DNA of 64,000 bases, taken from positions 7,304,501 through 7,368,500 of the forward strand of contig CM067536.1 in NCBI GenBank assembly GCA_034509925.1, read 5' to 3'. The notes under the pieces are model-generated. The model searched no databases. It was not told the DNA's origin and saw only the letters and a list, made by a program, of their open reading frames with translations. The stretch comes from Hirudinaria manillensis (taxonomy: Eukaryota; Annelida; Clitellata; Hirudinida; Hirudinidae). The position numbers were made by a program, and so were the translations under genes. Of the stretch, positions 1 through 64,000 are shown piece after piece. Position 1 is the first letter of the stretch. The number at the start of each line of letters is the position of its first letter.

Positions 1-831
1 TCTTTTAATTTTCATTCGGCGGTTTTGAAACCAAACCTTGACCTTGTAGGATGCAGGGATTTGGAATTCATCAATAATTTCGAGAATCAAATATTTATCG
101 ATATGCTATATATAGGGATGATGAGAATGATAATAAAAAGAAGATATTATTATTATATTCACATGATAATTTTTGATAATATGTAAAAACCAAGAACAGA
201 TGCAAACCTGCTTTTCCGTCAAATCCAGAGATATGGCGATTTCGTATCTGCGGAGTCTGGTCAGGTAGCTGTTAAGCAGAAAGTCCTTTTCCAATTCTTC
301 CAATTGGAGCTTCGTGAACGAAGTTCTTTCTTTTTTCTGCCTTCCATCATCTGAGGATAGTTAGTGGTAATTACTAGTAAAAATAATTTTTAAATTAGCA
401 GTAAGGACTTTCTTGTCAAAGTAAGCTAAGGCATTTCTTAATTTTACTTGTTCGACTTTATTACCCTAAAACTACTGACGACACATGCGCAGGTAATTTT
501 GTCAGCTCCGCTTTACGGAAGTTTTGTCCTTATCTAAATATTTGCCTGATTCAGCTTTAGTAAAAGTCGTTTTTAATAAATTTATTTCTGACCTTTGGTC
601 GTTCTTTTTAAATTTTCTTTTGATTTGAAGAATCGAGGATCGACAAATTATTTTCTCACCTGAATTGTCAGATGCTGCAGCCGAATCATCATTGTCATCG
701 CTAAAGTTGTCGCTCGTATTAGAAACAATTGTGGAACTGCTTAAAGCTTCTGATCTTTCAAGGACCTCCCGATAGCCTCCAGATGTCTGCATCGGTTTTT
801 CTCTCTCAAGAAATGTAAATTCGACTGCCAT
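1..831 (-). CDS. MEOX: Mox/MEOX-type homeobox protein, 5' part (gene runs off the left edge)
   Basis: Exons on the minus strand are 660-831, 208-350 and 1-42 (cut by the window edge). The start is the ATG at 831. Exon 1 encodes a Ser/Asp-rich N-terminus and ends at the strong donor GGTGAGA; its phase joins exon 2 in frame. Exon 2 carries homeodomain arm and helices 1-2 (KERTSFTK, then [11 protein letters not shown], then LDLTEKQ) and exon 3 gives recognition helix [13 protein letters not shown]. The [11 protein letters not shown] stretch, the [11 protein letters not shown] helix and an intron exactly between the Q and V of EKQ/VKVW are features of Mox/MEOX genes, which are homeodomain transcription factors of mesoderm and muscle in animals. 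The N-terminal region before the homeodomain is short (about 60 residues). The Ile in RRMKIK, where most relatives have Trp, is unusual. Class call is confident; orthology within Mox is inferred. Confidence 0.85.
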
Positions 832-2742
832 AAAGTCATTCGATAATCAATTATAACATTTGTTATTATACAATTTATTCTGCTAGTTAAATTCAATTTT
901 TTAATTTATTTCTTCAATGTTTGTAGCGTTGATTTTCAACCTTTTGGAATGAACAAATCGTATAAAAATTAATCTTGACATTTTCGACAAGAAATTGTAT
1001 TGCAATTGTTTTGTATAGATAACTAATAATATTATTATTCGTTACATTTTAATAATTAATGTTATTATAGCATAATCTCACAAACAACTAATTCGACTAA
1101 TTTGCAAAAGATATCGATAAAATCGCTTAACACTTTATTATCAAAAATCTAAAAACAAAAACGTGCCCTTAGAATGTTTACCTCGTAAACTCTTAGGATC
1201 GTAACTCCTAAACACGCGATTCCTCGGAACACGGTACTAGTTCTATTGAGTTAAGATGAAGACGAGAACGAGAAAAGTTGAGATTTCAACAAGTCGAGGG
1301 GAGAATTTATCTCCAGCTTCGAGACCGATGTAACAGGAGAGCGTAGGATCTGGATTTTGCATCAAGTTACTGAAGAGGAGACTAAATCAATCAAACGCCA
1401 GGTCCTCCGGTGCCAAAAGGCAGACAAACGTCGAGTGCTAAATACCGGAACACCTCAGTGGTTGGACTGACTGGAGTGGGGGTTGAAGGGTGGTTGAAGT
1501 TAGTCAGGGGAGAATACCTCCCCATCTCGTTAAAAAAAATTGTTAACGAATTTTGGAGCTTTAAAGAGGACTCGGTAGTGATCAGTGTATCGCGTATCCG
1601 TTTGTTGGAGCGAGCTCACTGTAAATAACTCCAGTAAGAAAACAAGGAAAAACTACTTTGAGAAGGACAGCAACGGGATTGTCTGTGGCTTCTCAGATTT
1701 CACACGCTTCTAGCATTTTTTTCCTTTTGTTTTTCAGTCACAATAATTTAGAATCCGGGTCGATTAAATATAACGTTAGCCATTAAAATTGTTATCGACT
1801 TTAATTATATTTAATTAATTAATTTAATAATTATCTTTATTTACGTTTGATACGATCATAAACTTCGGTAAAGGAATTTTTATGGCTTTACTGAATTTTA
1901 CTAAATTATATATGGCGGATATTTAACTGAACTTGTAAGCTTTCTCTGTCTTATTTCCAGAAGTATGATTTATCTCAAGAATAATTTCTTTTAAATTTTT
2001 TTTATGAATTTACGGATATATTAAATATTAAATACGATTACACGAAGAGGTCTAAAGGTCACGGAGTTGGCACGCGACATTCGCCCTCGGGGACCTCAGA
2101 GTTTATTAAGAAATGTTATCTTTTTTGGAGTGACATCCATTTCCCACGCCCCAAGTCAACAGGCGATTTGTTATAATAAAGGTGGTGATGATAGTAGCAC
2201 CACGTACATAATATTAATAACAATAATAACAATAATAATAATAATGATGATGATAATAATGGTCAATGTTATGAACATGTTAAATTTTATTATTTCAAAC
2301 TAAAATAGTCACAGTTTAGTATAATTAACTTATTATTATTAATTAAAATATTAGTTCTGTCATGACTCATACAAAATTAAATCAAATCCTTAATTAATTA
2401 CCTTACTTTACAAGCAATTCTGCCGTGAAATTCTTACATTGAACCTCCACAAATGCTAAATAATCCCCGTACCCAATGACAACAATATTAATAATTAACA
2501 TTAAGGAGTGAATAATCATAAAATTATTCAACAAACGCCTAAGTCGAGTCGAAAAACGAGAAGGAAGGAAAGTCGCGAAATCTCATCCAGTGACATAAGA
2601 TCTTCAAGTTTTCGAGGCGTGACGGACCTCGTCAAGTCACGTCAAGCGTCACAAGAAGCACGTTACGATGTCCACGGGACACTCGACCAATCACACTCTT
2701 GGAAAATATTTTTCTTTGAATATATTTTTATTATGTTTTTTT
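832..2742. other. Intergenic region without a recognisable gene
   Basis: AT-rich sequence between the Mox start and the ARL13B-like 3' end. Open frames at 1410-1628, 2067-2303 and 2508-2915 show no family motif and are dominated by simple sequence (for example AAT/ATG repeats near 2205-2260). The Mox promoter should lie just above 831, but no clear TATA box was seen. Confidence 0.5.
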
Positions 2743-2997
2743 TTATCTTCCTATTCGAACGAAAGGGTCGTATTTTTTGTCAAAGATTTGTTTGTCCGTT
2801 TTGCCGTCGCTTGCTTCGTCTTCGTCTTCGTCATCTTTTTCACCTCTGCTCGTCAAAACGTTGTTTGTTATGTACATATAATGTATGCATATATTGTAAC
2901 ACATATAATTTATAACAATTTGTTAATTGTAGTTGTCTAATAATATTAAATATAATATTCACTGTTATTCATTTCGTAATATAATATTTAGAATCGT

Positions 2998-3031
<34 letters not shown>

Positions 3032-4510
3032 AATAATTACAACTTAAAACTGCGCATTCACAAGGCAACAAACCACAATACAATCACAACGTCATCATCA
3101 TCGTCATCATCATCGTCGTCATCGCCATCATCATCATCATCGAAGTCATCATCGTCGTCATCGTCATCGCACCTCAATTCCCTGCTCTTCCGAACCCTCT
3201 CCATCCTTTCCTTCTTCTCTCGTTCTTCCTGCTTCATTTTCTCCTCAACGTCCTTGGTGACCCTCAGGTCCAGAACGGACCACTGTGTCTCGATTGTTCG
3301 TATCAACCAATCGAAGCCCTGTCTGATTGAAACGTCAACCTGACTGTTGCTCCTTACAAAAGCTGAGCAACACTTCTGTTGGGTTGACCATTGTAATAAA
3401 TAATTAGCTGATAATAATAATAATAATAATAATAATAACATTACGATGGTAACAATAACAATATTATTATATTATATAATAGTATTACATTAATTTTACT
3501 TATGTAACCATAATATTATTATTATAAAATAATATGTGTATATATATATAAAGTAATATATTATTAATATTATATTAGTACTAAAGTGGGATTATTTAAT
3601 AATGATTTCAGGAACTTTACCAGCTTGAACAACTCAATCATCAACAAAATATTATTTCAATGCATTCCTAATAGAAAAACTGTGACTGTATGTGTGACTT
3701 ACCAACATACAAGGGATTTTATAAGTATTGGCTAGATTCTCTAGATCTAGTTCATTAAATATATCGGTCTCATCTAATGCTTCCTTTAAATCTTGTTTGT
3801 TTGCCAATCTGCATTTTAAAAAACATATAGGATATAATATTAGCTAAAATAACTGGAATAAGAATTGAGTTTCAGATGTTTAAAAAAGACTTTATAAATA
3901 GTTAATGGAAATTTATTAACTTGTAAATAGTTTCACAACTTACATCAACAAAGGTTTCTCTTTAACAAACTCGTTTGAAACAAGCTTTATTAATTCCCTT
4001 TTGCTTTCTTGAAATCTTGGAAGATCACTGGCATCGATCACATAAATTACTCCATATATTTCGGCAAAGTAATTCTTCCAAATGTTTCTTATGTTGGCTC
4101 CTCCACCAAGATCATAAAGAACAATTTGATTGTTTTGAAAGTTGAAAGACACATTGGAAAATCCAATTGTTGGTGCGACCATGTCTGTTTTCTCTGAAAA
4201 GCAAAAGCAATTTCAGTTCAACCCCTACAGTGCAAATATGATTCTGGACATGCTTCAGCTCATGATAAAATCCAAAAATTGATATAAGTTTAATAACATA
4301 TACCAAAATCCCATAAAACTTAACGATACCTCCTGTTAGACCTTTCGTGGTAAGGGTTTTACCAGCATTATCCAGGCCAAATATAGCCAATGTAATCTTC
4401 CTGAAAAAATATGACAGCACATAAGCGGACATTTCAACAGAAATTATCAAATCAAATATCTACCTTCGCAACCCGCAATCACTAACTTTAATGGACTTAC
4501 AGTTACCCAT
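2743..4510 (-). CDS. ARL13B: ARL13B-type ciliary small GTPase
   Basis: Exons on the minus strand: 4464-4510, 4330-4400, 3944-4193, 3703-3808, 3173-3375, 2743-2845; the joined frame gives 259 residues. The N-terminus MGNCKS resembles a lipid-modified start. The P-loop GLDNAGKT is at residues 24-31, the switch II motif is DLGGG (67-71), and NKQD is at 126-129, followed by a basic/acidic helical stretch (KMKQEEREKKERMERVRK). DLGGG, with Gly where most Arf-family proteins have the catalytic Gln, and the charged helix after the GTPase domain are marks of ARL13B, a GTPase and ARL3 exchange factor of the ciliary membrane. The last exon, acidic and ending in FVRIGR, rests on splice phase only. The protein is much shorter than vertebrate ARL13B and no RVxP ciliary motif is visible. 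If the donor at 3172 were not used, the frame would run into a poly-Asp stretch from a GAT/GAC microsatellite and stop at 3058. Confidence 0.82.
3000..3442. repeat. Trinucleotide microsatellites beside an ARL13B exon
   Basis: Runs of ATT (about 3000-3030), ATC/GTC (about 3090-3170) and AAT (about 3414-3437) flank the fifth ARL13B-like exon. The ATC run starts immediately after that exon's donor site and would encode poly-Asp on the minus strand if read through. Confidence 0.8.
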
Positions 4511-5181
4511 CGTGACTTAGGGGTAAACATCGTCCTTTATTTACCATGTCGCTAAGGAAACATGAAGTGGAAACAGAATTATATTGTGGCTTAATTCGAA
4601 ATTTTTTTTAAAGTACTTTTATAGTAAATGTGCTATTAAAAGTTGAATACTGCTCTTTATTAAAAGATATTTCTCTCTATGATGTCAAATACGAGCACCT
4701 GAACTTTTACATTCAAATTTTTTTAAATCGCAGCAATGGCTTCATTAATTTAATGGTAATTAATGACATTAATTAATTTCAGATCGATTTCTTCAAAACT
4801 TTCTTTCAATTTGCAATCAATTCCCAATATTTACGTTTTTGTTTATTTTCGCTCGGCGTGATTCTTGTTGTCATTGGTTGAAAGTCGCGTCGACACGGTA
4901 CATCTTTTGCAATTACTTGAAACAAATATTACAAAATATGCAAAAGCTCGTTGGTTGAGTTGAAATAGAAGCACCACAAACCCTGAGAATGATTTTATTG
5001 TTTTTATTTATACGACTTGTATTAATGTTGTTGATTGCAATGAATAAAATGGTGCTACAGTGATGAAATACCTTGAGTATGTATCAAAATGGAGGGAGTA
5101 ACGATTCTTGACAATGTCACTTCGTTGGCTCTACCAAAATAAGATTTGGACTACATAACCCTCTTTGTTGCAGTTCCAAAG
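4511..5181. promoter_or_regulatory. Shared head-to-head promoter region of ARL13B and TIMM8
   Basis: About 670 bp separate the divergent start codons of the ARL13B-like (minus) and TIMM8 (plus) genes, so both promoters must lie here. No TATA box stands out. A polypyrimidine/AG site (tttgttgcag) ends at 5173, just before the TIMM8 ATG, so part of the region is probably a 5' UTR intron or a trans-splice acceptor. Confidence 0.4.
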
Positions 5182-5424
5182 ATGCCCCAAGATATTGATC
5201 CAGAACTCCAAGAATTTCTAACCTTGGAACAGCAGAAAGTCCAATTTCAAGCTCAGACTCATAGGCTATTCGATCAGTGCTGGGACCTCTGCCTTGATAA
5301 ACCCAAAGACAAGCTGGATGGCAGAACAGAGACCTGCCTGACAAACTGCGTAGACAGATTCATCGACGTTTCTCTTGTCATCACTGGAAGATTCCAGCAA
5401 ATGCTCCAAAAGAGCCTAGGCTAA
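5182..5424 (+). CDS. TIMM8A: Mitochondrial small Tim chaperone, TIMM8 family
   Basis: An 80-residue protein with the twin CX3C pattern of small Tim proteins: CWDLC at 33-37 and CLTNC at 52-56, 14 residues apart, with DKPKDKLDGR between them and VDRFIDVS after. The Asp-Lys-Pro loop and the VDRFID segment distinguish the Tim8 type from Tim9, 10 and 13. Tim8 pairs with Tim13 in the intermembrane space as a hexameric chaperone that escorts hydrophobic inner-membrane precursors; it has no cleavable presequence, as here. The start at 5182 follows an acceptor-like site (tttgttgcag) by nine bases and gives the family's usual length; the longer in-frame reading from 5146 would cross that site. A poly(A) signal AATAAA lies at 5448-5453. 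Confidence 0.93.
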   Translation: MPQDIDPELQEFLTLEQQKVQFQAQTHRLFDQCWDLCLDKPKDKLDGRTETCLTNCVDRFIDVSLVITGRFQQMLQKSLG

Positions 5425-5771
5425 ACCCTTAGGAATTAGTTTTTTGAAATAAAAATCATCAGCTCATTCTCTTATTTCTTCTATATGCCACAACTCTTGC
5501 AATTATCCTGGGTATCCCATAAAAGGAACTTATTACCAAATGATTAATGATTACTTCTATTCTATGGTAAATGTCGGTGAATCTGAACTTTTCAGACCGA
5601 TTTAAAAGCACGATCAACAAAAATTTTCATAACGATTTATTTCATCAGATAACAAAGAATTAGTATTCTTAAACATCAAATTGCAAATAGCTATAGTTTA
5701 TAAGATTTCCACAACAAGATGTACCAAGGGGGGGGAGGAATAATATGCTTTTCTTTCCCAGTAAAAAAAAA
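5425..5771. other. Convergent 3' UTR region of TIMM8 and PRPF4B
   Basis: TIMM8 (plus) and PRPF4B (minus) end towards each other here. The stretch holds the TIMM8 poly(A) signal at 5448 and AT-rich sequence; no further gene is seen. Confidence 0.6.
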
Positions 5772-9837
<4,066 letters not shown>

Positions 9838-10632
9838 GATATATTTTCAATCAACGTCCGTTATCGAATTATTCGTCGAAAGTTGTCGGAAGCCCACTAA
9901 ATATCTGCTAAACAAGCTCGAAATGGAACTTCCTACAGCATATCTTCGCTCGATGCTTTATTTTATAAGCTCAGATTTAAGTCGACGCAGGCCACAAAGC
10001 GAAATAAATCTGACGATTTTGGTCATTAACTGACAATATTCATCGACTTGAACTCATTGAGAAGCTAAATATTCAAATTTAATCCAAACCTCAACATTTA
10101 CTTTCGGTAATTTTTTGACAAAGCGCGTCACGAAACGGACTCCAGCAACAGATTTTACGTAGTAACAAACAAAGAAACAAATTCGCTTTATATTGTGAAG
10201 GGAAAATTGATTTGTTAATATTTATTACTTTTATAAAAGTTTTTGAATTTGAGAAATTTTTAAAATGTTTATAAGCCCAGTCGTTTGACTCACGTTGGGT
10301 TCATTTGGTTCATTTCAATTCATTTAAAAATATCATTCATTAAGAAATATTTTCAAAAAGAAGTATTTTGAATAGTCATATTTTAAATATAAAATATTGA
10401 ATTAGCTTAAAGCAAATATTTTAAAGTTTAGTACGAAACCAAAGTGCTCCTTTATTCAAATGTCCGGAATTGAAGCGTAAGGCTGGTTTGAAGTACCGGA
10501 GTACACCCTGCGGATACTTAGTATGCGCATTTCAATTTCAGAACTGAAACCCAGACGAATTGAACTACATTGAGGGTAAGAGAAATGGAATTCAAGTATA
10601 AAAATACAAATTTCGTAATGTTCGTCGTGAGT
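9838..10632. other. Intergenic region
   Basis: Upstream of PRPF4B and downstream of the aquaporin-like gene, both on the minus strand. The PRPF4B promoter should lie just above 9837. An open frame at 9629-10033 on the plus strand is mostly a shadow of PRPF4B exon 1. No other gene seen. Confidence 0.5.
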
Positions 10633-11748
10633 TTATTCATCGCCTTTTTCATCTGGGCAGTTCTTCATCTCCTGGACTTCCCCGCAAAACAAGATGTATC
10701 CTGAAATTGCTCCCAAAAACGGAGGTAACCAATTCGTCAGGAAAGTTGGCATTGGATCGTATTTGGAGCAACTGTAAAGTTTCATGGTTGAGAGTGTCGG
10801 GTTAAGGAAAATGAAGACAAAAGGGTATCCTGAAATCGAAGCATATCTTTTATAGAGGTAGTGATGCTAAACATCTGACATTTTCCGTAATTCTATGTTC
10901 TTTCCAGGTGAATGATTTTATTTGAGGCCTACTCAGAAATGCGTTTTAGTGAAAATAAAATACGCGTACAATATCTAGCTTAGTTAGGTGAAATCACCTG
11001 CTTATAACAATTTAATGATGAAATCTGATTGTGAAATATTTTGCGCAAAATTTTTTTTATCAATATTGTTCGGCTCGCCAGGAATTGAGATAATAATTCA
11101 CATTTTCAGAATATAATTACCGGCCATCAGAAGGAAAGCGGAGATGGCACTGCTGCAGAAAATCTCGGCTGTGTACCGAAATCTGGTCAGTTTCCTGATC
11201 ATTATCCATTCCACCAACAGCGACCCAAGGAACTCCACCAATGCCACCCAGCCAGGATTCCATAGATCTTGGTAGTCGCAAACTATGCAAAACATGTCCT
11301 CCAGATCGATAGGATAGGTTATGAAAGTGTAGAGTATCAAATAACTGACGTAGTAAAAAACCAGCGACAGCAAATAATAGACTATCATTAGAAGAATGAA
11401 CTGCATGATATTCAGTCCTTCGCACAGTAATCCGGGGGCATATTGGGCCAGATTGGTCTTGGGAATACCTCTAGAAAGGCAGAGACCGACGATGATGTTG
11501 AAGCAAAGGGCGCTGATGAGTTGGACGTTGAAAGTAACGTTAAAGAAAAGAATGAAATTGACCAAAACCATGAAGTAGTTTTGAAACATGTGCATAACTT
11601 CAATATAGAAGAGCTTTTTGCATGGATCTGATTCGCTACAGTAAATTGCTTTTCTAATCCATTGGCACACGAACAGCACCAGCAGTTGCAAAACGATGAA
11701 ATGATACAGAAGTTGCCATTTGTAATCCGGGTGTATTATGGTAGTCAC
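10633..11748 (-). CDS. Divergent aquaporin of the AQP11/12 (superaquaporin) type
   Basis: Two exons on the minus strand, 11121-11748 and 10633-10829, join in frame to 274 residues, close to the length of AQP11. At least five hydrophobic segments can be seen. The second exon gives GYPFVFIFLNPTLSTMKLY, with NPT at about 219-221 where AQP11 has its second NPA box, followed by an FLTNWLPPFLGAISGY segment that resembles the last helix (V/N-W-L-A/P-P-x-L-G). The expected first NPA/NPC box near residue 95-100 is not recognisable: the sequence there reads SRGIPKTNLAQYAPG. Superaquaporins sit mostly in intracellular membranes and often have altered NPA boxes. Family assignment rests on length, exon structure and the C-terminal half; it is moderately sure, and transport activity cannot be inferred. 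Confidence 0.6.
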
Positions 11749-12700
11749 GAGAAATGATGCTGTAAAATGTCGATGCCAACAATTATAAACGGTGAAATTA
11801 ATTTTTATCTGTCGTCAAATGCGAATGGATTTCAAGAAATTGAACCGAACATTAAAATTCTTTAAATTTTTGTTTTCAATTATTTCTTTTTGTCCATTAT
11901 ATGAAATTAGCAAATAAGATGGAAATTATCAGGAACTATGTTACGCTGAGACTATAAAGATATACTAACATACTAATCTCCTAAATCCTTGCATAATATG
12001 GCAAAGTTGTTGATTAAAATGTTGATAACAAAATCTAAGAAATGCTAAACAGCAAAATGGATTGGCGCGAAAGCAAATAATCTTAAAATTATTTTTATTT
12101 ATGTCTTGACGTAGAAGTAAAATTATATTCTATGAAATCTTTTTCGACCTTACTTTTGGGGCGCCGTTAACAGTCATTTTTTTTGTTTGATAATCTGCAA
12201 TTATACACATGCAGCAAGCAAGTATTAAAGTCGTAGGTAAAGGTCGATATATTGTAATATGGAATTGAGAGATGTAAATATACTTTTGGGATCAAGAACT
12301 TGCTGGCCTTGAGGCAAATGAATATTGAGTTTTGTTAGATATTGTTGCGCAATATCATAAGTGATCAATGTATTCATGTTTTTGGTCTTTCAACTGAACT
12401 GTACATTTTGTTACGTAAGCAGAGAAAAAAATGTACACGATAAAGCGAAACCATGAGAGCATCATGTTATGGATACAAATTGAAATTTTTTGTTTTTACC
12501 GATAAAATAAAATTAATTTGTTAAATAATATATTTTAGGTTTAGATCAATTTTTAATAATATAATCCAATGATGAAACTATTGCTGCTTCTTTTGAAATC
12601 GTTTGTTTACTTTCTGTCGTCCTTTATATATATAAGGGTCGGGGTTCAGTGAAAACAAAAGGGAGGATTGTTGTTGACTGGAATAGTGGAAATTTGTGAG
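11749..12700. other. Divergent intergenic region between aquaporin-like gene and XRN1
   Basis: About 950 bp between start codons on opposite strands. The XRN1-proximal end holds a TATA-like element (listed separately). The rest is AT-rich with no gene recognised. Confidence 0.5.
12622..12635 (+). promoter_or_regulatory. TATA-like element upstream of XRN1
   Basis: The stretch ctttatatatataagg precedes a GC-richer segment and the XRN1 ATG at 12701 by about 70 bases, a plausible distance for a TATA box and a short 5' UTR. A chance AT run is possible in this genome. Confidence 0.4.
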
Positions 12701-15700
12701 ATGGGTATCCCGAAGTTTTACCGATGGCTCAGCGAAAGGTATCCATGCCTGAGTGAAGTTTTGAAGGAATATCAGGTAACTTTCGACTTTGATATGGCCT
12801 GCTTACGTTGACAACTGCCGGTGGCTTTTTATTGAATATTCTAGTTATTAGAAACTGATTGCTTTTAAAAGGGGTTTATTATGATTATACAAATGGTCAA
12901 ATAGTTCCCCGAAAAGGCAGCTAATTATTTTGTAAAGGATAAAATGTTAGTTTAAAGATTTTGCACCATCACCATATTGTTCACATTTGACAAGAGTGAG
13001 CTCATATTCATTTTTAAAGCGTCGCATCAATGCAGCAGTAATATGTGAAATTTTTCTTACCTTATTGCCATGCCGCATGGGCTATGTTTGATTGTTGCTC
13101 AATATTCCTCTATGAAATAACCTCGGCTTTTTATGTGTTTTTTTTTAAATTTGAACATGTCATTGTCTCATTTAGAAGTGACTTTAAATGGAATGCTTCC
13201 AAATAATCCTGTCTTTGCATTTGGAACCTTTAAATGCTCCGTAGTGAATGGAAAAAATTGTGTAATGTATAATGGTATTATTTTACTTTTGGCAACTTAT
13301 GGAGTGATGTTCTCCAGTTGATAATGTCCCTATTATTTTGTATATATTTGTTACATTGTTTATATTATTTATACTCATTTACTATCAACGAGTACAGAGG
13401 CTTTGTTTTGCCAGCATTCCAGAAACAGCTTGCTAAGAAAATCAACTTGCAGCAGCTTGCTCTTGAAGCCTTGAGCTTTCATAACCATTTTTATCATTTT
13501 CAAATCACTCTTATTATATATTTATTTCACTAATATCCTAATTAATTAATATTTAAAAAGGCTTTTTCTATTTTTCTCTTGTTAACTATAAATTAAATTT
13601 AAACCCCAATTCTCCATAACATATATTTATTTATATTTATTACATCCACCTTGTAATGGTTTTAATAAACATAACATTAAATGGTATTTACTGATTTTTG
13701 GCTTAATACTTCTATTTATGCTATAAATTTGTTATAAATTGCTTATAAAGATACCAGAGTTTGACAATCTGTATTTGGACATGAACGGTATCATCCACAC
13801 CTGTTCTCATCCTGATGACAGCAGTATTTACATCCAAGTCCCAGAGTCGAAAATATTCACTGACATTTGTCACTACATTGAAGTTGGTATTGTTTTTTTT
13901 TTTTTGTATGCTTTGTTGAAACTGTTGCCCTATTGTATCTTTGTATATTATTATATTACATTATTATATTGTTTTAATTTTGTTTATTGGAGCTGGATTA
14001 TTACTAAATATTTTTTATGTATTTTATTATTGGTTAATAGTTAATTATCGGTATAAGTAACACTTGTTAATGTTTGTAATGTTTAGCTATTATCATAATA
14101 TCAATATCAAATATTTCTTAAATTCTAAATGCATTTATGATTTTAATTTGAATGCAAAGAGAATCTAAATGTGTTAAGGGTTAAAAGTTCTGCTAGTAAT
14201 GGTCTGGGTTATATTTGTGTAGGATTAAAATGTCACTGAAGCTGAAATGAATTGGTGAAATGAATCATCATTGTCATCATCATCATCATCGTCATCGTCA
14301 TCATCATCATCATCATCATCATCAGATTCATCATCATCATCAGATTCATGATTAACACCAATATCATATTTGTAATAATCATTATCACCATCATAAATAG
14401 AACTGTTGTGTCCATTTGCTGCTTGTTTGCAAATGAATGCATGCACAATCTTCATCTAATTTGTTTTCTATTCATCATCTCTGTCAATAACAGGCATGCC
14501 ATCCTGTCAAAACTCATCAACTTTCTTCTTTTGCTATGTATAAACTAAAACTATGTTGGTCTCCAAATCGTATTGGTTATATAAATTACAAATCACAGGC
14601 TGAATGATATCAATTATATATAGATGCGAGCAAATATTTCCAGGAAGTAAATGTTGATAATTTTGCAAATAAATCATCATTTATGACTGATTATTGATCA
14701 GCATCAGTCTGTTAATATCCAAAGCCTGAATATCTCTCTCTCTCTCTCTCTCTCTCTGAATCCCAGTGATAAATTCCAGTTTAGATAAATATTTAAAACT
14801 CATAAAACATTCATATTATATATAAGAATATATCGTTAGCATAATTTATTCGAGCTGCTCAAATAAACGTTCCCGCTGGGAAACAGGTGCTGTTCCGCAT
14901 GATAAAACCCAGGAAGGTCTTCTACATGGCTGTCGATGGAGTCGCTCCCAGGGCCAAGATGAACCAGCAGAGGAGCAGAAGATTTAGGTACTAATTATCA
15001 TAAGTTATTCTTTAGTGCCATTTTGTTTATATATATAATTTGTATATAATTCATATTGAAGATGTAAAGCTCGCATAATGAGAGGTTATTAAACTCATTA
15101 TCAAGTTGATCAAACTAGTCTTGAGTTTGAAAACAAGCTGATAATTATTAGCTCCTATTTTCTATAATAATTATTCATATCTTCTTTTTAAAATAAGCAA
15201 ATATTTAAAATTAGTCAATTAGTTTGTATTAGATCCAATTTTGCATTATAATTTTGATGTTACATGGCTCGATCATTTCACATTCAGGTCGGCCAAGGAG
15301 GCGGAGCTGATCATGAAGAAGGAGTTGAGGAAAGGGGGAGCTCCTACTGGTACCAGGTTCGACTCCAATTGCATAACGCCAGGTTAGCCTCCATTATGAA
15401 TATTAATTACTTGTTATTTATAATGGCTGTTTAATTATTAATGAGCCATGTGTTTTAGCTTGTTTTAATTTAGTAATTTATGTTCAATCGTGTAGCATCT
15501 TTACGTGGCAGTTATGCAGAGCCCTGTTCTGTATGTTGCTTGCAAGAATGCAATCCTCTGAGCTAACATGAATATTGATTTTTGCTTCGTGCAAAGTCGT
15601 GCAACGATTTAAACATTATTAACATAATTTTAGCGTCGTTATCATAATTTATTGATGTAATCGTCCTTTCTTTCTCCAGGGACTGAATTCATGACAAGGT

Positions 15701-16846
15701 TGAACGAAGTTCTCTTGCAGTTCATCGCCTCGAAAGTCAAGTCCGATCCGATGTGGCAGAGGCCCCTCATCATATTCTCGGGTCACGAGGTCAGAGGTCA
15801 TTTATTCTTAACCCTAAGAAAAAAAGGTCTTTGGGTTTTGCTCGTATAAGAGATTTTCTCTTTGCATATTCCTATTTCAAGGCATGCATCGCCTGTTAGA
15901 TCGGGATGTTTGTTTGCATGCGTAATGCAAGGTGCGAGGCTGATGAATTATTTGTGGCTTCCACTTTGTTTGCAATGTATTCTGTATGTATGTTCACTGA
16001 TGTAGCCTGAAAACAATCAAAACAATCTTATCTTATATTGTTATGAATGAATTTGCAGGTTGAAATAGTAATAAGATATTGTTCATGATTCATTGTAATA
16101 GTTAATTGATCACATACTGAAGATAAACAACTGATAAAATCAGAGTTAATCAAGTATTAAGGCATTAGTTAATATTATAATTATTATTAACCATTGAACA
16201 AATATAATATTATATTTATTTATTATAATAATATTATAATATATAATTATTATTAACAATAATATTATTGTTAATGAATGTCTTACAGGCTCCAGGTGAG
16301 GGTGAGCACAAGGTGATGGATTTCATCAGAAGGGAGAAGTCTCGGCCTGGATTTGACCCGAACACGAGGCACTGTCTGTACGGGCTGGATGCAGATCTGG
16401 TAGGTTATGTGATGGTGATGATGATGATGATGGTGATGTTGATGGTGATTTTGTTAATTGTTTAACTTGGCATTCAGATGTTTGTTTAATGTAATAGTAA
16501 TTTAAATAAATTTTATATTTAATTAATCAGTGATAAAATTGCAACATAATTACAATAACAACAACAATAATAATAATAATTATAATAACAATAACAACAA
16601 TAATAATAATAATTATAATAACAATAATAACAACACCGTAATAGATAATGCTGAGCCTGGTGACTCACGAGCCCCACTTCTCTCTGCTCCGAGAGGAAGT
16701 GAAATTCACGAAGAAGGAGAACCAGAAGCGGTCCATCCTCCCTGAAGAGACAACTTTCCACCTCCTGCACATATCCATCCTCAGGGATTACCTCAACCTC
16801 GAATTTGCTTCTCTCCAGGTGAGGCACTGATTGATTGATTGGTTGG

Positions 16847-16903
<57 letters not shown>

Positions 16904-19900
16904 GAAATTGAAATTGAGTTGTGACCAGTAAATGATGTTGTTAATTGGTTAATTTGTATTAGGTTTTTAGAAATCAGATGGATTGGTTTAATGATTTAGA
17001 TGTCAGTCTTGTCATTAAAAAGTTAGATTCATTAACTTAATAACGTACTGCTTAACTGTAAATCTAATCAAACGACTAAACTTTCTCGAGAGCACTCGTA
17101 TCACTCAAAAGCGTTTCATTTCCATCATCAGAAAGGCCTACCGTTCAGCTACGACCTGGAGAGGATTATCGACGACTGGGTATTGATGGGATTCCTCGTG
17201 GGTAATGACTTTGTCCCCAACCTTCCGAACCTTCACATCCACCACGACTGCCTGCCAGTCCTTTGGACGGCCTATAAGGAGATCCTGCCTACGCTGGGAG
17301 GTGAGTCTTTCCTTGGGTTTGGGGTAGGGTGGCGTAGGATAGGGTAGGGGATGATAATTGAATAAGTAAGGAGTAGAGGCATATTATGTTAAAGGATGCA
17401 ATGGATTATTTGACGTGCAAATTATGTGCAATGGTATAAAAATCGAATTCTTTTGATTGAGTCAGAGAAAGGATGAATGGCTTCGATTGATCTTATGATG
17501 CTTTCGGTTGACTACCTTGGGATGATGGTTTTGCCTGATGATAATTTATTCATTTAATAATTTATTATAATTTATTCAGGTTACATAAACGAAGGAGGGA
17601 CTTTGAATTTGGAAAGGTTCGAACATTACTTGACCGAGTTGCATCAGGTTTGGAAGTTTGGTTTCAAGTTGCAATTTATTATTAATTAGCATCTAGTTAA
17701 TCAACTTCAACTTAATTATTTATTTATTAACCAATTAGTAATAGTAATTGTTATAATCACATTTATCAATATTTGAAACAAGTTTTTTTTTGTGACCATC
17801 CAGTTTGATTACGATAAGTTTGAGGAGCGTTATGCCGACGCAAAGTGGCTGAAAAGCAAGAAGAGAGGAAGGAGGATGACGAGATTCGTTGCCGACAGCC
17901 AGGAGAACAACCACAACGCGTCTGGCCTCGGCTGGTCCAAGAAAACCGATGACGATGCCGACGAAGAAGAAGACGAGGAGGAAGAAGTAGAAGAAGTCGA
18001 TGCCAGCGTCAGGGTGAGTGAAGCCGAAGTGGGTGTCGTCATGGTTTCTCCTCGAATAGCCTCGCAATGCTTAAGCATTCACAGATGATCCTTTTGGGTT
18101 CTGAAACACTTTGGTTACATTTTATGAGCATGTTGATTGGATTTTGGAAACAATTTGAAGCCTATCAATAGTGATTTCTTAAAAACAAAAAAAAGATTGT
18201 CTCCAATTGTTTAAATTTCTCAATAATCGATTGCCATTAGCATGTGATCCTTCTCGATTACAGTATGCACTGACAAGCGATGTTGTCGGAATACCGTCCG
18301 CCACTGAATTTTTGGAGGGGAATTCTGATGATGGTCCCGAAGGTTTGAACAATTGGATAATTATTATTATGATTATCAACTTATTATTTATACTGTTGTG
18401 ACCATATTGTGCTACATTGATGCTAAGTGCTTCTTAGAATTGCACCTATATTATTATATTTTATTAATTAAACATTAAAATTATTGATAGTGGACTCATT
18501 AACTAAATATAGAGTGCGATTACTCCAGTGGTCGTCTTTACATATAACCCACCTATATTTAACCCAGCAACTATGTCATACCATTAATCCAGATCTGGTT
18601 TCTGGTAACAGTTGACCTAAAAATTTCTAAAAAGATTGTGCCTCTCCTTCAGATGAAGATGAGATCGCACCGGAGAAGGAGCCTTCGAAGTTGGCGTTCA
18701 CTTGTGACGAGCACATGTGCAAGGAGTTCACGAAGTACAAAAGAGAATATTACAAGGAGAAGCTGGAGATCGAAGACATTGACGAGTAACCTCTTCTTTG
18801 CCTTTTCCTTTGTACCGTGTCTCGGCATTGGTCTTATTATTATTATTGTTGTTTTATTATATTATTTATTATAATTATAATTTTGGACTTTATTGTTATT
18901 GTTATAACCACTACTATTGATGATATCCTTAATCTCCTTAATTGTGATTATCACTAGCGACCTCATACAATCGTTCGCCAACAAGTATGTGGAGGCATTG
19001 CAATGGATTCTCCATTACTATTACAACGGCATCCAGTCGTGGAGCTGGTTCTACCCCTATCACTACGCCCCCTTCTTGTCCGACGTGCAAAACTTCTCTC
19101 ATCTCAAGTTGACCTTCGACATGGGTCGACCTTTCCTGCCCTTCCAGCAGCTCATGGCCGTCCTTCCTAAGGCCAGCGGTCAGCTTTTGCCCGCTGCCTT
19201 TCGGAAGCTGATGGAGCCCGGATCTCCGATCGAAGAATACTACCCGGAGGACTTCAAGACGGATTTGAACGGAAAGGTTCAAGAGTGGGAGGCGGTGGTC
19301 TTGATCCCATTCATAGACGAAGAGGTTCTCTTGACGGCCATGGAGCCGCTGTACGAGACGTTGACGTCGGAAGAGAAAAAACGTAACGGGCACGGTCCGC
19401 ACAATGTCGTCTGCTTCCGAGAGTCAAAAGAGTCGGGGTTTTACAGACCGAAGGGCACACACCCCGAGGACGATGGAAAGACCCTGAAGTGGAATTTGCC
19501 GGCGGATTACTTTGCTTTGAAAGTCGGCGATCTTTACAAGGGTCTGTGCAAGGGCGTGAACCTCAGATCTCTCTTTTATGGTTTCCCCACTCTGAGACAC
19601 GTTCCCCACATGGGAAGCCTTCAGATGCAAGGCGTGCGAGTGTTCAACAGGAACAGTTCCAATCCGAGTATGATACTCACTCTGATGCCTCAGAAAGAGT
19701 TATCAATCGATCAGATAAGCAAGGCCTTGATCGGTCAAGTCGCTTTCGTCAACTGGCCTCACCTCTGCGAGGCGCTTGTTGTCGAAATCTCATCGGACGA
19801 GATTAGATTCCAACCGAAATTCGACCTCCACCAGGAGGTGGATAGGCCGGCCCTCCAGCAGCTCGAGATCAACGTGGAAGAGCAGGCGGATTGGCACAGA

Positions 19901-20778
19901 GAGGCCGAATTCCTGGAGGAGAAGTACCTGACCAGGTTTGGAATAGACGTCGGCGAGACGCTTCTGCTCGTCGGAGCGAGGCGATTGGTCGGAAAGAAGT
20001 TCGTCGTGAAACGCTCCGGCGAGGTCGTGCTGGAGAAATATTGGGGCTCCACGACCGAGCGGTTCCTGTACCAGACGTCCGTCGAATATTCGAAAGGCAG
20101 ACATCCGGAATTGGAGGAACGCTACCAGCTGACGGATTTCTTCCAGAAGGGAGAGACCGTCTTCCTGCTCGCCAATCCGCACTACGGATGCGAGGGAAAG
20201 GTTTTGGAAGTTCTGGACTACGAACATCCGAGAATATTGGCTCAGTTCCTGGTTCCCGAGGAGCCGAACCTGGGAAAACTTCGGGCGAAGGCGGCCGAAT
20301 TCGAGAGCTCCTTCGTGGCGTCGTACCTGGCCGCCCAGAGGCTCGGCATCTCCTCGCACCTGCTGTCGCGCATCACTGGTACCATTTACCTCAAGAAGGA
20401 TGCCAACGATTCGGGAAAGCTCAACATCGGACTCAATCTGAAGATGACCAAGCAGAACAAGGAGGTCAGTGGCAATCATTGGCAATCATTGGCATTAGCA
20501 ATCAATCAGTCAATGATGACGACTCATATATGCTTGTAATGGTTGTTACTTTGGATCCTAATTATCTCTAAATGGATAATAATTATGACATCATATTGAC
20601 CCATTGGAGATTGGTGTGCTTGATTTGCTTTTTACAAATCTTGTAGCGAATAAGAATAATGAAAAGATAGAATTAATTTAGATTTCAAATGATCGATGTA
20701 ACATCAATAACACTGATAACATTAGTTAACATGTTGAATTGAGTTAATAATAACAGTTATTATTATTACTAATAATAG

Positions 20779-20843
<65 letters not shown>

Positions 20844-22016
20844 ACGCCTGGATATACCAAGAGGGTTGGCAAAGACTGGTTATATTCTAACAAGGTCATT
20901 GACCTTGTCAGAGAGTACATGGATGAGTGAGTTCTGATTTCGTAATGGTTTATTGGCTCGTTATTACTACTGCCTAGTTCTATAATAATTTATTAATATT
21001 GCTATTATTATTATTATTATTATTATTGTTTTAATTAATATTATTATACTTTAAATTAATTCGTTTAATTAATTAATTAGTTAGCACTTATTTCATGACA
21101 TTCGATCAATTTCAAGATTCCCAGATCTGTTCGAGGCAATTTCGGCCATGACCAACAACGACAATTTCTTCGTCTCCGATGTTTTTGAGAAAAACGGGTG
21201 AGTTTAATTGCATTTAATTATCATTATTAATTAATTAATTAATTAATTATATAAATAAGTAATTAAATAAGTAATTCATACTTTTTAATTAAAATTAAAT
21301 TAAATAAGCAATTAATACTTTTTAATTAAGTAATAATACTTTTTAATTAATTAATTACTTAATTTAATGTGATCAAATTGTTGCGATTGGTTGTAATAAT
21401 CCGGTTAATAGTAGACAATAGCTTCCACATTCTTAACTATTATGGAACTAAAAAAGCTTTTAAAATGTTAATTGCATTAAGTATCATGTGTAAATACTTG
21501 AACTAAGCATGTTAAACTTCTATTTACAAGCAAATAATTTGCTTTTTAATAATTTAATTCTTTTAAATATAATATATCTTTAATGTTAATTCTAATGGAG
21601 AATCATAGCATATTTTATTTATTTATTTTTCTAAACAAAATGAAGGGTCACGTGATGACCACTTGCACAATTTTGTAGTAGCGATCGTCAACGGAAAAAG
21701 TAGATAATTAAAAATATTTTAATTTAAAACAATTTAATTAAATTTAAAACGATTTAAATCCGTCCCGTCTACGCATTTAGACTGGAAAGATTCTCCGAAC
21801 TGGAATCATTCCTGAAATCAAAGATGAAGTCGTTGGACATGAAACCCGTCGGAACCCAGCTTTTGGAAGTGGAACTGATGGAGGAGATAGAGAAAGAAAT
21901 TGGCGAGGTTAGTTGTTAGGAACGAGAGATCGTCTCGGATGAATGAATGAATGCTCTATCGGATTAGTATAATAATGTAGTGCCTTCGAGTTAATAAAAT
22001 TAGGAGGCGAGGACTC

Positions 22017-22050
<34 letters not shown>

Positions 22051-25000
22051 TCATCTTAATTCTATTCTCAATTTTCTTCTAATATGAACATATAACGTCC
22101 TCTTAGGTGTTCACTAGAAAATTATTATTACTAGAATAAATTATAATAAATTAAGTTGTAATGTTTAACCTGTAATAATCTGCTTGTTCTCATTGTTTAT
22201 AAATAATTTCACAGCTAAGCTCCAAAGGTTTAGTAGTCAAGATGAAAGTGAAGCCTCACCTGCTCTACGTGGTTTGTTTACAACATAGTATTTTTTACAA
22301 TGGGCTCAGTTTTAAAATATTTCTTTTAAGTCTTAAATTCATTTTGTATACAATAATAATAATAATAATAATGGTAATAGTAATAATGATAATAACAATA
22401 GTTATAATAATGGCAGTGTACAATGTAAATAATATAGTAAAATTTAAACAACTAATACTTTGATACCAATGAAAAGATATTTTAATGTCAAATGAAGATT
22501 TGTATTATATATGTATTTTTATGTATATTTTCATATATATACATTTTTTATTCCAAATATTTTTTTATTTTTATTCTTTTTATTCATTTTAATTTTTTTA
22601 TTCCATCATAGCCGAAAATCATTCACTCCCCCTGCGCTTTGGATGAATTGACGATCTTCGAGCTGTTCGACCGAGTGATCAACATCAGGCCCGGGTTCAC
22701 GGTGCCCCTCGGACTGAGGGGGACCCTGGTCGGGATAGAACCCGGTCGGTATTTTTTGAGCCCAATGTCGGGGCATTAAATTACCTTTTTTTTGTTTTTG
22801 TTGGATTTAAATTTATTATTGTTTTTTTTTGGTGGTTTGTTAATTGGTTAAGCATAGAATCAATTACGTCATTGTTTTTAACTCAGTGTTTTGTTGGGCA
22901 ACCTTTTTTTTTCAATTTTATCGATTTATTATTTTTTTAAACCTGTACGATTAAAATTCAAAAGTCCATATTAGTCCTGTTAGATTGAAATTCATTTGAA
23001 CAATGGTTATTGTTATGCCATTATCCTAATGGCAACCTTTTAAATATCCAGGTGAGAAGGGACAGGATTACCTGTATCACGTTCTGTTTGACAAGGAATT
23101 TGAAGGTGCCATGCCTCTGAGGTGAATGCCACCAAGTTGTGATTTTAATCTGATATAGAAAAATATTTATCATATGAATATTATTTTTATTATTATTATT
23201 ATCACTTAAGCAAACTACGCTTTCTGATTTAACGATGTCATCACGCTTAGACGCTAATGTCTAAAACGCATCTTTGATGGAATCTCAGGTGTTCCAGCAG
23301 CAAGTGCTACCGGGTCCCCGCCACCTCCCTCGTAAACATCACCCACGGCATCAGAATGGCTCGCAGGGCCAGCAGCAAGAGCAGCAAGAAGAGCACGGGG
23401 AACGTCAACCAGAGCAGTTTCCGGTCGCGCCCGAACGGCTTCGTCGAGGACTCTCCGTCGACGACGCGCGTCCTCGGATCCGGGGCGAGAGGCGGAACCG
23501 GAAAACCCATGACGAGCGCGAACGTCGGCGAAGACGTCCGGGACGAGTCCAAGGCTCTCCAGCACAGCGCCGAGGTTCGTTGGTTACCAAATATGTTGCT
23601 TTGCTTCTCGTTCCCAATCTCATTGCATTGTAAAACTTCAATTTGTTTTTAATGCATAATGAATGTTAACAGTGTTCTAACTTAGTATTAATACTAGTAA
23701 TGCTTGTAACAGATCACAAGTGTGAATATTAATATTACAATGGTTATAATAATACTATATAATAATATATTGCTATAATAATTATATAATAATAATAATA
23801 ATAAATATTAATACCTGTAATGAATCATGAATAACGAACATTAACAATGTTAACTTAATACTAATACTTGTTACTCGCTTAATCAGTTATCGTTAGTTGA
23901 ACTGCTATCCAAGTTACAATCCTCTGCAGGCAAACACGGACAGGAATTGCAGCGACGATGCCTATGCCCAGGCGTGGGACAGATTGAAGCAAGGATCGAA
24001 TGCGAAACGAGAGGAGCCGAAGATCAAAATCCTCCCCCCGAACAAGGCCTCGGTCAGGCCAGTGCCCCCCAGTCTGAAGCCTCCTCAGGCATGGATTGAC
24101 AAGTCAAATATGGAACACAACGGCCAGCAGAATGTACAGGTGGGAGTTGGTGCACTATTGATTTGATTTTATTGATGAGATGGTGATGGTGGTGATGATG
24201 ATGATGATTGTTTGGAGTTGATGATGATGATGTTGTTGATGATACTTCTTGACAAGGATACAAGGATGAATGTGATTATACTAAAGACTATCAATTCCTA
24301 GTATATTATTATCATCATGGTGATTATTATACTAATGGTTATCAATTCATAGTGTGATTATTATACTAATGGTTATCAATTAATAGTGTGATTATTATAC
24401 TAATGGTTATCAATTAATAGTGTGATTATTATACTAATGGTTATCAATTCATCTTGTAGATGGGGAAAAAGATTTCAATCGATGAACTTATGAAAAAAGC
24501 AGGTTAGTTCAATAAGGACATTGATGCATCCATCAAAGCATTGCATTTATTAATTTGGCTTTTCTTAACCTGTTGTTATTATTGGATTGTTGCTGTTATT
24601 GTATTGTTGTTATTATTCTGATATGTCGTTACGGAACTGCATGGAGTCGTCTTGAAACGCATTTTTGGCTTTCAGAATCAGAAATGCAGAAGGTGTCAAT
24701 CAATGGTCATTCTCTCCCTCAACAACAACAACAACACTCAAACCTGTTGACTCAGTACAACCACAATCATCATCACCACCAGCAACAACAACAAGTACGA
24801 CAAAATGACTACCAAAGGCAACAACATTCACTCAACCAGCAGCATAATCATGGACAACATCAACAACAACAGCCTTTCAACCATCACCAGCAACCAAAGC
24901 AACAACAATGGCCGTTCCTAAACAACAAGTTAGTACTTTATTTCATAAGTTTCAGATAATTTTGTTCCTAGGTTTTTGTGAACATTCTATTTATTTATTC

Positions 25001-26394
25001 ATTTACTTGTTTATTTACCTATTTATTTATTTATTTATTTATTTATTTGATACTTCTTTAATCTACTTCAAAAACGGTTTACTGTTTGTTTGAATCAATA
25101 TCTCGTCCGAAGAAGATTTAAATTAATTTGCCGTACTTTACTGCAGTCAGGAGCAAAACAGTCTGTTGTTCTTCTGCCAAGCCAGCGGGCTTCCGACTCC
25201 CAAGTACGAGATGAGGTCCATAGATGGAGGATTCCAGGGCAGGGTTCATGTTCAGGGCAAAGGGTGGTTTACGGGTCCAATCTGTGCCGATGAGTTCGGA
25301 GCTATCGAGGTGGTGTCTGGTTTTGCCTTACACAATATAAAGGTAATTCTTTTGTACCTGTTATTATTTATTAATTTATTAATTAATAAGGTTTATTAAT
25401 ATTTGACTATCTCATTAACATAAATTATTCAGCTTGAAATTATTGAGTTTTATTAAAATTCATTTTAGCTCCAAAAGAACAATCGCTTTAATGGACCTTC
25501 CACGAGTAAGTACAGTACCTTGTTTTGTACTCACCACTTAGTTTTGTGTACTTAACGTATCATTATACTCCTGCATCAACATGCATTTTTAACACTGTGC
25601 ATCCAATATTGACATCTCTTACAATCTATATACAAAGATCAATCAATTAGTATAACATAAAAAAAACCCAGAAGACAGTGTTTTTCTATTTCATTTCCTA
25701 CATTGAGAAATATCTTCCATGTTAATGTAAATCAAAGCAAATTTGATTCCACCTTTGATTTAATAGATGCAGGTCAGTACAATCCTCAACACAACATGGG
25801 GCTCCAAACTGGACCAAGACACCAATTGGCCAATGCAGCAGGCCCCTCCGCTCTGAACCCGCAAGCCAACACCTTCATACCCACGCAGGTAATCACGTCA
25901 AACTCACCACTCTAACACATAATAGAGTTTCATGACTTTCACTACTTTTTCCAGATTATCAGCAGCAATGTAACGTTATTTCTTAATTATATCCACCATT
26001 TATCACATTGCAACTTACAAGTTGTTTTGAGAACATTTTATTTTGAGTACAATTTTATAACATAATAGGATTAAATTCAAATTATTGAATTATATTTGAT
26101 AGTATTAAATGTTCCTGATCAGTTTCAAATCGATTGATTTTTGATCAAATTCCCTTCCTAAAGGTCCTCCTGAAACAGAAATCCACCAACAGACCGACGT
26201 GCCCTGCCCCGGATCCGAGGACCCCCCTCGGGGACGCTCGCCCGGTCCAAACCGAAGCCCCCAAACTCGGCGAATCTCCCGAGCACCCAGAAACTAAGGA
26301 CACCCCGAGCAAACCCAACGGCAGAAAAGTTACAAAGCACAGGAAGCAACACAAGAGAATCGCAGCATCCTTTGCTATTCAAAGAGCAACATGA
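12701..26394 (+). CDS. XRN1: 5'-3' exoribonuclease 1 (XRN1)
   Basis: 27 exons: 12701-12775, 13751-13882, 14887-14987, 15288-15382, 15680-15789, 16289-16399, 16645-16818, 17132-17300, 17580-17647, 17804-18013, 18264-18342, 18653-18785, 18958-20464, 20844-20926, 21117-21197, 21781-21907, 22215-22271, 22612-22744, 23052-23121, 23289-23574, 23930-24139, 24460-24502, 24676-24928, 25147-25342, 25469-25505, 25773-25888, 26164-26394. The joined frame is 1628 residues, near the 1700 of vertebrate XRN1. [15 protein letters not shown] opens the nuclease domain; acidic metal ligands appear in DMNG (D35), GEGEHK (E175, E177) and GLDADL (D205, D207). The large exon 13 carries the rest of the catalytic core and the PAZ/KOW-like region; the C-terminus is low complexity, with a His/Gln-rich exon (24676-24928) and a basic tail [14 protein letters not shown] like the family's end. 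XRN1 degrades decapped 5'-monophosphate mRNA in the cytoplasm and P-bodies. Boundaries of small exons 22, 25 and 26 are the least certain. Confidence 0.96.
14267..14350. repeat. CAT/CGT microsatellite in XRN1 intron 2
   Basis: Runs of cat with scattered cgt. They create spurious open frames on both strands. Confidence 0.9.
14735..14757. repeat. TC dinucleotide repeat in XRN1 intron 2
   Basis: Uninterrupted tc run of about 11 units, some 130 bp upstream of exon 3. Confidence 0.9.
16556..16638. repeat. AAT/AAC microsatellite upstream of XRN1 exon 7
   Basis: Imperfect trinucleotide run that ends a few bases before the acceptor of exon 7, replacing the usual pyrimidine tract. Confidence 0.85.
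16828..16903. repeat. TTGA tetranucleotide microsatellite after XRN1 exon 7
   Basis: About 18 units of ttga starting roughly ten bases after the exon 7 donor. Confidence 0.9.
20757..20840. repeat. TTA microsatellite abutting XRN1 exon 14
   Basis: Long att/tta run ending two to three bases before the cag acceptor of exon 14, so it serves as the pyrimidine-containing tract. Confidence 0.9.
22018..22050. repeat. TTA microsatellite in XRN1 intron 16
   Basis: About 11 units of att. A smaller relative of the run upstream of exon 14. Confidence 0.85.
24318..24455. repeat. 34-bp minisatellite forming the acceptor region of XRN1 exon 22
   Basis: Four tandem copies of a 34-bp unit (core tgattattatactaatgg, then ttatcaatt[a/c]atag), with a more diverged copy before them near 24270-24300. 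The last copy is altered to end ttcatcttgtag, the acceptor used for exon 22 at 24460. Confidence 0.88.
24993..25050. repeat. TTTA tetranucleotide repeat in XRN1 intron 23
   Basis: Imperfect then perfect attt units. No coding role. Confidence 0.85.
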
Positions 26395-27036
26395 AGGAGA
26401 AAGGGAGAGCCTCACCCGTCGAACTGTAACACGCGCGTTTATATATTTTTGCGAGTAGCTTCCGCATCCTTAGCCCGCGACGATGCGGGCAGCCGCAGCC
26501 CGCTTTAGGTCATTGGTGTCCGACCCGACGGAATTTGCACGAGAGATCTTGATTTTAAAACGCTACTCTTCAACTTTTCTTTTTCAATGTGATTTTAGAA
26601 ATAAAATTCACTTGTATCTAGAATGGTTGGCCATTCTTGGCCTCTTGACCTCAAGAGCTGCACTACTCATTAAAGCTACATTAGGTCCAAATTGGTCCAT
26701 TATCCCAAACTGTCTAACGATACCATTTAGCTTTAAGTGAAGTATTCCCAAATTCCAGGCAAGGCTTTCAGCTATTATGGATAACTGCAATTTATTCAAA
26801 CCATATAAAAATGATCAAAAAACTCAAACTAAAGATTTTAAAGTAAGAATAGCATTCCATGACTTATCGAAAATAAGGTTCATCATTTATAAGGAGTTTA
26901 GGTAAAACTATGCAAGGACAAGCAAAACTTGTTGATTATGCATAAAAAAAAAGTGATTAATTCATCTTATAATTTAACATGGTTGCCAGCACATCTGATC
27001 GTTCTCGAAGCATCTCTGACTGCTACTCAATAGGCC
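26395..27036. other. XRN1 3' UTR and convergent intergenic stretch
   Basis: Follows the XRN1 stop and precedes the 3' end of the minus-strand NDUFA4-like gene. An AATAAA occurs near 26601. No gene seen; frames here are shadows or random. Confidence 0.5.
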
Positions 27037-27736
27037 TCAGTTTTCATAGTGACTGTTGATCTCATTCCTGAGTTGTTCCATTGAGGCGTCATGGGTTTTT
27101 GGTGTGTGGACGACCAACAACTGGCAATATCAGCAAGTTTTAGCTGGATCAATCCCTCCAATTTAATGTGCAATGTGCCAACTGCTCATTGGCTTTCAAT
27201 AAAACAATAAATATTTTATTAAGTCACAATACAAAAATGGTTGCTGACACTGAACATAGCAATATCCCAGCGACAGCAGTCTCTAAACAGTCGTCTTATG
27301 GCCCATCGAGTTATTAACAACACATCTCCTGAATAAGACTCTTTCCATTATCTCTATACGTACAAAAGATTTCAAACCTTCCTGATTTCATCAGGTCCAA
27401 CGTCCCTCTCTGGCATTCTGCCTTTCTTTCCAAACCTTAAACTGAAGTAGGATAGCAATTGATGCTTTGTATCAAATTCATTCAAACTTCAACAAGCCAT
27501 GTAACATACCTGACATCACCTTTCTGCTTAAGACTGTAAGCTATGTAACTAGTGCACAGAGTGCAAGCAAATCCAGTGATGGCAACAATTGGTAAAAGCT
27601 GCAAATTCAAGATTCTGATGAGTCAATAATGATGTCCATGCATCCTATTGTTCTTTGAAAGATGGAAACTCATCAAATTTGAGAATCTTACACTGTAATT
27701 TGACTTTAGGGTTGCCGAAGAGAAAAGACCAGGCAT
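27037..27736 (-). CDS. NDUFA4: NDUFA4-family small mitochondrial protein, tandem copy A
   Basis: Four exons on the minus strand (27692-27736, 27510-27598, 27378-27441, 27037-27120) join to 93 residues. A single membrane helix sits in exon 2 (LLPIVAITGFACTLCTSYIAY), followed by a short soluble tail with PDEIRK and a helical end (EQLRNEINSHYEN). NDUFA4-family proteins are single-span inner-membrane subunits of about 80-100 residues now placed in cytochrome c oxidase. The internal exons are 89 and 64 bp, the same sizes and phases as in copy B about 1 kb upstream in the direction of transcription. Copy A lacks the W and F/D-rich segment seen in B and has drifted more, so it may be a specialised paralogue. 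Too short per exon to find by open frame alone. Confidence 0.72.
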
Positions 27737-28232
27737 GATGAATAAGGCAGACCTGACCAGGCGAGTGTAATTAATAAAATGCGTTTAATTTCAAAATTAT
27801 GTCCCTCAATTACCACTGCTCAATTCTAGCAAGAGTTGTTAAGATCTATCCAAATTGCACTAAGTTGGAAACATTAACAAAAATATGTAAGATTCGCATT
27901 GAAAACTTGCCTTTATTTCGAAATAAGACCGAACCCAAACAATCGCGAAGAAACCTCAAAGCACTTAACAGAGATGCCCTTGTGCAAATGACAAAGCGCC
28001 TCTTTCCGTCCACGATTGCGCTTTATTATTGCATAAAAGTGCGACAAACTCACGATTAATAAGACAAAATTCATTCCAAAAATATTTCAGAAATGCTAAC
28101 AGGATGAAAAATTAAATAGGTTGACGCCAGAGAGTTCTGTGTGAGAAATCGCGAAAATCTAAACAGCCGATTGTGATAAATTTAGATATTTATTATCGAA
28201 AAAATAACTTTGTTTTCAAATTCATCGCGAAT
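27737..28232. other. Spacer between the two NDUFA4-like genes
   Basis: About 500 bp holding the promoter of copy A and the 3' UTR of copy B. A plus-strand open frame at 27799-28059 has no recognisable motif. Confidence 0.45.
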
Positions 28233-28754
28233 TTAATTTTGGCTGTAGTGATCTTGGATTTCCCTCCTCAAGTTTTCCAACTCAACATTGTATGGCTTCA
28301 CATTCTTGGTACGGTACAGCTGATAAAATATTAGAAAACGGTTAAATCCCGACAACAATCAAGATGTTGTTTACAGTGTACTCACCTTCCTGTACTCATC
28401 AGGTTCAACGCTCCACTCTGGCAGCTTGTCCTTGTCAAAAAGACGGAAGCTAAAACGAAAAACAATTTCCATAATTAAACACACCATCCAACAGTTATAT
28501 GCCTCAACGTGAGAAAAATTATTCGAGAAATATCCAACTTACTGGAGATCAGGCTTGGAAGAAGCCATGTACCAAAGGTAGCTTCCTGCCATGGCGCATG
28601 CGAAACCGGTCAGGGCGACTGTCGGAAGAAGCTGCAAAAGGAATATTGTCCATGAAACATTGCATCTCCAGAAGTCAATACGAGTCAATCAAATTCTTAC
28701 ACTGTAGTTCTTCAGCATGCATTTAAAGGTGAATATCCTGTTAACCTTGAACAT
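28233..28754 (-). CDS. NDUFA4: NDUFA4-family small mitochondrial protein, tandem copy B
   Basis: Four exons on the minus strand (28701-28754, 28543-28631, 28386-28449, 28233-28319) join to 97 residues. Exon 2 encodes the membrane helix LLPTVALTGFACAMAGSYLW and the exon 2-3 junction gives MASSKPDLHF, then WSVEPDEYRKLYRTKNVKPY and a charged helix ending DHYSQN. The layout (short basic N-terminus, one helix, then a soluble tail with a Pro-Asp near the start) is that of NDUFA4/COXFA4 and its NMES1-like relatives, which join complex IV in the inner membrane. Copy B is closer to the family pattern than copy A. The two share intron phases and internal exon lengths, so they arose by tandem duplication of an intron-bearing gene. 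Confidence 0.78.
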
Positions 28755-30109
28755 TTTGTCGGTTTTAACCTTCAAGAAAATAAAGGGTTTATTGACGGCG
28801 AATGGAATGTGAAACTACATCTACTAGACGTTCTGAGAAATGTTTTGGGGCTCGTTAATCACAAAGATAAACCGGACGCCATTTTGTTGCGGACTAAACA
28901 GTCCTATTTCAAGGACAATTGCAGTTGTGTGTAACTCCTATCCATATTTGGATTAAACATTCAACGTAAAATTATTTTACGGCCACTTCGCTAAAGTATA
29001 AAGAAAAATCGAGCTCCGAAATTGTTTGACATTTGGACAGTTACGCTGTTACGTACCGAAGCAGAAATAATAATTAACAAATATAAATACTGGCAAATTT
29101 GAATGCCGAAACTAAATTTTGCTAATAGCAGAGAGTATTTAGAAGCAACATGAACTTACTCGACTGACCAGCTACACAATAATCAACGGTGAAGGACGAA
29201 TTGTTAAGCCCCCAGTGAATTGGCCTCTTTGTATATAGAAAACTCATTATCGTCCCTTATAAATATTTATATAAAATAAAATTTTACGTACGTTAAATCA
29301 GTTTTTACGTTTAATTTATTTCTTTTTAAATTTTAATTCCGAGAATAATCCGTTAAATTTAAATAGCATTTAAGACGAAAATGGTTTTAATTAATAACTG
29401 CAATCATTTGTTTACGCCCACATACCTTATTCTGATTATATAGCTAGCCAACAAAACGTAGCTGGTCAGCTTTAGTCTCCTATGTGGAGAAATGGGCTGC
29501 TTTTTCCATATTTAACCTGCTTTTCTGTACTAAAAGTTTCCAGAGAAAAAAGTGTGGCATGCATTGCGAAAGATATACGTTCGTAATTTACAAATAGTTC
29601 AATTGAGATCATGCAACAATATAACGCTAAATCATCATTCAAAAGACAAAAGATTGTTTATCATGATGATTAATCGCTAGTAATAACTGACCAGTTCATT
29701 TGTTCGGAGCAATTAAAACATGAATTAAATTAAAATAGATATTTTATTTTGTATATGTGAGGATATTTACATTTACGGAGTTACATACAAAGTAATAAAG
29801 AAATTTTAAAAAATATTGATGTTAAATACAAAAATTAAACGATCTAAACGAGAAGCCTTATAAATTAATAATTTGTTATTATCGGCTTTATTTTGTTAAA
29901 AATTAATTATTAATGATGTAATTACTATTCATTATCTTTTATTGGTAGCAGGAAATAAGAGTGAAAGTTTAGCAACTCATAACAAACTTTGAAGAAGACG
30001 AAAATAATTTTCATTAACGAGACTCTTCTTTGAAGAAATATTAACTTGAATTTCTTATAATAGTTAAGTAACAGTTAAGCAATAAACTGAGACGAGCTTT
30101 CAGAAGATC
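28755..30109. other. Intergenic region, 1.35 kb
   Basis: Promoter of NDUFA4-like copy B on the minus side and of the SAP30BP-like gene on the plus side. AT-rich; no other gene, repeat family or RNA gene recognised. A possible splice acceptor (gctttcag) lies at about 30097-30104, just before the SAP30BP ATG. Confidence 0.5.
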
Positions 30110-30748
30110 ATGAGTGACAGAAGCTTTAACGAAGAAGGCATGATTGACAACGAAGAAGAAAGCATTAGAAGCGGGACCAAGTGGAAGGATCACAGTGATG
30201 ATGAACCTCCTTTCAAAGCCTCTAAGACAAATTTTGGATCAACTCCTCGCTCACAGCATATCACTCTTGAACGTGAAGACATGATGATCCAGTCACCTGT
30301 TTATCAGAACAATGACTCGGACATCCCAGAGGAGTCTGAGAGAATCGGCGAAACGTCCAGCGAAGATGCAATTACGTACAAGCACATGGGACATTATATA
30401 AAACTCCCCCCTGAGCCAAAGGGCAACTGCGATCCAGTTATTCAGGAACGGATTGCAGACATGTACGACAAAATGCTTCGTAGCGGAAAAAGTTTGTTGC
30501 ACAGCATCCAGACGACCAAGAAGTTCCGAAATCCCGTCATTTACGAGAAGCTCGTGGAATTTCTTGACATAGACGAAAGAGGGACCAACTATCCACCCGA
30601 GTTCTATAACCCAAAAATATGGGGACCCGAATCCTACTACGACAAACTCAGCGAGGCCCAGCAGCGAATGGGCAAGCCCGAAAGACAAGAAGATGTTAAA
30701 AAGGAAACCAAAGCTTCTGAACCGGCCAGGAAGTCAAAATGGAACTGA
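30110..30748 (+). CDS. SAP30BP: SAP30BP/HCNGP-like transcription and splicing factor, copy 1 (intronless)
   Basis: A single open frame of 212 residues. The N-terminal half is acidic and low complexity. From about residue 92 the HCNGP domain follows: LPPEPKGNCDPVIQERI, then a helical YDKMLRSGKSL stretch, TKKFRNPVIYEKLVEFLDI, DERGTNYPPEFYNP and a C-terminal RKSKWN. KxFRNPxIYEKL and the GTNYP motif are the family's signature; members bind SAP30 of the SIN3 corepressor and act in splicing of short introns with RBM17. The C-terminal basic SKW end is kept. There are no introns although neighbours have many, and a poly(A) signal AATAAA lies at 30826-30831. A canonical-looking acceptor sits six bases before the ATG, so a 5' UTR intron or trans-splicing is possible. 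A diverged paralogue lies at 39309-40091. Confidence 0.88.
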   Translation: MSDRSFNEEGMIDNEEESIRSGTKWKDHSDDEPPFKASKTNFGSTPRSQHITLEREDMMIQSPVYQNNDSDIPEESERIGETSSEDAITYKHMGHYIKLPPEPKGNCDPVIQERIADMYDKMLRSGKSLLHSIQTTKKFRNPVIYEKLVEFLDIDERGTNYPPEFYNPKIWGPESYYDKLSEAQQRMGKPERQEDVKKETKASEPARKSKWN

Positions 30749-31379
30749 GACACGCTTTTACTGTTTTGTCTCTCATGAAATGTCTAACTTCTTTCCATAT
30801 CCCTGATCACTATTCTCACTTTATTAATAAATATTAAATATCTTTATAAATAAATATCGTTATTATTAATATAAATCATATTTTAATACTGGACCGTCAG
30901 CTCACTTTCTTAAGGGACAGACGTATTAACCATTAAGTCATAAAAAAAGTTTATTTACGATCTTAATATTTATTCAATGTGTTATGTGAAATATAATCCA
31001 TGCAATCAATGAATTTTCGGCAACAATGCTGCAATCTATGGAAAGTTGTGATTCCATGTCAAGAAAAGAGCTTTATTTATAATGAAAATGCCCGTATATA
31101 AAAATATACAATATTTTTTTTATAAACAATTACTTACGATCATTTACACTGCAATTTTATTGATATGATAAATTATTATTTGACAGTATATAAAATTTAT
31201 AAATAATTAATAATCGACAATTAAGTTTTAATGAATAAAAATTAACTAATTAAAAAGGAATATTCTGAATCTTTTTTATGTATTTGGATGACTGGCGGCT
31301 CTAATTTGACCATTCAACAACCACATCTCTACTTTGACTTGTTCGATTTGAATCAATTCATTAAGAACTTTACAGAAAC
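30749..31379. other. Spacer between SAP30BP-like copy 1 and the single TFIIF-alpha gene
   Basis: AT-rich 3' UTR of the SAP30BP-like gene, then the TFIIF-alpha upstream region. The segment from about 31256 (aaaggaatattctgaatcttttt) resembles the upstream block of the array units. An acceptor-like ctttacag lies directly before the ATG at 31380. Confidence 0.55.
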
Positions 31380-32732
31380 ATGGAAAGCAACGACGATTGT
31401 CGCATCTTCTCCGTTTTCAGGCCCGATACGAGAAATGCTCTCGATTACTACGTGGCCAAATTCGATGCAAAAAGCACCGTCGACTTTAAAAATTGTCCGG
31501 CCAAATTGGAGCGCGAGAACAATTTCAAAGAATTCAAAGCAATTTACGGCACGGACACCGACATGCCAACGACTGGAGCGGGAAGCGAATACGGAAGGGA
31601 ACAGCGTGAAGAAGCCAGGAGAAAGAAGTTCGGCTTCAGAGCCAGGCAATACGATCCGAAAAGTCAGCCTTTCATCCTGAAAATGGCATCTGGCAAAGAA
31701 GTCAAAAAGATGAAGGGCACTAAAAACGGAGGCGTAGTCAAAAACGCAAGTTACGTGGCCTTTGTTCTAACGCCACAGAAGAATTTCGTAGCTCTTCCAG
31801 TGTCCGACTGGTACAACTTTGCTCCCGTCACAAAGCGAGTGACCCTCAGCATCGAAGAGGCGGAGGAACAGTTCAAGAAAAGGGACAAAATATATAATCA
31901 CTTTGCCCTGATGACGAACAAAAAATCGGACGTCAAAGAAAATGACGACGACGATGACTTTGATGGAAAACTAGCCAAGCGTCAAAAGAAAGGTAGCTCC
32001 AAGAAGGAAACTGAGACGCTGAGTGATGACGACGAGGAAAAAGACAGTGACGATGAGGGACCTGGTGATGATAATAAGAAAAACAAAAAGCGAAAGAAAA
32101 ATGATAAGAGTGACGATGAAGACGAGAATGACGAAGGAAAGGATGAGGATGACGGTGTGAACGAAGGCCAGGAAGTTGATTACATTTCCGATGCCTCCGA
32201 CGATGATGACGACGAAACCTTTGAAGGTATCGAGGAATTGATGGAGTTCGGAGGCGAAGAGGACGAGGATGAACAAGAAAAGGATAATAAAAATGATGAC
32301 GACGACGACGAGGAGGAAATCGAGAAAGATGGAGAAAACTTCGACGACGATGACTCGGATTCCGATGATGACGTCGACAGTTTATTTGGTCCGCCATCCG
32401 GCAGTAAAGGAATCGTACCGCCTGTTTCCAAGGTGGAAGCGAAAGATACCTCTGCCGACAAGAAAAGAAAATCGGATGGAACAGAGAGTGTCACCAAGAA
32501 ATCAAAACTGGAATCGACTCCTATAAATCTTACCATCGAAAGCATGGAGGATTGTGTCAGAGATTGTCTGAAAAAGAAACCGACCTCTGCCTCCGAATTG
32601 ATGAAAAATATGGTATCCAAGTTCTCGAAATCACATTCCATGGATGAGATTAAGAAGAAACTGGTCGAGGTTATGAAGAAATTGAAACCAAAGTCGAAAA
32701 ATAACGAAGGAACGATATTTTTCTCCCTCTGA
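31380..32732 (+). CDS. GTF2F1: TFIIF alpha subunit (RAP74), diverged single copy, intronless
   Basis: One open frame of 450 residues. The N-terminal half holds the TFIIF-alpha dimerisation region, with TGAGSEYGREQREEARRKKF, then the KKMKGTKNGGV loop, and the WYNFAP and IEEAEEQFKKRDKIYNHFALM segments. The middle is a long Asp/Glu/Lys-rich tract including GQEVDYISDASDDD. The C-terminus is a winged helix (ESMEDCVRDCLKKKPTSASE through KLVEVMKKLKPK) ending in TIFFSL. With the beta subunit the protein recruits RNA polymerase II to the preinitiation complex and the C-terminal winged helix binds FCP1. There are no introns. A poly(A) signal is at 32799-32804. It carries a PSGSKGIVPP segment before VSK that the array copies lack, and differs from them at many scattered sites, so it is the older, separate relative. 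Confidence 0.94.
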   Translation: MESNDDCRIFSVFRPDTRNALDYYVAKFDAKSTVDFKNCPAKLERENNFKEFKAIYGTDTDMPTTGAGSEYGREQREEARRKKFGFRARQYDPKSQPFILKMASGKEVKKMKGTKNGGVVKNASYVAFVLTPQKNFVALPVSDWYNFAPVTKRVTLSIEEAEEQFKKRDKIYNHFALMTNKKSDVKENDDDDDFDGKLAKRQKKGSSKKETETLSDDDEEKDSDDEGPGDDNKKNKKRKKNDKSDDEDENDEGKDEDDGVNEGQEVDYISDASDDDDDETFEGIEELMEFGGEEDEDEQEKDNKNDDDDDEEEIEKDGENFDDDDSDSDDDVDSLFGPPSGSKGIVPPVSKVEAKDTSADKKRKSDGTESVTKKSKLESTPINLTIESMEDCVRDCLKKKPTSASELMKNMVSKFSKSHSMDEIKKKLVEVMKKLKPKSKNNEGTIFFSL

Positions 32733-33477
32733 AATGATAGGAGGGCTGGCCAATTGTTTAAGTATTGACTATGCCGCGTTCAAATTAAAAATATCTGTAA
32801 TAAATTGACCTTAAATGAATTAAATACTTGTCTGTCTTTTACATTTCTGAACGATGATAAGTTTATTGATAAGCTGTGATATTAAGTATCTTGTAATTAT
32901 GATTATATAACATGTAGTGACTCGCCCTGAAACCATGTCGAAGATAAACACAGGGACAGGTTAATTTCTCTGCCACGGGAGTTGCCATACCAATAAATAC
33001 AAATGCATTAGAAATTGCTTGTATTATTTTTGTAAGCTAAACCTGGTTAGTTATAATCATTATTATTATTAGTTTATTATTATTATTATTGGAATACAAT
33101 ACTGTCAACGATACTTTTAAAATAGGCCAAATTACAAAACTCTAATCTTTATTCAAAGAATTGAGTATGGTCTCAAAGAAAATGAAAATATCCAAAAATA
33201 AATTCAACGCTTCAAATGCAAATCCAAAATGAGGAATTCGCATCGGTGTTAGGCAATAGAGCCAAAAATCGGATCTCCACAAACGGGCCAGCAATAATTT
33301 TGAATTTACAAATAAAGATTGAAAATAAATATGAGATGTCAACAAATTGTAATAATTGGCGTCCGTAGAAAAATATCACAGTGAACGAGCTTTCAACAAG
33401 AAGAATCAATCAGTACCGACGAATCGCAATGACAAAAACGTATTGATTTCAATCAATATCAACCAACTTTAACGATT
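32733..33477. other. Convergent stretch between TFIIF-alpha and the ADAR-like gene
   Basis: TFIIF-alpha 3' UTR with its poly(A) signal at 32799, then AT-rich sequence with a short tta run near 33060-33090, then the ADAR-like 3' UTR. Two overlapping minus-strand frames at 33142-33409 have no recognisable motif. Confidence 0.5.
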
Positions 33478-36400
33478 TCAATCGAAGAAGTCAATCTCGA
33501 TTGGTTTCGTAATCCAGCCTCCCAGATCCTGCATTTCCATGTGCCTGAATAAAGTTTTCTTGGCTGCCTGGTAATTCAATACTTGCTGCTTACACCTGTA
33601 GTAGGATCTGCTGTCCAGGTGGACTTTGTTGTTATTGCTGATGTTGCTGTTGTCGATGAGACTGTTATCGTCAAAGCAAATTAGTGTGATGTCGCTTTTG
33701 CAAAGACTTTTCATGACCTTCTTGAAGCTTTCAAATAGCAGTTTCTTGCAGACACAAGGATGGTTTTCCTTCTCTAAATCGCTTCTAAAATGAGGTGAAA
33801 AGATTATCAGCAATTAAGTATTAATTAACTATTAATAACAATTAATAACAATTAATGCTGTAATCTTAGCAGTAAAGTAGAATAAAGTAGCAAATGGTGT
33901 CCTGAAATTACCATCCAATATCTAATAACAAAATTACCCACACAGCAACAACAAAAGCAAGAACCTGTATTGCAACTAAAACAATTATGACAAATCATAA
34001 TTTTCATCACATAATCAATAATACACATGTAAATATGAAAACAAAGCCCAGAGAAAAAAAACAAAAAGATCAACATCAACAACAAACAAAGACGTCAACA
34101 ACAAACTCGTTTGGGAACTTTCCCGTCGTTCCGTCGAAAACTTCCGCCTTGTCGAGGCCGTGGTACCAGACGACGGCCAGAGCCGAAGACTTCTCCGTCT
34201 CTTGCTGTTGGAAGAGATTGACGAAGTTGGACTTGATTATGGCAGGTCGGGCTGGCCTGTAAAAGGCAGGCAGATGGAGGTCGGGGACTGGATTCTCAAC
34301 GCTGGAATGTTGTGGAGGCTCATCGGACTGTGCGGAGGAGAGGCCAAGCGCGACCAACTCGTTCTTGACCAGCCTGTAGTACAGTGCCCTCGTCACGTGG
34401 CCCCTGATGAAACTCTCGCCTGCAATCGGTCGAGTGTCCGCATAAAAAACTGGCCCTCCCAAAGTGGTTTCCATTTTTCCAACTTTCATTTTTAGTCATT
34501 TTTTTTTAAATTAAAAACAATTTAGTCTAAATTAATAATGATGTTTTCTTGGCTGCCTGGTAATGCATTACATAAAAATAATGCTTAATTACATAATGCT
34601 TTAAAAAAAATAATAATAAAGCCTAGATGCCTAGAGCAGGGATGAAACCCTACCCTCAAAGACCTTCCTCTTCAGGGGAAGTCATCTCCAAACCACTCAG
34701 TGGCCTTAAAGTCCACACAGGACAAATGCCACTCAAAATAATTGAATTATTAATAATAATATTATTCAATTATATAATAACATTAATAATGATAATATTA
34801 TTCAATTATTTTGAATATTAATAATATTAATAATTACTAGTAATAATATTATTATTATTACTATTAATATCCGTGAACTCACCGACGATGACGGACGTCA
34901 GGTAGATCGGTCGGAGGACCCTGGACAGGAGGGCACCCTGCAGGCCAACGACGTTCCACTTGAGAATCTTGTCGCTGCAACACATCGTCCTCAGTCTGTT
35001 GCCGAACATCAACCCCACCCAGGACTGCAGGTGCGACCTCTCCGCAGGTATCGCCCCCTCACCTGGTGATGATGATGATGATGATGATGGTTGTGGTGGT
35101 GATGATGATGGTTGAGTAACTTTATCAATTTCATGGTGATTATGGAACTGATTAAATTTCAATTATGAAAAACAAAAACGTTTTAACGATTCAGCTAGAG
35201 CTATCATTAATAAAATTGCATCGTGAACTTAACTGCTATTATCATCATTATGACTAAAACACTATCATCAGTATCAGCCATATCTACCATCATCATCTAT
35301 TCTTATCACTAACATCATTACATAATCTTATTTACATCATAATCATCATCATAATCATCACAATCTTAGTAACCACCTGCTTCAATCTTTGTCCTCAGCA
35401 GTCCTTGCACGACACTGTCAAAGATCGGTTCGTCAGCATCTGCATCGTAGTCGATCATCGACCTGTTGGGGTCGTTGCTCTTGAATTTCTCTCTGAAGAA
35501 TTAGTTTCGTTTTTTTTTTTTTTCTGTTTTAATTTCACACATTATTCAGTCTCATTTGTAAGTGAATGTTGAGCCATCATTTCCATCATCATCATCATCG
35601 TCTTCGTCGTCGTCATCATCATCATCAACAACATCATCATTATCAGCAGCAGCAGATACTAAAGAACTGAGTAAAAGAAAGAAAATCAGTTATCATCATG
35701 TAATGCACTTAGTGAAGATCTATCATCATCACCATCGTCATCGTCATCATCATCATCACTACAGAAAGATCACCGACTTGGAAAAGACTGAAGCGTCACC
35801 GCATGGCAGAGCGGAGATGTAGAGGTGGAATTCTATGGAATCCTTCACTTCCAGGAGCGAGTCTTTCCAGTTCTCTCTCGGCACGAAGATGGTGTCCTCG
35901 CCTGAGCCGAACCTCAGCAACTCACTGTGGAGAAACCTGAAAAGTTTGAGAGATCACCTTAATCCATCTGCTGGGTTTTTACAAATTCCAAGTTACTTCC
36001 AAAGATATTAAATAATAATAATAATAAGTTATCTGGTTATGTTAATTATGTTAGTTATTTTGATTACTCAAGTTAATAGTTTTTAATTTGAGTGTGATGT
36101 GGATTCAAGTTGCTCCGGCAAGAATGTTCATCGAGTCAAATAAGCTGAGATAAGATCAGAAATGCTGATTGAAAGGCATCAATGCAATTGAACTGATTGA
36201 AAAATATGGAATCGATTGAAAACAGTTGAACTGATTGAAAAATATGGAATCGATTGAAAACAGTTGAACTGATTGAACCTCAGGAAAGCCCTCCTGGTGA
36301 TGACCTCTGCATGGGAATCGTTCACCGAGAGTCCGTCGAGGCTCAGGTGTTGACTCGAGATGCACCTGTTACCTGGATTAGCAAAAATTGTTCTGAGAAT

Positions 36401-38300
36401 GACATCCCTTATTAACCTTATGCTATATGAATAACACACACCTCATCATAATGGCAGTCATTATTCAGTGTTCAGTAACATTATTATTATTATTAATTAA
36501 CATAATTTATCATGTCAAACTAGACGTCGTTACCAGTTCCGAGACTGACGACCTTGCAGTGCTCGTACTTTGACCCCTCCTCTGACCTCGACTTGTCGAC
36601 CATGACGATGGCAGACAAGATCTTTCTGCCACAGAAGATCAAAGGGTTCTTCAAAACTTGGGTGAGGTACTCCAGGTAGACCTTGCATGTGATGTAGTCT
36701 TCAAGGGGAAGGTCGTGAAGAGCCGTAAAGTTCATCAGCTGTTTATTTTTAAATAAATAAATGAAATGTTAATAATAATAGTAATAATTGTAACAATAAT
36801 TAATATTATAATTAAATTTATTATATAAATATCAATAAATATTGTTATCCAACATTAACTTAGAACCATTTTGTGAAAAGAATTCATTTTGAGATGTGAT
36901 TGCCAAAATCATGTCAAATAATTCTTAACGAGCAGTTTAATTATTTCAAATTATCATTATCTGTGATTATTAACATGCATTCTGCTGCATTATAATTTGC
37001 ATATTATAACCTGCAAACTTGTAAACCTGTAAACAAACATCCTCCGAGAATGAGGACACTCACATACAACAATCTGGGTGCAACAACCCTTCAACAACTC
37101 ACCTTGTCTTGTTCCTCTGATATGATGGACTTCCATGCCATGTAAGCAGATCCTGTTCTCGCATCCTTCTTTGTTTTGGCCTGAACTCTCATATAGGGGT
37201 GACCATCAACAACTGCCACCAACGTGAAGCTTCGAGATGATATTTAAAAGATGGCATTCAGACATTTTTTGTTTGTTATTTTTGAGTCAGTAAACTTATA
37301 TAAAACTTGGCTTGAACTTGTTGATGAACGAGACAAGGTTTAAAAGTTAAACTCTGTTTAGGTAAGTTTTTTCGTTTAATAATTGAGAGAATAATTGTTT
37401 GAATTTACTCAATAAAAACATAACAACCACAAAATTGTAGACTAATGTATTGTATTATGGAATATTATTTGAAAAGCAATTATAATTAATAATAATAAAT
37501 TAATAAATGCATGACAGGAGTTATCTTGCCAATTTACACATCTTTAGAATAAATCATTAGCCAGTGTTAGATGTCTAAATAACAAAGCCAAGATGGCAGC
37601 AGAAAGATTTGGTCCAGTCGGAGTGTTTTATGTCACCAAGCAACACCCACAAATATTTCAATTGGTTAACACCTAGAACAAAAGCTGCCTAATAAAACCT
37701 CTCAATGACACAATTTATTACATATATATGCATTACTAAAATCATTCAAGCAGAATACTCACACTGGTTTGTGATCAGGGCCTTCTGGTGGTGCCACCTC
37801 AATGAAGTTGACCCTTGACTTGCTGTACTGCATGTACTCCATCAGCATACTGATTGGACTTTTGGAGCCAAACAAATCCATCATTTCATCCACAATGTCA
37901 TCAAACTGCTCAGGCCTTTTTGGTATATAAATTCAAAATATTACTTTTCCCTTATTTCACTTAATATGAATGTTTTAATCTATGACATTGTTATTCAACC
38001 TCAATGAGTACAGAAAACACTACAAACCTTCAAAATAAAGTTGTGTAAACTGCTTATTTATCAGAGTCTAACTTAACCCTTATGCATGACAACTTATATT
38101 GAAATGGGGTTCGTAATTGCAAGACAGGACTTCACATTTACACTGAAAATCACTTACTTGGAAACAGCCAATATTGAAGCTAATTTATCCGTTTCATAGA
38201 ACAAGGCCTTGTTGGCTTCGTATTGCGAATCAAGGGAATCGGAATTAATAACGGATTGAATAAAGTCATTCGTAAGAAAAAGGGTTCCTTGGCAAGTCAT
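33478..38300 (-). CDS. ADAR: ADAR-family adenosine deaminase with one dsRNA-binding domain
   Basis: Ten exons on the minus strand: 38158-38300, 37763-37915, 37103-37229, 36534-36738, 36279-36372, 35778-35936, 35377-35492, 34883-35062, 34107-34419, 33478-33784; joined in frame to 598 residues. A single dsRNA-binding domain spans about 68-138 ([37 protein letters not shown]). The deaminase domain follows, with [10 protein letters not shown], the catalytic NDSHAE (H230, E232), zinc ligands in ALPCGD (C286) and CCSDKI (C361), [24 protein letters not shown] and a C-terminal YQAAKKTLF. These are the residues needed for A-to-I editing of double-stranded RNA. One dsRBD plus a deaminase at about 600 residues is the layout of ADAD1/TENR, but that group has lost the HAE glutamate, kept here. 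ADAR is preferred. The donor at 35777 and the acceptor at 37916 are weak; start codon 38300 is the first in-frame ATG. Confidence 0.88.
35070..35120. repeat. GAT/GGT trinucleotide repeat in an ADAR-like intron
   Basis: Imperfect gatgat and ggtggt run next to the acceptor of exon 34883-35062. Confidence 0.8.
35575..35655. repeat. CAT/CGT microsatellite in an ADAR-like intron
   Basis: Imperfect catcat/cgtcgt run that produces a poly-Ser open frame on the plus strand; a second, poorer run sits at 35722-35760. Not coding. Confidence 0.85.
36188..36277. repeat. 38-bp tandem duplication at an ADAR-like splice donor
   Basis: Two perfect 38-bp copies (36188-36225 and 36226-36263; unit begins ttgaactgattgaaaaatat) and a 14-bp third partial copy that ends at the donor GT of exon 36279-36372. 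The intron therefore begins inside the repeat. Confidence 0.9.
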
Positions 38301-39308
38301 ATGGACAATTGTTTTACAAAATGCAGTGTTTCAAATTCACAAATTCTTGTTACGTTACGTTCAAAAATTCAGTTGCTCCACGCCGCCCGTTTAAAGCGGA
38401 GCGCCAAACGAAATCTTTCGCTTCAAATATGCTCCGACTTGCTCTGTCCAACTTTCCCCCCAAATATTTCATACTTAACACTTCGACACTCCCTAGTACA
38501 ATTCTTTTCGAGCCTGATAGAATGCACTCAACCCCTCCTCTAAGGTTTGGTGGTGTAGATGTAGCTGACTGAAATGGGTACATATCGCCAGAAATTTGAG
38601 GCCAACCTTAAAGTTTCACCCAAACAGGCGTCTCCATCTTTCTAAAATGCTATACAAGTGTAGCATTGGCCATGCCAAGCTGCCCAAGAACCTTTCATTT
38701 CTCGTAATGTTAACTAAATGTGTGATTTTCACCTTCGCGATTAAAATATATCCACGAAGTCATTTGCTCTGAACGCGAAACAAGCCGCCTCAATATTTCA
38801 AAAGTTAATTTTTTGTGACATTTATTCATGCAAAGCAACGAATATAACAATTCTAACGTTTGATTTTTTAGATATTTCGTGAAATTTTATTATTCCTAAA
38901 ATTAGCCTTCCGACTTTAGCAGACCTAAAGTATATCTGCTCGTCTCCACCCGAATACTGCTGTGATATTAAAACACACATAAAATTTCAAATACCATCCG
39001 CAAATCAAAATATTTTAAGCTATTCTAAGGCTTATAGGTAAAAATATTTGACCTAGAAGTTGACTTGACCTTTTTCAACCTTGGTTCAACTGACCAGCCC
39101 TACTTAGACTCCTAAAACCTATTTCTAATTGAAATAAACAATACCATCTTTCTAGCAAAAGTAAGCAAAGTGACCATCTCAATTATTAAAGTAATTTATC
39201 TGTACCAAGAACAACCTCAACAATGGACACAGGAATATTTTGAAATATGTTTTAAAGCATGGATCATAACAATAAATTCAGTCACTTTAAATAAACTATT
39301 TAAATCAA
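38301..39308. other. Intergenic stretch, 1 kb
   Basis: Upstream region of the ADAR-like gene, then the 3' side of SAP30BP copy 2 (both minus strand). Frames on both strands at 38309-38583 show no family motif. No TATA box or RNA gene recognised. Confidence 0.45.
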
Positions 39309-40091
39309 TCAGGATTTTGAAACTTTTTGTCCATTGGAATTATTAGCAGTTGGGTCATCCCATTTTGTTTTTGATTTTTTAGTTGCTTGAATTTTGTCAA
39401 CAGTTGGCCTGTCCTTCTTGCCATCCTTCTTTTCTTTCTCTCGCTTTTCCATTTCAGCCCACTGAGCCTTGGCAAGTTCTTCATAGTGCGAATGAGGACC
39501 CCAAATGGCTGGATTATAGAGTTCTGTTGGGTAGTTAGTGCCCTTTTCATCAATGTCCAAAAATTCAAGAAGTTTCTCATATATGACAGGATTGCGAAAC
39601 TTTTTAGTGGCTCGAATGCTCTGGTTCATGTTTTTCCCTTCTCTAACCATTTTGTTGTAGAGTTCAGTCACTCTGTCTTGAATTCGTTTTGGACATTTTC
39701 CAGTTGGCTCTGGTGGTAGTTCAACATTGTGCCCCATGTATGGGTATTCAATGATGCAATCTTTTGAGGTAACTTCTGGGTTTTCTGTCTCTTTTGGTTT
39801 CTTCTGAACAATTTCATTTGAGTATGATTCCTGCTCCTCTTTAGCTTTACTTGCTGGGACATCGTCTTCTATTTCATGAGTGGTATTGGCGAAGTCATCG
39901 TCGTCGTCATCATAAGAAACCAGCCGGGCATCGTTTCTTTTCTTTTCAAATTTGGCTGAAGGTTCGCCCGTGCGCTCTAAATGAGAGGACGACCTTTTTC
40001 TGTGTCTGATGTGATCGTGTTCCTCATCAGAAATTAAATCCATATCATCTATGGAACTTCTCTCGCTTAAATTACTGTTATTGTCAGACAT
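39309..40091 (-). CDS. SAP30BP: SAP30BP/HCNGP-like transcription and splicing factor, copy 2 (intronless)
   Basis: A single open frame of 260 residues on the minus strand. An acidic N-terminus with a seven-Asp run precedes the HCNGP domain: YPYMGHNVELPPEPTGKCPK, then LYNKMVREGKNMNQSI, TKKFRNPVIYEKLLEFLDID and GTNYPTELYNPAIWGP, followed by EELAKAQWAEMEKREKEKK and a basic KSKTKWDDP near the end. It keeps the extended Lys-rich helix and KSKW box of the family better than copy 1, so it is the likelier orthologue of SAP30BP. It lacks introns too. The start is the ATG at 40091; the divergent CAPSL start is about 300 bp away. Function by family: SIN3/SAP30-linked transcription and splicing of short introns. 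Confidence 0.9.
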   Translation of the reverse strand: MSDNNSNLSERSSIDDMDLISDEEHDHIRHRKRSSSHLERTGEPSAKFEKKRNDARLVSYDDDDDDFANTTHEIEDDVPASKAKEEQESYSNEIVQKKPKETENPEVTSKDCIIEYPYMGHNVELPPEPTGKCPKRIQDRVTELYNKMVREGKNMNQSIRATKKFRNPVIYEKLLEFLDIDEKGTNYPTELYNPAIWGPHSHYEELAKAQWAEMEKREKEKKDGKKDRPTVDKIQATKKSKTKWDDPTANNSNGQKVSKS

Positions 40092-40388
40092 TATTATGAA
40101 CTCAAATAAATAGTAACTCTCAACCGAATCAAATCAAGTAGAACAGTTTCACTAAACCGACTCTCTTGGTTAAACCGATTTCGGATTTACTTAAAAAGTA
40201 AACAAAGATATAGGAATATACCGTCAACTAAAAAACAATGAGTTAAAATCTTTTTAATTATATATAATTTTAAATATAAACTCAACACCTAAAATAAACG
40301 ATAAAATATATGCGAATAAGTACGTGTAAAGACAGGATTGCTAAAAAATAGATGGTGTCTCTATGGAAACTTATTAAACATATTTAAT
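40092..40388. promoter_or_regulatory. Short bidirectional promoter of SAP30BP copy 2 and CAPSL
   Basis: Only 297 bp separate the divergent start codons, so the two genes must share a promoter interval. AT-rich, without an obvious TATA box. Confidence 0.45.
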
Positions 40389-41683
<1,295 letters not shown>

Positions 41684-43058
41684 GTCTTAATCAATCTAGA
41701 ATCAAGTTGCTATTCATCAGACCATATTTCTTTTATTTATTATGATTTTAAGCAGTCATTTATAATATTCCAATGCCATCTTTTGCAAACTTTAACTTTA
41801 GTGTTTAATCTTTTTAAAAAATTTTCAATGCCAAGTAATTAATCAGGAAGCTGCAAATTTTTTGTCATTTCATGTCGTGCCAGCACTTGCCTAAATATAT
41901 TGTTTGTTAGTTGGAGCTCTCTTGCTTTTCCAAATTCTAAATACGTCAGGAGTCACGACCCCCTTCTTCCATGAAGGAAAAGAAATTTTTTAAGCTTGGC
42001 GAGTGAAGAGAGGCAGACCTTTACATTTAATACTTTCACATATTTTTCTCGGTGCCTTAAATTTTGTTCCTTCTTCCAATTTTGGTTCCTCGTAACTAAT
42101 ACGTATTATAGATACGCCACCGGACATTATTATACTGTTAGGTTTTGTGGTGCTAAATCCTAACGTAACTTAACATTATTTTATAGTGGTTTAAGAAGAC
42201 TGAGGCTTTATATTAACGTGCCGCTGGCTTAATTTTGGCCTGAGATCTTGTCAGTATCAAATGGTGCGAAATTTAGATAGTGAGAATCAATATCATCATC
42301 TTTTAAAGTGATAGGAAATGATGATCAGTTTTCTATGATTATCATCAATTACATTCACAATTTGTTGAAATAGTCGTGAAAAAGTGTTTCGAGATTGATA
42401 AGAGGTCTTCCAAGAAATGTAATTGATGTATTTATTAAAATTACAAATTTAATATATTTTTAAGATATCTCCGCTAGCAATATAAATTTTCATTAAGATT
42501 TATTGCAATGCTTTGTTTAGTAATTTTCTGTATGAATGATGGTACCGACCTGAATGGTTTGTCTAATGGCGTCTGGTTGTTATTTGCTTTTGTCTTTCTA
42601 AAGATTTTTCGGAACTCTTTTATTATATGATATAGGTAAGAAAATTGTTTTTCAATGTTCAGTTCTTGTAAATGGTAATTTTGAACTTTATGGGGGTAGG
42701 TTTTTGGGCTTTGGCATTTATGAACTATTGTGAAGTCAGCTGCTTTTATCGCTTTAAAAGGATCTAATGCGATTTTGTGCACATGTCGAATTTGATATTA
42801 ACGGCATAATTTTTTAGTTGCATCTCAACGGGTTACTTACGGGGAAATCACTGAAAATCTGCTTTTGTTTCGTTTAGAGTATATGCAATATTTATCATTT
42901 CAGAAGTATTAAAATCAATTAGGAATTCAAAGCTTTAATTACATCGTTATACAGAAAAATAACGGCACAGACGTGCCTTAAGTATGATTAAAAAAAATTA
43001 ACTTGGCCTACATTTCAGAATAAATTTTTATTATTCAGATTCAGGTACCTTTGCTATA
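41684..43058. other. Intergenic region, 1.4 kb
   Basis: CAPSL 3' UTR followed by AT-rich sequence up to the ABHD17 start. A 102-codon minus-strand frame at 42474-42782 opens with GTG and shows no family motif; it is not called. No repeat family recognised. Confidence 0.5.
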
Positions 43059-46000
43059 ATGAATGGTCTGTCATTTAGAGAACTGTGCTGCTTGTTTTGC
43101 TGTCCTCCTTGTCCGTCGTCCATAGCATCAAAACTTGCATTTTTACCTCCCGAACCAACATATTCGATCATTCCTGCTCCGAATAGAAACGATAAGTTCA
43201 CGCTCAGACTAACAGAGAGATCAGAATGGCAGCACACCCAGCGAGAACTGGATTTCATCGAGGTATAATGAATTTCTGATGTAAACGTTATGGTGATGTT
43301 AAAATACTCTGATCAAATCTTTCCTTTGAATGTCTAATAGACTCTAATATTCAAGTAAAAATTACTATAATAGCATGCTAGAATTCTTTCTAGCTCATGG
43401 TTCTACGTAATAAATCATCCACAATTAAGAGGATTTTCATTGCTGCCATTGCAGGTTTTCATGGCCCCGACCTCTAGGGGTAACAAGATCGCCTGCACTT
43501 ACGTTAGGACATCTCCCAACGACAGATACACGATCCTCTTCAGTCACGGCAATGCAGTGGACCTCGGGCAGATGTGCAGCTTCTTCGTGGGTCTGTCCAG
43601 TCGCATCAATTGCAACGTCCTAGGCTATGACTACTCCGGCTACGGCGCCAGCACGGGCAGGCCATCAGAGAAGAACATGTACGCGGACGTCCAGGCTGCT
43701 TGGCATGCTCTGCAGACGAGGTACGTAGCTTGCAAAATTACTTGAGACTTTCACTTGTACATTCTCTTTATAGTCTATATAGAATGTAGAATATATGTGT
43801 GTATATATGTATATGTATATAACACTCTTATTATATTTTTATTATATATGTTATATGTATTACATTTTATTATTTATGCATTATATTTATTTTTTATTAT
43901 TTCTTTATCACTCTTATTATACTTGGATGTTTTGGTTATTAAATAACAAAGGGGTCGTTAGTTATGGTTTGCTGGTTGATTACTGATGACTTGTTGATTG
44001 ATTGCTGTTAATGAGATGCCTGGCTTTGATGTAGAATCTATTTATAAGCTTATGAATATTCATGACCAAAGTGTCTAAGCTTATTGGCCATAATGGTCTG
44101 TGCATTATCTTTTATGAATTGCTAATGGATATATTAAGGATGATTTTGCATAATTTATTCACTGATTCCTAAAGATTATTTCAAATTTTTTCCAATTATT
44201 TATCTGAAATGATAAATATATTGAGTACAGTAAATGCCTTTTTTTAAAATTACTGTATCTCCACTTTAAGATGACTCATTGAACGTTGCGTGTGTGTTTT
44301 ATGTGAATCATTTCTCGAGTTTAGAATGTTTAATTCCTAAAAATATTAAATAAGACATGATGGAATTTGTTGCAAAATCATTGCACTATGCCAGACGACT
44401 TCATGACCTAGCCAATCTTTTGTAGCGGAATTCATAAAAATTAATTACAATTGAACGTAAATAATATTTTAATGATCCTGATTAATGTTAATTATTACTT
44501 TATTAACACTGTAGACTGAAAATTGTGAATTTGTTGTTAACATGTCAGTAGCACATTTATTAAAATGAACCTAGCCTAAATGCCAACAATTAACATAAAT
44601 AAGTCGCAAAGTGAAATGAGTCATGAGGTCAGCCTAAAAGAAGCCAACAAGCTAATGTACATAATAATTAGTACCACTTTCTAATGCCACCACATCTAGA
44701 AATGCAACGAAAAATGTCTAAACACAGCCAGAGGGTTCAGCAAACACTTCATTTGGAAACATGTAGCATGGCCAGCTCTCTAAACGCATGTGAAACAGTT
44801 TTTTCATAACTTGCTTTTGCAGAGAACTTAAGCTTTTTCAATAGATTATTTAGATAATATATGTTTTAATCTTTAATAGATAATAATTAGTACCTCTTCG
44901 CAATACTGGAATACACAGCTAGAAACATAGCATGGCCAGCTCTGTAAACACAACAAATGCAACAAACAAATTCTTTCATCTCTCGTTTGCTCTCTCCAGG
45001 TACAACACCAAGTCAGAGCACATCATCCTCTATGGGCAAAGCATCGGCACCGTCCCGACCGTAGACCTGTCCTCCAAACACGAGGTGGCAGCCGTGGTCC
45101 TCCACTCTCCTCTCATGTCGGGCATGAGGGTGGCTTTCCGTCATTCCAAAAGAACCTGCTGTCTGGACGTCTTTACCAGGTGAGTAAACTCCGTCTGTCT
45201 GTGGTGATGGCAAATACTTCTGTCTTCTTTCTTTCGTTAGCTCGCTCGTTCGTTCATTAGTTAGTCAGAGGTTTTTATCATCAATTAATTGTTATTATTA
45301 GTTATTGACTTAATCTCTGTGAGGTTTATTTTTGGTTTTGCTCTTCTGTAGATATTTTTACTTCAGTTATTTTGCCTGCATTAATTATATCTTTTTTTGG
45401 AAGTTATTCATATCTAGTCTTGCACTAGGTCTTTGTGCCTGTTAATTGTTTTATAAGTTGTGCTTAATTGATGCTTCAAGTCATGGTTAAATCTAGTTAA
45501 ATGTACTTTTAGTATCTAAAATAAGGGTTTATTATTTATTTGTAATTCTTGACCTGCTGTTAGGAAGCATTATGAAACAATTAGGGACATTTAATTACTT
45601 AGGGAGTTGGTTTGAATATTGATTAGCTTTCTAATCTCAGGGTTTGTAGTGACTGGATGATTATTGACACAATGTAATATAATATAATATAATATAATAT
45701 AATATAATATAATATAATATAATATAATATAATATAATTCAATATAATATAATAAGTATAATATGTTGTTCATGTGTAATCTGCTGATTCTGTGTAAACA
45801 TGAGGGCTGTGCTTTTTGACTTCCTAATTTCTTTCATCGTTTTTTTTCACGGCTTTGATGGAAACCAGATTTTTTGCCAAGTTACATTTTGCTAAACTAA
45901 ATGAACTAATTAAAGGAATAGTTATGGCTGAATGCATGATAGACATGATTTTGTGATTAGTTTAACAAAACATTATCATAACATAAATATTTAAAATTTA

Positions 46001-46519
46001 AAAAAAAAATATTAACATTAATTGATGATGCTTATGTTGAATTAATGCAAGGAAGAAATAAGATATTTGTTTTGCCGTAAAAGCAATCGGACCGCGGGTC
46101 GTATGATAGCAAGTTATGACGTATTTCCCAATGTCTCTAACTTGATTATTAATCACATATGTTTTAAAATCAATCAATATTTTATTTATTGTAATCGATA
46201 TTTATTGACATGCTTTTGATCAAAGTATTAATATTAGACAGTATTAGTTAAATCATCATCGTAAACATTCCAATCATGTTGTATTCGTTTTTCTTCCAGC
46301 ATTGACAAAGTGCCTCTGATCAAATCCCCAGTCCTAGTCATCCACGGGACCGAAGACGAGGTCATAGACTTCAGCCACGGAGTAGCAATACACGACAAGT
46401 GCGCCCGACCTTTGCCCCCGCTCTGGATCGAGGGCGCGGGCCATAACGACATCGAGCTATACAGCCAGTATTTGGAGAGACTTCGGAAGCTCGTCAACAC
46501 CGAACTGCCCCCCAGTTAG
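43059..46519 (+). CDS. ABHD17: ABHD17-family alpha/beta hydrolase (protein depalmitoylase)
   Basis: Four exons (43059-43262, 43455-43720, 45000-45179, 46300-46519) join to 289 residues, close to the ABHD17A-C length. The N-terminus has a cysteine cluster, [11 protein letters not shown] (residues 9-19), the palmitoylated membrane anchor of the family. The hydrolase core shows [14 protein letters not shown], the [15 protein letters not shown] stretch, nucleophile elbow GQSIG with Ser171, Asp236 in [12 protein letters not shown], and His265 in GAGHNDIEL, a complete catalytic triad. ABHD17 enzymes remove palmitate from N-Ras, PSD-95 and other proteins at the plasma membrane. All splice sites fit the GT..AG rule. 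The exon 2-3 and 3-4 introns are about 1.3 and 1.1 kb, and the last contains a TATAA-type pentanucleotide repeat. Confidence 0.96.
45675..45765. repeat. AATAT pentanucleotide microsatellite in ABHD17 intron 3
   Basis: About 17 units of aatat, nearly perfect. Makes a spurious LYYI-repeat frame on the minus strand. Confidence 0.93.
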
Positions 46520-47908
46520 CCCCGACGGGGCCACGAGGGCCGTCGCAGGGAGAGCGCATCGTCCGAGACGTCGTCTCTGCCGGGCTTCGCACGGAATTTT
46601 TTTACGAACGGACGGCTAGTTCTCTGGCATCCCAGCCCCCTCCCTTTTGTCTGTTTTTTTTGTTTTTCTGTCACTTTTCAATTTGTTATTAAACTTGTTG
46701 ACGTCTTCTAATTGATTATTAGTCAATAGCGTCATTATACCCTTTGAGAGGTTTAATGGACGATCAGGTAGTAGCGGACTCTCAACAAGAAGCACTTGAT
46801 TACGTCTGTCGTCGACTTCCTGTGTCCGCAAGACCGAGTTCGTTCATCATTTTCGTTCATTTGTCACGTTCTCCCTTTCTTTTTGGTATCGCTCACACGG
46901 CACGCTGTCATCATCGTCATCATCATGGTCTTCGTCACTGTCATCCTGTCTGAGTAATTCGATCGTATAAGATAAACTCGTCTGCATTTTCGATGATTCA
47001 TTCTGAAACTTACCTCCTCCTCCTCCTCCTCCTCCGCTGAACAAGCCACCGGCCCTGCCCGACACATTCCTCAGCATCGTGAACAGGACTCAATTTAAAA
47101 TCTGCTGTTATCTCTGATCATGATCTTTTAAAAGTGTGGCCTTAAAAGTGCTGGACGGCTGTGAATCCCATCGTTTGAAAACTTGCTCGTAGCCATTTTG
47201 TCCTCTCTGTCAGAATTCGAGAGAGAGATTTAGATCGAGCGACTCGTGCTTTTGTTGTTTTGCGAGGAGCCGTTTTTTGCTTGGCTCCGCCCTCTTGCCA
47301 ATCGCAGCGGACGTTTACGTTTCTCGTCAAGTGCGTGGATCTCTCGGACTGCCCCGTCGGTTCGTTTTGCGGATCTTAAAATCTCAACGCTGCCCTCAGA
47401 CCGGCAGCCCGTTTTAAAGTCAATCAGAAAAAGTCCTTTTTTAATGTACGTTCTGTCAGTCCCGTCGTCGTCTAAGAGACGTTATTTACAATTTCATCAG
47501 CCAGGATGTTTGTAACCAGTTAAACTCATAAAAGACTTCTGCTTGTTTATTGTTCTCAAATTTGTTTTTTTTAATCTTTTGGCTTTGAACATTATAAGGA
47601 CGCTTCAGCATTAAAGTATCATTTTTATTATTATTAATATTAATATCCTTATTATCATTGTTATTATTATTATTAAAATGAATGTCTTTAAAGAAATGAA
47701 TGCTGGGTCAGTCAGTTCTTCAGTTCTCGAATCAATTCAGATTTTATCTCCTTTCAACGTTCGCATTTGACTTGGCAAAGAAACAACGTCCTCATTGAGT
47801 AATTCATAAAATTGGTCAAACATTCAGAAATCAGAAATAGAAATTAGCGTCTGTTCGTCTGTCAAGATTTGAGTCTTCTTGAGGGTTGGAAGTCAACTCG
47901 AATCAGAT
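46520..47908. other. ABHD17 3' UTR and intergenic stretch
   Basis: After the ABHD17 stop. Most frames show no motif. A possible small gene on the minus strand at 46847-47077 is listed separately. Attat runs occur near 47620-47670. Confidence 0.45.
46847..47077 (-). CDS. Unrecognised 76-residue open frame, doubtful
   Basis: Reads MLRNVSGRAGGLFS, a run of eight glycines encoded by GGA repeats, then a Ser-rich segment, an Asp-rich run DEDHDDDDDDSVP and a charged tail. The glycine run ends at GGTAAGTTTCAG, which looks like a splice donor, so the ATG could be the first coding exon of a minus-strand gene; no continuation was found between it and ABHD17. Simple-sequence composition makes a chance frame likely. 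No function assigned. Confidence 0.18.
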   Translation of the reverse strand: MLRNVSGRAGGLFSGGGGGGGGKFQNESSKMQTSLSYTIELLRQDDSDEDHDDDDDDSVPCERYQKERENVTNERK

Positions 47909-48557
47909 TTAATAATAAGCACGTTCTAGCCAGTTATTGATGCTTCTCTTCAGTTCTAACTGTCTTTTCTTCTCCTGCCTCTCCTCTGTACCTCTGATGA
48001 TGTCCCTCAAGTCCGTTTCTAAGTGCTGGCTGCCGAGCCTCCTCTGCTGGGGATTCGTTCGTCTGTCTTCGACCTGTTTTCGAAACATTGTTTTGCAACA
48101 TCTCGGCAACAGTTTAGCGTTGCATCAGGGTCCCCCTCGCGAATTTAATTAAAGTATTTTGTTGCGCCCATTTTTTCTGGTTAAATTTCTGTCATCTGTC
48201 GCTGACATATAAGCACGATTTCGTGCGTTTTTCAGACAATTATACTGGGGCAGAACCGAAAGTGTAATGTTAGATTTTAGCCACCTTCAGCTAATTTGAA
48301 TTGACCTCGCTCAAACCTCGAGATATTTGCATCTGTGCCGGTCTTGAGAGGGTATTTATGTATTGAGCATGTATATTATATTTATTTATATACGAGCAGC
48401 TCGTGAGTATTCATAAGTCATTTATGAATGTGGACGTTGCATATCTCTTGATGCTAACCTCGTAAAATTGGTCGTGGTATCGGGGTGCACTCTGCGATAG
48501 ACATTCACTGCTGACGACGAGGAGGAGGACCACGGAGAAGATGAGTCCGGAATTCAT
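47909..48557 (-). CDS. Putative secreted peptide precursor (neuropeptide-like), unrecognised family
   Basis: Two coding exons on the minus strand, 48459-48557 and 47909-48073, join in phase 0 to 87 residues. Exon 1 encodes a clear signal peptide, MNSGLIFSVVLLLVVSSECL, with cleavage likely after about residue 21. The mature part has basic cleavage sites RR at 37-38 and 44-45, KKR at 68-70 and KR at 75-76, which would free a helical charged peptide (46-67) and a C-terminal SINNWLERAYY without an amidation Gly. An acceptor (ttcacccacag) directly before the ATG, a donor-like site at 48772 and a TATA box at 48836-48842 fit a 5' UTR intron, as in many neuropeptide genes. The acceptor at 48074 is pyrimidine-poor, so exon 2 is less sure than exon 1. 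I do not recognise the peptide; no strong match to CRF/DH44, ELH or PTH types was seen by eye. Confidence 0.5.
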
Positions 48558-48835
48558 GTTTTCTGTGGGTGAAAAGGTTAAGTATTAACCATTAACTATT
48601 GATCAGTAGCTCCTACATAATTTCGATAGTTAAAATTATTTAAAACTATTTACTTTTAATCATTGCCTCCTTTATAGTTCCGATAAAGTAGTTAAATATG
48701 ATTAAAACTATTAACCACTAACTACCTTTCGCTATCTCCTTAATTATATAGTTAAAAATAATTAAAACTAACTTTATTGGTTCGAGTAGAACGGCCAAAC
48801 CGCAGAGAACCTTTTCTTGAGATTGCAGGCAGGGG

Positions 48836-48842
48836 TTTTATA
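48836..48842 (-). promoter_or_regulatory. TATA box for the putative secreted-peptide gene
   Basis: Read on the minus strand the site is ggtATAAAA followed by cccc, the best TATA box in the window. Transcription would begin about 30 bases lower (near 48808), enter a short 5' UTR exon ending at a donor-like site (AATAAA/GTTAGT, 48772) and splice to 48562 next to the ATG at 48557. Confidence 0.45.
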
Positions 48843-49339
48843 CCGTCGCTAACATCACAAATCACTGTAGACCTTTCATTTGGCTCCACTTTCGTCGCTG
48901 GGTGTAAAGTAATACTTCCTTTGATGGATGACGACAATAGTGAGATTATTTTCTCTGGAAAACAGACGACAACAGGAAATCCGTTGGGGGTCATGTCGAG
49001 ATGTCTTGTTTCTTTCTGAATTAATTATTTGCTCATTTTCTTTATCGTCCTTTTTGACGATTTCTTCCATCTACGTCCTATAAACGACGATCCGATGGAA
49101 ATGAGCTTAAATGTAACCTGAAAAAGCTAACATTATTTATAGGCAAATAAATAGTATATCATAATATAGCATAATAATGTGCGTTAAATTAATTAATTAA
49201 TTAATTCAATATTCCTTGATCAATAAATGCAGAGAAAGTGATCTCCATATTAACGCTTAAAATAAACATCTTTAAAATGTACTGGCAAAATACTGCAAAA
49301 ATAAAATTAACTAAAATTAATTAAATTCATAATTAAAAT

Positions 49340-50200
49340 CTCCTTAACTAGGGGTGGCTCGAGGAGCGCCCCGTTGTAACAGAAGAGAAATAAATTCCGG
49401 AAGACAATTTCAAAGTTCAATAATACAAATTAATCAATCAATCAGAATTAATACAAATAAAATTAAAATAACTCGGAAAGGGATGACTCAGAAACAAACG
49501 CATCGAATAAACATCTTTAAATACAAAATACTTAATTAAATAGTAAATAATTAGGCCAGCTTGCTGAAATAAAATAAATATTAATTATAAAATTAATATC
49601 AACATATAAATTTCAAACATCTCTAATTGGAATGGCTCAGGAAGAGCACTCTGCTAAATAAGGAGTAAGCAACGCGTATGAATACAATTCCAATATCAAT
49701 CATTAATAATTTATGCTAATTAATTATATAAATATTTAATTAGGGGTGGCTCGAGGAGCGCCCCGTTAAGCAAGAAGGAACAAGTTCGCCGGAATGCAAT
49801 GTAAATAATACAAAATCGCTTATAAAAAAAAAACAATTAATTTCAATAACTCACAAAATGTGCATAAATAATTTAAGCAATAAAGGAGGTGTGACTCGAG
49901 GAGCCTCAAACACGCAGTTGATTAAATACCTCGCAAAATTTACGTAAACAATACATTAAGTACCAATAAACTACGCGAAAATAAATCAGGTGATCAAAAT
50001 AACAATCAAAAAACTTGAATTTTAAACTAAAATTCATAAGGAGGGGTATCGCCCAAATACGTAAAGAGGAATAAGTATCCGACCGAAAGAACACAAATTA
50101 ACGGTAACAAATAAATAAATAAACAAAATAAATTAAATCAATAAAATCCTTAAATAGAGTTGGATGAGGAACGCCACAATAGAATCAAGATCACTAGAAG
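49340..50200. repeat. Degenerate ~140-bp tandem repeat with a GC-rich hairpin core
   Basis: The core GGGGTGGCTCGAGGAGCGCC followed by CCGTT occurs exactly at about 49350-49374 and 49742-49766. Diverged versions sit near 49629 (aatggctcaggaagagc), 49885 (gtgactcgaggagcctc), 50041 (aggggtatcgccc) and 50158 (gttggatgaggaacgcc). Each is followed by an A/G-rich stretch with aagaggaa-like sequence. Spacings of about 114-156 bp, one double, suggest a decayed tandem array. The core can fold back on itself: GGGG and CTC against GAG and CCCC around a three- to four-base loop. AAACATCTTTAA also recurs (49262, 49507). Nothing here codes for protein. Confidence 0.6.
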
Positions 50201-51607
50201 ACACTTTCAAATTAAACTCGTTTGAACAAATAATGCAATAATAATAACAATATTAATAATTATTATAAACTAATAAAGACTAAAAAACAATCGAACATAT
50301 GAAAATCACGTCAAAACAACTCAAATATTCTAAAAACTAGACCGTAAACAGATTTCACGGCATATTTACATTCACAGTACGTCCACAATACAATATAATG
50401 CAATGCAAAGAAATACAATACAACAAAACACAACACAAAACAAGGAATAGGACATCAATGACCAATACCTTACAATACCGCTTTACATTGCAATATGTGG
50501 AAATAGAAACTACCAGAAATATCAAGTTGGAACTCTAGCAGCAATATTAAGTTAAAATAATTCAATCACAACATCTTAACGACAACGAAGTTCATACGAA
50601 TCCCGTCCCCTCACTGCTCCCTTTGACCCAGATGCCCTGATCAAAGATGGACGACTCTTGTGTCTGCTTTCGATTCTGGTGATAATGATGATGACATTGG
50701 TGAACGTTTAATCAGGTGAATCGAAGTTGATGACGTCATATATTGTGTCATTGGAAAACAAATTTATACTCACACGATTCTCTAAACATTTCTTTTGTTT
50801 CATCGGTTTTTCTGAGACTCTGAAGTTATGATTTCATATGTCAAAATCTATTTCAGGTTCTTCCTGTTAACAAGGAGTTTAAAGTTTATGCTTAGATTGA
50901 CCTGGCCCTTCGAAACACGTAACTAATACGAGTTATTCTCTAAATACTAAACCAATTAAAAATGGTTAACCAAATAATATAATCAGCTCACATGCATGGT
51001 CGTTCTCTTTGTAGAAATTTCGACTGAAATCACCCAGCTGTATGCTTCTGATTGATTGGTTCACGTCATTTGGACTTGCATTTATAAACAATGACCTTCA
51101 AGAGAAGCTCTCATTGGCTAACAACTTCTTCCAGATTACGTCATTTTCATGATGACGAAGAAGTCGCCCATGGAAGTCTCTTATGGAAAATTTACCCGGA
51201 GTCAATGCTTTTCATTTAATAAAAATAATATGTTTATTAAAAATCTTTTGAACGTATCGTTTATTAAAATAATTCTTAACCAATTTAAATTGCCTTAATA
51301 AAGGGAGAAGCGATTAAGAAAAGTGAACTTCGATTTCAAAAGAGAAGGATAAACAGATATTACAATTTATATGTACTATATTGGTAAATAATAATTATTA
51401 TAACCTAAATTATTAGTTACGTAGTTATGATTCCATTTTCTCGTACATTTTTGTCGCGATAGTCGTTAGATGAAATAAATTCATTCAAATGAACTCAAAA
51501 TTTAAAAATAATTCAAATTACATAAATATATTATCAATTAAATTAAATTCTTATTCATTTTTTCATAAAAAATTATTTTCAAAAAAAGTGAAAAAAAACG
51601 ATAATTA

Positions 51608-51900
51608 ATTTCCAAGGCGGAAACGAAAGATACCTCTGCCGACAAGAAAAGGAAATCGGATGGACCAGAGAGCGTCAGCAAGAAACCGAAACTGGAATCG
51701 ACTCCTGCAAATCTTACCATCGAAAGCATGGAGGATTGTGTCAGAGATTGTCTGAAAAAGAAACCGACCTCTGCCACTGAATTGATGAAAAATATGATGT
51801 CTAAATTCTCGAAATCTTATTCCATGGATGAGATTAAGAAGAAATTGGTCGAGGTCATGAAGAAAGTGAAACAGAAGGAACGATAATCTTCTCCCTCTGA
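51608..51900 (+). pseudogene. 5'-deleted edge unit of the TFIIF-alpha array
   Basis: Array spacer sequence (about 51473-51607) joins directly to the last part of the coding region, starting at SKAETKDTSADKK. The upstream block, start codon and first three quarters of the gene are missing. A further deletion of about 16 bp near 51868-51873 shifts the frame after KKVK, ending at a TAA (51884-51886) instead of the normal end. A spacer of normal sequence follows and leads into unit 1. It marks the left margin of the array and is not expected to encode a working protein. Confidence 0.93.
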
Positions 51901-52169
51901 AATGGTAGGTTGACTGACCTTCCATTGTTTGAACACGTCCAAATTAAAAATGTCTAAATTAAATTGATTTGTTTTGATTTTTTAAACTTTTCTCTAAAAT
52001 CATTAACTTTAATAAATTAATTCAAATGAACTCAAAATTTAAAAAAAAAATTCAAATTACTTAAATATATTATCAATTAAATTACAATCATATTCTTATT
52101 CATTTTTTCATAAAAACTATTTTCAAGAAAAAGTCAAAAAAACGATAATTAAAAAAATTATTTTTTTTA

Positions 52170-52300
52170 GATTAATATTCAGAATCTTTTTCACGCACGT
52201 CGACGAGCGGCGGCTCGAATACGAGCACGCAACAACCTCATCTCACCGTGACTTGTCGTAAAACGTAAAGCGGTTTGGTAAGCATTCGCAAGTGATAAAA
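52170..52300 (+). promoter_or_regulatory. Conserved upstream block of the array units (example before unit 1)
   Basis: A GC-richer block in an AT-rich spacer, nearly invariant before every unit: a T run ending in tttttag, then attaatattcag, a cacgcacgtcgacgag segment, the inverted repeat CGAGCGGCGGCTCG and the start context aaaATGG. It probably holds the promoter and 5' UTR. No TATA box is seen. The oligo(T)-AG sites could be splice acceptors. The same aatattc.gaatctttt and ggcggctc words occur in weaker form before the single copy at 31380. Confidence 0.5.
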
Positions 52301-53611
52301 ATGGAAAACAACGAAGATTGTCGCATCTTCTCGGTTTTCAGGCCCGATACGTCGATTCCTCTCGATTACTACGTGGCCAAATTCGATGCAAAAAGTACCG
52401 TCGACTTTAAAAATTGTCCGGCCAAATTGGAGCGCGAGAACAATTTCAAAGAATTCAATGCCGTTTACGGCACCGAAACCGACATGCCAACGTCTGGAGC
52501 GGGAAGCGAATACGGAAGGGAACAGCGCGAGCAAGCCAGGAGAAAGAGATTCGGCTTCAAAGCCAGGCAATACGACCCGAAAAGTCAGCCTTTCATCTTG
52601 AAAATGGCATCTGGCAAAGAAGTCAAAAAGATGAAGGGCACTAAGAACGGAGGCGTAGTCAAAAACGCAGGTTACATGGCCTTCGTTCTAACGCCACAGA
52701 AGAATTTCGTAGCTCTTCCCGTGTCCGACTGGTACAACTTTGCTCCCGTCTCAAAGCGAGCGACCTTCAGCATCGAAGAGGCGGAGGAACAGTTCCAGAA
52801 AAGGGACAAAATATATAATCACTTTGCACTGATGGCCAACAAAAAGTCGAACGTCAACGAAAACGACGACGACGATTTCGACGGCAAACCGGCCAAGAGT
52901 CGAAAGAGAGGTCGCTCCAAGAAGGAGGAGATTGAGACGCTGAGCGATGACGACGACGAAAGAGACAGTGACGATGAGGGACCTAGCGATGGTAATAAGA
53001 AAAACAAAAAGCGAAGGAGAAATGATAAGAGTGACGATGAGAATAACGAGGTAAACGATGAGGACGACGGTGTGAACGATGGCGAAGAAGTTGATTACAT
53101 GTCCGATGCCTCCGACGACGATGATGACGACGATATCTTTGAAGGTATCGAGGAATTGATGGAGTTCGGAGGCGAAGAGGACGAGGACGAACGAGAAAAG
53201 GATAACAAAGATGATGACGACGACGAGGAGGAAACCGAGAAAGATGTAGTAAATAACGACTCGGATTCCGATGAAGACGTCGATAGCTTATTTGGTCCGC
53301 CCGTTTCCAAGGCGGAAACGAAAGATACCTCTGCCGACAAGAAAAGGAAATCGGATGGACCAGAGAGCGTCAGCAAGAAACCGAAACTGGAATCGACTCC
53401 TGCAAATCTTACCATCGAAAGCATGGAGGATTGTGTCAGAGATTGTCTGAAAAAGAAACCGACCTCTGCCACTGAATTGATGAAAAATATGATGTCTAAA
53501 TTCTCGAAATCTTATTCCATGGATGAGATTAAGAAGAAATTGGTCGAGGTCATGAAGAAAGTGAAACCCAAGACGATAAAAAACGAAGGAACGATAATCT
53601 TCTCCCTCTGA
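52301..53611 (+). CDS. GTF2F1: TFIIF-alpha array unit 1
   Basis: Intact intronless frame of 436 residues from ATG 52301 (the codon at 52292 that gives a longer reading is GTG). Domain order as in the single copy: dimerisation region with TSGAGSEYGREQREQARRK, acidic/basic middle with GEEVDYMSDASD and a seven-Asp run, and winged helix ESMEDCVRDCLKKK to TIIFSL. Variants that mark this unit: KRFGFK (Arg) and KKEEIETL; shared with unit 4. The upstream spacer has its own variant (attacaatcatattc). Expected role is the general transcription factor TFIIF; whether array copies are expressed is unknown. Confidence 0.93.
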   Translation: MENNEDCRIFSVFRPDTSIPLDYYVAKFDAKSTVDFKNCPAKLERENNFKEFNAVYGTETDMPTSGAGSEYGREQREQARRKRFGFKARQYDPKSQPFILKMASGKEVKKMKGTKNGGVVKNAGYMAFVLTPQKNFVALPVSDWYNFAPVSKRATFSIEEAEEQFQKRDKIYNHFALMANKKSNVNENDDDDFDGKPAKSRKRGRSKKEEIETLSDDDDERDSDDEGPSDGNKKNKKRRRNDKSDDENNEVNDEDDGVNDGEEVDYMSDASDDDDDDDIFEGIEELMEFGGEEDEDEREKDNKDDDDDEEETEKDVVNNDSDSDEDVDSLFGPPVSKAETKDTSADKKRKSDGPESVSKKPKLESTPANLTIESMEDCVRDCLKKKPTSATELMKNMMSKFSKSYSMDEIKKKLVEVMKKVKPKTIKNEGTIIFSL

Positions 53612-53721
53612 AATGGTAGGTTGACTGACCTGCCATTGTTTGAACACGTCCAAATTAAAAATGTCTAAATTAAATTGATTTGTTTTGATTTTTTAAACTT
53701 TTCTCTAAAATCATTAACTTT

Positions 53722-53727
53722 AATAAA
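53722..53727 (+). terminator. Poly(A) signal in the array spacer (example from unit 1)
   Basis: AATAAA about 110 bases after the stop codon, present at the same place after every complete unit, so each copy has its own 3' end signal rather than depending on read-through. Confidence 0.65.
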
Positions 53728-54009
53728 TTAATTCAAATGAACTCAAAATTTAAAAAAAAATTCAAATTACTTAAATATATTATCAATTAAATTATAATCA
53801 TATTCTTATTCATTTTTTCATAAAAATTATTTTCAAGAAAAAGTCAAAAAAACGATAATTAAAAAAATTATTTTTTTAGATTAATATTCAGAATCTTTTT
53901 CACGCACGTCGACGAGCGGCGGCTCGAATACGAGCACGCAACAACCTCATCTCACTGTGACTTGTCGTAAAACGTAAAGCGGTTTGGTAAGCATTCGCAA
54001 GTGATAAAA

Positions 54010-55326
54010 ATGGAAAACAACGAAGATTGTCGCATCTTCTCGGTTTTCAGGCCCGATACGTCGATTCCTCTCGATTACTACGTGGCCAAATTCGATGCAA
54101 AAAGTACCGTCGACTTTAAAAATTGTCCGGCCAAATTGGAGCGCGAGAACAATTTCAAAGAATTCAATGCCGTTTACGGCACCGAAACCGACATGCCAAC
54201 GTCTGGAGCGGGAAGCGAATACGGAAGGGAACAGCGCGAGCAAGCCAGGAGAAAGAAATTCGGCTTCAAAGCCAGGCAATACGACCCGAAAAGTCAGCCT
54301 TTCATCTTGAAAATGGCATCTGGCAAAGAAGTCAAAAAGATGAAGGGCACTAAGAACGGAGGCGTAGTCAAAAACGCAGGTTACATGGCCTTCGTTCTAA
54401 CGCCACAGAAGAATTTCGTAGCTCTTCCCGTGTCCGACTGGTACAACTTTGCTCCCGTCTCAAAGCGAGCGACCTTCAGCATCGAAGAGGCGGAGGAACA
54501 GTTCCAGAAAAGGGACAAAATATATAATCACTTTGCACTGATGGCCAACAAAAAGTCGAACGTCAACGAAAACGACGACGACGATTTCGATGGCAAACCG
54601 GCCAAGAGTCGAAAGAGAGGTCGCTCCAAGAAGGATGAGATTGAGACGCTGAGCGATGACGACGACGAAAGAGACAGTGACGATGAAGGACCTAGTGATG
54701 GTAATAAGAAAAACAAAAAGCGAAGGAGGAATGATAAGAGTGACGACGAGAATAACGAGGTAAACGATGAGGACGACGGTGTGAACGATGGCGAAGAAGT
54801 TGATTACATGTCCGATGCCTCCGACGACGACGACGATGACGACGACGATATCTTTGAAGGTATCGAGGAATTGATGGAGTTCGGAGGCGAAGAGGACGAG
54901 GACGAACGAGAAAAGGATAACAAAGATGATGACGACGACGAGGAGGAAACCGAGAAAGATGTAGTAAATAACGACTCGGATTCCGATGAAGACGTCGATA
55001 GCTTATTTGGTCCGCCCGTTTCCAAGGCGGAAACGAAAGATACCTCTGCCGACAAGAAAAGGAAATCGGATGGACCAGAGAGCGTCAGCAAGAAACCGAA
55101 ACTGGAATCGACTCCTGCAAATCTTACCATCGAAAGCATGGAGGATTGTGTCAGAGATTGTCTGAAAAAGAAACCGACCTCTGCCACTGAATTGATGAAA
55201 AATATGATGTCTAAATTCTCGAAATCTTATTCCATGGATGAGATTAAGAAGAAATTGGTCGAGGTCATGAAGAAAGTGAAACCCAAGACGATAAAAAACG
55301 AAGGAACGATAATCTTCTCCCTCTGA
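54010..55326 (+). CDS. GTF2F1: TFIIF-alpha array unit 2
   Basis: Intact frame of 438 residues. Differs from unit 1 by Lys in KKFGFK, Asp in KKDEIETL and two extra Asp in the run before IFEGIEE. The preceding spacer (attataatcatattcttattc, cactgtgac) matches that of unit 6. All domain segments of the family are present. Confidence 0.93.
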   Translation: MENNEDCRIFSVFRPDTSIPLDYYVAKFDAKSTVDFKNCPAKLERENNFKEFNAVYGTETDMPTSGAGSEYGREQREQARRKKFGFKARQYDPKSQPFILKMASGKEVKKMKGTKNGGVVKNAGYMAFVLTPQKNFVALPVSDWYNFAPVSKRATFSIEEAEEQFQKRDKIYNHFALMANKKSNVNENDDDDFDGKPAKSRKRGRSKKDEIETLSDDDDERDSDDEGPSDGNKKNKKRRRNDKSDDENNEVNDEDDGVNDGEEVDYMSDASDDDDDDDDDIFEGIEELMEFGGEEDEDEREKDNKDDDDDEEETEKDVVNNDSDSDEDVDSLFGPPVSKAETKDTSADKKRKSDGPESVSKKPKLESTPANLTIESMEDCVRDCLKKKPTSATELMKNMMSKFSKSYSMDEIKKKLVEVMKKVKPKTIKNEGTIIFSL

Positions 55327-55728
55327 AATGGTAGGTTGACTGACCTGCCATTGTTTGAACACGTCCAAATTAAAAATGTCTAAATTAAATTGATTTGTTT
55401 TGATTTTTTAAACTTTTCTCTAAAATCATTAACTTTAATAAATTAATTCAAATGAACTCAAAATTTAAAAAAAAATTCAAATTACTTAAATATATTATCA
55501 ATTAAATTATAATCATATTCTTAATCATTTTTTCATAAAAATTATTTTCAAGAAAAAGTCAAAAAAAAACGATAATTAAAAAAATTATTTTTTTTAGATT
55601 AATATTCAGAATCTTTTTCACGCACGTCGACGAGCGGCGGCTCGAATACGAGCACGCAACAACCTCATCTCACTGTGACTTGTCGTAAAACGTTAAAGCG
55701 GTTTGGTAAGCATTCGCAAGTGATAAAA

Positions 55729-57045
55729 ATGGAAAACAACGAAGATTGTCGCATCTTCTCGGTTTTCAGGCCCGATACGTCGATTCCTCTCGATTACTAC
55801 GTGGCCAAATTCGATGCAAAAAGTACCGTCGACTTTAAAAATTGTCCGGCCAAATTGGAGCGCGAGAACAATTTCAAAGAATTCAATGCCGTTTACGGCA
55901 CCGAAACCGACATGCCAACGTCTGGAGCGGGAAGCGAATACGGAAGGGAACAGCGCGAGCAAGCCAGGAGAAAGAAATTCGGCTTCAAAGCCAGGCAATA
56001 CGACCCGAAAAGTCAGCCTTTCATCTTGAAAATGGCATCTGGCAAAGAAGTCAAAAAGATGAAGGGCACTAAGAACGGAGGCGTAGTCAAAAACGCAGGT
56101 TACATGGCCTTCGTTCTAACGCCACAGAAGAATTTCGTAGCTCTTCCCGTGTCCGACTGGTACAACTTTGCTCCCGTCTCAAAGCGAGCGACCTTCAGCA
56201 TCGAAGAGGCGGAGGAACAGTTCCAGAAAAGGGACAAAATATATAATCACTTTGCACTGATGGCCAACAAAAAGTCGAACGTCAACGAAAACGACGACGA
56301 CGATTTCGACGGCAAACCGGCCAAGAGTCGAAAGAGAGGTCGCTCCAAGAAGGATGAGATTGAGACGCTGAGCGATGACGACGACGAAAGAGACAGTGAC
56401 GATGAAGGACCTAGCGATGGTAATAAGAAAAACAAAAAGCGAAGGAGAAATGATAAGAGTGACGATGAGAATAACGAGGTAAACGATGAGGACGACGGTG
56501 TGAACGATGGCGAAGAAGTTGATTACATGTCCGATGCCTCCGACGACGACGACGATGATGACGACGATATCTTTGAAGGTATCGAGGAATTGATGGAGTT
56601 CGGAGGCGAAGAGGACGAGGACGAACGAGAAAAGGATAACAAAGATGATGATGACGACGAGGAGGAAACCGAGAAAGATGTAGTAAATAACGACTCGGAT
56701 TCCGATGAAGACGTCGATAGCTTATTTGGTCCGCCCGTTTCCAAGGCGGAAACGAAAGATACCTCTGCCGACAAGAAAAGGAAATCGGATGGACCAGAGA
56801 GCGTCAGCAAGAAACCGAAACTGGAATCGACTCCTGCAAATCTTACCATCGAAAGCATGGAGGATTGTGTCAGAGATTGTCTGAAAAAGAAACCGACCTC
56901 TGCCACTGAATTGATGAAAAATATGATGTCTAAATTCTCGAAATCTTATTCCATGGATGAGATTAAGAAGAAATTGGTCGAGGTTATGAAGAAAGTGAAA
57001 CCCAAGACGATAAAAAACGAAGGAACAATAATCTTCTCCCTCTGA
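55729..57045 (+). CDS. GTF2F1: TFIIF-alpha array unit 3
   Basis: Intact frame of 438 residues from ATG 55729. A one-base insertion upstream (acgttaaagc rather than acgtaaagc) opens the 5' flank in frame back to 55675, which should not be taken as coding. Its spacer carries cttaatcatt and a longer A run, as does that of unit 7. The coding sequence resembles unit 2. Confidence 0.93.
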   Translation: MENNEDCRIFSVFRPDTSIPLDYYVAKFDAKSTVDFKNCPAKLERENNFKEFNAVYGTETDMPTSGAGSEYGREQREQARRKKFGFKARQYDPKSQPFILKMASGKEVKKMKGTKNGGVVKNAGYMAFVLTPQKNFVALPVSDWYNFAPVSKRATFSIEEAEEQFQKRDKIYNHFALMANKKSNVNENDDDDFDGKPAKSRKRGRSKKDEIETLSDDDDERDSDDEGPSDGNKKNKKRRRNDKSDDENNEVNDEDDGVNDGEEVDYMSDASDDDDDDDDDIFEGIEELMEFGGEEDEDEREKDNKDDDDDEEETEKDVVNNDSDSDEDVDSLFGPPVSKAETKDTSADKKRKSDGPESVSKKPKLESTPANLTIESMEDCVRDCLKKKPTSATELMKNMMSKFSKSYSMDEIKKKLVEVMKKVKPKTIKNEGTIIFSL

Positions 57046-57437
57046 AATGGTAGGTTGACTGACCTGCCATTGTTTGAACAGTGTCCAAATTAAAAATATC
57101 TAAATTAAATTGATTTGTTTTGATTTTTTAAACTTTTCTCTAAAATCATTAACTTTAATAAATTAATTCAAATGAACTCAAATTTAAAAAAAAATTCAAA
57201 TTACATAAATATATTATCAATTAAATTAAATTCTTATTCATTTTTTCATAAAAATTATTTTCAAAAAAAGTCAAAAAAACGATAATTAAAAAAATTATTT
57301 TTTTTAGATTAATATTCAGAATCTTTTTCACGCACGTCGACGAGCGGCGGCTCGAATACGAGCACGCAACAACCTCATCTCACCGTGACTTGTCGTAAAA
57401 CGTAAAGCAGTTTGGTAAGCATTCGCAAGTGATAAAA

Positions 57438-58751
57438 ATGGAAAACAACGAAGATTGTCGCATCTTCTCGGTTTTCAGGCCCGATACGTCGATTCCTCTC
57501 GATTACTACGTGGCCAAATTCGATGCAAAAAGTACCGTCGACTTTAAAAATTGTCCGGCCAAATTGGAGCGCGAGAACAATTTCAAAGAATTCAATGCCG
57601 TTTACGGCACCGAAACCGACATGCCAACGTCTGGAGCGGGAAGCGAATACGGAAGGGAACAGCGCGAGCAAGCCAGGAGAAAGAGATTCGGCTTCAAAGC
57701 CAGGCAATACGACCCGAAAAGTCAGCCTTTCATCTTGAAAATGGCATCTGGCAAAGAAGTCAAAAAGATGAAGGGCACTAAGAACGGAGGCGTAGTCAAA
57801 AACGCAGGTTACATGGCCTTCGTTCTAACGCCACAGAAGAATTTCGTAGCTCTTCCCGTGTCCGACTGGTACAACTTTGCTCCCGTCTCAAAGCGAGCGA
57901 CCTTCAGCATCGAAGAGGCGGAGGAACAGTTCCAGAAAAGGGACAAAATATATAATCACTTTGCACTGATGGCCAACAAAAAGTCGAACGTCAACGAAAA
58001 CGACGACGACGATTTCGACGGCAAACCGGCCAAGAGTCGAAAGAGAGGTCGCTCCAAGAAGGAGGAGATTGAGACGCTGAGCGATGACGACGACGAAAGA
58101 GACAGTGACGATGAGGGACCTAGTGATGGTAATAAGAAAAACAAAAAGCGAAGGAGAAATGATAAGAGTGACGACGAGAATAACGAGGTAAACGATGAGG
58201 ACGACGGTGTGAACGATGGCGAAGAAGTTGATTACATGTCCGATGCCTCCGACGACGACGACGATGATGACGACGATATCTTTGAAGGTATCGAGGAATT
58301 GATGGAGTTCGGAGGCGAAGAGGACGAGGACGAACGAGAAAAGGATAACAAAGATGATGACGACTAGGAGGAAACCGAGAAAGATGTAGTAAATAACGAC
58401 TCGGATTCCGATGAAGACGTCGATAGCTTATTTGGTCCGCCCGTTTCCAAGGCGGAAACGAAAGATACCTCTGCCGACAAGAAAAGAAAATCGGATGGAC
58501 CAGAGAGCGTCAGCAAGAAACCGAAACTGGAATCGACTCCTGCAAATCTTACCATCGAAAGCATGGAGGATTGTGTCAGAGATTGTCTGAAAAAGAAACC
58601 GACCTCTGCCACTGAATTGATGAAAAATATGATGTCTAAATTCTCGAAATCTTATTCCATGGATGAGATTAAGAAGAAATTGGTCGAGGTCATGAAGAAA
58701 GTGAAACCCAAGACGATAAAAAACGAAGGAACGATAATCTTCTCCCTCTGA
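57438..58751 (+). pseudogene. GTF2F1: TFIIF-alpha array unit 4 with a premature stop
   Basis: The frame is open from 57438 but meets TAG at 58365-58367, giving 309 residues. Other units read GAC GAC GAC GAG GAG here; this one reads GAC GAC TAG GAG, so one Asp codon is lost and a Glu codon has become amber. The dimerisation region and most of the acidic middle remain, but the C-terminal winged helix is cut off, although it stays open in the same frame to 58751. Shares KRFGFK and KKEEIETL with unit 1. A truncated product would lack the FCP1-binding domain. Confidence 0.9.
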
Positions 58752-59147
58752 AATGGTAGGTTGACTGACCTGCCATTGTTTGAACACGTCCAAATTAAAA
58801 ATGTCTAAATTAAATTGATTTGTTTTGATTTTTTAAACTTTTCTCTAAAATCATTAACTTTAATAAATTAATTCAAATGAACTCAAAATTTAAAAAAATA
58901 TTCAAATTACTTAAATATATTATCAATTAAATTAAATTCTTATTCATTTTTTCATAAAAATTATTTTCAAAAAAAAGTGAAAAAAAAAACGATAATTAAA
59001 AAAATTATTTTTTTTAGATTAATATTCAGAATCTTTTTCACGCACGTCGACGAGCGGCGGCTCGAATACGAGCACGCAACAATCTCATCTCACCGTGACT
59101 TGTCGTAAAACGTAAAGCGGTTTGGTAAGCATTCGCAAGTGATAAAA

Positions 59148-60458
59148 ATGGAAAACAACGAAGATTGTCGCATCTTCTCTGTTTTCAGGCCCGATACGTC
59201 GATTCCTCTCGATTACTACGTGGCCAAATTCGATGCAAAAAGTACCGTCGACTTTAAAAATTGTCCGGCCAAATTGGAGCGCGAGAACAATTTCAAAGAA
59301 TTCAATGCCGTTTACGGCACCGAAACCGACATGCCGACGTCTGGAGCGGGAAGCGAATACGGAAGGGAACAGCGCGAGCAAGCCAGGAGAAAGAAATTCG
59401 GCTTCAAAGCCAGGCAATACGACCCGAAAAGTCAGCCTTTCATCTTGAAAATGGCATCTGGCAAAGAAGTCAAAAAGATGAAGGGCACTAAGAACGGAGG
59501 CGTAGTCAAAAACGCAGGTTACATGGCCTTCGTTCTAACGCCACAGAAGAATTTCGTAGCTCTTCCCGTGTCCGACTGGTACAACTTTGCTCCCGTCTCA
59601 AAGCGAGCGACCTTCAGCATCGAAGAGGCGGAGGAACAGTTCCAGAAAAGGGACAAAATATATAATCACTTTGCACTGATGGCCAACAAAAAGTCGAACG
59701 TCAACGAAAACGACGACGACGATTTCGACGGCAAACCGGCCAAGAGTCGAAAGAGAGGTCGCTCCAAGAAGGATGAGATTGAGACGCTGAGCGATGACGA
59801 CGACGAAAGAGACAGTGACGATGAAGGACCTAGCGATGGTAATAAGAAAAACAAAAAGCGAAGGAGAAATGATAAGAGTGACGATGAGAATAACGAGGTA
59901 AACGATGAGGACGACGGTGTGAACGATGGCGAAGAAGTTGATTACATGTCCGATGCCTCCGACGACGATGATGACGACGATATCTTTGAAGGTATCGAGG
60001 AATTGATGGAGTTCGGAGGCGAAGAGGACGAGGACGAACGAGAAAAGGATAACAAAGATGATGACGACGACGAGGAGGAAACCGAGAAAGATGTAGTAAA
60101 TAACGACTCGGATTCCGATGAAGACGTCGATAGCTTATTTGGTCCGCCCGTTTCCAAGGCGGAAACGAAAGATACCTCTGCCGACAAGAAAAGGAAATCG
60201 GATGGACCAGAGAGCGTCAGCAAGAAACCGAAACTGGAATCGACTCCTGCAAATCTTACCATCGAAAGCATGGAGGATTGTGTCAGAGATTGTCTGAAAA
60301 AGAAACCGACCTCTGCCACTGAATTGATGAAAAATATGATGTCTAAATTCTCGAAATCTTATTCCATGGATGAGATTAAGAAGAAATTGGTCGAGGTCAT
60401 GAAGAAAGTGAAACCCAAGACGATAAAAAACGAAGGAACGATAATCTTCTCCCTCTGA
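59148..60458 (+). CDS. GTF2F1: TFIIF-alpha array unit 5
   Basis: Intact frame of 436 residues with a seven-Asp run. Carries two silent or near-silent marks: tctgttttc for tcggttttc near the start, and atgccgacg for atgccaacg, the latter shared with unit 6. The spacer before it is of the attaaattcttattc type, as before unit 4 and in the edge unit. Confidence 0.93.
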   Translation: MENNEDCRIFSVFRPDTSIPLDYYVAKFDAKSTVDFKNCPAKLERENNFKEFNAVYGTETDMPTSGAGSEYGREQREQARRKKFGFKARQYDPKSQPFILKMASGKEVKKMKGTKNGGVVKNAGYMAFVLTPQKNFVALPVSDWYNFAPVSKRATFSIEEAEEQFQKRDKIYNHFALMANKKSNVNENDDDDFDGKPAKSRKRGRSKKDEIETLSDDDDERDSDDEGPSDGNKKNKKRRRNDKSDDENNEVNDEDDGVNDGEEVDYMSDASDDDDDDDIFEGIEELMEFGGEEDEDEREKDNKDDDDDEEETEKDVVNNDSDSDEDVDSLFGPPVSKAETKDTSADKKRKSDGPESVSKKPKLESTPANLTIESMEDCVRDCLKKKPTSATELMKNMMSKFSKSYSMDEIKKKLVEVMKKVKPKTIKNEGTIIFSL

Positions 60459-60857
60459 AATGGTAGGTTGACTGACCTGCCATTGTTTGAACACGTCCAA
60501 ATTAAAAATGTCTAAATTAAATTGATTTGTTTTGATTTTTTAAACTTTTCTCTAAAATCATTAACTTTAATAAATTAATTCAAATGAACTCAAAATTTAA
60601 AAAAAAATTCAAATTACTTAAATATATTATCAATTAAATTATAATCATATTCTTATTCATTTTTTCATAAAAATTATTTTCAAGAAAAAGTCAAAAAAAC
60701 GATAATTAAAAAAATTATTTTTTTTAGATTAATATTCAGAATCTTTTTCACGCACGTCGACGAGCGGCGGCTCGAATACGAGCACGCAACAACCTCATCT
60801 CACTGTGACTTGTCGTAAAACGTAAAGCGGTTTGGTAAGCATTCGCAAGTGATAAAA

Positions 60858-62174
60858 ATGGAAAACAACGAAGATTGTCGCATCTTCTCGGTTTTCAGGC
60901 CCGATACGTCGATTCCTCTCGATTACTACGTGGCCAAATTCGATGCAAAAAGTACCGTCGACTTTAAAAATTGTCCGGCCAAATTGGAGCGCGAGAACAA
61001 TTTCAAAGAATTCAATGCCGTTTACGGCACCGAAACCGACATGCCGACGTCTGGAGCGGGAAGCGAATACGGAAGGGAACAGCGCGAGCAAGCCAGGAGA
61101 AAGAAATTCGGCTTCAAAGCCAGGCAATACGACCCGAAAAGTCAGCCTTTCATCTTGAAAATGGCATCTGGCAAAGAAGTCAAAAAGATGAAGGGCACTA
61201 AGAACGGAGGCGTAGTCAAAAACGCAGGTTACATGGCCTTCGTTCTAACGCCACAGAAGAATTTCGTAGCTCTTCCCGTGTCCGACTGGTACAACTTTGC
61301 TCCCGTCTCAAAGCGAGCGACCTTCAGCATCGAAGAGGCGGAGGAACAGTTCCAGAAAAGGGACAAAATATATAATCACTTTGCACTGATGGCCAACAAA
61401 AAGTCGAACGTCAACGAAAACGACGACGACGATTTCGACGGCAAACCGGCCAAGAGTCGAAAGAGAGGTCGCTCCAAGAAGGATGAGATTGAGACGCTGA
61501 GCGATGACGACGACGAAAGAGACAGTGACGATGAAGGACCTAGCGATGGTAATAAGAAAAACAAAAAGCGAAGGAGAAATGATAAGAGTGACGATGAGAA
61601 TAACGAGGTAAACGATGAGGACGACGGTGTGAACGATGGCGAAGAAGTTGATTACATGTCCGATGCCTCCGACGACGACGACGATGATGACGACGATATC
61701 TTTGAAGGTATCGAGGAATTGATGGAGTTCGGAGGCGAAGAGGACGAGGACGAACGAGAAAAGGATAACAAAGATGATGACGACGACGAGGAGGAAACCG
61801 AGAAAGATGTAGTAAATAACGACTCGGATTCCGATGAAGACGTCGATAGCTTATTTGGTCCGCCCGTTTCCAAGGCGGAAACGAAAGATACCTCTGCCGA
61901 CAAGAAAAGGAAATCGGATGGACCAGAGAGCGTCAGCAAGAAACCGAAACTGGAATCGACTCCTGCAAATCTTACCATCGAAAGCATGGAGGATTGTGTC
62001 AGAGATTGTCTGAAAAAGAAACCGACCTCTGCCACTGAATTGATGAAAAATATGATGTCTAAATTCTCGAAATCTTATTCCATGGATGAGATTAAGAAGA
62101 AATTGGTCGAGGTCATGAAGAAAGTGAAACCCAAGACGATAAAAAACGAAGGAACGATAATCTTCTCCCTCTGA
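60858..62174 (+). CDS. GTF2F1: TFIIF-alpha array unit 6
   Basis: Intact frame of 438 residues with the nine-Asp run of units 2 and 3. The upstream spacer is like that of unit 2, while the atgccgacg mark is shared with unit 5, so the unit is a mosaic. Confidence 0.93.
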   Translation: MENNEDCRIFSVFRPDTSIPLDYYVAKFDAKSTVDFKNCPAKLERENNFKEFNAVYGTETDMPTSGAGSEYGREQREQARRKKFGFKARQYDPKSQPFILKMASGKEVKKMKGTKNGGVVKNAGYMAFVLTPQKNFVALPVSDWYNFAPVSKRATFSIEEAEEQFQKRDKIYNHFALMANKKSNVNENDDDDFDGKPAKSRKRGRSKKDEIETLSDDDDERDSDDEGPSDGNKKNKKRRRNDKSDDENNEVNDEDDGVNDGEEVDYMSDASDDDDDDDDDIFEGIEELMEFGGEEDEDEREKDNKDDDDDEEETEKDVVNNDSDSDEDVDSLFGPPVSKAETKDTSADKKRKSDGPESVSKKPKLESTPANLTIESMEDCVRDCLKKKPTSATELMKNMMSKFSKSYSMDEIKKKLVEVMKKVKPKTIKNEGTIIFSL

Positions 62175-62576
62175 AATGGTAGGTTGACTGACCTGCCATT
62201 GTTTGAACACGTCCAAATTAAAAATGTCTAAATTAAATTGATTTGTTTTGATTTTTTAAACTTTTCTCTAAAATCATTAACTTTAATAAATTAATTCAAA
62301 TGAACTCAAAATTTAAAAAAAAATTCAAATTACTTAAATATATTATCAATTAAATTATAATCATATTCTTAATCATTTTTTCATAAAAATTATTTTCAAG
62401 AAAAAGTCAAAAAAAAAACGATAATTAAAAAAATTATTTTTTTTAGATTAATATTCAGAATCTTTTTCACGCACGTCGACGAGCGGCGGCTCGAATACGA
62501 GCACGCAACAACCTCATCTCACTGTGACTTGTCGTAAAACGTAAAGCGGTTTGGTAAGCATTCGCAAGTGATAAAA

Positions 62577-63887
62577 ATGGAAAACAACGAAGATTGTCGC
62601 ATCTTCTCGGTTTTCAGGCCCGATACGTCGATTCCTCTCGATTACTACGTGGCCAAATTCGATGCAAAAAGTACCGTCGACTTTAAAAATTGTCCGGCCA
62701 AATTGGAGCGCGAGAACAATTTCAAAGAATTCAATGCCGTTTACGGCACCGAAACCGACATGCCAACGTCTGGAGCGGGAAGCGAATACGGAAGGGAACA
62801 GCGCGAGCAAGCCAGGAGAAAGAAATTCGGCTTCAAAGCCAGGCAATACGACCCGAAAAGTCAGCCTTTCATCTTGAAAATGGCATCTGGCAAAGAAGTC
62901 AAAAAGATGAAGGGCACTAAGAACGGAGGCGTAGTCAAAAACGCAGGTTACATGGCCTTCGTTCTAACGCCACAGAAGAATTTCGTAGCTCTTCCCGTGT
63001 CCGACTGGTACAACTTTGCTCCCGTCTCAAAGCGAGCGACCTTCAGCATCGAAGAGGCGGAGGAACAGTTCCAGAAAAGGGACAAAATATATAATCACTT
63101 TGCACTGATGGCCAACAAAAAGTCGAACGTCAACGAAAACGACGACGACGATTTCGACGGCAAACCGGCCAAGAGTCGAAAGAGAGGTCGCTCCAAGAAG
63201 GATGAGATTGAGACGCTGAGCGATGACGACGACGAAAGAGACAGTGACGATGAAGGACCTAGCGATGGTAATAAGAAAAACAAAAAGCGAAGGAGAAATG
63301 ATAAGAGTGACGATGAGAATAACGAGGTAAACGATGAGGACGACGGTGTGAACGATGGCGAAGAAGTTGATTACATGTCCGATGCCTCCGACGACGATGA
63401 TGACGACGATATCTTTGAAGGTATCGAGGAATTGATGGAGTTCGGAGGCGAAGAGGACGAGGACGAACGAGAAAAGGATAACAAAGATGATGACGACGAC
63501 GAGGAGGAAACCGAGAAAGATGTAGTAAATAACGACTCGGATTCCGATGAAGACGTCGATAGCTTATTTGGTCCGCCCGTTTCCAAGGCGGAAACGAAAG
63601 ATACCTCTGCCGACAAGAAAAGGAAATCGGATGGACCAGAGAGCGTCAGCAAGAAACCGAAACTGGAATCGACTCCTGCAAATCTTACCATCGAAAGCAT
63701 GGAGGATTGTGTCAGAGATTGTCTGAAAAAGAAACCGACCTCTGCCACTGAATTGATGAAAAATATGATGTCTAAATTCTCGAAATCTTATTCCATGGAT
63801 GAGATTAAGAAGAAATTGGTCGAGGTCATGAAGAAAGTGAAACCCAAGACGATAAAAAACGAAGGAACGATAATCTTCTCCCTCTGA
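62577..63887 (+). CDS. GTF2F1: TFIIF-alpha array unit 7
   Basis: Intact frame of 436 residues with a seven-Asp run. The spacer before it is nearly identical to that before unit 3 (cttaatcatt, long A run). After its stop the spacer continues to the window end, so at least one more unit probably follows. Confidence 0.93.
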   Translation: MENNEDCRIFSVFRPDTSIPLDYYVAKFDAKSTVDFKNCPAKLERENNFKEFNAVYGTETDMPTSGAGSEYGREQREQARRKKFGFKARQYDPKSQPFILKMASGKEVKKMKGTKNGGVVKNAGYMAFVLTPQKNFVALPVSDWYNFAPVSKRATFSIEEAEEQFQKRDKIYNHFALMANKKSNVNENDDDDFDGKPAKSRKRGRSKKDEIETLSDDDDERDSDDEGPSDGNKKNKKRRRNDKSDDENNEVNDEDDGVNDGEEVDYMSDASDDDDDDDIFEGIEELMEFGGEEDEDEREKDNKDDDDDEEETEKDVVNNDSDSDEDVDSLFGPPVSKAETKDTSADKKRKSDGPESVSKKPKLESTPANLTIESMEDCVRDCLKKKPTSATELMKNMMSKFSKSYSMDEIKKKLVEVMKKVKPKTIKNEGTIIFSL

Positions 63888-64000
63888 AATGGTAGGTTGA
63901 CTGACCTGCCATTGTTTGAACACGTCCAAATTAAAAATGTCTAAATTAAATTGATTTGTTTTGATTTTTTAAACTTTTCTCTAAAATCATTAACTTTAAT

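Follow-up and report, generated by a model that had tools for sequence, protein, structure and literature searches.

The textbook view of general transcription factors is one of single-copy genes in dosage balance. The question raised by the locus considered here is why the gene for one of them, TFIIF-alpha, is repeated in a long tandem array, and what such an array could be for. When the question is put to the rest of the genome, several subunits of one and the same complex are found to be multiplied in parallel, with intron-bearing genes retained beside at least two of them. The system is a direct test case for alternative germline initiation complexes in animals, and it also tests whether promoters and mobile elements have a dedicated start signal in common.

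The array and the constraint on its protein

The window, by which is meant the whole 64-kb stretch of DNA that was analysed, holds seven TFIIF-alpha units that lie head to tail with starts at 52169, 53878, 55596, 57306, 59016, 60726, and 62445, i.e., with a spacing of 1709-1719 bp, and each unit has one intronless TFIIF-alpha reading frame. The first-pass annotation had described seven full-length units of this length, six of them intact and each with its own poly(A) signal, in an array that runs on beyond the window. This description holds: the seventh unit is cut by the window end, the frame of unit 4 is broken by an in-frame stop, AATAAA is found 111-112 bp after the stop codon in units 1-6 with the window ending inside that of unit 7, and in the genome 16 more units come after unit 7. 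The parts of the array in the window are as follows.

51473 to 52168, forward strand: left edge of the array, a spacer (51474-51608) joined to a truncated C-terminal piece plus spacer (51609-52168)
52169 to 53877, forward strand: unit 1, CDS 52301-53611, 436 aa, intact
53878 to 55595, forward strand: unit 2, CDS 54010-55326, 438 aa, intact
55596 to 57305, forward strand: unit 3, CDS 55729-57045, 438 aa, intact
57306 to 59015, forward strand: unit 4, frame from 57438 with an early in-frame stop at 58367, 309 aa
59016 to 60725, forward strand: unit 5, CDS 59148-60458, 436 aa, intact
60726 to 62444, forward strand: unit 6, CDS 60858-62174, 438 aa, intact
62445 to 64000, forward strand: unit 7, CDS 62577-63887, 436 aa, intact; the window end cuts the spacer

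That the array is a product of copying in the assembly is disfavoured, since every unit differs: any two of the seven are separated by 1-13 substitutions over 1556 bp, and all seven are distinct. Unit 4 also carries a 3-bp in-frame deletion, and the KRFGFK variant occurs in units 1 and 4.

The protein of unit 1 matches Pfam family PF05793 with an E value of 5e-62 and GTF2F1 in the PDB with an E value of 2.6e-43, and the shortened frame of unit 4 still matches PF05793 (E 1.1e-60). The PF05793 score is 210.6 bits against a cut-off of 27.1, with ordinary homologues scoring 363-478. The predicted model has a mean pLDDT of only 60.8, with about 90 in the C-terminal domain; it matches the RAP30/74 structure 1f3u (E 3.9e-8) through the N-terminal RAP30-binding fold and the winged helix of the RAP74 C-terminal domain, 1nha (E 2.7e-3).

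The genome, 148.4 Mb in 23 contigs, was searched with profiles of 11 Pfam families. PF05793 gave 27 matches, which are accounted for by the array, one single copy, and one locus on contig C3 that is matched in two pieces. The whole array has 23 units and extends from C11:7356669 to about 7395884; 17 of its units are intact, and those broken are units 4, 10, 12, 13, 15, and 17. The six intact units of the window differ by 11 synonymous and 2 nonsynonymous changes (p 6e-7), and all 17 intact units, which encode six distinct proteins, by 18 synonymous and 5 nonsynonymous ones (p 2.8e-9). When only singletons among the 17 are counted, the numbers are 5 and 3 (p 0.01). The ratio of 18 to 5 shows that the array protein is under purifying selection, and it is for this protein that the array is maintained. 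The claim of a high-copy array is in this way extended to one of 23 units, 17 of them intact, with the protein retained under coding constraint.

At the left edge lies a truncated C-terminal piece (51609-51967) that is absent from the first-pass annotation. Its tail is 94.3-96.5% identical to the tails of the other units, which are 96.9-100% identical among themselves, and a divergent copy at the edge is what unequal exchange predicts. The same feature speaks for an account by which the arrays are a largely neutral by-product, where active retroelement machinery makes retrocopies and some of these expand by unequal exchange, with no common function. The constraint on the 17 intact units among the 23 is at odds with this account, to which we assign a small chance.

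An intron-bearing GTF2F1 and the relatives of the array

The window holds a second full TFIIF-alpha copy, which the first-pass annotation lacks.

31259 to 32808, forward strand: lone dispersed intronless TFIIF-alpha copy, CDS 31380-32732, 450 aa

Between this single copy and the array the amino acid identity is 86%, dS is about 0.24, and dN is about 0.06. Gene conversion between the two is not borne out, the longest identical run having a p value of 0.22. The homology of the array to the single copy stops near the AATAAA of the latter, and inspection by eye at TFIIF-alpha gave neither a poly(A) tract nor a target-site duplication. The C3 locus is a GTF2F1 gene with several exons, and both the array and the single copy are without introns, as retrogenes are. 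The existence of this separate intron-bearing gene rules out that the array is the housekeeping TFIIF-alpha, and the premise of the first-pass annotation, that a normally single-copy general factor had been amplified, is not supported.

In a tree of 18 rows, in which the C3 exons were joined at approximate borders, the C3 gene is sister (100/100) to a clade that unites the array and the single copy with three proteins found in other assemblies. The homologues came from a search over the 8000 candidates sharing most words, which was then repeated with the N domain. Array and single copy form a group of their own, supported at 100/99 in the tree with the C3 gene and at 93/94 in an earlier tree, and the relatives from other assemblies form a separate group (97/93). 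From this grouping it appears that the duplication predates the divergence of the two lineages and that each of them gained copies independently.

The stem of the array's clade has a length of 0.89, compared with 0.37 for the C3 gene. Part of this divergence is, as judged from two comparisons, lineage-wide: F98 and V126 are common to the C3 gene and the array's clade, and ABHD17, used as a control, is also fast, with near-invariant positions lost at 24 of 174 in the window gene and 21 of 174 in Helobdella. The ABHD17 control weakens the long branch of the clade alone as proof of paralogy, and it was the C3 gene that settled the matter. In a tree of 18 rows the window ABHD17 itself falls, at 100/100, with that of the leech Helobdella robusta, and the G+C content of the window, 37%, is near the range of 33-41% given for three leeches in PMC8787918. 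On these grounds the genome is taken to be leech-like.

Consider now the case where the copies simply add amount. In this plain dosage account, a cell type with extreme transcription, such as the oocyte, the early embryo, or a gland, would be served by more of the same factor, with promoter choice unchanged. Homogenised, near-identical copies under purifying selection are what it would lead one to expect, but in the N domain the identity between the array protein and the C3 gene is only 61%, and residue 156 is Phe in the array while it is Leu in 56 of 58 homologues, in the single copy, and in the C3 gene. Given this Phe, the array protein and the canonical factor may not be equivalent, and we regard the plain dosage account as unlikely.

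The relatives also bear on an account in terms of genetic conflict, by which the array would consist of amplified selfish or counter-selfish genes, like Stellate and other ampliconic families. Tandem amplification is in its favour, together with the fact that one of the relative proteins represents a cluster of 12 member sequences. Stellate of Drosophila, as it is described in PMC7874207 and PMC10618873, is an X-linked gene with two introns, and its repression is due to piRNAs that come from a Y-linked array; like the TFIIF-alpha array, it is a tandem array derived from the gene for a core-complex subunit. The TFIIF-alpha array, in contrast, is intronless where the C3 gene is split, so that the intron structure is not shared with the parent, its coding constraint is strong, and no partner array like the Y-linked one of Stellate was seen. 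Inverted repeats were absent from 51000-64000, the window part of the array. The proposal of a Stellate-like drive, also made in the first-pass annotation, has in these respects gained no support.

Further initiation factors of this genome

When the remaining families are considered, with unit counts made by hand from the search listings, the array turns out to have company. For TFIIF-beta, where the first-pass annotation had named a count of GTF2F2 genes as a check, there are six intronless copies, which are dispersed, together with a split gene on C10. Adjacent to two of the copies is an open reading frame that we take, from its resemblance, to be a DEAD-box RNA helicase.

TFIIA-gamma has an 83-unit tandem array on C2 with a spacing of about 787 bp, two other intronless copies, and a two-piece match on C6. 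For TFIIA-alpha/beta there are at least nine array units and one single copy, all on C3, and a piecewise match on C1. The TFIIB array on C10 has 19 units, of which 15 share one orientation and 4 have the opposite one, with some frames shortened; further single TFIIB loci include a C11 locus whose open frame measures 332. TBP-like genes form a 14-unit array on C2, encoding a protein of 180 residues, and a pair on C8, while TBP is matched in pieces on C1, C15, C9, and C3. One more array joins a protein kinase to a TFIIB repeat.

C8:3219606-3267299: array of 26 tandem units, encoding a protein kinase fused to a TFIIB repeat; the match to TFIIB is a weak one, with 27.1 bits where the cut-off is 23.6

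There is no array for TFIIE-alpha (three loci), TFIIE-beta (one match, C2:12767587-12767799), TAF9 (one locus), or RPB5 (one intronless locus, one split locus, and one further fragment). The TFIIE-beta match lies about 1.3 kb past the last TBP-like unit. The window also holds two intronless SAP30BP (HCNGP) genes, which are the sole two matches in the genome.

30110 to 30748, forward strand: intronless SAP30BP gene
39309 to 40091, reverse strand: intronless SAP30BP gene

Pfam confirms all seven proteins that were scanned, and the PDB confirms TFIIB, TBP, TFIIA-gamma, and TFIIF-beta. For TFIIF-alpha and TFIIF-beta the exons of the canonical genes were read, so that intronless paralogues stand beside canonical genes in both cases, and split matches suggest intron-bearing genes for TFIIA-gamma, TFIIA-alpha/beta, TBP, and RPB5 as well.

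Coding constraint is shown, by these counts of substitutions, for TFIIF-alpha only. Four TFIIB units differ by 8 synonymous and 14 nonsynonymous changes (p 0.11), three TBP units by 0 and 1, and the few TFIIA-gamma units compared by 0 and 2, and in none of these comparisons is constraint seen, as the neutral account would have it. That account fits less well with arrays or many copies in 6 of the 11 families searched, a fraction to be read with the proviso that the families were picked as initiation factors and are not a random sample. For six or more proteins of a single complex the genome carries additional intronless genes, and most of these are multiplied, on different contigs. This is also difficult to reconcile with genetic conflict, where one finding points the other way: the TFIIB array contains an inversion, which could yield hairpin RNA. 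With several subunits of one complex amplified on different contigs and strong constraint on TFIIF-alpha, we give genetic conflict a very slight chance. The co-amplified partners argue more strongly for a working complex than for a selfish gene, again with families preselected as initiation factors.

A shared upstream motif and a proposed initiation system

To see how these genes may be controlled, consider 23 intronless genes, with one unit taken per array, and the 300 bp that precede each of them. The 16-base motif ATATTCAGAATCTTTT occurs at 14/16 or better upstream of 13 of the 23, at a distance of 92-147 bp from the ATG; the shuffle control gave 0 of 300 in each case. Among 676 background tiles of the window only two reach 14/16, and both contain the site of the single TFIIF-alpha copy itself. 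In the window the motif is placed as follows.

31260 to 31275, forward strand: shared motif of the single TFIIF-alpha copy, 15/16, 120 bp before the ATG
52175 to 52190, forward strand: shared motif ATATTCAGAATCTTTT of unit 1

The corresponding sites of units 2-7 are at 53884, 55602, 57312, 59022, 60732, and 62451, and besides the array sites and that at 31260 the window has no site at 14/16 or better on either strand.

The motif is carried by the TFIIF-alpha array and single copy, all six TFIIF-beta copies, TFIIE-beta, RPB5, one of three TFIIE-alpha genes, one of the two C8 TBP genes, and one of the two single TFIIA-gamma copies. The ten genes without it are the TFIIE-alpha genes on C13 and C3, the other C8 TBP, the other single TFIIA-gamma, both SAP30BP genes (13/16 and 11/16, below threshold), and the TFIIB, TBP, TFIIA-gamma, and kinase arrays, each represented by one unit. 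Since the motif was derived from TFIIF, TFIIE-alpha, and TBP, these are not independent tests; the cases found after its derivation are TFIIE-beta, RPB5, one TFIIA-gamma copy, and one unpaired site, at CPSF2. RPB5 had been tried as a negative control, having no array, and its intronless copy carries the motif. Ten further loci, eight of them around split genes or matches with putative 5' ends, gave no motif site. Such a shared motif suggests common control.

Another short sequence, CTATATAA, is found exactly, 96-119 bp before the ATG, in the TBP, TFIIA-gamma, and kinase arrays (shuffle p 0.010, 0.033, and 0.067 for the three), and by hand calculation about 100 bp before the ATG in the TFIIA-alpha/beta array. 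It is exact in 0.7% of background tiles, and the TFIIB array has only 7/8 of it (p 0.23). On upstream sequence two promoter types are shown, one with the shared 16-base motif and one with the CTATATAA box, for which the evidence is weak. The presence of such boxes upstream of several arrays agrees with plain dosage.

In relaxed form, the motif has 525 exact sites in the genome compared with 1 for the reversed pattern. Among the 100 of these sites that were listed, 53 stand in same-strand pairs 4.9-5.6 kb apart, which is why many motif copies probably lie in LTRs. One pair was read: it has identical 239-bp repeats, about 5.36 kb apart, followed by an apparent primer-binding site, and on these two features we read it as an LTR retroelement. 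A motif carried by such an element is in line with the neutral by-product, and a motif common to genes and retroelement is in line with genetic conflict.

The account that we consider probable is that the array belongs to a duplicated, dosage-amplified RNA polymerase II initiation machinery, which in part has a core promoter of its own and probably belongs to the germline. The array would provide a high dose of a lineage-specific TFIIF-alpha paralogue, and the duplicated machinery would comprise intronless TBP, both subunits of TFIIA, TFIIB, both subunits of TFIIF, TFIIE, and RPB5, several of them in arrays. The intronless copies would have arisen from mRNA, and the variant subunits would assemble into one variant initiation complex which prefers motif-bearing promoters. 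A motif in an LTR suggests a cell type where retroelements must be transcribed, i.e., the germline; the complex would act there or in the early embryo, where the motif-carrying retroelement and the formation of retrogenes would both profit. A wider claim, which we put forward tentatively and hold to be rather doubtful, is that one animal has a second RNA polymerase II initiation system, with its own amplified TBP, TFIIA, TFIIB, TFIIE, and TFIIF and a core promoter element, which serves intronless genes and has been exploited by, or has descended from, an LTR retroelement.

Histone gene arrays are tandem, intronless, homogenised, and supply dose, and the present arrays are like them in the first three respects and probably in the fourth, but here the arrays of different subunits lie apart from one another, and AATAAA is present in the TFIIF-alpha units. 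The proposal in the first-pass annotation of a dosage device fits best among its suggestions when it is applied to several subunits of the initiation complex together. The initiation-factor paralogues of mouse germ cells are single genes, whereas here several subunits are in tandem arrays. Those of the mouse, which include TRF2, ALF, and TAF7L in the account of PMC5006001, resemble the present ones in that variant TBP-, TFIIA-, and TFIID-related subunits stand beside canonical genes. Among top-ranked open-licence papers no report of arrays of these genes was found. In a survey of two bloodsucking leeches, 'transcription factor IIA complex' is an enriched term of expanded families, which fits with the arrays found here, while arrays, TFIIF, TFIIB, TBP, and a promoter motif are absent from the parts of that survey that concern us (PMC10087013).

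The motif also occurs at a gene of another kind. The one unpaired site that was opened heads CPSF2, the gene for a 3'-end processing factor, and is the first of a series.

C1:9374964-9382605: series of four motif sites spaced 2547 bp apart, with the CPSF2 gene behind the first

Four more motif sites are found at C2:6348984-6353956 with steps of 1641 and 1690 bp, perhaps in another tandem array.
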